From: Syntrophorhabdaceae bacterium
Lineage (GTDB): Bacteria > Desulfobacterota > Syntrophorhabdia > Syntrophorhabdales > Syntrophorhabdaceae
DNA length: 55,023 nucleotides
Direction: 5' to 3'
Assembly (NCBI GenBank): GCA_017992765.1
Contig: JAGOOA010000008.1
Location: 1 to 55,023, forward strand
In this document: piece by piece, positions 1 through 55,023 of the stretch
How the letters are laid out: every line of letters starts with the position of its first letter
Position numbering within the stretch: the first letter of the stretch is position 1
Made by a program: the position numbers and the translations under genes
The notes under the pieces: model-generated
Databases searched by the model: none
The model's input: only the letters and a program-made list of their open reading frames with translations
What the model was told of the DNA's origin: nothing

Positions 1-190
1 CCTGGTGTGAGAGCGTCATACCAACACATCCCCTCTCCCCTGGTGTGAGAGCGTCATACCAACACATCCCCTCTCCCCTGGTGTGAGAGCGTCATACCAA
101 CACATCCCCTCTCCCCTGGTGTGAGAGCGTCATACCAACACATCCCCTCTCCCCTGGTGTGAGAGGGTCAGGGTGAGGGGGAAAGGAAAA
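1..190. repeat. 38-bp tandem repeat (4 copies plus a partial)
   Basis: A 38-bp unit beginning cctggtgtgagagcgtcat is repeated head to tail at 1-38, 39-76, 77-114 and 115-152 with no visible mismatch. From 153 a partial copy passes into the agggtcagggtgagggg end of the GC-rich hairpin repeat found elsewhere in the window (for example 10881-10910 and 13090-13126). It looks like an amplified version of that hairpin family. The array touches the window edge, so more copies may lie upstream. There are no unique spacers, so it is not a CRISPR. Confidence 0.93.
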
Positions 191-209
191 CATACGAGCA
201 CCTTGTCTA

Positions 210-270
210 AACAACTGACATTTGTATTTTGATATTGTTTAGCACATCGCACTTAGGATTTCGTGCTTGG
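210..270. repeat. AT-rich interspersed repeat, right arm (F family)
   Basis: The segment carries the words attttgatattgtttag and ttaggatttcgtgcttgg, also found at 10978-11011, 11266-11300 and 47023-47087. Within it the motif advances by 7 bp. It ends a few bases before the stop codon of the DUF4922 gene. It matches the right arm of the palindrome described at 46940-47087. Confidence 0.75.
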
Positions 271-275
271 TTCTG

Positions 276-1268
276 CTATGGGCTGCGAGCAGCGAGCAAC
301 ATTTTTGCTACCGCTTCATCGACCGTTGCGGCGTCGAGGGAAACCTCCCTGAAGATGCCTTCAACGAGATGGGCATCGAGTCGCTCGAAATCCTTTTCCA
401 TGGGGGCAACGATCACCCCTCCCATTTCAATCACTGCCGGGCTGACAACAACCCGTTCGTCATCTTCTCTGAAAAATACATCGGGACGGTGTTTTTGGCG
501 CGGGAAGATCAGAAGGCGCCATGTAGCGTCTTCGTAGAAGGCTGCAATGTTCATCATGGGCTCTTCATTGATACAAAAAGCCCTCTGCAGGCTGTTCAGA
601 AGCTTTTTAAGGGCATTCCCCAATGCTGAGGGGTTATCCCCTGCGAGGACTATAATCTCCCGCCCCATACCCCGCATCCGGGCGAGAGGGATACCATCGA
701 CCTCTGCGATCATGGCCAGCCTTTTCTCATCTATGATCTCTTTCTCTATCGGCATCCGTCCCGACGGCACTGCCTGGAAATGAAGGTGGTCGGGGGCAGA
801 TGCGCCACATTTCGGCCCGTTGTAGAGGACCGTCCATCCCGGACCGAGATCGGCGGCAAGCCGGAGGAACGAATCTATGCTGTCCGCTATATTCTGGGGG
901 CCGTGCTGCAAATGGGTCACCGTGAGGTGTGAATGGAAGACGGGCCGGGGGTTACAGAGGATAAGGTACTCACCCCGGTAAAGGATGCCTTTCTGTTCCT
1001 GCGGGAGGTTCTCTGCGCAGAGAAAGCACTTTCGGGCATTGATATCCTGCCGGTCCACAGATGCCAGGGTATTTATCGTTCTTCCGGGATTATGCTGGAG
1101 GCGGACGGCAAACCCATCGCACCCAAGGTCTCTCACCCGCACGCCCTTCAACGACCCATACGCCTCCCCCAGCTCAAGCCACGAATTTTGCTGCTCGGCG
1201 ACAAGATCATCGCAGAGGCGCTGGAGATCTCCTCCATTAAAGCTGGAATATATCTTGTCTGCATTCAT
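276..1268 (-). CDS. DUF4922 / HIT-like nucleotidyl-phosphorylase family protein
   Basis: A 330-aa protein that I recognise as a DUF4922 member. Visible motifs are a CFLC pair at residues 81-84, the block NGPKCGASAPDH at 150-161 and the HIT-superfamily core HLHFQ at 161-165, as in Ap4A and GDP-sugar phosphorylases. A role in phosphorolysis or nucleotidyl transfer on a nucleotide or NDP-sugar is inferred; the substrate is unknown. The start overlaps the stop of the upstream glycosyltransferase by 4 bp, so the two are probably co-translated. The last codons before the TAG run into 7-bp repeat words, so the C-terminal few residues may be repeat-derived. Related families on which DUF4922 sits are cytoplasmic, and no signal peptide is seen. 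Confidence 0.85.
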   Translation of the reverse strand: MNADKIYSSFNGGDLQRLCDDLVAEQQNSWLELGEAYGSLKGVRVRDLGCDGFAVRLQHNPGRTINTLASVDRQDINARKCFLCAENLPQEQKGILYRGEYLILCNPRPVFHSHLTVTHLQHGPQNIADSIDSFLRLAADLGPGWTVLYNGPKCGASAPDHLHFQAVPSGRMPIEKEIIDEKRLAMIAEVDGIPLARMRGMGREIIVLAGDNPSALGNALKKLLNSLQRAFCINEEPMMNIAAFYEDATWRLLIFPRQKHRPDVFFREDDERVVVSPAVIEMGGVIVAPMEKDFERLDAHLVEGIFREVSLDAATVDEAVAKMLLAARSP

Positions 1269-2764
1269 TTGGCCCCTTGAGCCCTCGAACCTTTGGCCCC
1301 TGCATTTATCTTCTTCCTCGCCAGTATCTCTTCTGTCCTGATCGCGTCCTTAAAGGCGTCGTTTTTATTCGCCGCCTCGATCGAGAGCGCTGCGTCGGTG
1401 TTTCCCGGCCAGCGCCTGCAAAGGTAGAGGCTCTCAAAGATCCTCCCGATGCGGTATTCCCTGCAGATGCGGAGCGCTGCCGCGTAGTCCTCGCCGTAGC
1501 TCACGTTCAGGAACCCGATCCCGCGCATGGTCTCCGTATCGAATGCCCGCGGCGCCCCGAGGCCGTTTATCCTGAGCGCGTTGTTGTGCCCGTTTGCATC
1601 GGTCCATTCGCGGTGGTCGATAAGGCCTGGGGGCATCTCCTTCAGCCTTTCGTTGACGATGGTATAGGAGCCGACCACCATCGCATACCTGCCCTCCCGG
1701 AGCACATCCACGATCCTCTGCAGGACTCGCCCGTCAATGTAGAGGTCGTCGGAATCGAGCTGTATGGCATATCGTCCGCAGAACTGAGAATAGAGAGCCT
1801 CGTTCCAGCAGCCGCCGATGCCGAGGCCGGTCCTGGCCGGGACAATATGCTTCAGGGCCGGCTGCTGCGCAGCCATGCCGGACAGCACGGCCGTCGTCCC
1901 GTCCGTTGAATGGTTGTCCACGACAATGACATTGAACGGGAAGCCCGCGTCCTGAGCCAGCGCGCTCTTTACGGCATCGGCAATAGTGCCTGCCCGGTTG
2001 CGAACAGGTATAACGACGGATGCCTCGACCGGTAAGGCCTTTCGTTCTCTTTCTACCTGCTTCAGATCCTCCGGAGGCAGGTAGGCGTTGATCCTCTTCA
2101 GGTGGTCCGTGAAGACGGACTCCATCTCCAGTTGGACGGCCTCGTTCCTCGGATCAACGTATGAGAAAAGCTTTTCGTCTCCGGTCGCCTGATCCGCTGA
2201 AAGAACGGAATAGAGCAGCTCTGCCACGTGATGGACCGGGTTGTCCATGGAAACCTTCAGGCGAAGGTCATAAAGGCCGGCGTACTGAACGTCCGGAATC
2301 GGCCCGTATCTTTTCAGGGCATCCCTGACGGCAGCCGTCGAGAAGAGCATCGCGGCGCCGAAATCAAAGTCATCGCGGACGCTCCCAAATTGGTAATCGT
2401 TAAGCGGATGGATCTCCCTCGCCTTCCCCCTCTCATCGTAATAGTCGGAATAGACAATGCCCGCCCTGATCGATGCCGCCGCCTTCAGCGCCCTCTCCAG
2501 CGCCTCCGGCTTCATGAGGACCTTCCCCGGCCCCGGTAAAAAAAGAATATACTCCGTTTGAACGCCATCCAGGATCATGTTGAGCGTCCGCTTTGACTGG
2601 ATTGGGTCCGCCTCAAGGAGGCGATGTCTTGGAGCGTCCAGGTGAACCGGGCGCTCGCTTACAACAACGATGTCTTCAACCAACGACGATCCTGCAAAAG
2701 ATCTCAATGACCTTTCAAAGAGAGGTCCGGGAGTATACTGACCGATCAGGATAACCCTTGTCAT
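1265..2764 (-). CDS. Two-domain glycosyltransferase (GT2)
   Basis: A 499-aa protein with two GT-A-like halves. The C-terminal half (about 248-460) is a clear GT2 domain: VVIPVRNRAGT at 250-260, VVDNHSTDGT at 281-290 and the metal-binding DSDD at 337-340. The N-terminal half (about 1-200) looks like a second, degenerate GT-A fold with SDYYD near 106-110. It should transfer a sugar from an NDP-sugar to an unknown acceptor in the cytoplasm. It is the first gene of a two-gene minus-strand operon with the DUF4922 gene. The acceptor cannot be read from the sequence. Confidence 0.85.
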   Translation of the reverse strand: MTRVILIGQYTPGPLFERSLRSFAGSSLVEDIVVVSERPVHLDAPRHRLLEADPIQSKRTLNMILDGVQTEYILFLPGPGKVLMKPEALERALKAAASIRAGIVYSDYYDERGKAREIHPLNDYQFGSVRDDFDFGAAMLFSTAAVRDALKRYGPIPDVQYAGLYDLRLKVSMDNPVHHVAELLYSVLSADQATGDEKLFSYVDPRNEAVQLEMESVFTDHLKRINAYLPPEDLKQVERERKALPVEASVVIPVRNRAGTIADAVKSALAQDAGFPFNVIVVDNHSTDGTTAVLSGMAAQQPALKHIVPARTGLGIGGCWNEALYSQFCGRYAIQLDSDDLYIDGRVLQRIVDVLREGRYAMVVGSYTIVNERLKEMPPGLIDHREWTDANGHNNALRINGLGAPRAFDTETMRGIGFLNVSYGEDYAAALRICREYRIGRIFESLYLCRRWPGNTDAALSIEAANKNDAFKDAIRTEEILARKKINAGAKGSRAQGAK

Positions 2765-2981
2765 TGCCTACATATTAGCATATCCCTGGCCGGCAAACAT
2801 CACCTCTTATCAAGAAAAAGGACATCGGACACCATAGGTGTTTTTCATTGCTTTTTAATGAACATTGTACAATAATTACCAGGAATCAGACGCGGGCCAT
2901 ACGATGATCGCTTCCGGCTTAGGTGCGATAAAAAACTATTTGTCAAAAAGTAAGACAAAGAAAATGAAGCGGGGGTCTTAA

Positions 2982-3497
2982 ATGAAAAGGATTATGAACC
3001 TTTTAGCATGTGGAATGGTCATCCTGTGCCTTTGCCTTGTTTTGCAGGTTAAAGCTTCTGACGACGCTTACGGCGCAGCCGGCGCTTCGAAGCTGAGCGA
3101 CAAAGAGCTTACTCTTCCCAAGATGCTGGTCTTTGCGATACAAGACGAACATCTGGCGCGGGGGGAATACCAAAAGGTAATGGAGAAGTTTGGCAGCCGG
3201 CGACCATTTTCAAATATCATTAAGGCCGAGGAAAGGCATATCGCATGGTTGAAACCGTTGTTTGTAAAGTATGGCGTAGCACTGCCACCCGACCGTGGGC
3301 TGGAACTCGCTAAAGTACCGTCCACTTTCGCGGATGCGCTCCGGATCGGCGTAGATGCCGAAGTGGCGAATATTGCTATGTATGAACGATTTTTAAAAAA
3401 AGATCTGCCTGATGACGTCAGGGATGTGTTCAACCGTCTCCTCGCCGGATCAAAGAATCACCTTGCTGCATTTAAAAGGGAAGGAATATCACGATAA
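2982..3497 (+). CDS. Exported ferritin-like DUF2202 protein
   Basis: A 171-aa protein with a signal peptide (about 1-25, hydrophobic LLACGMVILCLCLVL). The mature part matches the ferritin-like DUF2202 family: DEHLARGEY, then KAEERHI in the first helix pair, and DAEVANIAMYERF and KNHLAAF in the second. These Glu/His residues are the usual di-iron ligands of rubrerythrin-type four-helix bundles. It probably acts in the periplasm in metal binding or oxidative protection; that is family inference. It stands alone, divergent from the glycosyltransferase operon. A GGGGG stretch lies about 7 bp before the ATG. Confidence 0.82.
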   Translation: MKRIMNLLACGMVILCLCLVLQVKASDDAYGAAGASKLSDKELTLPKMLVFAIQDEHLARGEYQKVMEKFGSRRPFSNIIKAEERHIAWLKPLFVKYGVALPPDRGLELAKVPSTFADALRIGVDAEVANIAMYERFLKKDLPDDVRDVFNRLLAGSKNHLAAFKREGISR

Positions 3498-3596
3498 TTT
3501 TCGGATGTGGAAGTAAAAAATGCCCATCCTGTTAAAAAAGTACAAACTCTGAAGTTGGTGAATTCTGCTTACAACTGCACCGCATGAAAGACGAAT

Positions 3597-4675
3597 TTAG
3601 GGGACGTTGTTGCATTTGTTGCGTTCTTCTTGACAGGACCTTCCCCATACGATAGATTCTCTCTATGCCCCGTCATGCCCGGCTTGATATATCAGGCGCG
3701 CTACATCATGTAATGATAAGAGGACTAAATAAGAGCGCAATATTTGCAGACGATAATGACAGGCAAAGGTTTCTTGAAAAATTGATAGATTCAGTCATAA
3801 AGACAAAATCTTTGATTTATGCCTTTGCTCTAATGGACAATCACGTTCACCTGCTCATAAGAAGCGGCGCTGAAGGTTTAAGCACTCTCATGCGAAAACA
3901 ACTTACCTGGTATGCTATCTATTTTAATAAAAGACACGGAAGGACGGGCCATCTCTTTGAAAATCGGTACAAATCGATTCTTTGCCAGGAGGATGCCTAT
4001 CTCTTAACCCTTGTACGCTATATCCATCTCAATCCTGTAAGGGCAGGCATCGTAAAGGACATGCATTCATTGGACCGTTTTCGATGGTGCGGTCATTCCC
4101 TGATTATCAAAAAGGATGAGCTTCCCTGGTTTGACAAAAATCTGATACTCAATCAGTTTAGCACATCATATAAAAAGGCAGTTATTGGTTACCATAATTT
4201 TGTCGAAGAAGGATTCACAATGGGAAGGAAACCAGAACTCGTCGGAGGAGGGTTGGTCAGAAGCCTCGGGGGCTGGTCAAAGGTACTATCACTTAAGGGA
4301 AGGGAACGATATAAGTCGGATGAGCGCATCCTCGGGAATAGTCACTTCGTGCAAGAGGTCCTGAAGGAAGCGGATGAGAGGCTTCGCCGTCAGCTAAAGA
4401 CCATAGCATCGGGGAAGACTATAGATAATATTATTGATGAAGAATGCTCAAAAGGTAATATCAATCCAAATGAACTAAGAAATAGGGGCGTGCGCAAACA
4501 TATCACCCTCTGCCGGGCAAAGGTTGCCTTAAGGGCAATCGCAGAACTCGGTCTTTCTGCGGCGGAGATCGCCCGCAACCTAGGCGTTACTACTTCCACA
4601 ATTACCCGTGCAATAAAGAGACTAGAGAAAAGAGAAAAGATATAGTAATGCAATATATGCAACAACGTCCCTAAC
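3597..4675 (+). mobile_element. REP-type (IS200-like, Y1) transposon with 26-bp inverted ends
   Basis: The left end 3597-3622 and right end 4650-4675 are inverted repeats of each other. Both contain the core gggacgttgttgca on one strand, with only a few mismatches across 26 bp. They enclose one Y1-transposase gene. The right end directly abuts the broken end of an IS481-type transposase, suggesting insertion into, or deletion next to, that older element. No matching IS481 sequence was found on the left side. Confidence 0.8.
3665..4645 (+). CDS. REP-associated Y1 (HUH) transposase with C-terminal HTH domain
   Basis: A 326-aa protein. The first ~150 residues are the Y1 transposase domain: the N-terminus ARLDISGALHHVMIRG, the HUH motif DNHVHLLI, GHLFENRYKS, and the catalytic-tyrosine helix LVRYIHLNPVRAGIV. 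The C-terminal ~60 residues contain a helix-turn-helix (LSAAEIARNLGVTTSTITRAI) like the DnaA-type or HTH tails seen in some members. The enzyme would cut and join single-stranded DNA at the flanking hairpin ends. The reading frame is intact, so it may be active. It is flanked by 26-bp inverted repeats. Confidence 0.92.
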   Translation: MPRHARLDISGALHHVMIRGLNKSAIFADDNDRQRFLEKLIDSVIKTKSLIYAFALMDNHVHLLIRSGAEGLSTLMRKQLTWYAIYFNKRHGRTGHLFENRYKSILCQEDAYLLTLVRYIHLNPVRAGIVKDMHSLDRFRWCGHSLIIKKDELPWFDKNLILNQFSTSYKKAVIGYHNFVEEGFTMGRKPELVGGGLVRSLGGWSKVLSLKGRERYKSDERILGNSHFVQEVLKEADERLRRQLKTIASGKTIDNIIDEECSKGNINPNELRNRGVRKHITLCRAKVALRAIAELGLSAAEIARNLGVTTSTITRAIKRLEKREKI

Positions 4676-4933
4676 TTTTCGGTTCTTTAGCTTCTCTGCA
4701 ACAATGAGGTCCACTATCTCTCTGGCTGTTCGATAGGGACTATGTTTTGGAGCGCGGCTCACCTCTCTGAGTCCTCCAACGCCTACCTGCCCATGACGTT
4801 ACAGCCATTTGTATACTGTCGGCCGACTAATCTTAAACTTCTGTGCAAGATCTGTTACATTCATATGTTTTTCATTCCAATCTCTAACGAGTTGCATTTT
4901 TAGTTCCATCTGGCTTAGCACCTTCCACGGCAT
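4676..4933 (-). pseudogene. IS481-family transposase, N-terminal remnant
   Basis: Read on the minus strand from the ATG at 4933, the translation starts MPWKVLSQMELKMQLV, then has a helix-turn-helix (LAQKFKISRPTVYKWL), an in-frame TAA, and resumes with GLREVSRAPKHSPYRTA. This is the expected N-terminus of IS481-type transposases. The stop sits where a Glu or Asp codon is usual. The gene is then cut at the end of the REP-type transposon, losing the DDE catalytic part. It cannot make an active transposase. Confidence 0.82.
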
Positions 4934-5009
4934 CTGTTCTCCTCCTTGCCGTAAAGTGTAAACCATGTATCCGGTCTGTTTTGTGAACTATGTTACCAGT
5001 TTGTACCCT
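4934..5009 (-). mobile_element. Terminal region of the IS481 remnant
   Basis: Upstream of the broken IS481 start lie two related motifs, tgtaaaccatgtatccgg and tgtgaactatgttaccag, running to about 5009. Repeats of this form are typical of the ends of IS481-like elements. The outer boundary is approximate; the GC-rich hairpin repeat begins immediately after it. Confidence 0.55.
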
Positions 5010-5075
5010 ACCCTGATCCTCTCCCGCGGGGGAGAGGGAACAGCGTCTCACCGCAGCACGATGCGGGGGATCATC
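5009..5075. repeat. GC-rich hairpin repeats (A then B family)
   Basis: 5012-5040 carries the A-family hairpin (ctctcccgcgggggagag). It is followed at 5051-5070 by a B-family hairpin (ccgcagcacgatgcggggg). The same A-then-B arrangement with a related linker occurs at 10881-10945. From 5076 to 5247 I see no gene or motif. Confidence 0.7.
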
Positions 5076-5247
5076 CCTATCGAAGAAGAAGTAAAAATTC
5101 TGGGACGAAAGACCGCATAACCTGGTGCTGCAGCCAATCGACAACAAAGGGCGTTGCCTCCAGCTGAGGTCTGTGCTATATGTTAAAATGGAATATCGAG
5201 AAAAATGAATTATGAGATGAATCGATAGATAATGGGGAATTAAGCAT

Positions 5248-6090
5248 ATGAGGCTTACGGAAAATATTCATTTGCTGAGATTGGACTTTAAAGTAAAACT
5301 GGATGCTCATACAACGATCGAAAGGTTTGCAAACTGCGTAATCGTTTTCGGAAAAAAGATAACCCTGATAGACACGGGCGCAAAAGGCAGCGCAGCAGTT
5401 ATATCCAGTTATATAAAAGAGAACGGCCGTGATATTGCCGATATAGAGACAGTGATCTTATCGCACTCCCATCCTGATCACATAGGCTCTGCCGCTGAGA
5501 TAAAAGAGGCAACAGGATGCCGGATCCTGGCGCATGAAAATGAAAGAGACTGGATAGAGAGCATAGAAACTCAGATGAAAGAAAGGCCTGTTCCGGGTTT
5601 TTTACAACTGACGGATAGATCCGTGAGATTAGATGGGTTTTTGGTCCATGGCCAGGAGATCAAGGCAGGTGAAAACGTCAGTTTGAAGATCATTCATTCT
5701 CCCGGTCATTCCAAGGGTTGCATAAATATTTTATTTTTGGAAGAGAGGATATTATTCACCGCCGACTCCATCCCTGTAAAAAACGATATTCCCACCTATG
5801 ATAACTTCCATGATCTGATGGACTCTTTGCGTTGCATAAGAACGAATCCGGACTATGCGATCCTTTTGACCTCGTGGACACCGCCGCTTACAGACCGGAA
5901 AGAAATAGAAAGATTTATGGATGAAGGCGAAAGCTATCTCAAGGCATTGGATGAAACGGTGAAGGGCATTTATATCGGAGAAGAGTCCGAGGCGCTGGAA
6001 TTTTGCAGGAAGGCGATATCGGTATTGGGTTTGCCTGATTTTTATGTAAATCCTGTTGTTGACAAAGCGTTCAAGGGACATAGAAGATGA
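5248..6090 (+). CDS. MBL-fold metallo-hydrolase
   Basis: A 280-aa protein with the metallo-beta-lactamase fold. The zinc motif HSHPDH lies at residues 73-78, the next His is in SPGHSKG, and the metal-bridging Asp is in FTADSIP. It is probably a cytoplasmic hydrolase of the glyoxalase II-like group; the substrate is unknown. Its last codons overlap the start of the ketopantoate reductase-like gene by 4 bp, so the two are translationally coupled and may act in one pathway. Two other MBL hydrolases occur in this window, at 29962 and 34268. Confidence 0.88.
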   Translation: MRLTENIHLLRLDFKVKLDAHTTIERFANCVIVFGKKITLIDTGAKGSAAVISSYIKENGRDIADIETVILSHSHPDHIGSAAEIKEATGCRILAHENERDWIESIETQMKERPVPGFLQLTDRSVRLDGFLVHGQEIKAGENVSLKIIHSPGHSKGCINILFLEERILFTADSIPVKNDIPTYDNFHDLMDSLRCIRTNPDYAILLTSWTPPLTDRKEIERFMDEGESYLKALDETVKGIYIGEESEALEFCRKAISVLGLPDFYVNPVVDKAFKGHRR

Positions 6091-7025
6091 ATATCGGGAT
6101 CATTGGCGTAGGAGGCGTTGGAGGGTATTTCGGGGGGAAGATATGCAAACTTGTTCCACGGAAAGATGCCGATATATTTTTTGTAGCACGGGGCGGGCAT
6201 CTAGATGCAATCCGGAAGAACGGTCTTTGCGTCAGCACAGCTACAGAAGGGGAATGGGTTTGCAGCCCGACATTAGTCACTGATCGCATTGAAGAACTGC
6301 CGGTTCTCGATGTCTGCCTGCTGTGCGTCAAATCCTATGACCTTAAAGATGCCGTTTCCCGGCTTAGCGGTAAAGTTTCATCGTCTACCCTTATAGTCCC
6401 TTTGCTGAACGGCATCGATATCTATGAAAGGATAAGAGAGGATCTTCATGCCGCCCAGGTCTTGCCGGCTTGCGTCTACGTGGGGACTCACATCGAAGCC
6501 TATGGGAAGGTAGCTCAAAAAGGCGGGGCATGCAAAATTTTCCTTGGCAAGGATCCGCGCGCGCACGGCTCGGCCCCGAACCCGGTCTTCGATATTTTCA
6601 GCACCAGCAGGATCAGTTATGAATGGTTTGAGGATGTCTATCCGGAAATATGGGGAAAGTTTGTCTTTATTGCAGCCTTCGGTCTCGTAACGGCCGGCTT
6701 TGATAAGACAATAGGGCAGGTTATGGAATCGGCCGCCCTGAGCGATCATGTCCTGTCTGTAATGAATGAGGTCATTCAGCTTGCCGGGAAGGCCGGCGTC
6801 ATATTGCCTGAAACGATCGTCTCCGACTCCTATCAAAGGGGGGGTAACTTCCCCTATGAAACAAAGACCTCCTTTCAACGCGATGTTGAATCTAGCGATA
6901 AGCCGGATGAGCGCGATCTGTTCGGGGGCACCATTCTTCGTCTCGGCAAACGCTTAGAGGTCGATACTCCTTCTACAAAGGAATTATGGGATCTTCTCAA
7001 CCGCCGCAAACCGTTTTGGGGATAA
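6087..7025 (+). CDS. Ketopantoate reductase family protein (PanE/ApbA-like)
   Basis: A 312-aa protein with the N-terminal dinucleotide-binding glycine motif GVGGVGG (residues 7-13), the LLCVKSYD strand typical of PanE, and PLLNGID leading to the catalytic domain. The C-terminal half carries the KFVFIAAFG helix and a DRDLFGG-like substrate loop. PanE reduces 2-dehydropantoate to pantoate with NADPH. The family also contains reductases of other 2-oxoacids, and the pairing here with an MBL hydrolase rather than panB/panC leaves the substrate open. The start overlaps the MBL gene by 4 bp. Confidence 0.85.
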   Translation: MNIGIIGVGGVGGYFGGKICKLVPRKDADIFFVARGGHLDAIRKNGLCVSTATEGEWVCSPTLVTDRIEELPVLDVCLLCVKSYDLKDAVSRLSGKVSSSTLIVPLLNGIDIYERIREDLHAAQVLPACVYVGTHIEAYGKVAQKGGACKIFLGKDPRAHGSAPNPVFDIFSTSRISYEWFEDVYPEIWGKFVFIAAFGLVTAGFDKTIGQVMESAALSDHVLSVMNEVIQLAGKAGVILPETIVSDSYQRGGNFPYETKTSFQRDVESSDKPDERDLFGGTILRLGKRLEVDTPSTKELWDLLNRRKPFWG

Positions 7026-7036
7026 AGGTATAAATA

Positions 7037-7333
7037 ATGAAAAGGAGGTTGCCCGTGAACAACGAAGAGCATAACGACCTGCTGGAAAAGCTGTCCGCTG
7101 TTCTTATCCGCTGTTTCTTTCTGTCTTTGGCGCTTCTATGCATCTGGCTCATCTTCTTTTTGATCGGTGGAAGCGCCGGCTACAGCCTCCATTCGCAGTG
7201 GTTCGACCTGAGCAGACACGACTATGACGTATTGAACTATTTCGGGATAGCATTCACCAAGATCTGCGCCATAGTCTTTTTCCTGTTTCCCTATATTGCG
7301 ATCAGGCTGGTGCTGCGCGGGACGAAGGCGTAA
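7037..7333 (+). CDS. Small membrane protein, DUF6868-like
   Basis: A 98-aa protein with two hydrophobic segments (about 22-46 and 72-93). Between them is the sequence LHSQWFDLSRHDYD, which resembles the DUF6868 family. It is predicted to be an inner-membrane protein of unknown function. It starts 11 bp after the ketopantoate reductase-like gene and may belong to the same transcript. AAAGGAGG lies inside the reading frame, before the GTG at residue 7, so the true start may be that GTG. Confidence 0.7.
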   Translation: MKRRLPVNNEEHNDLLEKLSAVLIRCFFLSLALLCIWLIFFLIGGSAGYSLHSQWFDLSRHDYDVLNYFGIAFTKICAIVFFLFPYIAIRLVLRGTKA

Positions 7334-7420
7334 AGCCGGATACCCATGAAAACCCGTGGGCGTAAGTCGTGGGGTGTAAGGGGGCTGATATGACGGCATG
7401 CAGCCTCTTGCGGCATATGC

Positions 7421-7521
7421 TATAATTATATATATCCTGAAGGCTGGTGAGGTTACCATAAGTTCCCGATCTGATAGTCTTCGGGATCCATCTCTGGCGT
7501 GTCCAGAGTAAACCTCGCCAG
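7421..7521. other. Structured gap: three-way-junction fold or decayed gene
   Basis: The 368-bp gap after 7333 has no intact gene. A TATAAT lies at 7421-7426. After it, 7444-7455 can pair with 7509-7521 (about 11 bp, one G-U), enclosing hairpins 7465-7469/7481-7485 and 7492-7497/7503-7508. The last uses CTCTGG and CCAGAG with a 5-base loop. Alternatively, on the minus strand two frames together read as a short protein tail (RRLYDDVCRNYP, then LARFTLDTPEMDPEDYQIG, then stop) with one frameshift. That would make it a gene remnant. I cannot decide between these from one sequence. Confidence 0.35.
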
Positions 7522-7662
7522 GTTTCGGGATAATTTCTGCAAACATCGTCATACAACCGTCGCAGGACATCGCAATGAAAGATGCGGATCAATGAGGGGG
7601 CCGCTCGCGTAAGCCAGGGAAGTTGCCATCGCCCTTTGCTGTATTCGGAAAGGGAATAAGGT

Positions 7663-7691
7663 TTGACAGGCTCATGTTTTCCCGTTATCAT
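7663..7691 (+). promoter_or_regulatory. Sigma70-like promoter of the SpoIID-MurU-AmgK operon
   Basis: TTGACA at 7663-7668, a 17-bp spacer, and TATCAT at 7686-7691. The predicted transcript start is near 7698, only a few bases before the ATG at 7702. The TTG of the -35 box is also an in-frame alternative start codon for the downstream gene, which this promoter makes unlikely. Confidence 0.75.
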
Positions 7692-7701
7692 CTTTTGCAA
7701 G

Positions 7702-9054
7702 ATGGTTGCGGACAAAAAGATGAACAAAGAGCCTACGATAACCGTGGGCATCATGGACCGGCAGGTCGAGGTTTCGGGCATCCTGAACGGCAATTTTCAT
7801 GCCGATGGCTTCGGCGACCTTTCCGGCAGCTTCTCTGCGAGGGCATCGGACGGCGTTATCGCCCTCAAGGGCACCGACAGCCGCGATGTTGCCCGCTCCC
7901 GGTCTGTCAGGCTGACGCCGCACAGCGGCTCTACATTCACGCTTTTTCGTGTGGCCATAGGCATCAGTTTCCACTGGGAAAGAACTGAAGATCAGACCTT
8001 TCACGGAGACCTCGTTCTCCGGTCCCGCGATGACGGGACGATAGCCGTCATCAATGAGATCCCCCTGGAAAACTATTTGAAAAGCGTCATCTCTTCCGAA
8101 ATGAACGCTGCCGCGCCCTTTGAGTTCCTGAAAACCCATGCGATCATGTCTCGAAGCTGGCTTCTTTCCGTTCTCGTCCGGAAAAAAGAAAATAAAGAAC
8201 CATTCGCGGCGGCGGCACAACCCACCGAAAGCGGCGACGAGCTTGTGCGCTGGTACGAACAGGAAGAGCACGACATATACGACGTCTGCGCCGACGACCA
8301 TTGCCAGCGCTACCAGGGCATCACGAAGATCTTTTCCGGCAATGCAGAAGCGGCTGTACGGGAAACCTTCGGGAAAGTGATCGTGTACCGGGACGAAATA
8401 TGCGATGCCCGTTATTTTAAGGCATGCGGAGGAATAACGGAGAACTTCTGCACCGCATGGGACGACAAGCATGTCCCCTACCTCGTCAGCATCACAGACG
8501 CGCCGTCGCAATACAACCCCGTGAGGACAGAGGAAGATGCCTTCGCGTGGATCTTCTCGAAGCCTGAGGCGTATTGCAATACGGATAATGCTGGCCTCCT
8601 CGAAACGTTACTCCCTGACTTTGACCGCGAGACACATGATTTCTTCCGCTGGAAGGTCGAATATGCCCGCGAGGAACTGGAAAGGATCCTGAGGGAAAGG
8701 TCGGGCCTTGATTTCGGAACGCTGAAGGAGATCAGGCCTCTTCAGCGAGGCCCTTCTGGGCGGATCTTCCGCCTGCAGATCATCGGCTCCAAAAGGACTG
8801 TGACCGTTGGAAAAGAGCTCGAGATAAGGCGCTGGCTCTCCAGGAGCCATTTATACAGCAGCGCCTTTATTGTAACGACAAAACAGGACGCCTGCGGGGA
8901 AGTTAAGCGGTTCATCTTCCACGGCGCAGGATGGGGCCACGGCGTGGGTCTCTGCCAGATCGGCGCCGCGGTCATGGCAAGCAAAGGCTTCAGCGCTGAA
9001 CAGATGCTGGCACACTATTTCCCCGGCACGGAATTGCGAAAGGCATATGAATGA
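7702..9054 (+). CDS. SpoIID/LytB-domain protein (putative peptidoglycan lytic enzyme)
   Basis: About 450 aa. The SpoIID core is seen in the block from [12 protein letters not shown] to RSWLLSV, and in the C-terminal [15 protein letters not shown] followed by AHYFPGTEL. SpoIID enzymes are lytic transglycosylases that cut glycan strands lacking stem peptides. The N-terminal 130 residues, including [11 protein letters not shown], are not standard SpoIID. No signal peptide is visible, odd for a wall hydrolase. I chose the ATG at 7702 because the longer TTG frame begins inside the -35 box; the ATG at 7720 is an alternative. The end overlaps the nucleotidyltransferase start by 4 bp. Confidence 0.85.
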
Positions 9055-9767
9055 AGCGAAGATTTAAGACGGCCTTTATCCTGGGCGCAGGGCTCGGCGT
9101 GAGGCTTCGCCCTTTGACCGATCGCTGTCCAAAACCGCTCCTGCCTGTAGGAGGGCGGCCCGTCATCACCTATGCCATGGACCATCTCCTCGAAGCAGGG
9201 GTCGATCGCTTCATCGTCAATACCCATCACATGCCGGAGGCGTATTCGCAACAATTCCCCGACAGGCGGTGGCGCGGCTCGCCCATAACTTTTTGCCACG
9301 AACCGGTGCTGCTGGAAACAGCAGGCGGACTGAAAAATATTGAAGACCTTCTCGACGGGGATGAGTCTATCATCTGCTACAACGGAGACGTGATAACAGA
9401 CTTTCCATTACAGAAGCTGATCAACGAGCACGAGGCGGCACGGCCTGACGTGACTATGGCGCTTCGGAGCAGCGGACCTATCCTCAACGTGAGCATCAAC
9501 GAACGCGGCGAGGTCTGCGATCTCCGCCACAGCCTCGGCAACCCGGGAAGACAAAGCTGCCTTTTCACGGGAATCTACACTGTGGAAAAATCATTTCTCC
9601 GTTTCATTGAGGCCGGCAAGATCGAATCGGTGATCCCGCTATTCCTCAGAAGGATTGTGGAAAAACAGGGATCGGTCCGCGGGGCCATTATTGACGAAGG
9701 CGGGTGGCACGACATCGGGTCCATCGATGAATACGAAAAGACAAGGTCTGGCATGGAGAGGCAATGA
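9051..9767 (+). CDS. MurU/HddC-like sugar-1-phosphate nucleotidyltransferase
   Basis: A 238-aa protein with the nucleotidyltransferase signature [15 protein letters not shown] followed by [10 protein letters not shown] (residues 10-35), then YNGDVITDF, where the Asp binds metal. The length and the paired kinase downstream match MurU, which makes UDP-MurNAc from MurNAc-1-phosphate in peptidoglycan recycling. HddC-type heptose or mannose guanylyltransferases are alternatives. It overlaps its neighbours by 4 bp on both sides, so the three genes form one operon. Assignment to MurNAc is inference from context. Confidence 0.85.
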
Positions 9768-10774
9768 GCGTTCACGATGAGATGATCAGGTTTGCCCGCG
9801 AGGTTTTCGAGCTTTCAGACGACTTCCCTGTAAAGCTCACTCCGCTGCCGGGCAGAGGCTCTGACAGGGACTTTTTCAGGCTCCGCTGGGGCGACACGAA
9901 TTCAGCCATCCTTATCCGTTATGACCCGAAGCGTATAGAGAATACCTACTACGGGGAGATCGCCCTATTCCTCAGCAACAGCCGCGTTTCCATTCCCAAG
10001 CTCTTCGGCCACGATCCGGACCGCTGCTTCATGGTAATGGAAGATATGGGCGACCGAGACCTCTGGTCTTTCAAGGACGCCCCGTGGGAAACCGGGCGGA
10101 TCCTTTATCAAAAGACCCTTGTGATCGTTCAAGGCCTTCACTCATTCCCTGTACGGGCCTTTCCTTCCGGCCAGGTCAGGCTTATGGAAGGCTTCGGCCC
10201 TGATCTGTACCGCTGGGAGCGGGATTACTTCAGAGAACATTTTGTGCAGGGCGCGTGCGGATTAAAATCCGGTCTTTCACAGGAAGAAAAGCTCGAAGCA
10301 GAGCTTTCCGGCCTCGCAGAGAGGCTTTCCGGAACTGCGCAATGCCTCGTCCACCGCGACCTTCAATCCCAGAACGTTATGATCCGCGATGGAGAGCCTT
10401 TTCTCATCGACTTCCAGGGGATGCGCTTCGGGAGCCCTTTTTATGACCTCGGCTCACTGCTTTGCGATCCCTATGCAAACCTCTCGGAGGGCGAGATCGA
10501 TGAACTCCTCGCCTTTTATTACGCCCTTGCGCAACGGGATCTCGATTGGAGCGCCTTTCAAAGATATTTCTGGGAGGCCTCGGCCCAGCGCCTCATGCAG
10601 GCCCTCGGCGCCTATGCATTTTTAGGCCTTACCAGGGGGTTGAGGGCATTTCTCGGCCACATCCCTGCCGGGCTCCGCAACCTCCGTCGCGCGGCATCGC
10701 ATGCATCGTCCCTTCCCCGCCTCCTGGAGCTTACAGAGGGATGCCAGGAGAAAATAGCCCATAGCAAATCCTAA
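9764..10774 (+). CDS. AmgK-like sugar kinase (aminoglycoside-phosphotransferase fold)
   Basis: A 336-aa protein of the phosphotransferase (APH/choline kinase) family. The catalytic loop is [14 protein letters not shown], and the metal-binding motif LIDFQGM follows. AmgK phosphorylates the anomeric hydroxyl of MurNAc/GlcNAc and feeds MurU. The order here, kinase directly after a MurU-like gene and after a SpoIID glycan-cleaving enzyme, fits a wall-sugar salvage route, though the sugar is not proven. The TAA stop lies at the start of an AT-rich repeat arm. Confidence 0.82.
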
Positions 10775-11011
10775 ATTCTAATATCGAAGCACTAAACAAA
10801 TTCGAATGTTCAAAAATGAACTACCCCGCAGCAAGCCGCGGGGAATCAGAGGATAGAAACGGCATGATCAAGCCCCCTCTCCCTGACCCTCTCCCGCGAG
10901 GGGAGAGGGGATGGTGTCACCTTGCAGCAAGCTGCGGGTAATCGTCCAGATTCAAAATGTAAAGAAATGTGTGTCTGTTTTGAACATTTGATATTTGTAT
11001 TTTGATATTAC
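10767..11011. repeat. Nested composite palindrome (F-B-A-B-F)
   Basis: Left F arm 10767-10820 and right F arm 10978-11011 are inverted relative to each other. Between them lie a B hairpin (10821-10844), a linker, an A hairpin (about 10881-10910) and a second B hairpin (10922-10940). The part 10821-10909 recurs inverted at 13090-13177. No gene is seen from 10775 to 11330; the remainder holds the 160-bp inverted element at 11033-11192 and another F fragment at 11266-11300. Confidence 0.8.
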
Positions 11012-11032
11012 GTAGAAAATAACCTGGGCCTA

Positions 11033-11192
11033 ATGAGAGTATGGCATAGGGATATCCCGGAGCAAACCGTCGTGAGGCAAGGAAGCTCGGTCTTTTGCCG
11101 TCAGGCAAAAGTTCCGAAGCCGAACGGGAGCGAATGTAGCCGCAGGAGCGGAATGAGCGTGTTTGCGGGGGATGTTCCTGTGCCATACTCAT
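11033..11192. repeat. 160-bp imperfect inverted element (MITE-like or structured RNA)
   Basis: The outer arms (11036-11060 and 11167-11190) pair imperfectly: gagtatggcatagg on the left against the complement of cctgtgccatactc on the right. Next inside, gcaaac pairs with gtttgc. In the centre cttttgcc and ggcaaaag form a perfect 8-bp hairpin with a 4-base loop. The overall fold is a long hairpin with inner branches. It carries no coding signal, and I saw no second copy in the window. Confidence 0.6.
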
Positions 11193-11330
11193 CCTTATGG
11201 AGTACGGTCCTGAATGCATCATTTTGATTCTTTGAGGGTGTAGCGCGTTGCGCGGCATGGGCAATTGTTTAGGATTTGGTGCTTCGTATTTCGTGCTTGT
11301 CTTCTTCCCGGTTACAAATGACCTTTATGC

Positions 11331-12146
11331 TTATCTGGAGATCCGTTCCGATGCCAGCAGCGCCGCCCCCAGCGCGGCGGTGATCTGCGGCTCATCGGCA
11401 ACGAGGACATCGGTAGACAGCTCGGCGCCTATAGTCCTTGCAAGCCCCATGTCCTTCGCGCCGCCGCCGGTGATGGCGCACCTTTCCTCGAGCCCTATAC
11501 GCGTAACGAGGGTTACGATCTTTGACGCCATGGCATTGTGTATTCCCGCAAGGATATCGGCGGGCAGCGCCCCTTCGGAGATACGGGAAACAGCTTCGGA
11601 CTCGGCAAAGACCGCGCATCCTGTCGTAAATTCAACCGGCTTTGTTGCGGTAAGCGACAATGCGCTTATCTCTTCTACGCCGATCTTGAGGATGCGGGCG
11701 ATGATCTGAAGAAACTTTCCGCTTCCCCCTGCGCATTTCTCGTTCATGATAAATGATCTTACTTTTCCTTCATCGTTGACCCGTATCACCCTGCTGAACT
11801 GGGAGCCTATATCGATGAGCGTCCGTACTGCAGGGAAGATATGCTGGATACCGGCGCCGTGGCAGGATATATCCGTCACCGTCTCATCGGCGAAATCGAC
11901 CGTTCCCGCCCCGTATCCCGTAGCCACCGTGTAGCGGATGTCGCCCTGGGAAAGATCCATCTTCTGAAGGGCCCTTTCTGACACTGCCCTTGCCGTATCT
12001 TTATAGTTTCCTCCCGACGGCATCACTGCATGAGATCTCACCGTCCCGCCTTCGCATACTACCGCCTTCGAATAGCCTGAGCCCACATCTATGCCAAGCA
12101 CAAAAACCATGTTATTTTCCATTCGCCTGACGTACGCATATATCAT
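11331..12146 (-). CDS. BadF/BadG/BcrA/BcrD-type ATPase, divergent activase subunit
   Basis: A 271-aa acyl-CoA dehydratase/benzoyl-CoA reductase activase. It has the ASKHA phosphate loop LGIDVGSGYSK, the cluster-ligand cysteines in NEKCAGGSGKF (Cys138) and TTGCAVFAESE (Cys177), and ITGGGAKD. Such proteins form dimers bridged by one [4Fe-4S] cluster and use ATP to push electrons onto the reductase. Here the usual GGQDSK motif reads GSQFSR, a marked change, so nucleotide coupling may be altered. The ATG at 12146 follows the previous stop directly (TGA-ATG). ATGs at 12122 or 12110 are plausible starts and fit the family better. Probably the BcrA-like partner of the next gene, though much shorter than the known ~438-aa BcrA. 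Confidence 0.88.
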   Translation of the reverse strand: MIYAYVRRMENNMVFVLGIDVGSGYSKAVVCEGGTVRSHAVMPSGGNYKDTARAVSERALQKMDLSQGDIRYTVATGYGAGTVDFADETVTDISCHGAGIQHIFPAVRTLIDIGSQFSRVIRVNDEGKVRSFIMNEKCAGGSGKFLQIIARILKIGVEEISALSLTATKPVEFTTGCAVFAESEAVSRISEGALPADILAGIHNAMASKIVTLVTRIGLEERCAITGGGAKDMGLARTIGAELSTDVLVADEPQITAALGAALLASERISR

Positions 12147-12995
12147 TCATAAGAACAGTTTCGCCTCCCGGAGACCTTCTTTGCTTCTCGTGGGGCTATA
12201 TCCATCAAGGATGGCCTTCTCGCATTTTTCTTTGCCGAGCAATGCGGCCCCCAGGGCGCCCGTGATAAGGGGTTCCGGGGGAACCAGGACAGGCGATCCA
12301 AACTTCGCCTCGAGCGCCTTCACGAGGCCGATGTTCTTTGCTCCGCCGCCGGTGATGGCAATATCCTTTTCTATCTGCAATTTCCTGACAAGTGAATATA
12401 CCCGCGTGGCGATAGATTCGTGCACGCCCGCAACAAGGTTGGCCACGGGTTCACCATTGGCAAGCTGGTTGACCACCTCGTGCTCGGCAAACACCGTGCA
12501 GGTGCTGCTTATGGGCGTTGCCCTCGAAGCCTGGAGGGAAACCTCGCCGAGTTCTTCAAGCGCGACGCCGAGGGAATCAGCAACTACCTCAAGGAAGCGG
12601 CCTGTTCCAGCGGCACATTTATCGTTCATGACAAAGTTTATCACCTTGCCGTCCTTGATCCTGATGCCCTTGCTGTCCTGCCCGCCTATGTCGATGATCG
12701 TTTTAACGGTTGGGAGGATGCTATACAGCCCTTTCGCGTGACAGGTTATCTCCGTGATCTGCCTGTCTGCAAAAGGGACGTTTATCCTTCCATATCCTGT
12801 CGCGACGACGTACGAAAGTTCCTCAAATCTCAGATTGGCCTGGCTGAGGGCGTCTTCCATGACCTTATTCGCCAGTTTACGATGTTCAGGGCCGGTCGGC
12901 CCTATCAGCGCAGCTTCGATCCTGTCGCTGACGATGACCACTTTGGTCATGGTGGAGCCAATATCTACTCCAGCATAATGCCTGATATCTCCCAT
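12147..12995 (-). CDS. BcrD/HgdC-type acyl-CoA dehydratase/reductase activase
   Basis: A 282-aa protein from the ATG at 12995. It has the canonical motifs: GVDIGSTMTK, DIGGQDSKGI, Cys127 in NDKCAAGTGRF and Cys166 in STCTVFAEHE. These are the positions of the two cluster ligands in the glutaryl-type activator HgdC. Its length matches BcrD. It hydrolyses ATP to deliver one low-potential electron to the BcrB/BcrC-like subunits encoded upstream. The frame stays open to 13085, but that extension (rich in EAEAEA) is made of repeat DNA and hairpins, so I start at MGDIRHYAG. Adjacent to the second activase without a gap. Confidence 0.93.
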   Translation of the reverse strand: MGDIRHYAGVDIGSTMTKVVIVSDRIEAALIGPTGPEHRKLANKVMEDALSQANLRFEELSYVVATGYGRINVPFADRQITEITCHAKGLYSILPTVKTIIDIGGQDSKGIRIKDGKVINFVMNDKCAAGTGRFLEVVADSLGVALEELGEVSLQASRATPISSTCTVFAEHEVVNQLANGEPVANLVAGVHESIATRVYSLVRKLQIEKDIAITGGGAKNIGLVKALEAKFGSPVLVPPEPLITGALGAALLGKEKCEKAILDGYSPTRSKEGLREAKLFL

Positions 12996-13009
12996 TGCAG
13001 ATCTTCTTC

Positions 13010-13177
13010 CTGCCTCGGCCTCAGCCTCAACCTTAGCCTGCCTTTCAATCCGGACGATTCCCCGCTGCGAGCGGTGGGGTAACATTATTCCCTCTCCCCT
13101 CGCGGGAGAGGGCAGGGTGAGGGGGCGTGATCATGCCGTTTCTATCCTCTGATACCCCGCTGCGTGCGGTGGGGTAG
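13010..13177. repeat. Hexamer run plus B-A-B composite repeat inside the operon
   Basis: 13012-13043 is a run of 6-bp words on the pattern CCTCAG/CCTCAA/CCTTAG. A B hairpin follows at 13056-13081, an A hairpin at 13090-13110 and another B hairpin at 13151-13177. The stretch 13090-13177 is the reverse complement of 10821-10909, with about 7 differences and a perfectly shared central 26 bp. It separates the reductase gene from the activase genes. Confidence 0.85.
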
Positions 13178-13178
13178 T

Positions 13179-14513
13179 TCAATTCTTCTGCTTGCTCTTA
13201 TAGGCCTCCAGCGTCTCAATAAATGCATCGATCCTGTTGTGGGTATCAGCTTCATTGTAGGAGCTGATATCGACGATGTCGCCTTCCATGATCAGGATAG
13301 GGATATCCTTATAGACCTTTCTCAGCACATCGGCCTGGTTGATGATCCCCGCGTGCCAGCTCCTGCATGAGAATGCCGAATGAAAAACCGCGCCGTCACA
13401 TTTGTAGTCTTCAATGTACTCGATGATCCGTTCAACCTTCGGGGTAGATCCGGGGCGCTTCCGTGCCGCGTCGTACCAGTGGGTCCAATACCTTACCCAC
13501 CTCCAGGCAATATGTTCCAGGGGGTCGTTCGTTTTCGGGAGATCAAGCCTTTCTATCTTCTCGCAGCCCCGGTATGTCACTTCAACGGGGAATACGGCGC
13601 CTTTACCGTTGAAATACTGAAAATCGTTCAGCGCAAACCATGAGGGAAGCCCTGCCGCCCATATAAGCCTGTACTTCTCCGGGTCGGCCACGCCTATCCC
13701 GCCGGCGATCTTCTGTTTCAGCTCGCTGTTGAGCTCCACGTAGAAGTCGTAGGCCTCCTGCGTACCCAGGTTAAAGGTGAGGGGAACCATGGTGTTCATC
13801 GCATCACCTGTGTCCATAGGCGTGGGGATGGCCTTGCGGAGATCGTAAGTGTCTATGAAAAGGTCCCAGGTCTTGTCGGAAAGCTCGACAACCGCAGCGA
13901 GCCTGTCCCAGTCCATCTTCTTTCCTGTTACCTTCTCACAAAATTTAACGGTTTCGCGAAGCTCCTCGGTGCAGTACTTCACGTAGAACCTCTCCTGCTC
14001 ATGGTGGTCGGTATTCGGGTCCCAGGGCGGGTAGTACATGTTGGTGATAAAGACCGGAACATCCTTGAGGTAGTGCTGGAGGGCCTGCGGCCATTTGAAC
14101 CTTGGGTCGCATAAAAGCTGCCCGTTGCCGAGTATCATATCGGGACGCCCCATACCTCCCCACGGAGCGCCTTCGGGCATTGCGCCGCCCTGCTCCTCGC
14201 GTATCATTTCGAATCCGATATGGCAGGTTGCGTATGTACAAAGCGAACGGGAGAAGTTGTCCGACTCGGCCTTCTGGAGGTACTTTTCGGCGTCTCGCTT
14301 GGCCGCGCACACGCCCGAGAAGCTCTCGCCCCAGGCAGGCACGATGTCCATCGCCCTCATTATCTCATCCTGGCCGTCGGCGATGAAGGCTTTTGCCACC
14401 TTCTTCCCCTCTTCTTTTGCTTTCAATGTAGCGGAAAGGTTGCCCCTTACAAATTTTGGTATCCTTGCAGCCGTCTGTGTTGCAACTGCTCTTCCTTTTT
14501 TCTCTTCAGCCAT
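13179..14513 (-). CDS. Benzoyl-CoA reductase BcrB / 2-hydroxyacyl-CoA dehydratase-like subunit
   Basis: A 444-aa member of the 2-hydroxyacyl-CoA dehydratase D family. Its length is close to BcrB/BadE (about 435-440 aa). Candidate cluster cysteines are Cys69 (GVCAAKRD), Cys92 and Cys97 (SLCTYATCHIGF). With the BcrC-like partner it would form the substrate-binding half carrying [4Fe-4S] clusters. It could reduce an aromatic ring (benzoyl-CoA type) or dehydrate a 2-hydroxyacyl-CoA; the sequence alone does not separate these. It starts 14 bp after the BcrC-like gene. No CoA ligase or ferredoxin gene lies nearby. Confidence 0.87.
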   Translation of the reverse strand: MAEEKKGRAVATQTAARIPKFVRGNLSATLKAKEEGKKVAKAFIADGQDEIMRAMDIVPAWGESFSGVCAAKRDAEKYLQKAESDNFSRSLCTYATCHIGFEMIREEQGGAMPEGAPWGGMGRPDMILGNGQLLCDPRFKWPQALQHYLKDVPVFITNMYYPPWDPNTDHHEQERFYVKYCTEELRETVKFCEKVTGKKMDWDRLAAVVELSDKTWDLFIDTYDLRKAIPTPMDTGDAMNTMVPLTFNLGTQEAYDFYVELNSELKQKIAGGIGVADPEKYRLIWAAGLPSWFALNDFQYFNGKGAVFPVEVTYRGCEKIERLDLPKTNDPLEHIAWRWVRYWTHWYDAARKRPGSTPKVERIIEYIEDYKCDGAVFHSAFSCRSWHAGIINQADVLRKVYKDIPILIMEGDIVDISSYNEADTHNRIDAFIETLEAYKSKQKN

Positions 14514-14527
14514 TTAGGTATCCTCCG

Positions 14528-15688
14528 TTATGCGATCATTTCCAGGAACGCCTCGATCCTGGTCTTCACCCGTGCCAGGGTGGATGTAGAGTATTCATCC
14601 TCCAGGTACAGGACCGGGGTGCCTCCCGATTCGATGTAGCTCTTCATAGCCGGCACTTCAAAACCGTAAGGGTCGCAGTATTTGTAGATGAAAAGGATGG
14701 CGCCGTCCACCTTGAACTCAGCGATACGCTGTTTCAAATGGCCGAACCGCGCCTCAAGATTCTCCTCATATGTATTCCCATCGCCAACAAAGGTTGTGGG
14801 GATCTTCAATTTTCGCAGATAGCGCTCCGCGATCCCCTGGAGGGGGTCTGCGGTCTCGTCGACCTCTGGCCAGTATATCTTACCGCCGATCGACAGGTCG
14901 TCGGCAACAAGCCAGGCCCCCGTGTTCTCGATGGACTCTGGTATGGCCGTGTGATCGATCTGGTCGCCGATGATCATGATCCTTTTTCGATTTCCGTCAG
15001 CAGGCGCCGTCCTCTTCTTCACTTCTTCCGTTATACCCCTGATAAGGGCGCTTGATTCATCGACGGGGATGCTCATCGCAGCTACCAGGACCTTCATCAT
15101 CTCAACGCCTGATATGAGAGGAGGGTTTGATTTCCTCAGGTCATAGAGCCCCCGCATAAGGCGCCTGTTCTCATTGTGCGCCTTTACGGCCTGGGCTATT
15201 GCCGCATCGGTGATCTTCGTCCCGAGGAACTTCTCCAGCGTGCCGATAAAAACACGGAGGATCTCCTTCATGAATTCAATGGATGGATCGTCAGTAACGT
15301 GGGGGACATTAAGAAAATGCCAATAGGGAAGGTTAAGGTAACTGCTCCAAACGTCATTCGTCCTGTCTATGCTGTCACACTGGTGCGGCAAGACCATGCC
15401 GTCCATAAAGCTGAATCTTCCCTTTATGGCCGCGTCAAAGGCATTGCGAACAAATGGACATATGATCGATTCCATGTACGCATCGCCTTTCGTAATAGCC
15501 TCATCTACAAAACCTTTCAGCCTGACAGGTACAACCCCTGCTGCGGTCAATATCTCCACGGGCGTCAGGGCAGACATATAACCGATCACCTTTCTGCCTT
15601 CCTTTTTTAACTCTATTGCCCGCGCCCCATATTGCGCGTAATACCTCTCAGCTGTTTCCAAGCCCTTACTGTTCTCTAATCCAGTCAT
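14528..15688 (-). CDS. Benzoyl-CoA reductase BcrC / 2-hydroxyacyl-CoA dehydratase-like subunit
   Basis: A 386-aa 2-hydroxyacyl-CoA dehydratase D family protein, the same length as I recall for Thauera BcrC. Conserved cysteine contexts are SIICPFVRNAFD (Cys77), PHQCDSIDR (Cys104) and YKYCDPYGFE. It is the first gene of the minus-strand cluster BcrC-BcrB-activase-activase. A strong AGGAG lies before the ATG and a sigma70-like promoter about 90 bp upstream. The four-subunit set with two different activases resembles class I ATP-dependent benzoyl-CoA reductase. The true substrate remains unknown. Confidence 0.88.
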   Translation of the reverse strand: MTGLENSKGLETAERYYAQYGARAIELKKEGRKVIGYMSALTPVEILTAAGVVPVRLKGFVDEAITKGDAYMESIICPFVRNAFDAAIKGRFSFMDGMVLPHQCDSIDRTNDVWSSYLNLPYWHFLNVPHVTDDPSIEFMKEILRVFIGTLEKFLGTKITDAAIAQAVKAHNENRRLMRGLYDLRKSNPPLISGVEMMKVLVAAMSIPVDESSALIRGITEEVKKRTAPADGNRKRIMIIGDQIDHTAIPESIENTGAWLVADDLSIGGKIYWPEVDETADPLQGIAERYLRKLKIPTTFVGDGNTYEENLEARFGHLKQRIAEFKVDGAILFIYKYCDPYGFEVPAMKSYIESGGTPVLYLEDEYSTSTLARVKTRIEAFLEMIA

Positions 15689-15781
15689 ATTCGCTCCTCT
15701 TATCCATCCCGGTCCCTATTTTTAGCCGGGAGGTCATTATATGTTTACTGCTAATTATGTTCTTGGTCTTTTTTCTTCGCA

Positions 15782-15811
15782 ATTTTAACGGGAAAGGGCC
15801 GTGCTTGTCAA
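15782..15811 (-). promoter_or_regulatory. Sigma70-like promoter of the BcrC-BcrB-activase cluster
   Basis: On the minus strand TTGACA (15806-15811), an 18-bp spacer and TAAAAT (15782-15787). The predicted transcript start is near 15775, leaving a leader of roughly 87 bases before the ATG at 15688. Confidence 0.7.
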
Positions 15812-15815
15812 CAGG

Positions 15816-15983
15816 ATATGTGAAATTATTCACTAAATATACTGGATCCCCGTAAGATAAAAAACTCTTCAAGGGCAGTCTTCTGCGGCGGCAAGGTGAA
15901 AGGAACGGCGGAACAAAGAGCATGGCAAGGCATATGTGAATTACTTCTAAAAAAATGCTTAATACAATTGATACATATGTGAA
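15816..15983. promoter_or_regulatory. Possible operator sites upstream of the reductase promoter
   Basis: The word ATATGTGAA occurs three times: 15816-15824, 15932-15940 and 15975-15983. The first copy is part of the perfect dyad GTGAAATTATTCAC (15820-15833), which lies just upstream of the -35 box. These may bind a regulator of the reductase cluster. The rest of the 421-bp gap 15689-16109 has no gene; a short hairpin (ccttgc/gcaagg) lies near 16042-16056. Confidence 0.4.
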
Positions 15984-16109
15984 AAACAGGGAATATGCGC
16001 CACAGCAGACTAATGATAATAAGTATTTGCAGCCTTTTATCCTTGCAGGGCAAGGGTATTGACCGGGGATCTCCCAAAACAGGGCCCTGCTTATTATTAT
16101 ACTGTCCCT

Positions 16110-16391
16110 TTACTCGAGCCCTACCACCATTGTTGCCGTATCTTCGAGCGCAACAGGATGCTGCGTTCTCTTTGCGCCTCTGCCTACATCAAGGTTAATC
16201 ACCTTGTCGAGCGGAACGCAGCCAAAGATTTCGATCAAGGCCATTTCCAGGCCATTTCCGTCGTGATAAAAGGCCGAATATATAGCATCTTTTTCTTTTC
16301 CGGGAAACGCTTCGATGACCCTGTTCTCAGCGGTACCGCAACCAAAGATCTCTATTAACATTTTCTCTTCTAAGTCCCATTTTTTTGCCAT
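16110..16391 (-). CDS. Unknown 93-aa protein with duplicated IEIFGC motif
   Basis: I do not recognise this family. The start is firm: AGGAGG lies 6 bp before the ATG. The protein contains an internal duplication, with MLIEIFGCGTAENRVI near the N-terminus and ALIEIFGCVPLDKVI in the second half, each with one Cys. No signal peptide or membrane segment is seen, so it is probably cytoplasmic. It sits behind a near-perfect sigma54 promoter, faces away from a sigma54 activator gene, and lies upstream of, and on the same strand as, the benzoyl-CoA reductase-like cluster. A role linked to that cluster is inference. Confidence 0.75.
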   Translation of the reverse strand: MAKKWDLEEKMLIEIFGCGTAENRVIEAFPGKEKDAIYSAFYHDGNGLEMALIEIFGCVPLDKVINLDVGRGAKRTQHPVALEDTATMVVGLE

Positions 16392-16498
16392 GACACCCTC
16401 CTATCAAGCAATTTTTTGATCTGTGAACCAAAAGCTTCTTTCATAGCATCTCATCCGGTTCTTTTTGAATACCATGCTTCGCATACCGATAATAGTAT

Positions 16499-16514
16499 AG
16501 CAAGGATCGTGCCA
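16499..16514 (-). promoter_or_regulatory. Sigma54 (RpoN) promoter of the 93-aa gene
   Basis: Minus strand TGGCAC (16509-16514), 5 bases, TTGCT (16499-16503). This matches the -24/-12 consensus TGGCAC-N5-TTGCW exactly. The transcript would begin near 16488, about 97 bases before the ATG at 16391. A sigma54-dependent activator is encoded divergently at 16909. Confidence 0.88.
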
Positions 16515-16540
16515 TGGTATTATCCCTTCTATAATCAATA

Positions 16541-16580
16541 TGTTACATAATTCCGTCAGTATTTTCTGCTTTATGTCACA
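16541..16580. promoter_or_regulatory. Candidate enhancer (inverted repeat) for the sigma54 promoter
   Basis: TGTTACATAA at 16541-16550 and TTATGTCACA at 16571-16580 are inverted with one mismatch. Their centres are 30 bp apart, about three helical turns. They lie roughly 30-65 bp upstream of the -24 element. This is a plausible activator-binding site, though closer than most upstream activating sequences. Confidence 0.45.
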
Positions 16581-16825
16581 GATTATATCTATTCTATTTC
16601 ACAGTTATCGGTGAGCCTACTCTCAGTTTCAGACTTTTGTAAACAAATATGCCAAGATATGGAAAGCGGCCCATGGCTGATAGCTCATTAGGCTCCATTG
16701 CTGATCGCTGACAGTTGACCGCTTAAGCGCTGTAGCGTAACGAGTTTGTTCGGGGAAAGGCCCGATGCCAATGCTTATTTTGGCGAAAGATCCGGATCGG
16801 TAGATAAAAAGGGATCGTTTCACTT

Positions 16826-16891
16826 CTGTTTTATTTAACAGAAATATGTTGCATATTCTAACGATAATATATAAACTGTTAATTATAACAG
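16826..16891. promoter_or_regulatory. Two CTGTT-N6-AACAG dyads before the activator gene
   Basis: The dyad occurs at 16826-16841 and 16876-16891, 50 bp apart. The second is flanked by extra symmetry (AACTGTTA and TAACAGTT). It lies 17 bp before the ATG of the sigma54 activator. This suggests autoregulation, or a distant enhancer for the divergent sigma54 promoter. The rest of the gap 16392-16908 holds a short run of 7-bp words near 16674-16714 and no gene. Confidence 0.5.
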
Positions 16892-16908
16892 TTAGGTCAG
16901 GTATTTGT

Positions 16909-18495
16909 ATGAAGGTAGATGAAAACCAGTTCTTCAGGGAGATCACGCTGCGCATCTGCGGAAGCCTTGACATCGAAAAGGCCCTCTGGAACTGCTACCT
17001 CTACATAGCCAATATTCTGCCCGCAGATGAGCTGATCCTTACCGTGTACGATCCCGGCGCCGGGACGCTCGACGTTGTTGCAACGGCGGACAACAGCGGC
17101 GGCACGGTCAGGGCAGACAAGGTTCCCATGCCCCCTGACCTGCAGAGGCAATTGGAGGACCCTTCCAAGTTTCCCCGCGTAAGGACATCGGATGATGTCT
17201 ATCGGGATACGATAGTGGGGCTTGTCGGCGAAAGGTACCATTGGCCTGATTCTTCGATCATCGTAGGACGTCTCATCGTAGAAGGCAGGTTCGTGGGCTC
17301 CTTCATTGTACGTGCCAACGGAAAAAAAAGGTACACCGCAGACGATGCGAAGCTGTGGTCGCTTATCAACGAGCCCGCCGCCGTTGCCCTTGCCAACAGC
17401 CTGCGCTATCAGGAATTGATAAAGCTCAAGGAGCTCCTGGCAGACGACAGCCATTATTTTCAGAACGAGCTGCGCCGGGGCTTCAGCGAGGAGATCGTGG
17501 GCGCCGAATTTGGCCTTAAGGCGGTCATGGAGCAGGTCTTTAAGGTAGCGCCCCTGTCGAGCCCGGTCCTGCTTGAAGGAGAAACGGGAACCGGCAAGGA
17601 GCTGATCGCCAACGCGATCCACAATTTCTCACCGAGAAACAATGAGCCGCTCATCAAGGTCAACTGCGGCGCCATCCCTGACTCTCTCATCGACAGCGAG
17701 CTTTTCGGGCACGAAAAGGGCGCTTTTACCGGCGCCACCTCCCAGCAAAGGGGCCGGTTCGAGCGCGCCCACAGGGGGACCATCTTTCTCGACGAGGTAT
17801 GCGAGCTCCCGCACCATGCCCAGGTCCGCCTCCTGCGCGTCCTCCAGGAAAAAGAGATCGAGCGCGTCGGCGGCGCGCAGCCGGTAAAGGTCGATCTGCG
17901 GATCATTTCGGCCACGAACAAAGACCTCCGCGGGCTCGTGGAAGAGAAAAAGTTCAGGGACGATCTCTACTATCGCCTTTGCGTTGTCCCGATCCGCATA
18001 CCGCCGCTGAGAGAGAGGAAGGTCGACATCCCCGCCCTCGTTGAGTATTTCATGCGCAGAAAGGCGAAAGAGATAGGGCTCCATTTTATACCAAGGCTCG
18101 TTCCGGGCGCGATGGAAAGGCTCGTGGAATATGACTGGCCGGGCAATGTAAGGGAATTAAGCAACGCCGTTGAACGGGCCATTGTCATCCACAGGGGCGA
18201 GACCCTCGGCTTCGAGGATATTGTCGGCATCAAGCCGGTGAAAGATGAACCGGACGGTTATTGCGGCCCGGGGACAACAGATCTCAGTATGAAAAATATC
18301 GAGGTCCAGCATATTATGCGCGCGCTCGAAATGGCGGGTGGAAGCGTCGAGGGGCCAAAGGGCGCTGCCGCCATCCTCCGCTTGAACCCGGGGACATTGC
18401 GCAGCAAGATGAGAAAGCTGGGCATTCCGTTCGGCAGGAAGGCAAAGGCATTGTATTCGGGAACGCAAGAGGCCGGCCTGGATGAAAGAAGATGA
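16909..18495 (+). CDS. Sigma54-dependent transcriptional activator (GAF-AAA+-HTH)
   Basis: About 528 aa from the ATG at 16909; an upstream start would add a hydrophobic, repeat-like leader. The N-terminus (about 8-170) looks like a GAF-type sensor. The AAA+ domain has Walker A GETGTGK (224-230), the sigma54-contact loop GAFTGA (271-276) and Walker B TIFLDE (291-296). A Fis-type helix-turn-helix tail (GAAAILRLNPGTLRSKMRKLGI) ends it. It is not a two-component receiver protein. It is divergent from the sigma54-driven 93-aa gene and overlaps the next gene by 4 bp. It probably senses a small ligand and switches on its neighbour and perhaps the reductase cluster. Confidence 0.93.
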   Translation: MKVDENQFFREITLRICGSLDIEKALWNCYLYIANILPADELILTVYDPGAGTLDVVATADNSGGTVRADKVPMPPDLQRQLEDPSKFPRVRTSDDVYRDTIVGLVGERYHWPDSSIIVGRLIVEGRFVGSFIVRANGKKRYTADDAKLWSLINEPAAVALANSLRYQELIKLKELLADDSHYFQNELRRGFSEEIVGAEFGLKAVMEQVFKVAPLSSPVLLEGETGTGKELIANAIHNFSPRNNEPLIKVNCGAIPDSLIDSELFGHEKGAFTGATSQQRGRFERAHRGTIFLDEVCELPHHAQVRLLRVLQEKEIERVGGAQPVKVDLRIISATNKDLRGLVEEKKFRDDLYYRLCVVPIRIPPLRERKVDIPALVEYFMRRKAKEIGLHFIPRLVPGAMERLVEYDWPGNVRELSNAVERAIVIHRGETLGFEDIVGIKPVKDEPDGYCGPGTTDLSMKNIEVQHIMRALEMAGGSVEGPKGAAAILRLNPGTLRSKMRKLGIPFGRKAKALYSGTQEAGLDERR

Positions 18496-19997
18496 GAAAG
18501 GTAAATAAAATAAAAAAATCATCCATCGCAAAAGCAACGGAGAGTTGTCGGGAGCTGGAGAGAAGCATGTCGGAACTTGAGCGCCAGATCACCGAACGGC
18601 AGCACGCAGAAGAAGCGCTGCACCAGAGCGAGGCCAAATATCGCAGCATCTTTGAGAATGCCGTGGAGGGCATCTTTCAGAGCACGCCGGACAGCCAGCT
18701 GATCGCTGTCAATCCGGCCATGGCCCGCATCTTCGGCTTTGCGTCGCCGGAGGAAATGGTTCGCGAGGTCACCAACATAGGCCGGCAGCTCTACATCAAT
18801 TACGAGAACAGGAACAGGTTCGAGAAGCTACTCGCTGAACACGGGACCGTAAGGGGATTTGAATCGCAATTCTACAGAAAAGACGGCTCCGCGCTGTGGG
18901 GCTCGCTGAACGTCCGGGCGGTCAGGGACGAGGCGGGCAATATCCTTTATTACGAGGGCATGCTGGAAGATATCACGGCGCGCAAAAGAGCGGAAGAAGA
19001 TCTGAAAAAATCAGAAGAAAAGTACCGTAACATCTTTGACAACGCCTCTGAAGGCATATTTCAGGTCACTCCGGACGGGAGGTACCTGAGCGTCAATCCT
19101 ACGCTTGCGAAGATCCACGGCTACGACTCCCCCGAGGAAATGGTCCTGACGGTAACCGACATTGCCCACCAGCTCTACGTTGACCCGAGCCGCCGCGCTG
19201 AGCTCAGGCGGCTCCTCGAAGAAAAGGGGTTCGTGAAGGACTTCGAGATCATGATGAGGAAAAAGGACAGAGGGCTGCAGTGGGTGTCCGTCACCTCTCA
19301 CACGGTGAAGGATGCAAACGGCGGGATCCTCTATTATGAGGGCATGCTCCAGGACATCACCGCCCGCAAGTTCGCCGCCGAAGAGCTTGGGAACCTTCGA
19401 AAATCGCTGGCAGGGCTGCTATCGGCGATGTCGTCGATGATCGAAATGAGGGACCCCGGCATAACCGGCCACCAGAAAAGGGTATCGGAGATAGCCTCCG
19501 CCATAGCCGATGAGATGGGGTTGGCCCACGATACGATCGAGCATATAAGGGTTGCGGGGATCATTCACGACGTCGGCAAGATATCCGTTCCGGCTGAGAT
19601 CCTGAGCAAACCGGCAGGGCTCACCGAAATGGAGTACGGCCTCGTCAAGACCCACCCCCAGGCGGGATACGACATGCTGAAAGATGCCGGGCTGCCCCAC
19701 CCTGTTGCGGAGATGGTCCTGCAGCACCATGAGAGGCTCGATGGCTCCGGGTACCCCCGGGGGCTGAAAGGGCCCGACATCCTCCTGGAGGCGCGGATCC
19801 TCGCGGTTGCCGACGTGGCAGAGGCGATAGTCTCTCCCCGCCCGTATAGGCCTGCCCGCAGCCAGGATGCAGCCGTTGATGAGATCACAAGAAATAAAGG
19901 CATCCTGTACGATCCGGAAGCGGCCGACATATTCGTCAGGCTCTTCAGGGACAAAAACTCCCGATCCGGATATGCTATGATTATGCGAGGGAGGTAA
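18492..19997 (+). CDS. PAS-PAS-HD-GYP protein (putative c-di-GMP phosphodiesterase)
   Basis: A 501-aa protein with a short coiled coil (about 20-48), two similar PAS domains (about 49-165 and 178-292) and a C-terminal HD-GYP domain (about 305-490). The catalytic residues HD (359-360) and HHERLDGSGYP (412-422) are present, so it should degrade cyclic-di-GMP. No membrane segment is seen. The two PAS domains share the phrases ILYYEGML and DITARK, suggesting recent duplication. Its start overlaps the sigma54 activator stop by 4 bp, so the two regulators are co-expressed. Confidence 0.93.
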   Translation: MRKVNKIKKSSIAKATESCRELERSMSELERQITERQHAEEALHQSEAKYRSIFENAVEGIFQSTPDSQLIAVNPAMARIFGFASPEEMVREVTNIGRQLYINYENRNRFEKLLAEHGTVRGFESQFYRKDGSALWGSLNVRAVRDEAGNILYYEGMLEDITARKRAEEDLKKSEEKYRNIFDNASEGIFQVTPDGRYLSVNPTLAKIHGYDSPEEMVLTVTDIAHQLYVDPSRRAELRRLLEEKGFVKDFEIMMRKKDRGLQWVSVTSHTVKDANGGILYYEGMLQDITARKFAAEELGNLRKSLAGLLSAMSSMIEMRDPGITGHQKRVSEIASAIADEMGLAHDTIEHIRVAGIIHDVGKISVPAEILSKPAGLTEMEYGLVKTHPQAGYDMLKDAGLPHPVAEMVLQHHERLDGSGYPRGLKGPDILLEARILAVADVAEAIVSPRPYRPARSQDAAVDEITRNKGILYDPEAADIFVRLFRDKNSRSGYAMIMRGR

Positions 19998-20010
19998 AGA
20001 TCAAGGCACA

Positions 20011-20613
20011 ATGAACACGTTGAGCTTCTTTGTAAGCGTCTGGTTAAAGTTCTTCTTTCTGTTCACCCCATTTTTTGCCCTGTCAATGTTCTTGAGCATG
20101 ACAAAGGGCCATAGCGAACCCCAGCGCCGCAAGTTGGTATTTCAGATCAGCGGCGCAGCAGGCATCTTTTGCCTGGCGCTCTTTTTCTTCGGCGATATAA
20201 TCTTCTCGCTGTTCGGCATTACGCTGGATGCCTTCCGCATCGGTGCAGGGGCCCTCCTGTTCCTGTCGGCGGTAAGCCTGGTTCAAACAAACCTGTCAAC
20301 ATCAAGGCCGGCGCCGGAAGAGGATATCACCGTTGTGCCAATGGCTATGCCCATTATCGTCGGGCCTGCGACTACCGGCACCCTGCTTGTGCTTGGAGCC
20401 GAAATATCAGACGCATTTTTCAAAGGCCTCGGGTGCGCCGCACTGCTCCTTGCCGTTGCCTGCGTCGGCACGATCTTGCTGATGGCGTCGTTCATTGAGC
20501 GGGTAGTCGGAAGAAGGGGGATCAATATCCTAAGCAAAGTGACCGGGCTTATTCTCTCTGCCCTTGCGGCCCAGATGATCCTCGTCGGGGTCAAGCACTT
20601 CTTCTCGCTGTAA
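20011..20613 (+). CDS. MarC-family integral membrane protein
   Basis: A 200-aa protein with about six membrane helices. The mid region AMPIIVGPATTG is characteristic of the MarC/UPF0056 family. It resides in the inner membrane. Its function is not established; the old link to multiple antibiotic resistance has not held up. It starts 13 bp after the HD-GYP gene and 18 bp before the MFS gene, so it could share their transcript. Confidence 0.9.
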   Translation: MNTLSFFVSVWLKFFFLFTPFFALSMFLSMTKGHSEPQRRKLVFQISGAAGIFCLALFFFGDIIFSLFGITLDAFRIGAGALLFLSAVSLVQTNLSTSRPAPEEDITVVPMAMPIIVGPATTGTLLVLGAEISDAFFKGLGCAALLLAVACVGTILLMASFIERVVGRRGINILSKVTGLILSALAAQMILVGVKHFFSL

Positions 20614-20631
20614 GGGGAATATGGGGTCAGA

Positions 20632-21810
20632 ATGAATAATACGACAGGCAGGCCCGCAACCCTTATATCAAAAGAATTTATTGTGCTCAACGGCATCTTC
20701 TTCATCGCCGCCTGCACCACAGCCGCCTTCTTCCAGTTCCAGCAGTACCTCCAGAAGCTCGGCATCGACCCGGCGTGGGCGGGATTTATCATCGGCGCTG
20801 ATTCGCTGGCCTGTTTTTTCATCCAGCCCGTTTTGAGCCCCTTCCTCCACGGGGGCAACGCGCGAAGGTGGATGCTCATCGGCACCTCAGGCATGATCGC
20901 CGCCCTCTTTCTCTACCGTGCCGCCACGACCATCCCTGCGCTTATCTGCGTCCGCATGCTCCACGGGGCTGCCTTTGTCTCGCTGGTCACAGCGCTGGTA
21001 GCAATGATCGTCGACTTCATCCCGCCTGAAAAAAGCGGCCAGGGGTTCGGCTTCCTTTCGCTCATCAGGCTTCTGCCTTATGCCGCGGTCCCTCCTCTCG
21101 TCAGCTTCCTTGACAGGGAATCGCGCGACCTTCCTTCGGTCCTTACCTGCGCAGCGCTCATCATGTTCCTCCCGCTGGTACTTATCCTATTCCTGCAGGC
21201 ATCGCCCCCCGCCGTTCATAAAGGCGCGGACAGGCCGCAACGGATCAATTTCCAGGAGGTCAAAGAAGACCTGAAAGACAGAAATGTTTTTATCCTTCTC
21301 GCGGTAAACCTTCTTCTTTATACCAGCTACACCATCGTCTTCTTTTTTCTCAAAGGTTTCGGCGCCCGTGTCGGCGTCGGCAATCCCGGCTTCTTCTTCA
21401 CCATAGCGACCGTAACGATGATCATCATCAGGCTTGGAGGGGCGGCTTTCTTCGACAGGGTGAACAAGGCAAGGACCGCGGCGCTTTCGCTTGCAGGCCT
21501 TGGGCTCTGCAATATAGGCCTTGGGCACACGGAGGGTGAAATCCTTTTCCTTGTCTTATCAGTTCTTTTTGGCGTCGGCTGGGGAATCGTTATGCCGATC
21601 CTCACCGCCCTCATGTTCGACGTATCGCTTCCCCGTTTTCGGGGCCTTAACATTAATCTATCCCTCGTTATGCTCCAGGCCGGGTTCTTCTTCGGGCCCT
21701 TTCTCGGCGGGCTCGTACTCGCTCATTACGGATATGTGACGCTCTTTTACTGCTGCGCCCTTTTGAGCTTCCTGTCCGCCGTTCTGACGTGGAAGGTGGA
21801 GACGAAATAG
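20632..21810 (+). CDS. MFS transporter
   Basis: A 392-aa protein with about 12 hydrophobic segments in two halves, split by a basic cytoplasmic loop near residues 190-210. The pattern and length fit drug/proton antiporter-like MFS proteins. The substrate cannot be told. It closely follows marC. Downstream, 21811-22014 is filled with repeat arrays, which probably mark the end of the transcription unit. Confidence 0.9.
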   Translation: MNNTTGRPATLISKEFIVLNGIFFIAACTTAAFFQFQQYLQKLGIDPAWAGFIIGADSLACFFIQPVLSPFLHGGNARRWMLIGTSGMIAALFLYRAATTIPALICVRMLHGAAFVSLVTALVAMIVDFIPPEKSGQGFGFLSLIRLLPYAAVPPLVSFLDRESRDLPSVLTCAALIMFLPLVLILFLQASPPAVHKGADRPQRINFQEVKEDLKDRNVFILLAVNLLLYTSYTIVFFFLKGFGARVGVGNPGFFFTIATVTMIIIRLGGAAFFDRVNKARTAALSLAGLGLCNIGLGHTEGEILFLVLSVLFGVGWGIVMPILTALMFDVSLPRFRGLNINLSLVMLQAGFFFGPFLGGLVLAHYGYVTLFYCCALLSFLSAVLTWKVETK

Positions 21811-21820
21811 AAACGTGATT

Positions 21821-21996
21821 CTGGATACCGGATACTCGATACTGGATGAGAAAGGCGGCACATAGATCATGACTCACAGTATATCGTATATCGTACTTCG
21901 TATATCGAAGTGCCGAACGAATTCAATGATGGTCATAAACTGTGAGAAAATAAACCGGAAGTTGCGATATACTATATACGACATACGATATACGCG
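21821..21996. repeat. 7-bp word arrays (E and C families), inverted C pair
   Basis: 21821-21848 is four 7-bp words of the ctggata/ctcgata type. 21878-21910 is words of the cgtatat type, and 21964-21996 is the inverted counterpart (cgatata/acgacat type). The two C arrays form the arms of a large imperfect palindrome with a loop of about 50 bp. No gene is seen in the gap. Confidence 0.85.
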
Positions 21997-22014
21997 TCAA
22001 GGAAGGAGCATATA

Positions 22015-23013
22015 ATGGACCAGGGACCATACATAGTTGACATCTTCCGCCACGGTGATGCAGAGGGCGTAGCGCAGCTATTCAGAACCGTGTACGGGGA
22101 AGGCTATCCCGCAAAGCACGTCTACCATCCCGACCAGCTTATTGCCGCCTTTGAAAAAAAAGAGAATATCCCCGTTGTCGCCCGTACGCCGGAAGGGAAG
22201 ATCATCGGTTATGTGGCGCTCTTTACATCAACGCCGAACCCGAAGCTCTACGAGGCGGGCCAGGGCCTGGTCCTGCCCGAATACAGGGGTTCCGGGGTCT
22301 CCTCGGCGATAACGAGCCATGTCTATGAAATAGTGGGCAAGCAATTTGCTACGGATGGCGTATTCGGGGAACCTGTCTGCAATCATGTCTATATGCAGAA
22401 GACCTGCATAGCCCTTCAATGCATCGAGACCGCGATCGAAGTCGACCTTATGCCGGCAGAGTCATATACCAAAGAAGGGAGTGCATCAGGAAGGGTTGCC
22501 GTGCTCGGTACATTCAGGATACACAGACCGCTATTGTCTGCCGCCCACATACCTGAGATATATCAAGAACAGTCAAGGTACATCTATGACGGGCTCAACG
22601 ACCCGAGGACCCTGATCGCGTCCGCCGGCAAGACCCCCCATGCGCTGAAAACGGAAATATCATGCCAAACCTTCGATTTCGCAAAGGTTGCAAGGTTGTC
22701 CTTCCTGCAAACGGGCCGCGATCTTGAAAATGCACTGAATACGCTTGAGAAAGATCTTTCCGCCCGCAATATTACCGTGATACAGGCGTGGCTGAAACTG
22801 GGCGAGCCCTGGGTCGGCGAGGCCGCAGCGCTGCTCAGAAAAAGGGGGTACTTTTTCGGCGGCATCCTCCCCAGGTGGTTCGGGGAAGACGGGATGCTCA
22901 TGCAGAAGGTCATGGCACGGCCGAACTGGGATGGGATCATGCTCTATACTGACCGGGCAAAGCAGATACTGGAGTTTGTGCACAACGATTGGGCGGATAT
23001 TGACAGGCAATAG
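22015..23013 (+). CDS. GNAT-type N-acetyltransferase-like protein
   Basis: A 332-aa protein with an N-terminal GNAT domain (about 8-150). The acetyl-CoA loop is LVLPEYRGSGVSSAI. The C-terminal half (about 180-330) is a second, less familiar domain that may be a degenerate GNAT fold. It begins the run GNAT-STAS-kinase-TolC, with a strong AGGAAGGAG site before the ATG. The substrate is unknown. Its position next to a partner-switching pair suggests a regulatory or stress-response role; this is inference. Confidence 0.78.
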   Translation: MDQGPYIVDIFRHGDAEGVAQLFRTVYGEGYPAKHVYHPDQLIAAFEKKENIPVVARTPEGKIIGYVALFTSTPNPKLYEAGQGLVLPEYRGSGVSSAITSHVYEIVGKQFATDGVFGEPVCNHVYMQKTCIALQCIETAIEVDLMPAESYTKEGSASGRVAVLGTFRIHRPLLSAAHIPEIYQEQSRYIYDGLNDPRTLIASAGKTPHALKTEISCQTFDFAKVARLSFLQTGRDLENALNTLEKDLSARNITVIQAWLKLGEPWVGEAAALLRKRGYFFGGILPRWFGEDGMLMQKVMARPNWDGIMLYTDRAKQILEFVHNDWADIDRQ

Positions 23014-23084
23014 CATTGCACTAATTTCATTGATTTTTTTAGGCCTTACCTTTAAAATGCATAAAAACTCATGAAGGAGCCGAC

Positions 23085-23417
23085 ATGGAGATAACCACCC
23101 GTCAGGAAAAGGACGCAACGGTTGTTATGGTTCAGGGAAGGATAGACGCAGTCACTGCCCCTGAATTCGAGAACCATCTCTCAAGTCTTATTGAAAAGGG
23201 CGGCCGGAGATTTATCATCAACCTCGGCGCGCTGGAGTATATCAGCAGCGCCGGCCTCCGCAGCATCCTTGCCACGGCAAAGAGATTAAAAACCGAACAG
23301 GGCGATATCAGGTTTTCGGGACTCCAGGGTCCTGTTGAAGAGGTGTTTAAGATATCCGGTTTTTATTCGATCTTCAAGATATTTGATTCAGACGCATCGG
23401 CCATCAACGACGTGTAA
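23085..23417 (+). CDS. STAS-domain anti-sigma factor antagonist
   Basis: A 110-aa single STAS domain with the phosphorylation-site loop YISSAGLR (Ser54/Ser55). Proteins of this type (SpoIIAA/RsbV) release a target by binding an anti-sigma or switch kinase when unphosphorylated. The kinase-like partner follows after 4 bp. AAGGAG lies upstream of the ATG. The SpoIIE-type phosphatase at 31050 could be the enzyme that reactivates it, although the two loci are 8 kb apart. Confidence 0.92.
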   Translation: MEITTRQEKDATVVMVQGRIDAVTAPEFENHLSSLIEKGGRRFIINLGALEYISSAGLRSILATAKRLKTEQGDIRFSGLQGPVEEVFKISGFYSIFKIFDSDASAINDV

Positions 23418-23421
23418 TATT

Positions 23422-23841
23422 GTGGAAGTCCTGTCAACAATAAGAGTTCCCGCAAAGCTTGACCATCTCCATGCGTTGATCGATATGGTGAGCAATTGCG
23501 CGAAAGAACAGGGTTTGGGGGAAAAGCGCATCAATGAGATAGAGATAGCCGCCGAAGAAGCCCTCGTCAACATCTTTCATTACGCTTACCAGGGGCAGGA
23601 AGGAGACGTGGAGATCTCGTGCAGGGTTGAGCGCGGCAGAACATTCATAATTGAGATCATTGACTCCGGAATGCCTTTCGACCCTTTTTCGGTCTCGGAA
23701 CCAGACACGACCCTGGATGTCGCTGAGCGGCAGATCGGCGGAATAGGCGTCTTCCTCATAAAAAAACTGATGGACGAAGTGACGTACCAAAGGGATAACA
23801 ATAAGAACATATTGAAATTGGCCGTTAATCTCAAAACATAA
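23422..23841 (+). CDS. RsbW-like anti-sigma regulatory kinase (HATPase)
   Basis: About 139 aa from the GTG at 23422. The frame stays open upstream, but that part overlaps the STAS gene. It has the GHKL ATPase N-box (EIAAEEALVNIFHYAY), DSGMPFDP and the G-rich box GGIGVFLIKKLMDEV. These kinases phosphorylate a STAS partner and bind a sigma factor or other output. No sigma factor gene lies nearby, so the output could be something else, including the efflux genes that follow 12 bp later. Confidence 0.88.
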   Translation: MEVLSTIRVPAKLDHLHALIDMVSNCAKEQGLGEKRINEIEIAAEEALVNIFHYAYQGQEGDVEISCRVERGRTFIIEIIDSGMPFDPFSVSEPDTTLDVAERQIGGIGVFLIKKLMDEVTYQRDNNKNILKLAVNLKT

Positions 23842-23853
23842 AGGGATGATACA

Positions 23854-25410
23854 ATGTTATCGCATGTATTTTTGATAAGGACCGTCATATTCCTTATCGT
23901 TCTTTGTATCTCTATTCCTTCTTCCTTCGGTCAGGTAAAAAATGCTGAGACGACAAAGGTTACGGATGTGCAGGAAGATCAGCAGGACGTCAAAAAGCTT
24001 ACCCTTGCCGATTGTGTCATCCTGGCGCTTAAGAATAATATTGACCTCAAGAACACATTCCTCAACAGGATAACCCAGAGGTACGGCGTGAAGGTTGCGG
24101 AAAACAAGTTCAGGCCACAGGGGAATATAGCCCTTACGACGAAACGGAGCTCGATCTATCCCGATGTCGATACAGGAAGGACCACCGGCTCAACCCAGAT
24201 GGCAAATACCAGCGTGACCCTCAATGTACCCACAGGCGGCAACTTCGCCCTCGCCTGGAACAACCAGGCGACAAAGTCCGATGTCGCCGAGGTATATGGG
24301 TACAATCCTTCGTGGACGCTATCATATACCCAGCCTCTTCTCAAAAACGCCGGGAAAGAGGTGGCAACCGCTGATCTTGTTATCGCCCGCATCAACGAGG
24401 AAGGCAACATCCTTGACCTGAAAGACGCCATCATCAATACGATCACGAACGTATCAACCCAGTACAGGGACTACGTAAGGGCGCTGCGTCAGCTCGAAAT
24501 AGACGAAAAATCCATGGAGACCACGAAAAAGACCCACGAATTCAATAAAGCAATGGTGGCGGCAGGAAGGATGGCGGAATCGGAGCTCCTTCAGTCCGAG
24601 GCCGGTATCGCATCACAGAATATAACCATCGTCCAGGATAAGAACAGCATTGACAGTGCACGGCTTGCTCTTCTGCAAACGCTCAATCTCGACAGCCAGA
24701 CCCGGTTTGAGCCTGTAGAGGAAACAGAGACCGCGATCAAGCCACCCACATTTCAGGAAGCCATGGAGATCGCCCGGAAGAACAGGTCCGATTATCTGAA
24801 GCAATTGCAAAGCCTCGAAACGGCAAAGCTGCGGTACACCGTTGCAAAGAACGGCCTCCTCTGGGATCTCTCGGTCACCGCAGGCACAGGGAGCAGCATG
24901 ACCAACCCACGGTTCGGGGCTGCCTACAGCAGCGCCGGGAGCCTCGGAAAAAGCGACTGGAACGTCGGCGCCCTCCTTACGATACCCCTTAACACCACGG
25001 ACCTTACGAACACCTATCTCAATGCGAAGGTAGCGTATGACACGCAGAAAAACAACCTCGTCAAACTTGAAAAGACCGTCGAGGCGGATATTCTCAATGC
25101 CATCAGGAACGTTGAGATGCAGTACCAGCAGCTGAAGCTTGCAAAGTACAATTCTGACCTGGAGCAGAAAAAGTTCGATGCCGAGAATGAAAAGATGAAG
25201 GTCGGCAGGAGCAGCCTCTTCCAGCTTCTCAGCTTCCAGAACAGCCTTGTTACCGCAAATAACACCGAGCTTTCTGCGCTCATCTCTTACCTTAACGCTT
25301 TGACAACGCTCGATCAGAAGCTCGGTACGACCCTGAAGACATGGAATATAGACGTTAAAAAGGATGATGACGAGGTAAAGATGGCGGCAAAGGAGGCCCG
25401 CGGGAAATGA
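23854..25410 (+). CDS. TolC-family outer-membrane channel protein
   Basis: A 518-aa protein with a signal peptide (about 1-27, ending near SSFGQ). It has the paired OEP domains with long helices, including LTLADCVILALKNNIDLKN near the N-terminus. It would form a trimeric exit duct through the outer membrane for the adaptor and MacB-type pump encoded next. It starts 12 bp after the RsbW-like gene. A second TolC homologue in the window (39446-40738) serves the RND pump, and the two differ in sequence. Confidence 0.9.
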   Translation: MLSHVFLIRTVIFLIVLCISIPSSFGQVKNAETTKVTDVQEDQQDVKKLTLADCVILALKNNIDLKNTFLNRITQRYGVKVAENKFRPQGNIALTTKRSSIYPDVDTGRTTGSTQMANTSVTLNVPTGGNFALAWNNQATKSDVAEVYGYNPSWTLSYTQPLLKNAGKEVATADLVIARINEEGNILDLKDAIINTITNVSTQYRDYVRALRQLEIDEKSMETTKKTHEFNKAMVAAGRMAESELLQSEAGIASQNITIVQDKNSIDSARLALLQTLNLDSQTRFEPVEETETAIKPPTFQEAMEIARKNRSDYLKQLQSLETAKLRYTVAKNGLLWDLSVTAGTGSSMTNPRFGAAYSSAGSLGKSDWNVGALLTIPLNTTDLTNTYLNAKVAYDTQKNNLVKLEKTVEADILNAIRNVEMQYQQLKLAKYNSDLEQKKFDAENEKMKVGRSSLFQLLSFQNSLVTANNTELSALISYLNALTTLDQKLGTTLKTWNIDVKKDDDEVKMAAKEARGK

Positions 25411-25450
25411 ATCGGCAGGATAGCCATATGATCACGACACCGGAGGCAAT

Positions 25451-27232
25451 GTGGCAGCCCGGGAAATAGTCTACAGGAACATCCTGGAAAATATGCGCGA
25501 CGGCGTAGTAACCATCGGTGCCGACGGCACGATCATCACCTTCAACAACGCCGCGGAGACCATCCTCGGCATGAAGAGCGCGGACATCGTTGACAGGACC
25601 TTCGGCGAGGTCTTCCTCGCCATGGAAGAGAACGATGAGTTCAACCAGGCAATATTGAACGCCGTCTATGAATCGGCAATGGTGCATAACGCAAAGGTCC
25701 GGTATAAAACGGCAGAAAAGATCCTGACCCTCAATGTTACCACCTCCTTTCTCGGGTCGCCTGAGGAAAAAGAAGGCGAGAAAAAGGCCGTCATCGTCGT
25801 GTTCCAGGATGTGACCGAGGTCGAGCACCTGCAGGAAATAGAGTCACAGCTCACCGAAGAGCTGAAGGCACAGCATAAAGAGCTCCAGGACGCATACGTC
25901 AGCCTCGAAGGGGCGAACACAAACCTCCAGGCGGCCCTGAAAAAGGTCCACATGATCCGTATTGCCTTCACGGCCTTTGTCATCGTGCTTTTTGTGGTCC
26001 TGGGCCTCGTCAGCTGGAAAAGGATCATACCTCCCGGCAGCAGGCCCGCGCAGGAAGCCCGCGCAGAGATGAAAGATCCTTCCCAGATGAGAACCTTCGT
26101 TGTGGGCGAACAGAGATTAACCGATTCGATCGCCCTCAAAGGGTCCCTGAAGCCCATCAAGGTGGTCAACATTACAAGCCCCTTCACCGGCAAGGTTAAG
26201 GAGAAATACTTCCAGTACGGCCAGCCCGTTCAAAAAGGGCAGCTGCTTCTCAAGATGGATGCAATAGAAACGGAGACAAAGCACAGGGAAGCCAACGTCG
26301 CTTACATCAAGGCCGTTGAAAAGATGAGGGAAGCGGATAAGTGGGACACCGCCGACGAGGTGACAAAGGCAAGGCGGTCAGCCACTAAATCGAAGATGAC
26401 ACTTGACACCGCGAAGAGCAAATTCGAGCAAAGCGACATCTTATTTAAAAAAGGCTACATTTCCTCAACCGATTACAATTCCGATAAACAACAGTACGAA
26501 ACGGCCCAGATGGACTACGACGCATCGCTCCAGGAACTGCAGACAACCATCAACAAGGGCAAAGGGGATAACTACAAGGTAACAAAGATAGAGCTGGATA
26601 ATGCGAGGACCAAGCTTCAAGTGCTGGAGCTGCAGCTGCAAAAGGCGAATGTAGTCGCACCGGTATCCGGTACGGTAGTCATGCCCGACGCGGGCTCCGA
26701 TAAGGATAAAAAAGGGAAGCTCATAGAGGTCGGTATGCCTTTTACGGAAGGGGACCTGCTCATGTCCATCGGCGACACAGGGGGGTTCTCGGTAACGGCC
26801 GAGGTAGACGAGATGGAGGTGCTCAAGCTCAAAAAGGGGCAGGAGGCTGTGATCACCGGCGATGCCTTTTCGGGCATAGCCCTGAAAGGGACCGTCTCAC
26901 ACGTATCATCGCAGGCTTCAACGGGTGAAGGCTTAAAAAAGACGCCTGTCTATGCAATAATCATATCTGTCGAACAATCTCCCCCGGAGGCACGGGAGAA
27001 GCTGCTTCTCGGGATGTCCTGCAAGGTACAGATCACAACCATGGACAGGCCGGGCTCCCTCATGGTCCCGATCCAGGCAGTCAGCATGGAAGGCAGGGAC
27101 CGTTACGTGACCACGAAGGATAAGAAGACAAGCGAGATCAAAAAGATCAAGGTGGAAACAGGCATCACCACCCTTGATTCCGTGGAGATAACAAAGGGAT
27201 TGGCGAAAGGAGATGAAATACTGCTCCCCTGA
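25451..27232 (+). CDS. PAS-domain/periplasmic adaptor (HlyD/MacA-like) fusion protein
   Basis: A 593-aa protein. Residues 5-125 form a PAS domain (ILENMRDGVVTIGADG), 123-166 a coiled coil, 171-189 one membrane span, and 215-593 a membrane-fusion adaptor. The adaptor has lipoyl halves around VNITSPFTGKVKE and NVVAPVSGTVV, a helical hairpin, and a beta-barrel. The PAS part would lie in the cytoplasm and the adaptor in the periplasm. The start is a GTG with GGAGG 4-5 bp upstream, so the PAS part is translated with the rest. Known MacA proteins lack a PAS domain. The fusion suggests the pump is gated or reports by a cytoplasmic signal. ABC genes follow at 6 bp. Confidence 0.9.
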   Translation: MAAREIVYRNILENMRDGVVTIGADGTIITFNNAAETILGMKSADIVDRTFGEVFLAMEENDEFNQAILNAVYESAMVHNAKVRYKTAEKILTLNVTTSFLGSPEEKEGEKKAVIVVFQDVTEVEHLQEIESQLTEELKAQHKELQDAYVSLEGANTNLQAALKKVHMIRIAFTAFVIVLFVVLGLVSWKRIIPPGSRPAQEARAEMKDPSQMRTFVVGEQRLTDSIALKGSLKPIKVVNITSPFTGKVKEKYFQYGQPVQKGQLLLKMDAIETETKHREANVAYIKAVEKMREADKWDTADEVTKARRSATKSKMTLDTAKSKFEQSDILFKKGYISSTDYNSDKQQYETAQMDYDASLQELQTTINKGKGDNYKVTKIELDNARTKLQVLELQLQKANVVAPVSGTVVMPDAGSDKDKKGKLIEVGMPFTEGDLLMSIGDTGGFSVTAEVDEMEVLKLKKGQEAVITGDAFSGIALKGTVSHVSSQASTGEGLKKTPVYAIIISVEQSPPEAREKLLLGMSCKVQITTMDRPGSLMVPIQAVSMEGRDRYVTTKDKKTSEIKKIKVETGITTLDSVEITKGLAKGDEILLP

Positions 27233-27238
27233 CCGAAC

Positions 27239-27904
27239 ATGCTGCGCTTAACTGACATACGAAAATCCTACCAGGTCGGGCCTACAGCGGTAGATGTGCT
27301 GAAGGGCATCTCCCTCACTGTTGAAAAGGGCGAGCTCCTCTCCATCATCGGCCCTTCCGGGAGCGGAAAATCAACGCTCATGAACATCCTGGGGCTTCTG
27401 GAACAGCCTTCCGCCGGGACATACTCGGTAGAGGATACGAGAATAACCTATGATGACGACCGGACGCTTTCAAGCCTGCGGAACAAGATGATCGGTTTTG
27501 TTTTCCAACAATATAACTTGTTGCCGCGATTAACGGCCGTCGACAACGTCGGCCTGCCTCTTATCTACCGGGGGATCAGCGAACAAGAGATAACGGAACG
27601 TTCAATGGAATATATCAAAAAGGTTGAAATGCAGGAACGATCCCACCATAAACCAACGGAGCTCTCCGGCGGGCAGCAGCAAAGGATCGCGATAGCCCGC
27701 GCGCTCGTGGGTAACCCCGCGCTCATCCTCGCTGACGAGCCGACGGGGGCGCTCGACACCCATACGGGGCAGGAGATCATGAGCCTGTTCAAGCGATTAA
27801 ACGAAGAGGAAGGGATCACGATCGTGGTCATCACCCACGATCCCAAGATAGCGGCGCAATGCAGACGTAAGGTCGAACTGCGGGACGGCATTATTACCGG
27901 GTGA
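27239..27904 (+). CDS. MacB/LolD-type ABC transporter ATP-binding protein
   Basis: A 221-aa ABC ATPase with Walker A IIGPSGSGKST, Q-loop VFQQYNLLPRLTAVDN, signature LSGGQQQR, Walker B LILADEPTGALD and switch His in VITHDP. It belongs to the MacB/LolD/FtsE group. It powers the FtsX-type permease encoded 3 bp downstream. In E. coli MacB both parts are fused; here they are separate genes. Confidence 0.95.
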   Translation: MLRLTDIRKSYQVGPTAVDVLKGISLTVEKGELLSIIGPSGSGKSTLMNILGLLEQPSAGTYSVEDTRITYDDDRTLSSLRNKMIGFVFQQYNLLPRLTAVDNVGLPLIYRGISEQEITERSMEYIKKVEMQERSHHKPTELSGGQQQRIAIARALVGNPALILADEPTGALDTHTGQEIMSLFKRLNEEEGITIVVITHDPKIAAQCRRKVELRDGIITG

Positions 27905-27907
27905 AAA

Positions 27908-29086
27908 ATGATCATTAAGGCAAATGTCAAGGAGGCGCTGAAAAGCCTTATAACAGCAAAGCAGCGCACGATCCTCGCCCTCATCGGCATTGTCATCGGT
28001 ATCGGGTCTGTCATCGGTATGGTATCGATCGGTACGGTCGTACAGAACGAAGCGCTGAAGCAGTTCAGGGACATGGGCATCGATATCGTCTCGGTCACAA
28101 AGGATTACGAGCGCCAGGGCAGCGACGAGGGGTTCAATATCGACCACATCTACGGCCTTCCAGGTTACAGCACCCTGGTCAAAAAGGTGGCGCCTTATAT
28201 CGTCTCGAGCACGCAGTATTCGTACGCGGGCAAAGACCTGTACGTCGAGCTCATGGGCGTCGATGAATCGTTCTTCGATCTCAACAAGCTATACATCCGG
28301 GAAGGGCGCCTGCTGTCCGACCTCGACAGGAACAGGTTTTTCTGCATCATAGGCGCGGAAACCGCTGATATGCTGCAAAAGGCAGGGATCAAAGATATCA
28401 TCGGCAGGCAATTTTTGTTCGGCGAGCGCATCTACACCGTAGTGGGCATCCTGAAAAGCCTCCCGGAGGGCGGCGGCATGAGGCCGTCCGGCATCAACAG
28501 GAGCGCCATTGCCCACATCACCACGGCCATGCGCGCCTTTACCACGCGTGACATCACCACCTTCATGGCAAGGGTGGGCACACAAGACAGCAAGGCGGTT
28601 AAGGCCGTCATAGAGAACTATTTCAGCAAAAAAGCAGGGGGGCTCCGCGTAAGGGTACGCACCGCGGAAGAATTGATAGCCCAGATGCAAAAACAGATGC
28701 AGCTTTTCACCCTGCTCCTCGGCGCAATAGGGAGCATCGCCCTCATAGTCGGGGGCATCGGCGTCATGAACGTCATGCTCATCTCGGTAACGGAGAGACG
28801 CAAGGAGATAGGCATACGAAGGGCTCTCGGCGCCCAGAGAACCGATATAGAGGCCCAGTTCATCATAGAATCGGTCACCCTCTGCTTCGTTGGCGGCATC
28901 ATCGGGATAATCCTTGGGATCATCATTTCATACGTCTTTTCCCATTTCTCCAAATGGGAATTTCTCATATCCCAATCCGCGATCATTCTTGGCTTTTGCG
29001 TTGCGACGGCGGTGGGGGTCTTTTTCGGCTACTACCCTGCACGCTCTGCATCGCGCCTCGACCCGGCAGCGGCGCTGAGGGAGTGA
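27908..29086 (+). CDS. MacB/FtsX-type ABC transporter permease
   Basis: A 392-aa protein with one N-terminal membrane helix (about 18-42), a large periplasmic MacB core domain (to about 255) and three C-terminal helices of the FtsX domain (VGGIGVMNVMLISVTERRKEIGIRRALGA lies around the second, cited here by its ends only). With the ATPase, PAS-adaptor and TolC it would complete a tripartite mechanotransmission pump. The substrate is unknown. Repeat arrays begin at 29090, directly after its stop. Confidence 0.93.
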   Translation: MIIKANVKEALKSLITAKQRTILALIGIVIGIGSVIGMVSIGTVVQNEALKQFRDMGIDIVSVTKDYERQGSDEGFNIDHIYGLPGYSTLVKKVAPYIVSSTQYSYAGKDLYVELMGVDESFFDLNKLYIREGRLLSDLDRNRFFCIIGAETADMLQKAGIKDIIGRQFLFGERIYTVVGILKSLPEGGGMRPSGINRSAIAHITTAMRAFTTRDITTFMARVGTQDSKAVKAVIENYFSKKAGGLRVRVRTAEELIAQMQKQMQLFTLLLGAIGSIALIVGGIGVMNVMLISVTERRKEIGIRRALGAQRTDIEAQFIIESVTLCFVGGIIGIILGIIISYVFSHFSKWEFLISQSAIILGFCVATAVGVFFGYYPARSASRLDPAAALRE

Positions 29087-29089
29087 AAC

Positions 29090-29250
29090 AGCTCACGGCT
29101 CATAGCTCATGGCTCATAGAAGATCATATATCGAGAGAAAGGCGGCTCATTGCGAACCGGATGCTTGATACTGGATACTGGTCACTCGATACTCGATTAT
29201 CGATTATCGATAATCGACGCTGATAGCTGGCTGCTGATAGCTGATGGCTG
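29090..29250. repeat. 7-bp word arrays, including 13 in-register heptamers
   Basis: 29090-29119 is four words of the ggctcat/agctcat type. 29160-29250 is 13 consecutive 7-bp words with no register break. They shift from gatactg through gattatc to atagctg, so the E and D word families pass into each other. The array ends 16 bp before the chagasin-like start, and an upstream open frame here is repeat-derived. Confidence 0.93.
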
Positions 29251-29266
29251 GTTTATGGAGGATGGA

Positions 29267-29677
29267 ATGAAGAAATCGGTTTTAACAGGCTTTGTGATGA
29301 CCTGCCTGCTGGTCCTGTTCATATCCCATGGATGCGCTCAGGAATTATCCATGAAACAGAAAAAGGTCTTCAGCGGTTCCGAGGCCCCCTTTGCGATGAA
29401 GGTTGGCGACGAGTTCGTCCTGACCCTTGAATCAAACCCCTCAACCGGCTATCTGTGGCGGCTTGTTGTAAAACCCGACGAGAGTACGGTGCAGCTTGTC
29501 AGCTCAGAGTACAGGGCGGCCCCTGACACAAACCGCGTAGGGGCGGGAGGGAACGAGGTCTGGACGTTCCTGGCAACGGGCAAAGGGAAGGCCGAGATAA
29601 GCCTCATATACATCCGCCCCTGGGAGAAGGACAAGCCTCCCGCAAAGACAGCGCGGGTAATAATTATTGTTGAATAA
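29267..29677 (+). CDS. Chagasin-family (I42) cysteine peptidase inhibitor, exported
   Basis: A 136-aa protein from the ATG at 29267 (GGAGG upstream). It has a signal peptide (about 1-25), perhaps a lipoprotein since a Cys lies in SHGCAQ. All three inhibitory loops of the chagasin family are visible: NPSTGY, VGAGGNE and IRPWE. It would block papain-like cysteine peptidases in the periplasm or outside. The frame opens further upstream, but only through 7-bp repeats. It may share the pump operon, 180 bp earlier, or be independent. Confidence 0.9.
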   Translation: MKKSVLTGFVMTCLLVLFISHGCAQELSMKQKKVFSGSEAPFAMKVGDEFVLTLESNPSTGYLWRLVVKPDESTVQLVSSEYRAAPDTNRVGAGGNEVWTFLATGKGKAEISLIYIRPWEKDKPPAKTARVIIIVE

Positions 29678-29954
29678 GCCCCCTCACCCTGGCCCTCTCC
29701 CGCCAGGGGAGCGGGGACAATGATGCTGCTGCGCTACTCTTGCCATGGACTTCTCCCGCAACTCGATGTTTGATGCTGGACACTGGCAAGGGCTACGTCA
29801 GGCGTGAGAAGGTAAACCCGTTGAAAGGCTTAAGCATTTTACATTTCACGTCTTTTGGTTTGCTATCGGCTATGAGCAGTGAGCTATTTTGCCCTGGCCC
29901 TCTCCCGCCGGGGGAGCGGGAATAAGGTTATCCCGCAGCACGCCGCGGGGAATT
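29678..29954. repeat. A and B hairpin repeats in a 284-bp gap
   Basis: A-family hairpins lie at about 29680-29717 and 29891-29922, and a B hairpin at 29928-29953. Between them is an E/D-like segment (ttgatgctggacactgg; ctatcggctatgagcag). No gene is seen. The first A hairpin could act as a weak terminator for the chagasin gene, but it has no T-run. Confidence 0.75.
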
Positions 29955-29961
29955 ATTCAGA

Positions 29962-30915
29962 TTAGATCTCGATCTCCAGCCCGTCGTAGGCAAGATCTAT
30001 TTTGAGCGGATTGGATTCCGCGTACAGTGCAAGGTATCGCCTCGTCTTTTCCAGAAACTCTTCCAGCGTCGCGTCGTCCACCGTCGGTTCGTTGTGGTAC
30101 ATGCAGAGGCGCTTCACCCCCGCCCTGACGCTCAATTCGACGGCGCTCATGTTGTTTGAATGGCCCCAGTCTTCCTTCGTCAACAAAGACTCGGAAAAGG
30201 CATACTGCGCGTCGAAGATCAAAAGGTCGGCATCCCGGAAGAAGGCAATAAAGGCGTAGCTGGGATTGTCGATATCCTTCTTGTGCTCTGAATCTGTCGA
30301 GTAGACGACGCTTTTGCCCTCCTTCTCAAACCTGTAGCCGTATGAATTGCCCGGGTGGTTCTGCTGAAAGGTTTTTACGGTAAAACCGCCTATCGCGTAT
30401 GGTTTTCCGGGATCAAGAACGGTAAAGCGTATATCGCTGTTCATTGCCTTGAGGGGCACCGGAAAATTATTAAAATTCTGCTGGGTCACAAATGACTCTT
30501 CGAGATAGTCGTGGCACCCGTAGATATTCACCCTGTTGCCCGGTATGTAGGCAGGGACAAAAAAAGGGAAACCCTGTATGTGGTCCCAGTGCGGGTGGGA
30601 AATAAAGATATGGAATGTTTGGCGCTTTTGGACGCCCTGCTGCATGACGTAATTGCCGAAGTCCCTCAATCCTGTCCCGGCGTCGCAGATAACGTGATCC
30701 TCGCCGTTGACGATCTCCATGCAGGACGTATTCGTGCCGTATCCCCCTTTTACGGAAAAAGGGAGCTCCCTGTCAATGAACTGCCTGATCTCATCGTCAT
30801 CATGGAAAGACCGCCCCTGCGATGCCTTTAATGCCTTGAATATCTTCGCCCGGATCGTCTCTGCCACAACAGGGGCCGGCAACGAACCCCGCGTTCCCCA
30901 GAAATGCACCTTCAT
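29962..30915 (-). CDS. MBL-fold metallo-hydrolase (RNase Z/PhnP-like group)
   Basis: A 317-aa protein. It has the opening WGTRGSLPAP, the zinc motif HPHWDH at residues 107-112, and later ligands in NHPG and STDSEH. The GTRGS start and the GGYGTNTSCMEI strand are typical of the PhnP/RNase Z-like MBL branch. It may be a phosphodiesterase. AGGAGG lies before the ATG and a promoter with TATAAT is just upstream. The substrate is unknown. Confidence 0.88.
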   Translation of the reverse strand: MKVHFWGTRGSLPAPVVAETIRAKIFKALKASQGRSFHDDDEIRQFIDRELPFSVKGGYGTNTSCMEIVNGEDHVICDAGTGLRDFGNYVMQQGVQKRQTFHIFISHPHWDHIQGFPFFVPAYIPGNRVNIYGCHDYLEESFVTQQNFNNFPVPLKAMNSDIRFTVLDPGKPYAIGGFTVKTFQQNHPGNSYGYRFEKEGKSVVYSTDSEHKKDIDNPSYAFIAFFRDADLLIFDAQYAFSESLLTKEDWGHSNNMSAVELSVRAGVKRLCMYHNEPTVDDATLEEFLEKTRRYLALYAESNPLKIDLAYDGLEIEI

Positions 30916-30947
30916 ATACTCCCACCCCTCCTAATGCTTTGTTGCCG

Positions 30948-30977
30948 ATTATAACAGGAAACCACGAAATTACGCAA
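30948..30977 (-). promoter_or_regulatory. Sigma70-like promoter of the MBL hydrolase gene
   Basis: Minus strand TTGCGT (30972-30977), an 18-bp spacer and a perfect TATAAT (30948-30953). The predicted start is near 30941, giving a leader of about 25 bases that contains the AGGAGG site. Confidence 0.65.
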
Positions 30978-31017
30978 ATATTATTGCGATATTCGTGCTT
31001 CGGATTCCGTTTTATTT

Positions 31018-31045
31018 CGATATACGATATACGAATTACGATATA
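31018..31045. repeat. C-family 7-bp words (four copies)
   Basis: Four consecutive 7-bp words of the cgatata/cgaatta type end 5 bp before the stop codon of the SpoIIE-type phosphatase gene (minus strand). Confidence 0.85.
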
Positions 31046-31049
31046 CGGT

Positions 31050-33005
31050 TTAGTTGCCTTTATACGTTATCATCATCATCGTGATGTCGTCGGACTGGGG
31101 GGCGCTGCCGGCAAATCCCGTTATCTGCTCCATCACCGCACGTACCGTTTGTTCAACGCCTTTGCCCGGGAATTCTGATAGCTCTTTTTGGAGGCGCTCC
31201 TCGGAGAAAAGCTCGTTCCTTTCGTTCATCGCCTCCGTGACCCCATCGGTATAGAGGAAGAGCGAGTCGCCCGGCCCGAGCGTAACGCTCCTCGCAGTAT
31301 ATTGAGCCTCTTCCATGGCGCCGACAAGGAGTTCGCCGGACGTCCCAAGGTAAGCAACATCTCCGTTCCCCTTTATCAGCAATGGCGGATTGTGCCCTCC
31401 GTTCGTATATTGCACCTCTCCGGTCTTTACGTTCAGGATCCCGCAAAAGACCGTTACGAACATGCTCATATCGTTGCCTATGCAGAGGTCTTCGTTCACC
31501 CTTGAGATGATCTTGTCGGTGGCAAGGCCCATTGTTGCCTTGGCCTTGAGAAGGGTCTTCGTCAGCGCCATGAACAGCGCTGCCGGGATGCCTTTTCCCG
31601 AAACGTCCGCGATGACAAAGCAGAGGTGTTCATCATCTACAAAGAAAAAGTCGTAAAAATCCCCCCCGATCTCCCTCGCCGGCTTTATCGTGGCATAAAT
31701 ATCAAATTCTGCCCTTTCCGGATAGGGAGGAAATTTTTTCGGCAGGATGCCCATCTGTATGTCGTGGGCGATCTTCAGCTCGCTCTCCATGCGCTCCCTC
31801 GACGCGGTCGCCTCTGTGAGCTCGCCGATGTATTCCTTCAGGGATTCCCTCATAAAGCTGAACGCCTCCGAGAGCCTTCCCACCTCATCGCCCGTTTTCA
31901 CGGGCGGCAATTCAATATCGAAGTTTCCCGCCCCGATATGTTCCGTCGCCTTCGCCATATGTCTCAACGGCCCCGTTATGGACCTCGCGATAAACACAAC
32001 TGCCACGGCAAGAAGGACAAGGCCGGCGATCCCCAGGAAAAGCACGATCTGGTTGAGGCTTGTGATATCCGCCATCAGCTCGTCCTGCGGGAAGAGCACG
32101 CCGAGGGACCAGCCGCTTGATGTGATCGGCACATAGGCCATCCAGCAGGATTTTCCGGTAACCGCGCTCTTGACCCACATGGGCGCAACGCCATGCCCTC
32201 CCTTTATCATCTTCCGCCCTACATCCCTGAGCTGCGGGTCCTCTCGCGCCTCTGCGACCGTAAAGATCGTCTCGTTCATGATGAGCTCTTTCAAGGGGTG
32301 CGTCACAAAGGTCCCGTTCTTGGATATCAAAAACCCGTATCCCGACTGAAGTATTTTGATGGAAGAGACAATATTCCGCAGGTTCTCAAGCGAGATGTCT
32401 ACAACGATGACACCCGCGATCTGCCTTTTGTTATCGACCTTCTTATAGAAAGGGACGGAGTAGGAGGACATCAGGATGCCGCCCCCCTCTCCGAAATAGG
32501 GTTCTACCCATTCAGGCCGCTCGATCTCTTTTGGTATCTGGTACCAGTCCCACAAAAAGTAGTTGTAATGCTCGTCGAGGTACTTAAAATTTATCGCCCC
32601 GTAGGCCTTATAGAAGTATGGGGCGAAGAACTTCTTGTCCTTTCTGAACATATACGGCTCAAAGGCGATAGCGGCCCCGTATATCTCCGGGTTTTTTTCA
32701 ACGATCGCGTAGAGGACCTGGAAGAGCTCCTGTTCATCGTTTGTGCTGTTCTCAAGAAAGTAGGCGATATTCTCGGGCACCTTCTGTGTGGCGCTCAGCA
32801 ATGTCCCGATCTTGTTCGTCGTCGTCATGATGAGGTTGCCGGCATTCTCCTCTATCCCTTTTGCTATCATCTGCCTGGAAACAAAATAGTTGTAGGTAAA
32901 GATAGCGGTAAATATACAGGCGCTGCTCAGCGTAAAGAAGAGGACAAGCTTGAATGCTATGCCTTTATTTCTCAGCATATTTTGTACACTCTTTATAAAA
33001 ATCAT
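31050..33005 (-). CDS. SpoIIE-type (PP2C) sensor phosphatase with Cache and HAMP domains
   Basis: A 651-aa inner-membrane protein. A first membrane helix (about 18-38) and a second (about 310-335) enclose a periplasmic dCache-like sensor. A HAMP region (about 335-390) follows, then a PP2C/SpoIIE phosphatase domain with ARE-IGGDFYDFF, VIADVSGKGIPAALFMA and DSLFLYTDGVTEA. Such enzymes dephosphorylate STAS antagonists. Its start overlaps the binding-protein gene by 41 bp (14 bp if the ATG at 32978 is used), so the two are coupled. The STAS/RsbW-like pair at 23085-23841 is a possible target. Confidence 0.93.
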   Translation of the reverse strand: MIFIKSVQNMLRNKGIAFKLVLFFTLSSACIFTAIFTYNYFVSRQMIAKGIEENAGNLIMTTTNKIGTLLSATQKVPENIAYFLENSTNDEQELFQVLYAIVEKNPEIYGAAIAFEPYMFRKDKKFFAPYFYKAYGAINFKYLDEHYNYFLWDWYQIPKEIERPEWVEPYFGEGGGILMSSYSVPFYKKVDNKRQIAGVIVVDISLENLRNIVSSIKILQSGYGFLISKNGTFVTHPLKELIMNETIFTVAEAREDPQLRDVGRKMIKGGHGVAPMWVKSAVTGKSCWMAYVPITSSGWSLGVLFPQDELMADITSLNQIVLFLGIAGLVLLAVAVVFIARSITGPLRHMAKATEHIGAGNFDIELPPVKTGDEVGRLSEAFSFMRESLKEYIGELTEATASRERMESELKIAHDIQMGILPKKFPPYPERAEFDIYATIKPAREIGGDFYDFFFVDDEHLCFVIADVSGKGIPAALFMALTKTLLKAKATMGLATDKIISRVNEDLCIGNDMSMFVTVFCGILNVKTGEVQYTNGGHNPPLLIKGNGDVAYLGTSGELLVGAMEEAQYTARSVTLGPGDSLFLYTDGVTEAMNERNELFSEERLQKELSEFPGKGVEQTVRAVMEQITGFAGSAPQSDDITMMMITYKGN

Positions 33006-33987
33006 CGTACCCGGGCGCCTGATTGATCAATCCGTTGCGCATGAGCTCGCCGGCAACCCTGAGGTAATCCTGTTTTGCCAAAGTGCCTATGGCAATGCCT
33101 TTATCGTCCTCGGGCAGGATCAGGTCTTTCATCCTGCTGAGCATCCACTTCTGGTGGACCCTGTTCGCAGGGACATTCGCCATCGCCATGTACTTGAGCA
33201 CAATATCCAGCGCCTCGTCAGGATGCTTAAAGGCGTATTGCCAGCCTTCTACCGATGCCTTTGCAAAACTACAGGCAACTGCGGGGTCCTTTTTGAAGCT
33301 CCGCTCGAGGGTATAGATGCCGTCTTCAGGGAAATTCAATCCATACTCGTGGAAGAAAAAGCTTGTCAGCTCATCGGGGTTGACCCCTGCGCTGATGATC
33401 GTGTGATATTCGTTGTACCACATGGCAGACGCCACATCAACGCCGTCCCTGAGAAAAAGGTTCACCGAATAAGACTGGGGAATGATCGTCACGTTAAGGC
33501 CAAATTTCTTGAAAAATGCCAGGGGCTGCAACCGGAATTCGTCCCTCCACATCCCCACCTTTTTACCGTTTATGTCTTCCGGCCTTGTGATGCCCCTGCC
33601 CTTTTTTGCCACCAGCATGAGAGCGGACCTCTGCACGATCTGCGAGATGTTTATGAGCCTTATTCCCTGGGACCGTTTCTGTATCGCCGTGGAAAGCCAC
33701 ACGGTGCCGAAATCCACTTCCTCTTTCTCCAGCAGGTCAACGGGGACGCTCTGCGGCCCTCCCGTTTTTATGGTTAGGTTGATCCCGTGTTTGCGATATA
33801 TGCCTTTTTCAAACGCGACGTAGTAACCGGCAAATTGAGCCTGCGGGCTCCACTGTGGTATGAAGGATGCGTCTTTCAGGACCGGCTCGGCACAAAGCGC
33901 ACCCGCCGGGAAAGAGAGGATCATCGCCGCGAAGGCCAGAAAAAGCAAGGCGTTGATCGTCTGATATTTTATTCCGCTATTGCACAT
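32965..33987 (-). CDS. NMT1/THI5-like periplasmic substrate-binding protein
   Basis: About 340 aa from the ATG at 33987. It has a signal peptide (about 1-32, ending GALCAE) and an NMT1/SsuA-like fold: PQWSPQAQFAGYYVAFEKGIY is shared with THI5/NMT1 pyrimidine- or sulfonate-binding proteins. A TTG at 34020 extends the frame, but it lies inside the promoter spacer. There is no ABC permease or ATPase nearby. Its stop lies inside the start of the sensor phosphatase, so it may present its ligand to that sensor instead of to a transporter. Confidence 0.87.
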   Translation of the reverse strand: MCNSGIKYQTINALLFLAFAAMILSFPAGALCAEPVLKDASFIPQWSPQAQFAGYYVAFEKGIYRKHGINLTIKTGGPQSVPVDLLEKEEVDFGTVWLSTAIQKRSQGIRLINISQIVQRSALMLVAKKGRGITRPEDINGKKVGMWRDEFRLQPLAFFKKFGLNVTIIPQSYSVNLFLRDGVDVASAMWYNEYHTIISAGVNPDELTSFFFHEYGLNFPEDGIYTLERSFKKDPAVACSFAKASVEGWQYAFKHPDEALDIVLKYMAMANVPANRVHQKWMLSRMKDLILPEDDKGIAIGTLAKQDYLRVAGELMRNGLINQAPGYDDFYKECTKYAEK

Positions 33988-33997
33988 CGATATATCT

Positions 33998-34027
33998 ATT
34001 ATTGTTGCATAGGACGACAATAGTCAA
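33998..34027 (-). promoter_or_regulatory. Sigma70-like promoter of the binding protein/phosphatase operon
   Basis: Minus strand TTGACT (34022-34027), an 18-bp spacer and AATAAT (33998-34003). Exactly 10 bp separate the -10 box from the ATG at 33987, so the mRNA would have almost no leader. Confidence 0.65.
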
Positions 34028-34074
34028 CAGCAAAAATTCAAAGATCCTTCTATTTAACGATATCAGCTGTTCAT

Positions 34075-34258
34075 GGCATATGCATATCGTATGTCGTATA
34101 TAGTATATAGTATATCGAAATTCTGGAGAAAACATTCGGCGTCATGCGTTCAGTGTGATGATTCCCCGCAGCGTGCTGAGGGGTAGTTCATTGAAGGCTA
34201 CAAATGAACTGGAAGTTGTAACGTACGACATACTATATACGAATGTCGATATACGATC
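34075..34258. repeat. Inverted pair of C-family arrays around a B hairpin
   Basis: Six 7-bp words at 34075-34116 (gtatata type) and five at 34224-34258 (inverted, tacgaca type) are the arms. A B hairpin (34160-34186) lies between them. The whole gap 34021-34267 is occupied by these repeats and the promoter; no gene is seen. Confidence 0.85.
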
Positions 34259-34267
34259 TTCCATGAG

Positions 34268-34993
34268 TTACCGCAGGTATGCTTCCCACATCTTGGCCGT
34301 TTGCCTGATGTAATCCTTGGGCAGGTCCCGCACTATCTGGTTGTGGCCGGGCAGCAGGGTCTCTACATTCAATTCGGCAAGGCGGTAAAGGGATTTTCTT
34401 AGCGCGGCAGCGTCGGCGCCGAAAAGGTCAAAGCGGCCGATCGCGTAATCTGCATAGACCACGTCTCCGGGTATCAGGATGCCAGCGGCCTCATTATAGA
34501 GGGCGATGCCGCCCATTGAATGCCCGGGGATATGGAGCACCTCCCATACCATATCTCCTATCTCAAGAATATCCTTGTCTTCCAGCTTCCGCTCTACGGA
34601 AAACTTAAAGGCATCCGCCTTCAGTCCATACTGCATCTGGCACATCCCCTTGAACTCATTCATTCCGTAAACGGGCCTGTCGTCTCCATTTTCCAACGGC
34701 TCAGCTTCAAGCCTGTGAACCCAAAGCTCGGCGCCGGGGATCTGCTTTTTGATCTCGCCAAGACAGCCGATGTGGTCAAGGTGGGTGTGGGTCATGATGA
34801 TCCGCTTGATCGACGAAAGGCTGATCCCATGCTTTTTGATCGATTCTATCTTATAAGCGCCCTTCCCCGTCAGGCCCACATCGATGATGGAAATGTCGTT
34901 CGAATCGGGTTTGCCAATAAGGTACATGTGGGAATCGGGAATAAATTCGTCCATTCCCTGTATGAACAATACACCATCGGTCACTTTTGCCAT
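34268..34993 (-). CDS. MBL-fold metallo-hydrolase (glyoxalase II-like)
   Basis: A 241-aa protein with the zinc motif HTHLDH at residues 69-74, then HIPGHSMGG, GDVVYADY and LPGHNQ, completing the usual metal ligands. It is cytoplasmic and its substrate is unknown. AAGGAG lies 6-7 bp before the ATG. It stands alone between two repeat-filled gaps. It resembles the MBL protein at 5248 in size but not closely in sequence. Confidence 0.88.
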   Translation of the reverse strand: MAKVTDGVLFIQGMDEFIPDSHMYLIGKPDSNDISIIDVGLTGKGAYKIESIKKHGISLSSIKRIIMTHTHLDHIGCLGEIKKQIPGAELWVHRLEAEPLENGDDRPVYGMNEFKGMCQMQYGLKADAFKFSVERKLEDKDILEIGDMVWEVLHIPGHSMGGIALYNEAAGILIPGDVVYADYAIGRFDLFGADAAALRKSLYRLAELNVETLLPGHNQIVRDLPKDYIRQTAKMWEAYLR

Positions 34994-35046
34994 GTCATCT
35001 CCTTTTAATTCGTTATATCACCATGCCGGCGAGCCGGTCAACTCAT

Positions 35047-35189
35047 AGTATATCGTATGTAGTATATAGTATATCGTAACCTCCAGAATATCCCCTCGTG
35101 TCTTATGGCCTCCGTTGAATTTGCTTGGCCTTTCGATATACGAACTACGATATACTTCATCGGCTATCAGCTATGAACTATGAGCTATT
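35047..35189. repeat. Inverted C arrays; right arm passes into D words over a stop codon
   Basis: 35047-35074 is four words of the agtatat/cgtatgt type. 35134-35189 is eight words in one register that begin as cgatata (C family) and end as agctatg (D family). The last word contains the TAG stop codon of the RND pump gene at 35185-35187. Confidence 0.88.
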
Positions 35190-38100
35190 TTGTTCTCCTC
35201 CGTCCGATCCACTTGCTCAGTTCGTCAAAATAGACATAAAAGACCGGCGTTATATAGAGCGTCATGAGCTGGGAAAGGAAAAGGCCGCCGACTACCGCTA
35301 CGCCCATGGGCTGGCGCGCATCGCCCCCGGCGCCGATGCCGAGCGCAATGGGCAGTGTTCCGAAGAGCGCCGCCATCGTCGTCATCATTATAGGCCTGAA
35401 GCGGATGATGCATGCCCTGTGGATCGATTCTACCGAGTCCAGCCCCTCTGTTCTTTCCGCCTCAAGGGCAAAGTCCACCATCATGATGCCGTTCTTTTTC
35501 GCGATCCCGATGAGCATGATCATGCCCACCATCCCATACATGTCGAGCTCCATGCCAAAGATCCACAAGGTCACGAGGGCCCCGCACGCCGCCAGCGGAA
35601 GGGCGCTCAGGATCGTGATGGGGTGGATAAAGCTTTCATAAAGGATGCCAAGAACCATATAAATAACAAGCACCGTGACAAAAAGCAGGAAGCCCATGCT
35701 CGCGAAGGATTTCTCAAATTCCTGCGCAGATCCCTGGAATCCCGTTGCGATCGACTGCGGCAGGTTCACGTCCCCTGCTATCTTTTTTGTCGCGTCAACG
35801 GCCTCTCCTATCGAGTGGCCGGGCTTGAGATTGAAGGCAACGGTGGCGGAATTGAGCTGACCCGTATGGTTCACGTTCAGCGGCCCAAGTGTCTCAACGA
35901 TGCTTGCAACCGTGCTCAGCGGCACCTGCTTCCCCCCGTTCGATCTCACATAAAGATAGGACAGCGCGCCCGGATCTTCCTTGAATTTGGGCTGCACCTC
36001 GAGTATGACGTAGTACTGATTGAGCTCGCCGTAGATCGTGGAGATCTTCCGGGATGCATAGGCCGAAAAGAAGGTATTCTGGATCTGTTCGAGGCTCAAA
36101 CCAAGCGTCGACGCTTTATCCCTGTCAACATTGATGTACAGCTTCGGGTTGTTCAGCTTTACGTCAGAGTTGACATCGACCAGGCCGGGGATCGCCCGCA
36201 TCTTTTCCTCAAAGATCAGGGCATATTTATAAAGCTCGTTAAGGTCGGAGCTCTGGAGCGTAAACTGGTATTCTGCAAGGGCGCTGCCTGCCCCTATCTG
36301 GATAGGCGGCGGGTTCTGCGGAAACACAATAAGGCCAGGCACGCTGTTCAGCTTCGGCCTCAGGTCATTGACGATCTCGTCTACAGACCTTTTGCGGTCC
36401 TTCAGGTTCTTCAGCATGGCGAACACGATGCCGCTGTTATAGGTATTTATGCTCGCGACCGATATGAAGTCCTTTATATCCTTCTCCTGTTTCAAGATCT
36501 CGTTGGCCGCCTCCTGGTGCCGCACCATATCGTCAAAAGAGATCTTGTCGGCGCCCTGTATCCACGCCATCATGAAGTTCTGGTCCTGGCTCGGCAGGAA
36601 CCCCTTCGGTATCCTCATAAAGAGAAACGCCGAGATGATGACGACGATGATCGTGGCGGAGAGCGCCAGCCTGCGGTGCTCCAGCACCATCCTGAGGGTG
36701 CGGCCATAGAGCCTGACCATGCTCTCGAAAATGCGCTCTGTCGTATTGTAGAACCTGCCCTTTTTCTTTTCTCTGGCCTCCTTGAGTATCCTGCTGCACA
36801 TCATGGGAGTCAGCGTCAGGGATATAAAACCGGACAGAAGTATGGCCGCGGCAATGCAGACGGCGAATTCATGAAAAAGCTTGCCGATAATGCCGGGCAT
36901 AAAAAGGATCGGTATGAAAACGACCACGAGGGAAAGGGTCATGGACATGATCGTGAAGCCTATCTCCTGCGAGCCCTTATAGGAGGCCTCCATGGCGCTT
37001 TCGCCCATCTCCATCCTCCGCACTATATTCTCAAGGACGACGATAGCGTCATCGACGACGAGCCCTACGCAGAGCACGAGGGCCATCATCGAAAGGTTGT
37101 TGAGGCTGAAGCCCCGCACGCTCATCACCGCAAAGGTGCCGATAATGGACAGGGGAACGGCGACGTTCGGGATGATCGTCGACCTGAAGGTGCGGAGAAA
37201 GAGGAAGACAATGACAAGGACGATAAAGATCGTCAGGACCAGGGTAAATTCTACATCATCTATCGATTCCTTGATGTAATCGGACGCATCGTAAAGCAGG
37301 TGCCACTCAACGGACTCCGGCAGCATCGTCTTCAGCCTGGGGAGCAGCTCCTCTATTCCATCGGCTACCCTTACCGTATTTGATCCCGGCTGCTTCTTGA
37401 TCGCAAGGACGATAGACCTCTGGGTCTTATCCTTTGAGATGTACCAGGAAGCGGTCTGCTTGTCGTTCTGTATGCCGCTGATCGCGTCGCCTATATCCTT
37501 CACCTTCACCGGCTTGCCGTTCTGATAGGCGACGATGACCTCCCTGTATGCCTCGCCGATCATCAGCTGGCCGTTGGAATCGATCGTAAACGCCTGGTAG
37601 GGGCCATCGAGCGTTCCCCCGGGGAGGTTGACATTTGCCTTCTGGATCGCGCTGGAGACCTCATCGATGCCTATGCCCATGTTGGCGAGGAGCTTGGGGT
37701 TTACCTGGATGCGCGCTGCAAATTTCTGTCCATACACGATGACCTGAGAGACGCCGTTGACCATGGTGAAGTTCTGGCCAAGATAGTTCTCCGCATAGTC
37801 GTTGAGCTCGATAAGCGGCATTGACTCGGAGGTAAGGGCAAAATACATGATCGGCTGGTCTGAAGGGTTCACCTTATCGTACGTTGGAGGGCTGGGCATG
37901 TTGCCCGGCAGGTCTCCCTGGGCCGCCGACAGCTTTGAGTTCACGTCCTGCGCGCAGGCATCGATATTCCGATCAAGGGAGAACTGCAGGATGATCGTCG
38001 TAGAGCCGGTATAGCTCGTTGAAGACATCGACTGGAGGCCCTGGATCGTTGAGAAATGTTTTTCCAGGGGCTTTGCCACGTTCGATGCCATTGTCTCCGG

Positions 38101-38265
38101 GCTTGCCCCCGGCAGGGATGCCGTCACCTGGATGGTTGGAAAATCGACGGCAGGAAGGTTGTTGATCGGCAGGTTCTGATAGCTTACGATGCCGAAGAAA
38201 AGGAGGCCGAACATGACCAGGATGGTCATGACGGGCCTTTTTATCCATAACGCCGAGATGTTCAC
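35185..38265 (-). CDS. RND-family efflux pump, inner-membrane permease (AcrB/MdtB-like)
   Basis: A 1026-aa protein of the hydrophobe/amphiphile efflux group with 12 predicted membrane helices and two large periplasmic loops. The N-terminus IKRPVMTILVMFGLLFFG and the proton-relay helix VGLVVDDAIVVLENIV with paired Asp are characteristic. It exports small molecules by proton exchange together with the adaptor and TolC protein encoded upstream. The start overlaps the adaptor by 4 bp. A long open frame on the opposite strand is a shadow. Its stop lies within a repeat word. Confidence 0.96.
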   Translation of the reverse strand: MNISALWIKRPVMTILVMFGLLFFGIVSYQNLPINNLPAVDFPTIQVTASLPGASPETMASNVAKPLEKHFSTIQGLQSMSSTSYTGSTTIILQFSLDRNIDACAQDVNSKLSAAQGDLPGNMPSPPTYDKVNPSDQPIMYFALTSESMPLIELNDYAENYLGQNFTMVNGVSQVIVYGQKFAARIQVNPKLLANMGIGIDEVSSAIQKANVNLPGGTLDGPYQAFTIDSNGQLMIGEAYREVIVAYQNGKPVKVKDIGDAISGIQNDKQTASWYISKDKTQRSIVLAIKKQPGSNTVRVADGIEELLPRLKTMLPESVEWHLLYDASDYIKESIDDVEFTLVLTIFIVLVIVFLFLRTFRSTIIPNVAVPLSIIGTFAVMSVRGFSLNNLSMMALVLCVGLVVDDAIVVLENIVRRMEMGESAMEASYKGSQEIGFTIMSMTLSLVVVFIPILFMPGIIGKLFHEFAVCIAAAILLSGFISLTLTPMMCSRILKEAREKKKGRFYNTTERIFESMVRLYGRTLRMVLEHRRLALSATIIVVIISAFLFMRIPKGFLPSQDQNFMMAWIQGADKISFDDMVRHQEAANEILKQEKDIKDFISVASINTYNSGIVFAMLKNLKDRKRSVDEIVNDLRPKLNSVPGLIVFPQNPPPIQIGAGSALAEYQFTLQSSDLNELYKYALIFEEKMRAIPGLVDVNSDVKLNNPKLYINVDRDKASTLGLSLEQIQNTFFSAYASRKISTIYGELNQYYVILEVQPKFKEDPGALSYLYVRSNGGKQVPLSTVASIVETLGPLNVNHTGQLNSATVAFNLKPGHSIGEAVDATKKIAGDVNLPQSIATGFQGSAQEFEKSFASMGFLLFVTVLVIYMVLGILYESFIHPITILSALPLAACGALVTLWIFGMELDMYGMVGMIMLIGIAKKNGIMMVDFALEAERTEGLDSVESIHRACIIRFRPIMMTTMAALFGTLPIALGIGAGGDARQPMGVAVVGGLFLSQLMTLYITPVFYVYFDELSKWIGRRRTK

Positions 38266-39449
38266 TTTTGGTTACCCGGGGAGCCCTTTGTCTGTTCGCC
38301 GGCGCCCGCCGGTTTCTTTGGCGCTTCAGCGCTTCCCGGCGTCAGCGATTCCCGTATCTCTACGGGAAAACCGTCCTTCAGCTTCAGGTGGCCGTCGGTC
38401 ACAACGGCTTCGCCTGCGCTGACCCCTTTCGATATGACAGTCTCCTCGCCGATGGTCCTCGAGACGGCAACATTCCTCAGCTCCACTTTCTTGTCCGGCT
38501 TTATGACAAAGACGAAATGCCCCTTCTGACCTATCTGTACGGCTTTAGCGGGGACGACAAAGGCGTTTTGCTCCTCCGTGAGGTTGAGGACGACGTTGAC
38601 GAACTGCCCGGGCCAGAGAAACTTATCGCTGTTTTTGAATTCCGCCTTAAGAAGGATCATGCCGGTCGTTGCGTCCACGGCATTGTCTATGAATGTGAGC
38701 CTTCCTTCATCGGGAATATTCCGCGCGCCCCGAGAGCTTGCCTTTACCTTCAGCGGTTCAGATCTCATATACTTCCTGATCTCGGGAAGCTGTTTTTCCG
38801 GAACGGAAAATTTTACATAGACCGGCGAGACCTGATTCACAACAACGAGCTTCGTGTCGTTGTCCTTGATCATTGCGCCCTCCTTGACAAGGTGGGCGCC
38901 CGTCCTGCCGTCAAGGGGGGAGCGTATGTGGCAGTATTCAAGGTTAAGGCGCGCGTTGTCCACATCGGCCTTGCTGGACCTCACCGTCGCCTGCTGCGTA
39001 AGGGCAAGGGTCTTTTTATTCTCATAGTCGGAGGCTGCGACGGCGCCCTTCTCGAGGAGAAAGGCGTAACGCTTTGCCTCATCTTCGTTATATTTAAGCT
39101 GGGCAATATCCTGGGCAAGCTTCGCCTCCGACATCCTCAGCTTCTCCTGAAAGGGCGCAGGGTCTATCGTGAACAGGGGCTGGCCCTTCTTTACATCCTG
39201 TCCTTCTTTGAAATGTATCCTGAGGAGCTGGCCTACGATTCGCGCATAGATTGTAACCGAGTTATACGCTTCGACGGTTCCGATCGCTTCGATGATGACC
39301 GGCATGGTCTTTTGCACGACCTTCCCGGCCAGCACGGGTACGCCATGGCGGGCGGGGGGCGGAGGCCTCTTCCGCGACAGGTAGCCATAGACAACCGCGG
39401 CTGCAATAATTATACAGATTATAATAACGATCTTTTTACGCTTCATCAT
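38262..39449 (-). CDS. RND efflux periplasmic adaptor (MFP)
   Basis: A 395-aa adaptor with a basic N-terminus and one membrane anchor (about 5-23). It has the lipoyl and hairpin regions around GTVEAYNSVTIYARIVGQL and YCHIRSPLDGRTG, then a beta-barrel. The C-terminal tail (about 370-395) is Pro/Gly/Lys-rich and low in complexity. It bridges the RND pump and TolC. It overlaps both neighbours by 4 bp, so the three proteins are made together. Confidence 0.94.
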   Translation of the reverse strand: MMKRKKIVIIICIIIAAAVVYGYLSRKRPPPPARHGVPVLAGKVVQKTMPVIIEAIGTVEAYNSVTIYARIVGQLLRIHFKEGQDVKKGQPLFTIDPAPFQEKLRMSEAKLAQDIAQLKYNEDEAKRYAFLLEKGAVAASDYENKKTLALTQQATVRSSKADVDNARLNLEYCHIRSPLDGRTGAHLVKEGAMIKDNDTKLVVVNQVSPVYVKFSVPEKQLPEIRKYMRSEPLKVKASSRGARNIPDEGRLTFIDNAVDATTGMILLKAEFKNSDKFLWPGQFVNVVLNLTEEQNAFVVPAKAVQIGQKGHFVFVIKPDKKVELRNVAVSRTIGEETVISKGVSAGEAVVTDGHLKLKDGFPVEIRESLTPGSAEAPKKPAGAGEQTKGSPGNQK

Positions 39450-40738
39450 CTGTTCCCCATCGCCCTTTCGATGTTTGCCTGGGCGGTCTTATAATCATAG
39501 AGCGCGCTTATATTGGCAAGCTTTGCCTTGCTGTAGCCAACGGTGGCATCGGTGACCTCGAGAGGGTCTGCCAGCCCGGAGGAATATCGCAGGTTGGCGA
39601 GCTCAAGATTTTCTGTCGCCTGCCTTATCTGCACCTCCGTATTGGAGATCGTCTCCTTCGCCTTAAGAAGGTTCAGGTAAGATTGCTTCACATCGAGGAA
39701 GATATCAAGCCTTTTCGACTCGATCTGCGCCTCCACCGATCTTTTTCTGGCGATCGACTCTTCAACCTTGTTTCGCGTCAACATGCCCTCGAAGATATTC
39801 ATGTTCATCGATACGCCCGCGTTCCATACCTGGCCGAGGGGATACTGGCTCCCCTGAAAATTGTACCGCGCGTTGCCTGAGATAGTCGGGAAATAATCTC
39901 TTTTCGCACGGTCGACAGACGCTTCGGCGGAACTCTTTTGCGCGATGAGGGACCGCAGGTCCGGCCTGTTCTGGTAGGCCTTGTCCAAAGCGCTCTCAAG
40001 GGTTATGGCATACTCCTCGAAAGAGAGGGTATCGTTTATGGTGAACTGGTCCGCCGTACTTACGCCCATCGCATTATAGAGCCTGACCCACGCGACCTTC
40101 AGGTCATTCTCGGCGGTGATAAGGTCGAGACGTGCATTGCTCAGGTCCAGCTCAGCCTTTGTGACGTCATATTTCGGCTTTTTTCCCGCTTCGAAGAGGA
40201 CCTTTGCCTGCCCGAGGTGCTGCCCGTACTGCTCGACAATCTCAAGGTTGACATCCTGCGAGCGTTTCGCTTTAAGGACCCCGTAATAGGACGTTTTAAG
40301 ATTGCTGATAATCGTCGTCGTCACATCTTCCAGGTCAAAACGGGAGGACTCAACATTGAACTCCTTTGTCTTCACATCCGTCGGGGTCTTGCCAAAGTCG
40401 TAGATCGTCTGCGACAGGCTTGCGCTCCCTATGCTCTCGTTGTGCAGCCCCACGGGAAAATAGGGGTCGAGGGTGTTCTTCTCAACAACATACCTGTTGA
40501 AGCTTGCCTGGGTATCTACTTTCGGATAGTAAGGCGCCTTTGCCTGCCCAAGCTGCGACTCCTTCGCGCGGACCGTATAGCGGGAGCTCATGATCGAGGG
40601 GTGCTGCGCCAGGGCGATCTCGATGCAGCGCTCAAGATTCAGGGATTCCCCTGCTTTGAAAACCGGTTCATCGGCCGCGGCAAAAGAGAAGGCGGCGAGC
40701 AGCAGGACGACTGCGAAACAAATGTTATGATATCGCAC
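39446..40738 (-). CDS. TolC-family outer-membrane channel of the RND system
   Basis: About 430 aa if started at the GTG at 40738, which has a GGGAG site and gives a compact signal peptide (RYHNICFAVVLLLAAFSFAAADE by its parts). The ATG at 40789 gives 447 aa but no ribosome site and an over-long N-region. The mature part has two OEP repeats, starting LNLERCIEIALAQHP. First gene of the tolC-adaptor-RND operon, with a strong promoter just upstream. No regulator gene of the TetR or MarR type is adjacent. Confidence 0.9.
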   Translation of the reverse strand: MRYHNICFAVVLLLAAFSFAAADEPVFKAGESLNLERCIEIALAQHPSIMSSRYTVRAKESQLGQAKAPYYPKVDTQASFNRYVVEKNTLDPYFPVGLHNESIGSASLSQTIYDFGKTPTDVKTKEFNVESSRFDLEDVTTTIISNLKTSYYGVLKAKRSQDVNLEIVEQYGQHLGQAKVLFEAGKKPKYDVTKAELDLSNARLDLITAENDLKVAWVRLYNAMGVSTADQFTINDTLSFEEYAITLESALDKAYQNRPDLRSLIAQKSSAEASVDRAKRDYFPTISGNARYNFQGSQYPLGQVWNAGVSMNMNIFEGMLTRNKVEESIARKRSVEAQIESKRLDIFLDVKQSYLNLLKAKETISNTEVQIRQATENLELANLRYSSGLADPLEVTDATVGYSKAKLANISALYDYKTAQANIERAMGNR

Positions 40739-40805
40739 AGGACCCGCTCCCGCTGCAAGTCTGGTTATATGAATTCTTTGTATACGCATGGCAGGAGTAA
40801 ATCAC

Positions 40806-40834
40806 ATAATAAAAGAGGACAGCTTTATTGTCAA
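40806..40834 (-). promoter_or_regulatory. Sigma70-like promoter of the tolC-adaptor-RND operon
   Basis: Minus strand TTGACA (40829-40834), a 17-bp spacer and TATTAT (40806-40811). The predicted start is near 40799. This leaves about 10 bases to the ATG at 40789 or about 60 bases to the preferred GTG at 40738. The divergent DUF4139 gene may use TTGTCA/CATATT on the plus strand in the same 110-bp gap. Confidence 0.75.
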
Positions 40835-40900
40835 GGCTTTCGTGGAATTGCATATTAGCGGCATGATGAAATGTGGTAAAATGAAGATTATGGAGGTGCC

Positions 40901-42328
40901 ATGAAAAAGATATGTACAATATTCCCGTTTATCGGCCTTTTTCTCTTTTTTCTCTCAACTCTATCCTGTGCGGCGGAGGCGGTAACAACTACCGTTGACG
41001 ATCAGGAGGCCGTTGAAGTGACCATCTACAACAGCAACATAGGCCTTGTGAAGGACCTTAGAAACATTAAGCTCCCAAGAGGCATCGGGGAATTGAGATT
41101 CATGGATGTCGCGTCCCATATCATGCCGACCAGCGTTAATATCCGGTCCACGACTTCCCCCGAGAACCTTTCAGTCCTTGAACAGAACTACGAGTACGAC
41201 CTCCTGAGCCCGCGGAAGCTCATCGACAAATACGTCGGCAAAACGGTAAAGCTCGTCACAAAAAACCCGTACACCGACAAGGAAGAGACTGTAACGGCAA
41301 CAATACTCTCGAACAACGAAGGGATACCCGTTTACAGGATCAATAACGAGATCACCTTCGGGCATCCTGGAAGGATCATCTTTCAGGAAATACCCGACAA
41401 CTTCATCGCGAAGCCTACCCTGATATGGCTTCTCGACAACAAGGCGGCTTCCCGGCAGAAAATAGAGACGCTCTACCTGACCAACGGCATCAACTGGCGG
41501 GCCGATTACGTCCTCACCCTTGACCGGAAGGATGCCGAGGGCAGCCTGAACGGGTGGGTCACCATAGACAACAAAAGCGGGGCGCCGTATAAAAATGCAA
41601 AGCTCAAGCTCGTTGCCGGCGATATACACAGGGCGCGGGACGACGCGAGGAGAGAAAAGGTGATGTCTGCAGCCGCTGCCCAGAGGGCTGAATCTGAATT
41701 CAGGGAAGCTGCCTTCTTCGAATACCACATCTATACGCTGGAGCGGAAAACTACCATTAAGGAGAACCAGACGAAGCAGGTCGGTCTCCTCAGCGCATCG
41801 AAGGTGCCGCTGAAAAAAGAGTTTATCTACCGCGGCGCATCGCACTATTACAGGAACAGGTACGGGGATGCCATCAGGACCGATAAGGTCGGCGTATTCC
41901 TGGAGATCCATAACAAAAAAGAGAACAACCTTGGCATGCCCTTTCCGAAAGGGATCGTCAGGGTATACAAAGAAGATCATGATAAGAGCCTGCAATTCGT
42001 CGGCGAAGACTCGATCGACCATACGCCCAGGGATGAAAAGATCCGCATCAAGATGGGCAATGCATTCGATATCGCCGCCACACGGAAGCAGACGGTATGG
42101 GAAAAGATCTCTAAAGATACCTACGAGATCGCTTTTGAGATATCCCTGAGAAACCATAAAGAGGAAGATGTCACAATAAAGGTTGTTGAGCCTCTTTCGT
42201 GGGATTGGAAGATCCTCGAGTCGTCCCACGCCTACGCGAAAGTGGATGCACATACGGCCTCTTTCGATGTGCCGGTAAAAAAGGACGGCGAGGCAAAGCT
42301 CACATACAGGGCGCGGCTGAGGTTTTAG
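40901..42328 (+). CDS. Exported DUF4139 protein
   Basis: A 475-aa protein with a signal peptide (about 1-25, ending SCAAEA). The body matches the DUF4139 family: VTIYNSNIGLVKDLR near the start, NGINWRADYVLTLD near residue 195, and C-terminal beta-rich domains. It probably lies in the periplasm or outer envelope. The function is unknown. GGAGG lies 5 bp before the ATG. It diverges from the RND operon. No enzyme motif is visible. Confidence 0.85.
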   Translation: MKKICTIFPFIGLFLFFLSTLSCAAEAVTTTVDDQEAVEVTIYNSNIGLVKDLRNIKLPRGIGELRFMDVASHIMPTSVNIRSTTSPENLSVLEQNYEYDLLSPRKLIDKYVGKTVKLVTKNPYTDKEETVTATILSNNEGIPVYRINNEITFGHPGRIIFQEIPDNFIAKPTLIWLLDNKAASRQKIETLYLTNGINWRADYVLTLDRKDAEGSLNGWVTIDNKSGAPYKNAKLKLVAGDIHRARDDARREKVMSAAAAQRAESEFREAAFFEYHIYTLERKTTIKENQTKQVGLLSASKVPLKKEFIYRGASHYYRNRYGDAIRTDKVGVFLEIHNKKENNLGMPFPKGIVRVYKEDHDKSLQFVGEDSIDHTPRDEKIRIKMGNAFDIAATRKQTVWEKISKDTYEIAFEISLRNHKEEDVTIKVVEPLSWDWKILESSHAYAKVDAHTASFDVPVKKDGEAKLTYRARLRF

Positions 42329-42393
42329 CACCCTACCGCCCCCCCCTTAACGCCTTAATGGCCCGCCCAGGAAGGGGGTCTCGATCCTTTGAT

Positions 42394-42615
42394 GGTATAT
42401 AGTATTTCGTATATCGTATATCGAAAAACCCGTAAGGCGTTAGGCGTAAGTCGTAAGGGGAGAAAGGCAGCGAGGAGCAGAGAGCTGAGAGCAGATGCTC
42501 GTTGCTGGATACTCGATACTGGCGGTTTCTTTAGCCTTCAGCGATCAACAAAAAACAGGCTAAGGTTTAGGCTGAGCAAATTCTGTTTTTCCTGAACCTT
42601 AACCTCAACCTGATT
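42394..42615. repeat. Composite of 7-bp word arrays and a 6-bp word hairpin
   Basis: 42394-42456 is nine 7-bp words in one register, passing from cgtatat (C) to ggcgtaa (H). Purine-rich DNA follows, then E words at 42503-42523. 42556-42612 is an imperfect hairpin of 6-bp words (aggcta/aggttt against ccttaa/cctcaa). The C-to-H part and its purine-rich tail recur at 45878-45993. The 340-bp gap has no gene. Confidence 0.85.
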
Positions 42616-42668
42616 CTTCTCGCTGACGGTTGCGCGCTGCATGCTGACGGCTGTCTGCTATTCACTCT

Positions 42669-43052
42669 TTAGTAAATTTTGAGTATGATGTTTATAAGCA
42701 TAAGGATGAGGGCGATCCTCCCTGACCAGATGTGGAGCCTCCTGACCGCCCGGATATGTTCCCTGAACCTGAATTGCATGAACCCGAGGACAGGCGCTGC
42801 AATGGCGAGGACCACCGCGGCGATGCCGACGTAGCTATGGGGTGTGCTCAAATGCTGCCCTCGTGCCAGGGCAATATCAAGGAACACGGCGCAAAACCCC
42901 AGCACGGCGCATGATGCGCCCGATATCCCGCACGCCTTGTGAATTGTAAGCCGCCACACTTTTCTTTTCATAAAGCGCACGACAACAAAACCCGCGAGGA
43001 GGAATAAAAAACCTATACACATCAGCACGGCATGGGCGTATAAAAACCCCAT
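42669..43052 (-). CDS. Cytochrome b561-like four-helix membrane protein
   Basis: A 127-aa protein with four membrane helices. Histidines sit near helix ends in YAHAVLMC, TIHKACG, TPHSYVG and RLHIWSG, the arrangement that binds two haems in b561/ferric-reductase-like domains. It may move electrons across the inner membrane. No partner domain (DOMON or similar) is fused. It lies 17 bp downstream of the PPC/DUF296 gene on the same strand. Its stop lies inside a repeat-rich gap. Confidence 0.72.
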   Translation of the reverse strand: MGFLYAHAVLMCIGFLFLLAGFVVVRFMKRKVWRLTIHKACGISGASCAVLGFCAVFLDIALARGQHLSTPHSYVGIAAVVLAIAAPVLGFMQFRFREHIRAVRRLHIWSGRIALILMLINIILKIY

Positions 43053-43069
43053 CGTCTGCTACCCTCCCG

Positions 43070-43525
43070 TCAGGCCCGGTCAAAGCTGCCCAACAGCCTG
43101 AGCAATACCATATTTGATGCCGGGTCAAGATCCCTCACGGCCCTAACCCCCTTGATCTCAACAATGACCGCTTCCATGATAAGGAACGTCTTTGCGGCCT
43201 CTCTGAGGCAGCCTGTTTTTACCGTATCCCACTTCCCGTAAGTACCGTGGAGATGCAGCCTCGGCTCATCCTTGTACCAGAATATCGTACCTACCCCCAG
43301 CATCTCATGGCTTTCCGTGAGCTCCCGCCATGTCGGCATCGGGGGCATCACATCCTGGACAGGCCCTACGACGATCTTTGCGTCCTTTATGCCGCCGACA
43401 AGGTAAAAGATGCCCGCCTTTATCCTTTCTTTCTTAGCGATATCAGCGAGGCACTCGAGTATGTCGTCGTCGTCGTCGAGCTGCACCACTACAACCCTCC
43501 CCACTTCACCGACCTGGTATTTCAC
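43070..43525 (-). CDS. PPC/DUF296-domain protein
   Basis: A 151-aa protein of the plant-and-prokaryote-conserved (PPC, DUF296) domain family. It has the His cluster PRLHLHGTYGKWD, probably metal-binding, and the FYLVGGIKDAKI strand. Plant members are joined to AT-hook DNA-binding regions; bacterial stand-alone ones are of unknown role and need not bind DNA. It has an unusual acidic run DDDDD near residue 18. It precedes the b561-like gene in the same orientation. Confidence 0.85.
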   Translation of the reverse strand: MKYQVGEVGRVVVVQLDDDDDILECLADIAKKERIKAGIFYLVGGIKDAKIVVGPVQDVMPPMPTWRELTESHEMLGVGTIFWYKDEPRLHLHGTYGKWDTVKTGCLREAAKTFLIMEAVIVEIKGVRAVRDLDPASNMVLLRLLGSFDRA

Positions 43526-43598
43526 GTCTGCCCCTCCTTACAAAAAGACATAAGCATTTTGTTATTGATCCGGTATATGGGTGCATCAACGCTTACAT

Positions 43599-44168
43599 TC
43601 AGAATGCGAGCCCTTTGTCAGTCCCTCCGCGACGGGCAGGGTCTCCCATGCATTCGCCTGCTGATCCCTCCAGGCACTTTGACCCGTTTCTCCAGATCGT
43701 TCCCGAAAGACTGGCGCCCGATAGAATGACGCCTGACAGCTCTGCATCCTTCAGGTTGGCTTTATCCAATGTAGTTTTGCTCAGGTTTGCATCCGAAAGG
43801 TTGGCGCTGTACATATATGCACTGCGCATGAAGGCGCCCGTGAGGTTTGCGCCGGCAAGGTTGGCGTAGGACAGCACTGCATTGGAGAGGTCGGCGCCTG
43901 ACAGGTCGGCGCCGGCAAGGTTCGAATTGGAGAGCGCCGCTCCGGCAAGCCGGGCTCCTGAGAGCTTTGACCCCGAGAGATCGGCCTTGCGGAGGTCGCA
44001 CCATTCACATTCCCCTGTCGCCAGAAGTTTGTCCAGGTCCTTCTGCTGAAAGGCAAAAGAAAGGCCATGTACGGCACACGCTGCGGCCATAACGAGAAGG
44101 GCACAGAATGCGACCCTTTTTTTTGTTATGCCGGTTCTTTTCTTTATATACGTTCCGTGCGCTGCCAA
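43599..44168 (-). CDS. Exported pentapeptide-repeat protein
   Basis: A 189-aa protein with a membrane or signal segment (about 18-40), a CEWC pair near residue 54, and about 18 pentapeptide repeats of the A(D/N)LSX form (roughly 58-155), which fold as a right-handed beta-helix. The tail has two Cys (KCLEGS and GECMG) that may form a disulfide. Probably located in the periplasm. The function is unknown; nothing indicates gyrase protection of the Qnr type, which are cytoplasmic. Confidence 0.85.
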   Translation of the reverse strand: MAAHGTYIKKRTGITKKRVAFCALLVMAAACAVHGLSFAFQQKDLDKLLATGECEWCDLRKADLSGSKLSGARLAGAALSNSNLAGADLSGADLSNAVLSYANLAGANLTGAFMRSAYMYSANLSDANLSKTTLDKANLKDAELSGVILSGASLSGTIWRNGSKCLEGSAGECMGDPARRGGTDKGLAF

Positions 44169-44348
44169 CCTCCCGTTCCCCTATATCGATTCTTCTTCAC
44201 GTTTTTACCATAAGGAACATGGCGATGCAACGGGTATTTGCCTCCGGCGACAGCATTTTCCGTCCCCTCTCTCCTCAACGCCATGGTCCGTATCAATACT
44301 CCCTGGTGTGCCCGATGAATTTGCTTGACATCGAACACAACTGCTTTC

Positions 44349-44490
44349 GGGAAAGTGCCGTAGCAACTTCGTCCCCTCTCCCCTTGCGGGAAAGTGCCGT
44401 AGCAACTTCGTCCCCTCTCCCCTTGCGGGAAAGTGCCGTAGCAACTTCGTCCCCTCTCCCCTTGCGGGAGAGGGTCAGGGTGAGGGGGGG
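44349..44490. repeat. 39-bp tandem repeat (3 copies plus a partial)
   Basis: A 39-bp unit beginning gggaaagtgccgtagcaac occurs at 44349-44387, 44388-44426 and 44427-44465. From 44466 it passes into gggagagggtcagggtgagg. The arrangement parallels the 38-bp array at 1-190: both end in the A-family hairpin sequence and both carry a private insert between copies of cccctctcccc. The 336-bp gap 44169-44504 has no gene. Confidence 0.93.
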
Positions 44491-44504
44491 GTTGTCGCCG
44501 GGCT

Positions 44505-45344
44505 TCAGTCCGTTGCCAGGATCTCAACGATCCTTGGAAAGATATGCTCTGCCACATCTGCCCGGTACCCTCCGTGGGTAATGATCAGATACCTGCCTCC
44601 GCATATCTCCTCTGCGCTGTCTTTTACGGCCTGCGCGAGCCGAGGGAAAAAATGCATAGTCAGGCCGATATCGCCGTAGTCGCCCTGCGCCGTATCGTGG
44701 CCGAGGTTGTGGAAAATAATTTCGGGCTTGAAACCCTTCGCCCTTTCGATAAATTCAGACTTGACCGCGCCCATGTATTCCGCATCGGTGATGCGCCCCC
44801 TGACGTCGACGTCCACGTTCGTTCCTTCGCCCGTCACATTGTCGTAGCTGCAGAAGCAGACATGGAGCACATCATGATCGTCCTCAAAGATAGACCTCGT
44901 GCCGTCCCCGTGGTGACAGTCCGTATCGAGAATGGCGAATCGCTTCATTCCTGTCTTTTTCCTGATATTCGCTATGGCAGGCCCCGTGCATGAGAGGTAT
45001 GTCCCTCCCCACCCCGATTCCCTTCCCGAATGATGGCCCGCGCCGACAGAAAAAACCAGCGCATTTTCCAGTTCTCCCCGCGCGATCATTTCCCCTGCCC
45101 TGACGCATCCGCCGACGGCAAGCCTTGCGCCGTTGTAATACCAGCTCCTTCGTACATCGGCAAGATAATGAACGGTATGGGTCAAAAGCAATACCTCTTC
45201 CTCCGCCGGCCCTGATTCAAAGAGCGCCACCCCGGGAAGCGACAGGTCGCGCTCCATAACCATGGGAAAATTGCGGAACTTGTCCCCGATTATCGGCCAG
45301 TCTTTGTTTCGGAACTCCCGGTGAAAGAATACGCCTGTCTTCAT
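44505..45344 (-). CDS. Histone deacetylase-family (arginase-like fold) hydrolase
   Basis: A 279-aa deacetylase with all family motifs: GAGHHSG, DTDCHHGDGT (zinc Asp and His), HNLGHDTAQGD (zinc Asp) and the catalytic-loop ITHGGYR. Bacterial members deacetylate acetylpolyamines, acetyl-CoA synthetase (AcuC) or other amides. The usual catalytic Tyr in GGY is present. The context does not show the substrate. It lies 3 bp downstream of the LigD-type phosphoesterase gene, so they form one operon. Confidence 0.9.
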   Translation of the reverse strand: MKTGVFFHREFRNKDWPIIGDKFRNFPMVMERDLSLPGVALFESGPAEEEVLLLTHTVHYLADVRRSWYYNGARLAVGGCVRAGEMIARGELENALVFSVGAGHHSGRESGWGGTYLSCTGPAIANIRKKTGMKRFAILDTDCHHGDGTRSIFEDDHDVLHVCFCSYDNVTGEGTNVDVDVRGRITDAEYMGAVKSEFIERAKGFKPEIIFHNLGHDTAQGDYGDIGLTMHFFPRLAQAVKDSAEEICGGRYLIITHGGYRADVAEHIFPRIVEILATD

Positions 45345-45347
45345 GCA

Positions 45348-45821
45348 TCATCCTTCATCTATATTGCAGGGTGGAAATTTCTCTTCGAGCGTCTTCATTT
45401 TCTTCTCTGTAAGCTCCGGCTCGACGACGAAAGCAGGCACTGCGAATTCATCCTTTTTCTTGATCAGAAGCCACTCCTTGTCTTTTCCTTTAAGGCGTGT
45501 GAGCACAAAGGCGCCTTTCAGTTTTTTTCCTTTCAGGAAAAACCCGATGCGCCCTTCTGTCATATCTTTGTTTAATAGCTCGAAGCCTCCCGCATCCCAG
45601 ATAACAACGGGTCCCGCTCCGTAGCAGCCTTCGGGGATGATCCCTTCGAAAGTACCGTATTCAAAGGGATGGTCCTCTACGATGATCGCAAGCCGTTTGT
45701 CCTGAGGGGACATCGACGGGCCCTTCGGCACAGCCCAGGATTTCAGCGCCCCATCGATCTCCAGCCTGAGATCATAGTGGAGCTTCTTCGAATGGTGCTC
45801 GTGGACGACAAAATACGGCAT
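45348..45821 (-). CDS. Stand-alone LigD-type 3'-phosphoesterase domain protein
   Basis: About 157 aa from the ATG at 45821; the ATG at 45836 is an alternative. The family block HSKKLHYDLRLEIDG followed by LKSWAVPKGPS, and the EDHPFEYGTFEGIIP motif, match the PE domain of bacterial NHEJ ligase D. That domain trims 3'-phosphate or ribonucleotide ends of DNA. No Ku, polymerase or ligase domain is encoded nearby, so it is either a stand-alone repair enzyme or serves a ligase elsewhere. It is co-transcribed with the HDAC-family gene. Confidence 0.9.
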   Translation of the reverse strand: MPYFVVHEHHSKKLHYDLRLEIDGALKSWAVPKGPSMSPQDKRLAIIVEDHPFEYGTFEGIIPEGCYGAGPVVIWDAGGFELLNKDMTEGRIGFFLKGKKLKGAFVLTRLKGKDKEWLLIKKKDEFAVPAFVVEPELTEKKMKTLEEKFPPCNIDEG

Positions 45822-45877
45822 AACATATAATACCATACATAGGAATATGGTTCACCGGGAAATGCATCCGCCTCGAC

Positions 45878-46036
45878 CGTATATCGTATATCGTATTTAG
45901 TATATCGTATATCGAAAAACATGGAACACCCGTGAGTCGTAAAGAGTAAGGAGTAAGGGGAGAAAGACAGCAAAGAACTGAGAGCAGAGAGTCCAGGTTC
46001 TCTCGCCTCACGCCCTCACGCCTTACGACTCACGAG
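45878..46036. repeat. 12 in-register heptamers (C to H) with inverted H partner
   Basis: 45878-45961 reads as twelve 7-bp words, from cgtatat through cgaaaaa to aaggagt. A purine-rich stretch follows (gggagaaagacagc), then at about 46006-46036 an inverted H arm (cgccttacgactcacgag). The composite resembles that at 42394-42497. Confidence 0.9.
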
Positions 46037-46042
46037 ATTTTT

Positions 46043-46891
46043 TCACCTTTCACCTTTTACTGCTTTTATCGCGCCGTGATCAGTAATTTCCGTGATCTTC
46101 ATCGCATTTCTTCGCATGCTGCCTGTATGTTCCTTCAGATCGATGACGATGACGGTGATGTTGTCGGTGCTTCCCTGGTCGAGGGCCTTTTTTGCCAGCC
46201 TGTCCGCTCCTTTCTGCGGGTCTTCCAGCCGCCTTACCTCCTCCATGACGTCTTCGGGTGTGAGGACATCCCAGACGCCGTCACAGGCAAGGACCGCATA
46301 ATCATTCTCCTTTCCAAGATATCCTTCAACGACCCTCGGCTCGGCGATCACATATGGCTTGAAAGGCAGATCTCCCAGCGACCTGCTTACTGCAAGTATC
46401 CCCTGCACCCTCGGAACGCCTATACGTATCACCTCTCCTCCAAGCTCTTCGATCCTCCTGGCCTCGCCGGGGAGATCCGGCTTGTGGTCAACGGTAAGGA
46501 CAGCAACGCCGCCCCTTGCCCCGATCACGACGCGCGAATCGCCCGTATTGGCCGCAATGAAGCGGTCTTTCATTATATAGAGGTGCGCTGCCGTTGTGCC
46601 GCACATCATCTTTCTCTCCATAAGGTGATCGTCTACGGCAAGATAGGCATCCCTCAAAAGATCTCCTTCCCTTCGTCGATCTTTCAGCGATCTTCCGCTC
46701 TCCCGAACCCTGCTGTGCATAAAATAGGGGGTAAGCATTTCAACGGCTATCCGCGACGCCGCCCCGCCTCCGTGTCCGTCATATATCTCGGCGCCGAAAA
46801 AACCCTCCTCCGGCCTTTCGTAGATCGCGTGCTCGTCCTCCATGCTCTCCCGCCAGCCGATCGTTTCGCTTATGCCGTAGCGGATGTTCAT
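46043..46891 (-). CDS. PP2C (PPM)-type Ser/Thr protein phosphatase
   Basis: About 282 aa from the ATG at 46891. It has the motifs of eukaryote-like PP2C: GWRESMEDEHAIY, EIYDGHGGG, NTGDSR, RSLGD, LACDGVWDVL and STDNITVIVID. All the metal-binding Asp positions I can identify are present. It should remove phosphate from Ser/Thr proteins, but no Hanks-type kinase lies in the window. The frame opens upstream to 46990 only through AT-rich repeat DNA, so that extension is rejected. Confidence 0.9.
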   Translation of the reverse strand: MNIRYGISETIGWRESMEDEHAIYERPEEGFFGAEIYDGHGGGAASRIAVEMLTPYFMHSRVRESGRSLKDRRREGDLLRDAYLAVDDHLMERKMMCGTTAAHLYIMKDRFIAANTGDSRVVIGARGGVAVLTVDHKPDLPGEARRIEELGGEVIRIGVPRVQGILAVSRSLGDLPFKPYVIAEPRVVEGYLGKENDYAVLACDGVWDVLTPEDVMEEVRRLEDPQKGADRLAKKALDQGSTDNITVIVIDLKEHTGSMRRNAMKITEITDHGAIKAVKGER

Positions 46892-46939
46892 GATATTAAT
46901 ATATTTTATCACAAAACAAGACTCTGATTTGCATGTACT

Positions 46940-47087
46940 ACAAAATTCTAATATCGAATCTCTAAATCCTAAACAAATTCGAATGTTCAAAATTCAAAGC
47001 GTGTTAAAGGGTTTTTATTTTGAACATTTGATATTTGGGTTTTGATATTGTTTAGGATTTGGTGCTTAGGATTTCGTGCTTGGTTTT
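46940..47087. repeat. Large AT-rich imperfect palindrome (F family)
   Basis: The left arm (46942-46998, with ctaatatcgaa and ctaaacaaattcgaatgttc) and right arm (47023-47087, with gaacatttgatatt and tgtttaggatttggtgctt) are imperfect inverted copies. They would fold to a hairpin of more than 50 bp. The right arm advances by 7 bp (aggattt, ggtgctt, aggattt, cgtgctt). D words follow at 47094-47114. Confidence 0.85.
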
Positions 47088-47124
47088 ACTGTGAGCTATC
47101 AGCCATGAGCTATATACGAAATAC

Positions 47125-47153
47125 TTGCATTGTACTACGTGAAATTCTATAAT
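47125..47153 (+). promoter_or_regulatory. Sigma70-like promoter of the xseB operon
   Basis: TTGCAT (47125-47130), a 17-bp spacer and a perfect TATAAT (47148-47153). Exactly 10 bp separate the -10 box from the ATG at 47164, and no ribosome site is seen, so the message is probably almost leaderless. Confidence 0.7.
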
Positions 47154-47163
47154 AAGAACTTAC

Positions 47164-47382
47164 ATGAAATTTGAAGACGGGTTGAAAAAGCTTGAGAACA
47201 TTGTCAAGGCCCTTGACGATGGAAAGATTCCCCTTGATGAAGCCCTGAACCTTTTCAAGGAAGGGCTGACGTTGACAAAAGAACTTTCAAAAAGGCTTGA
47301 AGAAATAGAGAAAAAGGTCGAAATACTGATAAAAAAGGAAGACGGCAGCATAGAGAAAAAACCGTTCTTACAGGAAGAATAG
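47164..47382 (+). CDS. xseB: Exodeoxyribonuclease VII small subunit
   Basis: A 72-aa protein with the complete XseB pattern: KFEDGLKKLENIVKALDDGKIPLDEALNLFKEG lies across residues 2-34, followed by a charged coiled tail. It binds the XseA subunit to make exonuclease VII, which degrades single-stranded DNA. xseA is not in the window. It is the first gene of the operon, 1 bp overlapping ispA, and its promoter leaves almost no leader. Confidence 0.93.
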   Translation: MKFEDGLKKLENIVKALDDGKIPLDEALNLFKEGLTLTKELSKRLEEIEKKVEILIKKEDGSIEKKPFLQEE

Positions 47383-48266
47383 TGGACCTCGGCACATACC
47401 TGCACGACAAAAAGATCATCATAGAAAATACCCTGAAGGAGATCTGTGCTTCCTTTATCTCAACGCCGGGCGTCCTGAGGGATGCCATGGAATATACGCT
47501 GTTCTCCAACGGCAAAAGGGTACGCCCCGTCCTTGCTATAGCGGCCTGCGAAGCGAAAGGAAAAAGCAGCGACGACATCCTTCCCTGTGCCTGCGCCCTT
47601 GAGATGATCCACACGTACTCTCTCATCCACGATGACCTCCCGTGCGTAGACAACGATGATCTGAGGCGAGGAAAGCCCACGTGCCACAAGGTTTTTGGCG
47701 AAGCGCTTGCGATTATGGCAGGAGACGGCCTCCTTACGGAGGCCTTCAGGATCATTACCGATAGCCGCTACACCGAGCGGCTGAGCCCAAAGGTCATCAA
47801 GCAGGTCATTTTCGAGATAGCCAGCGCGGCAGGGGCTGAAGGGATGGTGGGCGGACAGGTCATGGATATACTATACGACGGCAAGGAAGGATCAAAGAAC
47901 ATCCTTCAGTATATCCATATGCACAAAACCGCAACCCTCATAAGGGCATCGGTCAGGATCGGGGCCATTGCGGGCGCCGCAAAGGCGAAAGAGCTAAAGA
48001 ACTTCACAAAGTACGGCGAATGCATCGGGCTGGCCTTCCAGATCATGGACGACATACTGGACACCGAGGGCGATGAAGAGATCGTCGGAAAAAGGCTGAA
48101 AAAGGATGCGAACAAACAGACCTACATAAAACATTACGGCATCCTTGCATCAAAGTACAAGCTTGAACAGCTCGTTAATGAGGCAATACAGTCGGTTGAC
48201 TTTCTTGGCGAGGACGCCAGGATACTGAAGGCGATCGCGCAGTATATCGGCAGCAGGGTTTCGTAA
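47382..48266 (+). CDS. ispA: Polyprenyl (farnesyl/geranylgeranyl) diphosphate synthase
   Basis: A 294-aa trans-prenyltransferase starting with GTG at 47382, which overlaps the xseB stop. It has the first Asp-rich motif DDLPCVDNDD with RRGKPTCHK and the second motif DDILDTEGD. It condenses IPP and DMAPP to farnesyl or geranylgeranyl diphosphate. The position between xseB and dxs is the common arrangement for IspA. Chain length is not certain from sequence. Confidence 0.93.
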   Translation: MDLGTYLHDKKIIIENTLKEICASFISTPGVLRDAMEYTLFSNGKRVRPVLAIAACEAKGKSSDDILPCACALEMIHTYSLIHDDLPCVDNDDLRRGKPTCHKVFGEALAIMAGDGLLTEAFRIITDSRYTERLSPKVIKQVIFEIASAAGAEGMVGGQVMDILYDGKEGSKNILQYIHMHKTATLIRASVRIGAIAGAAKAKELKNFTKYGECIGLAFQIMDDILDTEGDEEIVGKRLKKDANKQTYIKHYGILASKYKLEQLVNEAIQSVDFLGEDARILKAIAQYIGSRVS

Positions 48267-50119
48267 TGCTTCTCGAAAAAATCCATTCGCCTAAGGACCT
48301 TAAAAAACTCGCTGTGCCTGACCTTGTACGGCTCGCTGAAGAAATACGGCCCTTCATCATCGATGTTATCTCCAGGACGGGCGGCCACCTTGCGTCGAAC
48401 CTCGGCGCAGTGGAGCTTACCATCGCGCTCCATTATGTATTCAATGCGCCTGCAGACGCGATCATCTGGGATGTAGGCCACCAATGCTATACCCATAAGA
48501 TCCTCACCGGCAGGCAGGACAGGTTTGGCACGATCAGGCAGACCGGGGGCTTAAGCGGCTTCCCCCTCAGGCAGGAGAGCGAGTATGATGTGTGGAATAC
48601 GGGCCACGCAAGCAATTCTATCTCCATTGCCGTCGGCCTCGCGGAAGCAAAAAAGAAAAGGAACGAGAGCCATAAGATAGTGGCCGTTATCGGCGACGGC
48701 TCCCTGACGGGAGGCATGTCCTTCGAGGCCCTGAACCACGCAGGCCACCTTAAAAGCGAAATCATCGTTATCCTCAATGATAATGAAATGTCCATATCGA
48801 AGAATATCGGCGCCCTCTCCTCCTATCTGAACAGGATGATGACCGGGGAGTTCATCAGCAACATCAGGGAGGAGATCAAGAACATCACAAAAAAACACCC
48901 TACCGTCTATAAGGCGGCAAAACATTTCGAGGAGGCCATCAAGGGGTTCTTTATCCCGGGTATACTTTTTGAAGAACTCGGTTTCCAGTATTTCGGTCCT
49001 GTTGACGGACATGACCTCGCCATTCTCATTGACACCCTGAAAAACATCAAGCGATTTAAAGGCCCCGTCCTGATCCATGTTATAACAAAAAAGGGGAAAG
49101 GGTATCCTTACGCAGAGAACGATCCTGAAAGATTCCACGGCATCTCAAAATTCGAGCTGTCCACGGGAAATTCTGTCCACAGCGGCTCACTCACATACAC
49201 CGATGCCTTTGGCGAGGCGATCGTCGAGCTTGCGAAAATCGACGAGAAGGTCGTTGCGATCACAGCAGCGATGGGGCTCGGCACAGGGCTTGATAAATTT
49301 TCCAGCCTCTACCCTGAACGATTTTACGACATCGGCATCGCCGAACAGCACGGGGTCACGTTCGCCGCTGCCTGCGCCCTTGGAGGCTTAAAGCCCTTCG
49401 TCGCCATATACTCAACCTTCCTCCAGCGGGCCTTTGACCAGATCATCCTCGACGTCTGTTTACAGAAGCTCCCTGTTGTATTTGCCGCTGACAGAAGCGG
49501 GATCGTAGGCCAGGATGGGCCAACCCACCATGGCGCATTCGACCTTTCTTATTTCAGGCATATCCCCAATATGGTGCTTATGGCGCCCAAGGACGAGAAC
49601 GAGCTGAAGCATATGCTGTACTCCGCGTATCTTTACGGGTGCCCCGTGGTAATACGTTATCCAAGGGGCGAGGCCCTGGGCGTGCATGTCGACGAAGAGT
49701 TCAGGGAGATACCATTCGGCACCTGGGAGATCCTCAGAGAGGGCGCTGACACGGCGATCATTGCCTGCGGCAACATGGTACATCAAGCCTTGCTGGCGGC
49801 AGAGGAGCTTGCCGCAGAAGGCATAGAGTGCTCGGTGGTCAACGGGCGCTTCATAAAACCCATGGACAGGGAACTGCTTTTGCGAATCTCGAAACAGGCC
49901 GCTCGCATCGTTACCGTTGAAGAGAACGCGCTTATGGGTGGTTTCGGAAGCGGCGTTATGGAGCTATTATCAGAAGAAGGTGCGGCGCTCCCAATAAAGT
50001 GTCTCGGCATTCCCGATGCCTTTATAACCCACGGCAGCCAGAACAGCTTAAGAAACGGGATCGGCCTCGACAAGGAAGGTATCGCAAGGGCAATACGAGA
50101 GTGGCCAAAGAAAGAATAG
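48266..50119 (+). CDS. dxs: 1-deoxy-D-xylulose-5-phosphate synthase
   Basis: A 617-aa thiamine-diphosphate enzyme, the usual length for DXS. Landmarks are GHQCYTHKILTGR, the ThDP/Mg site GDGSLTGGMSFEALN, the catalytic histidine region HGISKFE, and the transketolase C-terminal part from VVAITAAMGLGTGLD to AEQHGVTFAAACALGG. It makes DXP from pyruvate and glyceraldehyde-3-phosphate, starting the MEP route that feeds ispA. The start codon shares one base with the ispA stop. Confidence 0.96.
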   Translation: MLLEKIHSPKDLKKLAVPDLVRLAEEIRPFIIDVISRTGGHLASNLGAVELTIALHYVFNAPADAIIWDVGHQCYTHKILTGRQDRFGTIRQTGGLSGFPLRQESEYDVWNTGHASNSISIAVGLAEAKKKRNESHKIVAVIGDGSLTGGMSFEALNHAGHLKSEIIVILNDNEMSISKNIGALSSYLNRMMTGEFISNIREEIKNITKKHPTVYKAAKHFEEAIKGFFIPGILFEELGFQYFGPVDGHDLAILIDTLKNIKRFKGPVLIHVITKKGKGYPYAENDPERFHGISKFELSTGNSVHSGSLTYTDAFGEAIVELAKIDEKVVAITAAMGLGTGLDKFSSLYPERFYDIGIAEQHGVTFAAACALGGLKPFVAIYSTFLQRAFDQIILDVCLQKLPVVFAADRSGIVGQDGPTHHGAFDLSYFRHIPNMVLMAPKDENELKHMLYSAYLYGCPVVIRYPRGEALGVHVDEEFREIPFGTWEILREGADTAIIACGNMVHQALLAAEELAAEGIECSVVNGRFIKPMDRELLLRISKQAARIVTVEENALMGGFGSGVMELLSEEGAALPIKCLGIPDAFITHGSQNSLRNGIGLDKEGIARAIREWPKKE

Positions 50120-50850
50120 ACGTAATCCTCGCAAAAAAAGGTCTCGTCCCATCCCGCGAAAAGGCAAAGATCTTCATAATGGCCGGGGAAGTATACGCGG
50201 CAGACGAACGCGTTGCAAAGCCTGACCAGAAATATCCCTGGGACGTTGCCGTCGAGATAAAGAAGAATCCTGTCCCCTACGTAAGCTACGGCGGGGTTAA
50301 GCTGAAAAAGGCCCTTGAGGCCTTTCGGGTCAACGTTAACGGGGCAAAGGCGCTCGATATAGGTTCATCAACGGGAGGCTTTGTGGAATGCCTGCTGGAG
50401 GCAGGTGCGGCAACCGTCCACGCCGTGGATGCCGGCACCCATCAGCTTCACGAGCGCTTGAGAGGCGATAAAAGGGTCATCGTGAAGGAAAATTGCAACG
50501 CCCGGTACTTACGGTTTGACGATATCGGCGAGACGGTGGACCTCATAACCATCGACGTCTCTTTCATATCCCTGAAAAAGATCCTGCCGTCCGTGATACA
50601 GTTTATGAAACCCGCGGGCAGGATCATCTCTCTCGTCAAGCCGCAGTTCGAGGTCGGGAGGTACGAGGTCGGCAAAGGCGGCATCGTGAAGGACGGAGAG
50701 AAAATACAAAACGTCATAGATGACGTCAAATCCTACGGAAAATCCCTTGGAATTGTCCCGGTAAATGTGGTAGAAGCACCGAGGGAAAGGGAAAAAAAGA
50801 ACAGAGAGTACTTTATCCTATGGGAACACCAAAAGACCCGAAGCCCGTGA
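50101..50850 (+). CDS. tlyA: TlyA-family rRNA 2'-O-methyltransferase (S4 + FtsJ-like)
   Basis: About 249 aa from the GTG at 50101, overlapping dxs by 19 bp. It has an N-terminal S4 RNA-binding domain (about 2-60, RIDVILAKKGLVPSREKAK) and a FtsJ-like methyltransferase (ALDIGSSTGGFVECLL for SAM binding, TIDVSFISLKKILP). TlyA methylates 16S/23S rRNA ribose; some homologues act as hemolysins. A longer frame from 49999 overlaps dxs heavily and was rejected. Confidence 0.92.
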   Translation: MAKERIDVILAKKGLVPSREKAKIFIMAGEVYAADERVAKPDQKYPWDVAVEIKKNPVPYVSYGGVKLKKALEAFRVNVNGAKALDIGSSTGGFVECLLEAGAATVHAVDAGTHQLHERLRGDKRVIVKENCNARYLRFDDIGETVDLITIDVSFISLKKILPSVIQFMKPAGRIISLVKPQFEVGRYEVGKGGIVKDGEKIQNVIDDVKSYGKSLGIVPVNVVEAPREREKKNREYFILWEHQKTRSP

Positions 50851-51353
50851 AGCTTTTTGCCAGCCTCATCTTCAAAGAAGAAGCGCCGTTCCAGGGCGCC
50901 CTCAAAATGCTCGAAGACAAGGTGGGTGCGATCGAGCAAAAGATACCGCCTGAAGTATTTTCTCACACGGATTATTATGAAGTAGAGATGGGAAAAGGCC
51001 TTTTGCGCGTATTTATCCTTTTTGAGGCACTCTTCCCAAGGGAACTGCTCCCGGGGATCAAATTGAGAACAAACGAAATAGAGTCCGCCTTTTCGGAAAG
51101 CCGCAGAAGGAGCGTCAACATTGACCCTGGATATATCTCCCTTGAAAATGTTATACTCGCGACAACGAAAGGATACAACCACAGGGTCTACTTGGGCAGC
51201 GGCATATATGCCGACCTGACCCTTACATACAGCAGCGGGACATACAGGCCGCTCGAATGGACCTACCCGGATTACGGCGAGGCAAAAACGATCTCCGTCT
51301 TTAACGACTGGAGAGAAAACTATAAGCAGGTGCTGCGATGCCAAAAAGCATGA
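50820..51353 (+). CDS. DUF4416 family protein
   Basis: A 177-aa protein I recognise as DUF4416: PVKLFASLIF near the start, HTDYYEVEMGKGL in the middle, and DPGYISLENVILATTKGYNHRVYL as a long conserved block near residues 101-125. The function is unknown. It overlaps tlyA by 31 bp and yicC by 16 bp, so it is firmly in the housekeeping operon. It is probably cytoplasmic; there is no signal or membrane segment. Confidence 0.9.
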   Translation: MGTPKDPKPVKLFASLIFKEEAPFQGALKMLEDKVGAIEQKIPPEVFSHTDYYEVEMGKGLLRVFILFEALFPRELLPGIKLRTNEIESAFSESRRRSVNIDPGYISLENVILATTKGYNHRVYLGSGIYADLTLTYSSGTYRPLEWTYPDYGEAKTISVFNDWRENYKQVLRCQKA

Positions 51354-52207
51354 CAGGGTTTGCAAAACTGGAAACGGAATCCCCGGAAGGAAAACTTTAC
51401 GGGGAAGCGCGCGCGTTGAACAGCCGCTATCTCGAGATCAGCATAAAGCTGCCCAGGGCAGATTCCCTCTACGAACAAAAACTGCGCGATCTCGTTAAGC
51501 GCAATATCAAGAGGGGCAAGGTTGACGTCACGATAAAATGGGAACGGTCAAACGAACAGGCCGGCGCCCAAAAGGTAAACGAAAATGTGCTCGCACAGTA
51601 TGTCGAGATGGCGAAAACCTTAAAAGAAAAATACGGGTTGAAAGGCGATCTGACGATCGATAATATCTTCAGCTTTAAAGACATCTTCTCGTACGAGGAA
51701 AACAACAACATAAACGAAGACGTATTGATGCAATCCTTCGAAAGGCTTATCGCCCAGCTCAATCAGGAAAGGGAGAAAGAAGGAGACCTTATCAGGAAGG
51801 ACCTCACGGCACGGGCAGACGCCGTCGCGTTGAACATCGCCGCGATTGAAGAACGATGGCCCCTGACGATCAAAATGCTCGAAAACAGGCTGCGGGAGAA
51901 GATCGCGGAAATGACGGCAGCTTTATCCATCGACGAGGCGAGGGTCCTGCAGGAGCTGGCAATCTATATGGAGCGCCTCGATATCGCCGAAGAGATCGTG
52001 CGGCTCAAGGGCCATATCGAAAATTTCAGGGACACTCTTTCGTCAGACGATCCCGTAGGAAGGAAGCTCGACTTTATTATCCAGGAGATGGTCAGGGAGT
52101 CGAACACCATAGGAAGCAAGGCAAATGACCTCTTTATCAATGAGCGGGTCATTCAGATAAAGGTGGAAATCGAAAAGATACGCGAGCAGGTTCAGAATGT
52201 GGAGTGA
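51338..52207 (+). CDS. yicC: YicC family endoribonuclease
   Basis: A 289-aa protein with the YicC hallmarks: SMTGFAKLE at the N-terminus, ALNSRYLEISIKLP, and the C-terminal DUF1732 part ending GSKANDLFINERVIQIKVEIEKIREQ by segments. E. coli YicC is an endoribonuclease affecting small RNA turnover. It is commonly found just upstream of gmk, as here. The ATG at 51350 (MTGFAK) is an equally good start. Confidence 0.94.
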   Translation: MPKSMTGFAKLETESPEGKLYGEARALNSRYLEISIKLPRADSLYEQKLRDLVKRNIKRGKVDVTIKWERSNEQAGAQKVNENVLAQYVEMAKTLKEKYGLKGDLTIDNIFSFKDIFSYEENNNINEDVLMQSFERLIAQLNQEREKEGDLIRKDLTARADAVALNIAAIEERWPLTIKMLENRLREKIAEMTAALSIDEARVLQELAIYMERLDIAEEIVRLKGHIENFRDTLSSDDPVGRKLDFIIQEMVRESNTIGSKANDLFINERVIQIKVEIEKIREQVQNVE

Positions 52208-52218
52208 CGGGCAAAATA

Positions 52219-52317
52219 CGTTCGGCGTTCGGCGTTCGGCGTTCGGAGAAACAAAGGCAAAAAGAAAGTGGAAGGGGAGTACAGTTCGGAGTTCGGGGTT
52301 ATGAGTTCGGAGGCTCA
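52219..52317. repeat. G-family heptamers spanning the gmk start
   Basis: 52219-52246 is four perfect copies of the 7-bp word cgttcgg. 52283-52317 is five more words (agttcgg type) in one register. The fifth-to-last word group includes ggttatg, whose last three bases are the gmk ATG at 52301. The gmk ribosome site and first codons therefore lie in repeat DNA. Confidence 0.93.
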
Positions 52318-52906
52318 AGACACAAAAAAACAGAAAAAGGGGCATCTTATTGTGGTTGCGGGGCCTTCGGGGGTCGGAAAATCAACGATCATCGACAAGT
52401 TCTTGCAGGGCGATGCCAACAGCAGGTTCTCCGTCTCGTACACCACACGGCATAAAAGGGACCGCGAAGTAAATGGAAAAGACTATTACTTTGTCGATAA
52501 GAGCACCTTCAAGGAAATGATCGCACAGGGGCTCTTTCTTGAATGGGAAAACGTCCATGCCTATCTCTACGGCACACCAAGGCGGGAAGTCCTTGATATA
52601 TTGACGCAGGGTATTGATGTTATCCTCGACATAGACGTCAAGGGCGCCCTCACCGTAAAAAAAGAGTGCTCAGGCGCCCGCCTCATCTTCATTGAACCCC
52701 CCTCAAAGGAGGACCTTATAAAAAGGCTGACCCTGAGAGGCGAAAAGGAAATCGCCTTAAGAATGAGAAGAACAGAAGAAGAGATTGCACAAAAAGACCA
52801 ATTCGAGTATACTATTAAGAATATCGAACTCGATCGGGCATTCGAGGATTTTAAAAAGACGATCGAACGTATAAGGAGAACAGGGCATGGCAAGGATAAC
52901 CGTTGA
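52301..52906 (+). CDS. gmk: Guanylate kinase
   Basis: About 201 aa. It has the P-loop GPSGVGKST, then [20 protein letters not shown] for GMP binding (by segments), and [12 protein letters not shown]. It phosphorylates GMP to GDP. The N-terminus before the P-loop is longer than usual (about 20 residues) and its first codons are repeat-derived. A GTG at 52268 or one just before the P-loop (GTG in LIVVAGPSG, with AAGGGG upstream) are other possible starts. It overlaps rpoZ by 20 bp. Confidence 0.94.
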
Positions 52907-53126
52907 AGATTGCATGGATACCGTGGAAAACCGCTTCGAACTTGTGCACCTGGCGGCAAAAAGATCAAAGCAACTTATAAAGGGCGCCAAACCCTTTTTA
53001 AAGTCTTCCAATAAAGAGATAGTGACTGCGTTGAGAGAGATAGCCGATAAGCACATCTACTTTGAAAAAAAGGATATCCTTGAGGAAAAAGAGGCCCCCT
53101 ACCAGCTGTCGAACTTCACACCATAA
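52887..53126 (+). CDS. rpoZ: RNA polymerase omega subunit
   Basis: A 79-aa protein with the omega pattern: [20 protein letters not shown] and LAAKRSKQL, followed by the [13 protein letters not shown] helix. It supports assembly of the RNA polymerase beta-prime subunit. GGAG lies before the ATG, within the end of gmk, and yicC-gmk-rpoZ is a common order. It is the last gene of the operon; repeat arrays follow. Confidence 0.95.
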
Positions 53127-53159
53127 CGACAACACAGCTTCGATCCCAATCAATCTAAC

Positions 53160-53302
53160 GAGCTATCAGCATTCAGCTATCAACTGATCGTATATAGTAT
53201 ATAGTATATCGTAAACAACAAAGCTTTATCCGTTGTCTGGTCATTCCAGGACATGCTATCTACGATATACGAACTACGATATATGATCTGCCATGAGCTG
53301 AT
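53160..53302. repeat. Inverted pair of D/C 7-bp word arrays before hcp
   Basis: 53160-53215 is eight 7-bp words in one register, from gagctat (D) to tagtata (C). 53261-53302 is six words running the opposite way, from tacgata (C) to agctgat (D). The two arms are inverted, so this forms a palindrome with a loop of about 45 bp between rpoZ and hcp. Confidence 0.88.
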
Positions 53303-53314
53303 TTTCTCCTCTTT

Positions 53315-53356
53315 TTGACTTAAGTCAAGGCACTCTGACCAATTCCCCCTTATATT
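53315..53356 (+). promoter_or_regulatory. CRP/FNR-family operator and -10 box of hcp
   Basis: A perfect 14-bp palindrome, TTGACTTAAGTCAA, lies at 53315-53328, and TATATT at 53351-53356. With a start near 53363 the palindrome centre is at about -41.5, the class II activator position. Hybrid cluster genes are commonly controlled by CRP/FNR-family regulators of nitrosative stress. Which regulator acts here is not shown. Confidence 0.7.
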
Positions 53357-53397
53357 AGACACAATGAAACAAAGAAAAAAATATTAAGGAGGGGAAT

Positions 53398-55023
53398 ATG
53401 TTTTGTTATCAGTGTGAACAGACGGCAAAAGGTGAAGGATGCAGCAAGGTAGGGGTATGCGGTAAGCAGTCCGATGTGGCGGCTCTTCAGGACCTTCTCG
53501 TCTACCTCCTCGAAGAGCTCTCTTATTACGCGGTGGAGGCCAGGAAGCTGGGGCTGATCGACCGCAAGGTCAACGTCTTTACTGTCGAGGCGCTCTTCCA
53601 TACGCTGACAAATGTCGATTTCGATCCGTCGCGCCTCACATCGCTTATCCACCAAGCCACAAAACTGAGAGACGGCCTTATCGATGCAATAAAAGCGAAA
53701 GGCGGCGACACCGGTTTTCTGAAAGGCCACAGCCTCACAAAACCCGAGGCGTCACCTGAAGGGCTTGTGAAGCAGGGCGAATCCTTCGGGTTGAAAAACC
53801 TGGCAAACGCCGATCCGGACATCACCTCCCTCATGCACACCCTTCTCTTCGGGCTCAAGGGCGTTGCGGCTTACGCCTACCACGCGCAGCTTCTCGGAAA
53901 AGAAGACGACGGAGTATATGCGTATACCCACGAGGCATTAAGGGCGATCCTGGAGAATTCTCTGCCCCTTAACGAATGGCTGTCGATGGTCCTTAAATGC
54001 GGCGAGATAAATTTAAAGGCCATGGAGATCCTCGATACAGCGAATACAGATGCTTACGGCCACCCGGTACCGACAAAGGTACCCCTCGGCGCAAAAAAGG
54101 GCAAGGCGATCCTCGTATCCGGCCATGACCTGAAAGACCTTGAGGAGATCCTGAAGCAAACGGAAGGCAAGGGGATATACGTATATACCCACGGCGAAAT
54201 GCTTCCTGCACACGGCTATCCCAACCTCAAAAAGTACGGACACTTCTACGGGCATTACGGCACTGCCTGGCAGAACCAGCACAAGGAGTTCAGCGAATTT
54301 CCCGGCGCCATCCTGATGACCACGAACTGCATCCAGAAGCCACTTGATTCTTATAGGGACAGCATCTTTACGACAGGCACCGTGGGCTGGCCCGGCGTCA
54401 CGCACATAAGCGACGGGAATTTTAAGCCCGTTATTGAAAAGGCGCTCTCCATGCCCGGGTTCGATAATGACGAAAACGGCAGGTCGGTGATGGTGGGGTT
54501 CGCCCGGAATACGGTAATGAGCGTTGCCGGCAAGGTCATAGAGGCGGTAAAAAGCGGACAGATAAGACATTTCTTCCTTGTTGCAGGCTGCGATGGCGCA
54601 AAACCTGGTAGGAACTACTATACGGAATTCGTGGAAAAGGTGCCGAAGGACTGCCTCGTCCTGACCCTTGCCTGCGGTAAGTTCCGCTTCTTCGACAAGG
54701 ACCTGGGAGACATCGGGGGCATCCCCCGGCTTCTCGACATAGGGCAGTGCAATGACGCCTATTCCGCGATACAGATCGCCGTCGCCCTTTCCAAGGCTTT
54801 TAACGTCGGCGTCAACGATCTGCCGCTCTCTCTCGTCCTGTCATGGTACGAGCAGAAGGCCGTGGCGATCCTTCTTACCCTTCTTTATCTGGGCATAAAG
54901 AACATGCGCCTCGGGCCGACCCTGCCCGCATTTATAACGCCTAACATACTCGACGTTCTCGTGAAAACATACGACATCAAGCCCATCTCGACGCCGGAGG
55001 CAGATCTGAAGGAGATACTGGGA
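53398..55023 (+). CDS. hcp: Hybrid cluster protein (hydroxylamine/NO reductase), partial
   Basis: 542 codons are present and the gene runs off the window edge near its usual end (about 540-550 aa). The N-terminal cysteines C3, C6, C15 and C21 (MFCYQCEQTAKGEGC...) match the [4Fe-4S]-binding pattern of Hcp from strict anaerobes. Hybrid-cluster ligands are visible in VAGCDGAKPGR, LACGKFRF and IGQCNDAYS. The cytoplasmic enzyme reduces NO or hydroxylamine and can transfer S-nitrosyl groups. AAGGAGGGG precedes the ATG. It has its own CRP/FNR-type promoter. Confidence 0.96.
   Translation, partial: MFCYQCEQTAKGEGCSKVGVCGKQSDVAALQDLLVYLLEELSYYAVEARKLGLIDRKVNVFTVEALFHTLTNVDFDPSRLTSLIHQATKLRDGLIDAIKAKGGDTGFLKGHSLTKPEASPEGLVKQGESFGLKNLANADPDITSLMHTLLFGLKGVAAYAYHAQLLGKEDDGVYAYTHEALRAILENSLPLNEWLSMVLKCGEINLKAMEILDTANTDAYGHPVPTKVPLGAKKGKAILVSGHDLKDLEEILKQTEGKGIYVYTHGEMLPAHGYPNLKKYGHFYGHYGTAWQNQHKEFSEFPGAILMTTNCIQKPLDSYRDSIFTTGTVGWPGVTHISDGNFKPVIEKALSMPGFDNDENGRSVMVGFARNTVMSVAGKVIEAVKSGQIRHFFLVAGCDGAKPGRNYYTEFVEKVPKDCLVLTLACGKFRFFDKDLGDIGGIPRLLDIGQCNDAYSAIQIAVALSKAFNVGVNDLPLSLVLSWYEQKAVAILLTLLYLGIKNMRLGPTLPAFITPNILDVLVKTYDIKPISTPEADLKEILG

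Follow-up and report, generated by a model that had tools for sequence, protein, structure and literature searches.

From its sequence, a locus in the 55,023-nucleotide stretch of Syntrophorhabdaceae DNA analysed here (the window) is predicted to encode a MacAB-TolC-like tripartite ABC exporter whose periplasmic adaptor bears a cytoplasmic sensor. The parts are known and so is the class of pump; their combination appears to be undescribed. This PAS-adaptor is found beside a signalling pair in several lineages, which suggests that the pump is under direct control of an intracellular signal. In the window, the operon runs in the order STAS, RsbW-like kinase, TolC, PAS-adaptor, ATPase and permease, with short gaps. 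The relevant features are:

23085-23417, + strand: STAS protein, anti-sigma-factor-antagonist-like, whose gene opens the operon (Pfam STAS, 2.6e-21), with a YISSAGL phospho-acceptor site.
23335-23841, + strand: RsbW-like HATPase_c_2 serine kinase (Pfam, 9.2e-30); the ORF start is over-extended and the domain lies at 23446-23820.
23854-25410, + strand: TolC-family outer-membrane channel (Pfam OEP, 6.5e-27).
25442-25446, + strand: Shine-Dalgarno GGAGG before the GTG start of the adaptor gene (from sequence; present in 5 of the 7 genomes of the genus).
25451-27232, + strand: PAS-coil-span-adaptor protein of 593 aa, one open frame from GTG at 25451 to TGA at 27232.
25472-25813, + strand: PAS domain, residues 8-121 (Pfam PAS, 5.6e-9; predicted PAS fold).
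25814-26023, + strand: continuous helix, residues 122-191, in which a coiled coil (122-168) leads into the membrane span (169-191) (model, hydropathy).
26081-27229, + strand: MacA-type periplasmic adaptor, residues 211-593 (PDB profile, 1.1e-27; Foldseek, 3.5e-25).
27239-27904, + strand: LolD/MacB-type ABC ATPase (Pfam ABC_tran, 1.3e-34; MacB NBD match, 257 bits).
27908-29086, + strand: MacB-type permease (MacB_PCD and FtsX; Pfam, 3.6e-30 and 2.1e-22).
31050-33005, - strand: dCache-HAMP-SpoIIE (PP2C) phosphatase (Pfam); the same protein lies beside the exporter in locus L118.

The TolC channel, the LolD/MacB-type ATPase and the MacB_PCD-FtsX permease make up the gene set of a MacAB-TolC-type tripartite exporter. 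Directly 3' of the permease, both in the genus and in L118, there is a Chagasin-type (I42) peptidase inhibitor (window 29150-29677; L118:149-685), a neighbour that might point to peptides or proteins as cargo. Short arrays of 7-base units (GATACTG, CGATATA, ATATCGT, GTATATC and similar), mostly intergenic, are numerous in the window (21817, 21965, 31018, 34084, 35045, 42395, 45878, 52219 and 53190), which also has 38-39-base repeats with CCCCTCTCC at 1-170 and 44344-44469.

An earlier note, made from the letters alone, had read the frame at 25451-27232 as a PAS domain, a coiled coil, one membrane span and a full adaptor, and Pfam, NCBIfam, hydropathy and structure prediction all bear this out. 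Pfam domains PAS (PF00989, residues 8-121, 36.4 bits against a cut-off of 22.6), PAS_9, HlyD_D23 (237-488) and HlyD_3 (401-519) each scored above their cut-offs, and so did the NCBIfam models RND_mfp (124.6 bits; cut-off 94.9) and sensory_box (51.6; cut-off 22.9). Hydropathy gave one membrane span, at about residues 168-191, and no hydrophobic segment N-terminal of it. Because no hydrophobic signal precedes the PAS domain and the only span is followed by a periplasmic adaptor, the topology implies that the PAS domain must be cytoplasmic, where the note had placed it. The AlphaFold2 single-chain model (mean pLDDT 79, pTM 0.41) shows the PAS domain, a helix unbroken between residues 122 and 191, and the adaptor, whose closest solved relative is MacA, both by PDB profile and by Foldseek, where MacA of MacAB-TolC is the top match. 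All the domains expected of a MacA-type adaptor of the RND_mfp/HlyD superfamily are present (lipoyl/barrel-sandwich, hairpin, beta-barrel and membrane-proximal), and so is the single N-terminal anchor, the one hydrophobic segment at 168-191. Strictly speaking the protein is not a MacA, since its span is preceded by a PAS domain and a coil and its score with the MacA equivalog was 47.8 bits against a cut-off of 342. Nor did it attain the type_I_hlyD cut-off.

With E. coli MacA the protein shares the adaptor fold and an N-terminal span with a cytoplasmic N terminus and, as in the MacA operon, a TolC-like channel, a MacB-like ATPase and a permease are encoded together with it. It differs in its PAS domain and coiled coil, MacA having no cytoplasmic domain (PMC13328181), and the locus differs from MacAB in that ATPase and permease are separate genes. 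HlyD of type I secretion offers another parallel, being an adaptor with a functional cytoplasmic N-terminal extension, which serves in substrate sensing (PMC13328181); that extension, however, is a small one that has not been described as a PAS or GAF domain, and HlyD has HlyB-type transporters as partners.

The GTG start, which the note had judged good on account of its Shine-Dalgarno site, holds up well: GGAGG stands before it, GTG is kept in 7/7 Syntrophorhabdus genomes, and the frame 5' of it in the window reaches only 9 codons further. Median dN/dS values in the genus were 0.17 for PAS, 0.20 for the coil, 0.11 for the span and 0.10 for the adaptor, the first of which indicates that the PAS part is under purifying selection. 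A sequencing error joining two genes, which the note had named as a possible source of the fusion, is rejected, as are an assembly join and a frameshift, given that at least 42 genomes share the architecture.

Those genomes came out of searching for the same domain order elsewhere, as the note had proposed. Within the phylum, full-length PAS-coil-span-adaptor proteins are present in 17 genera belonging to 11 families; the 42 genomes comprise the seven of Syntrophorhabdus, all with an intact frame, and 7, 16 and 12 genomes from profile searches of three classes (one sequence each cut by a contig end in the searches that gave 7 and 12). The PAS-less orthologue in genomes of the same family had at first suggested an oddity of one genus. 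This was overturned by a scan of 395 genomes drawn evenly across the phylum with the PAS-less orthologue as query, which revealed further long versions. The distribution is patchy, only 12 of the 395 having any match at 1e-25. Our counts cover one phylum, and uncharacterised entries of the same architecture may well exist in others. A plasmid origin is rejected, as plasmid relatives match the adaptor part alone, from about residue 190-225 on.

The pump travels with its adaptor. TolC, PAS-adaptor, ATPase and MacB permease were recognised together in 32 of the 36 PAS loci outside the genus whose neighbourhoods were read; of the other four, three are cut by contig ends and one (L163) has no recognised separate ATPase. 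Gene order is usually TolC, adaptor, ATPase, MacB permease, with TolC coming last in a divergent paralogue in one genome (G097, locus L123).

What the PAS domain senses was approached through its fold and residues. A PAS-only model (pLDDT 78) matches the PAS domains of FixL, LOV and DOS in the PDB, and these matches show the fold, not which ligand it holds. Residues 1-125 contain no cysteine, hence none of the LOV type, and the only histidine of the domain, His79, is not conserved and comes after the Fa helix, in which a haem PAS carries its axial histidine. With no ligand residues found, haem, LOV or other light sensing is rejected, and the redox or light input through haem or flavin put forward in the earlier note is left unsupported. 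Asp120, at the joint between PAS and coil, is invariant (31/31 sequences) and occupies the position of the DIT/DVT motif in PAS kinases. As in the PAS histidine kinases AtoS, PnpS, WalK and ThkA, the domain ends in D-[VI]-T and runs into a signalling coil; in those proteins, however, the output is a kinase, while here a membrane span intervenes and the output is a periplasmic adaptor. The closest PAS relatives elsewhere in the phylum include an apparent PAS histidine kinase.

The same joint has accepted other arrangements. In one relative (G479), the adaptor (L119:7645-9672, 675 aa) has a GAF domain (8.6e-13) in place of PAS, and three genomes of the window's family (G020, G022 and G013) encode PAS-less orthologues that keep coil, span and adaptor. 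When the adaptor part is analysed by maximum likelihood, a PAS protein is the partner of the GAF protein in the tree (support 99/97), and the sensor-less trio groups at 100/100, nested among the PAS-bearing set. Since both forms nest among PAS-bearing proteins, PAS looks older in the clade on this tree, with one swap and one loss, the deepest branches being unsure from long branches. The replacement of PAS by GAF in one relative and its loss in three show that the sensor is a modular part of the adaptor, and swap and loss at a fixed joint fit an input module. The loss in three relatives also shows that the pump can do without PAS, a point against the reading favoured below.

A second signalling element accompanies the exporter in part of its range. 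In 7 of the 17 genera it has as a neighbour a phosphorylatable STAS protein, in most cases paired with an RsbW-like kinase. The order STAS-RsbW-TolC-adaptor-ATPase-permease of the window recurs in genus g96 (L120, L157-L159, L161), and g43 (L167) has STAS-RsbW-TolC-adaptor before the contig ends; the pair lies 3' of the permease in g284 (L112) and g287 (L111) and nearby in g300 (L118), and in g363 (L164) and L163 a STAS gene lies next to TolC with no RsbW. With about 1-6 HATPase_c_2 proteins per genome in this linked set, 5 free-standing kinases were seen within 8 kb of the exporter in the first 15 genera vs 0.13 expected (Poisson P about 2.5e-7, rising to 5e-6 when the window's genus is left out, both values being approximate owing to shared ancestry). 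The YISSAGL phospho-site is invariant in the 12 exporter-linked STAS proteins, and the kinase motifs EE..VN, D.G and GG.G are kept in 9 aligned RsbW-like kinases, so that the STAS phosphosite serine and the N and G boxes of a partner switch are in place. SpoIIE phosphatases are found near the exporter as well: the window and L118 have the dCache-HAMP-SpoIIE protein, possibly the third arm of the switch, and L111 has a different SpoIIE protein. With its conserved serine site, its HATPase_c_2 kinase and a SpoIIE phosphatase nearby, the set resembles the SpoIIAA/RsbV - RsbW partner switches, from which it differs in being linked to an exporter operon with no sigma factor recognised alongside. STAS/RsbW is unlinked in 10 of the 17 genera, some on short contigs, and is therefore not obligatory next to the pump.

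Some of these neighbourhoods have further peculiarities. The phosphatase adjoins an NMT1-type binding protein, and the two are kept beside the exporter in two distant genera (window 31050-34020; L118:6644-9647). In genome G577 the exporter has next to it a HATPase-GNAT fusion. At L115:13198-14682 HATPase_c_2 and GNAT form one protein beside the exporter, whereas in the window GNAT (22015-23013) and the RsbW-like kinase have a gene each; the L115 and window loci also have an MFS neighbour in common. The lone STAS gene beside the exporter at L164:5100-5459, its phospho-site kept, recalls MlaB, a STAS subunit of an ABC transporter.

How could a PAS domain act on such a pump? In E. coli, a MacA deprived of its cytoplasmic region or its N-terminal span is compromised in stimulating the MacB ATPase, and a Gram-positive MacA without either does not stimulate its MacB (PMC5985334). 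We favour, at slightly better than even confidence, control from the inside out, in which a ligand or partner at the PAS domain shifts the helix and thereby ATPase stimulation or pump assembly, because PAS sits on the very element that MacA needs to stimulate MacB. By analogy with the MacA hexamer, six adaptor copies would surround the ATPase with PAS domains on its cytoplasmic side. A partner protein, or a small ligand from the cytoplasm, would on binding them alter the pitch or register of the 122-191 helix, and this in turn would change adaptor-dependent stimulation of the MacB ATPase, or assembly of the pump. The co-encoded STAS/RsbW pair, which some lineages supplement with a SpoIIE phosphatase, probably gives the same exporter a second input, or takes an output from it, by way of phosphorylation. 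On this reading the PAS domain would tune the pump, probably together with STAS/RsbW, the ligand and the direction of signalling both being inferred. Of the earlier note's proposal that cytoplasmic state controls the pump, the general idea stands as plausible, supported by the published role of MacA's cytoplasmic end (PMC5985334), and the haem or flavin part of it finds no support.

The signal might also run from the outside in: the load or assembly state of the exporter would pass through the adaptor helix to the PAS domain, the pump doubling as a sensor, and PAS or the ATPase would then control a STAS/RsbW switch regulating gene expression or some other target. MacA is indeed said to relay substrate state to the nucleotide-binding domains (PMC5985334), and the gene order fits, the exporter operon opening with STAS and RsbW in the window, g96 and g43 and the pair adjoining the exporter in g284 and g287, with a PP2C also close in the window, L111 and L118. 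We nonetheless think this rather unlikely: many PAS-adaptor genera have no STAS/RsbW nearby, signalling from an adaptor PAS to STAS has no known case, and PAS in kinases mostly serves as an input domain.

PAS domains often dimerise, and MlaB is a STAS protein that sits on the MlaF ATPase. The PAS domain could thus be an oligomerisation or docking module only, pairing adaptors into a trimer of dimers or docking, for instance, STAS on the ATPase, which would suit the divergent yet retained f18 PAS domains and the STAS gene without RsbW in L164. The GAF domain that takes the place of PAS at the same joint argues instead for a ligand-binding sensory role, although GAF also dimerises, and the invariant STAS phospho-acceptor site speaks against docking alone; we hold this reading, too, to be improbable. 

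Least credible is that an internal start at codon 168 yields an ordinary short adaptor, with the full-length protein as a minor form or regulator: this codon is ATG (6) or GTG (1) across the 7 genus members and has a weak Shine-Dalgarno-like AAGG (AAGA in one) a few bases 5', but a start codon is missing at this position in 17/31 family members, the AAGG is explained by conserved KKV codons, and the good GGAGG stands before the GTG start. A separate start within codons 165-215, raised in the earlier note as a way of splitting the halves, is accordingly rejected as not conserved across the family, though within this genus codon 168 may still give a minor product.

Inside-out control is our working account of an arrangement for which the open-access literature yielded no described case, either of PAS with an HlyD/MFP protein, adaptor or efflux system or of partner switching with MacB/TolC; PAS or GAF on adaptors goes unmentioned in two recent reviews (PMC13328181 and the accessible part of PMC8277102), the second of which states that the cytoplasmic regions of adaptors are structurally very little known. 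The N-terminal span of MacA was unseen in the cryo-EM structure and the structural basis of ATPase stimulation was left unsettled (PMC5985334). A natural sensor domain at precisely this N-terminal element bears on the question of how MacA stimulates the MacB ATPase, and because nature offers one pump in PAS, GAF and sensor-less forms, that question can be tested directly. The STAS/RsbW linkage suggests that phosphorylation signalling may act on an exporter directly, beyond gene expression. More tentatively, the PAS/GAF adaptor may possibly be a true transmembrane receptor within the pump, coupling a cytoplasmic signal and the STAS/RsbW phosphorylation switch to export; if so, pump, sensor and regulator would be one device.
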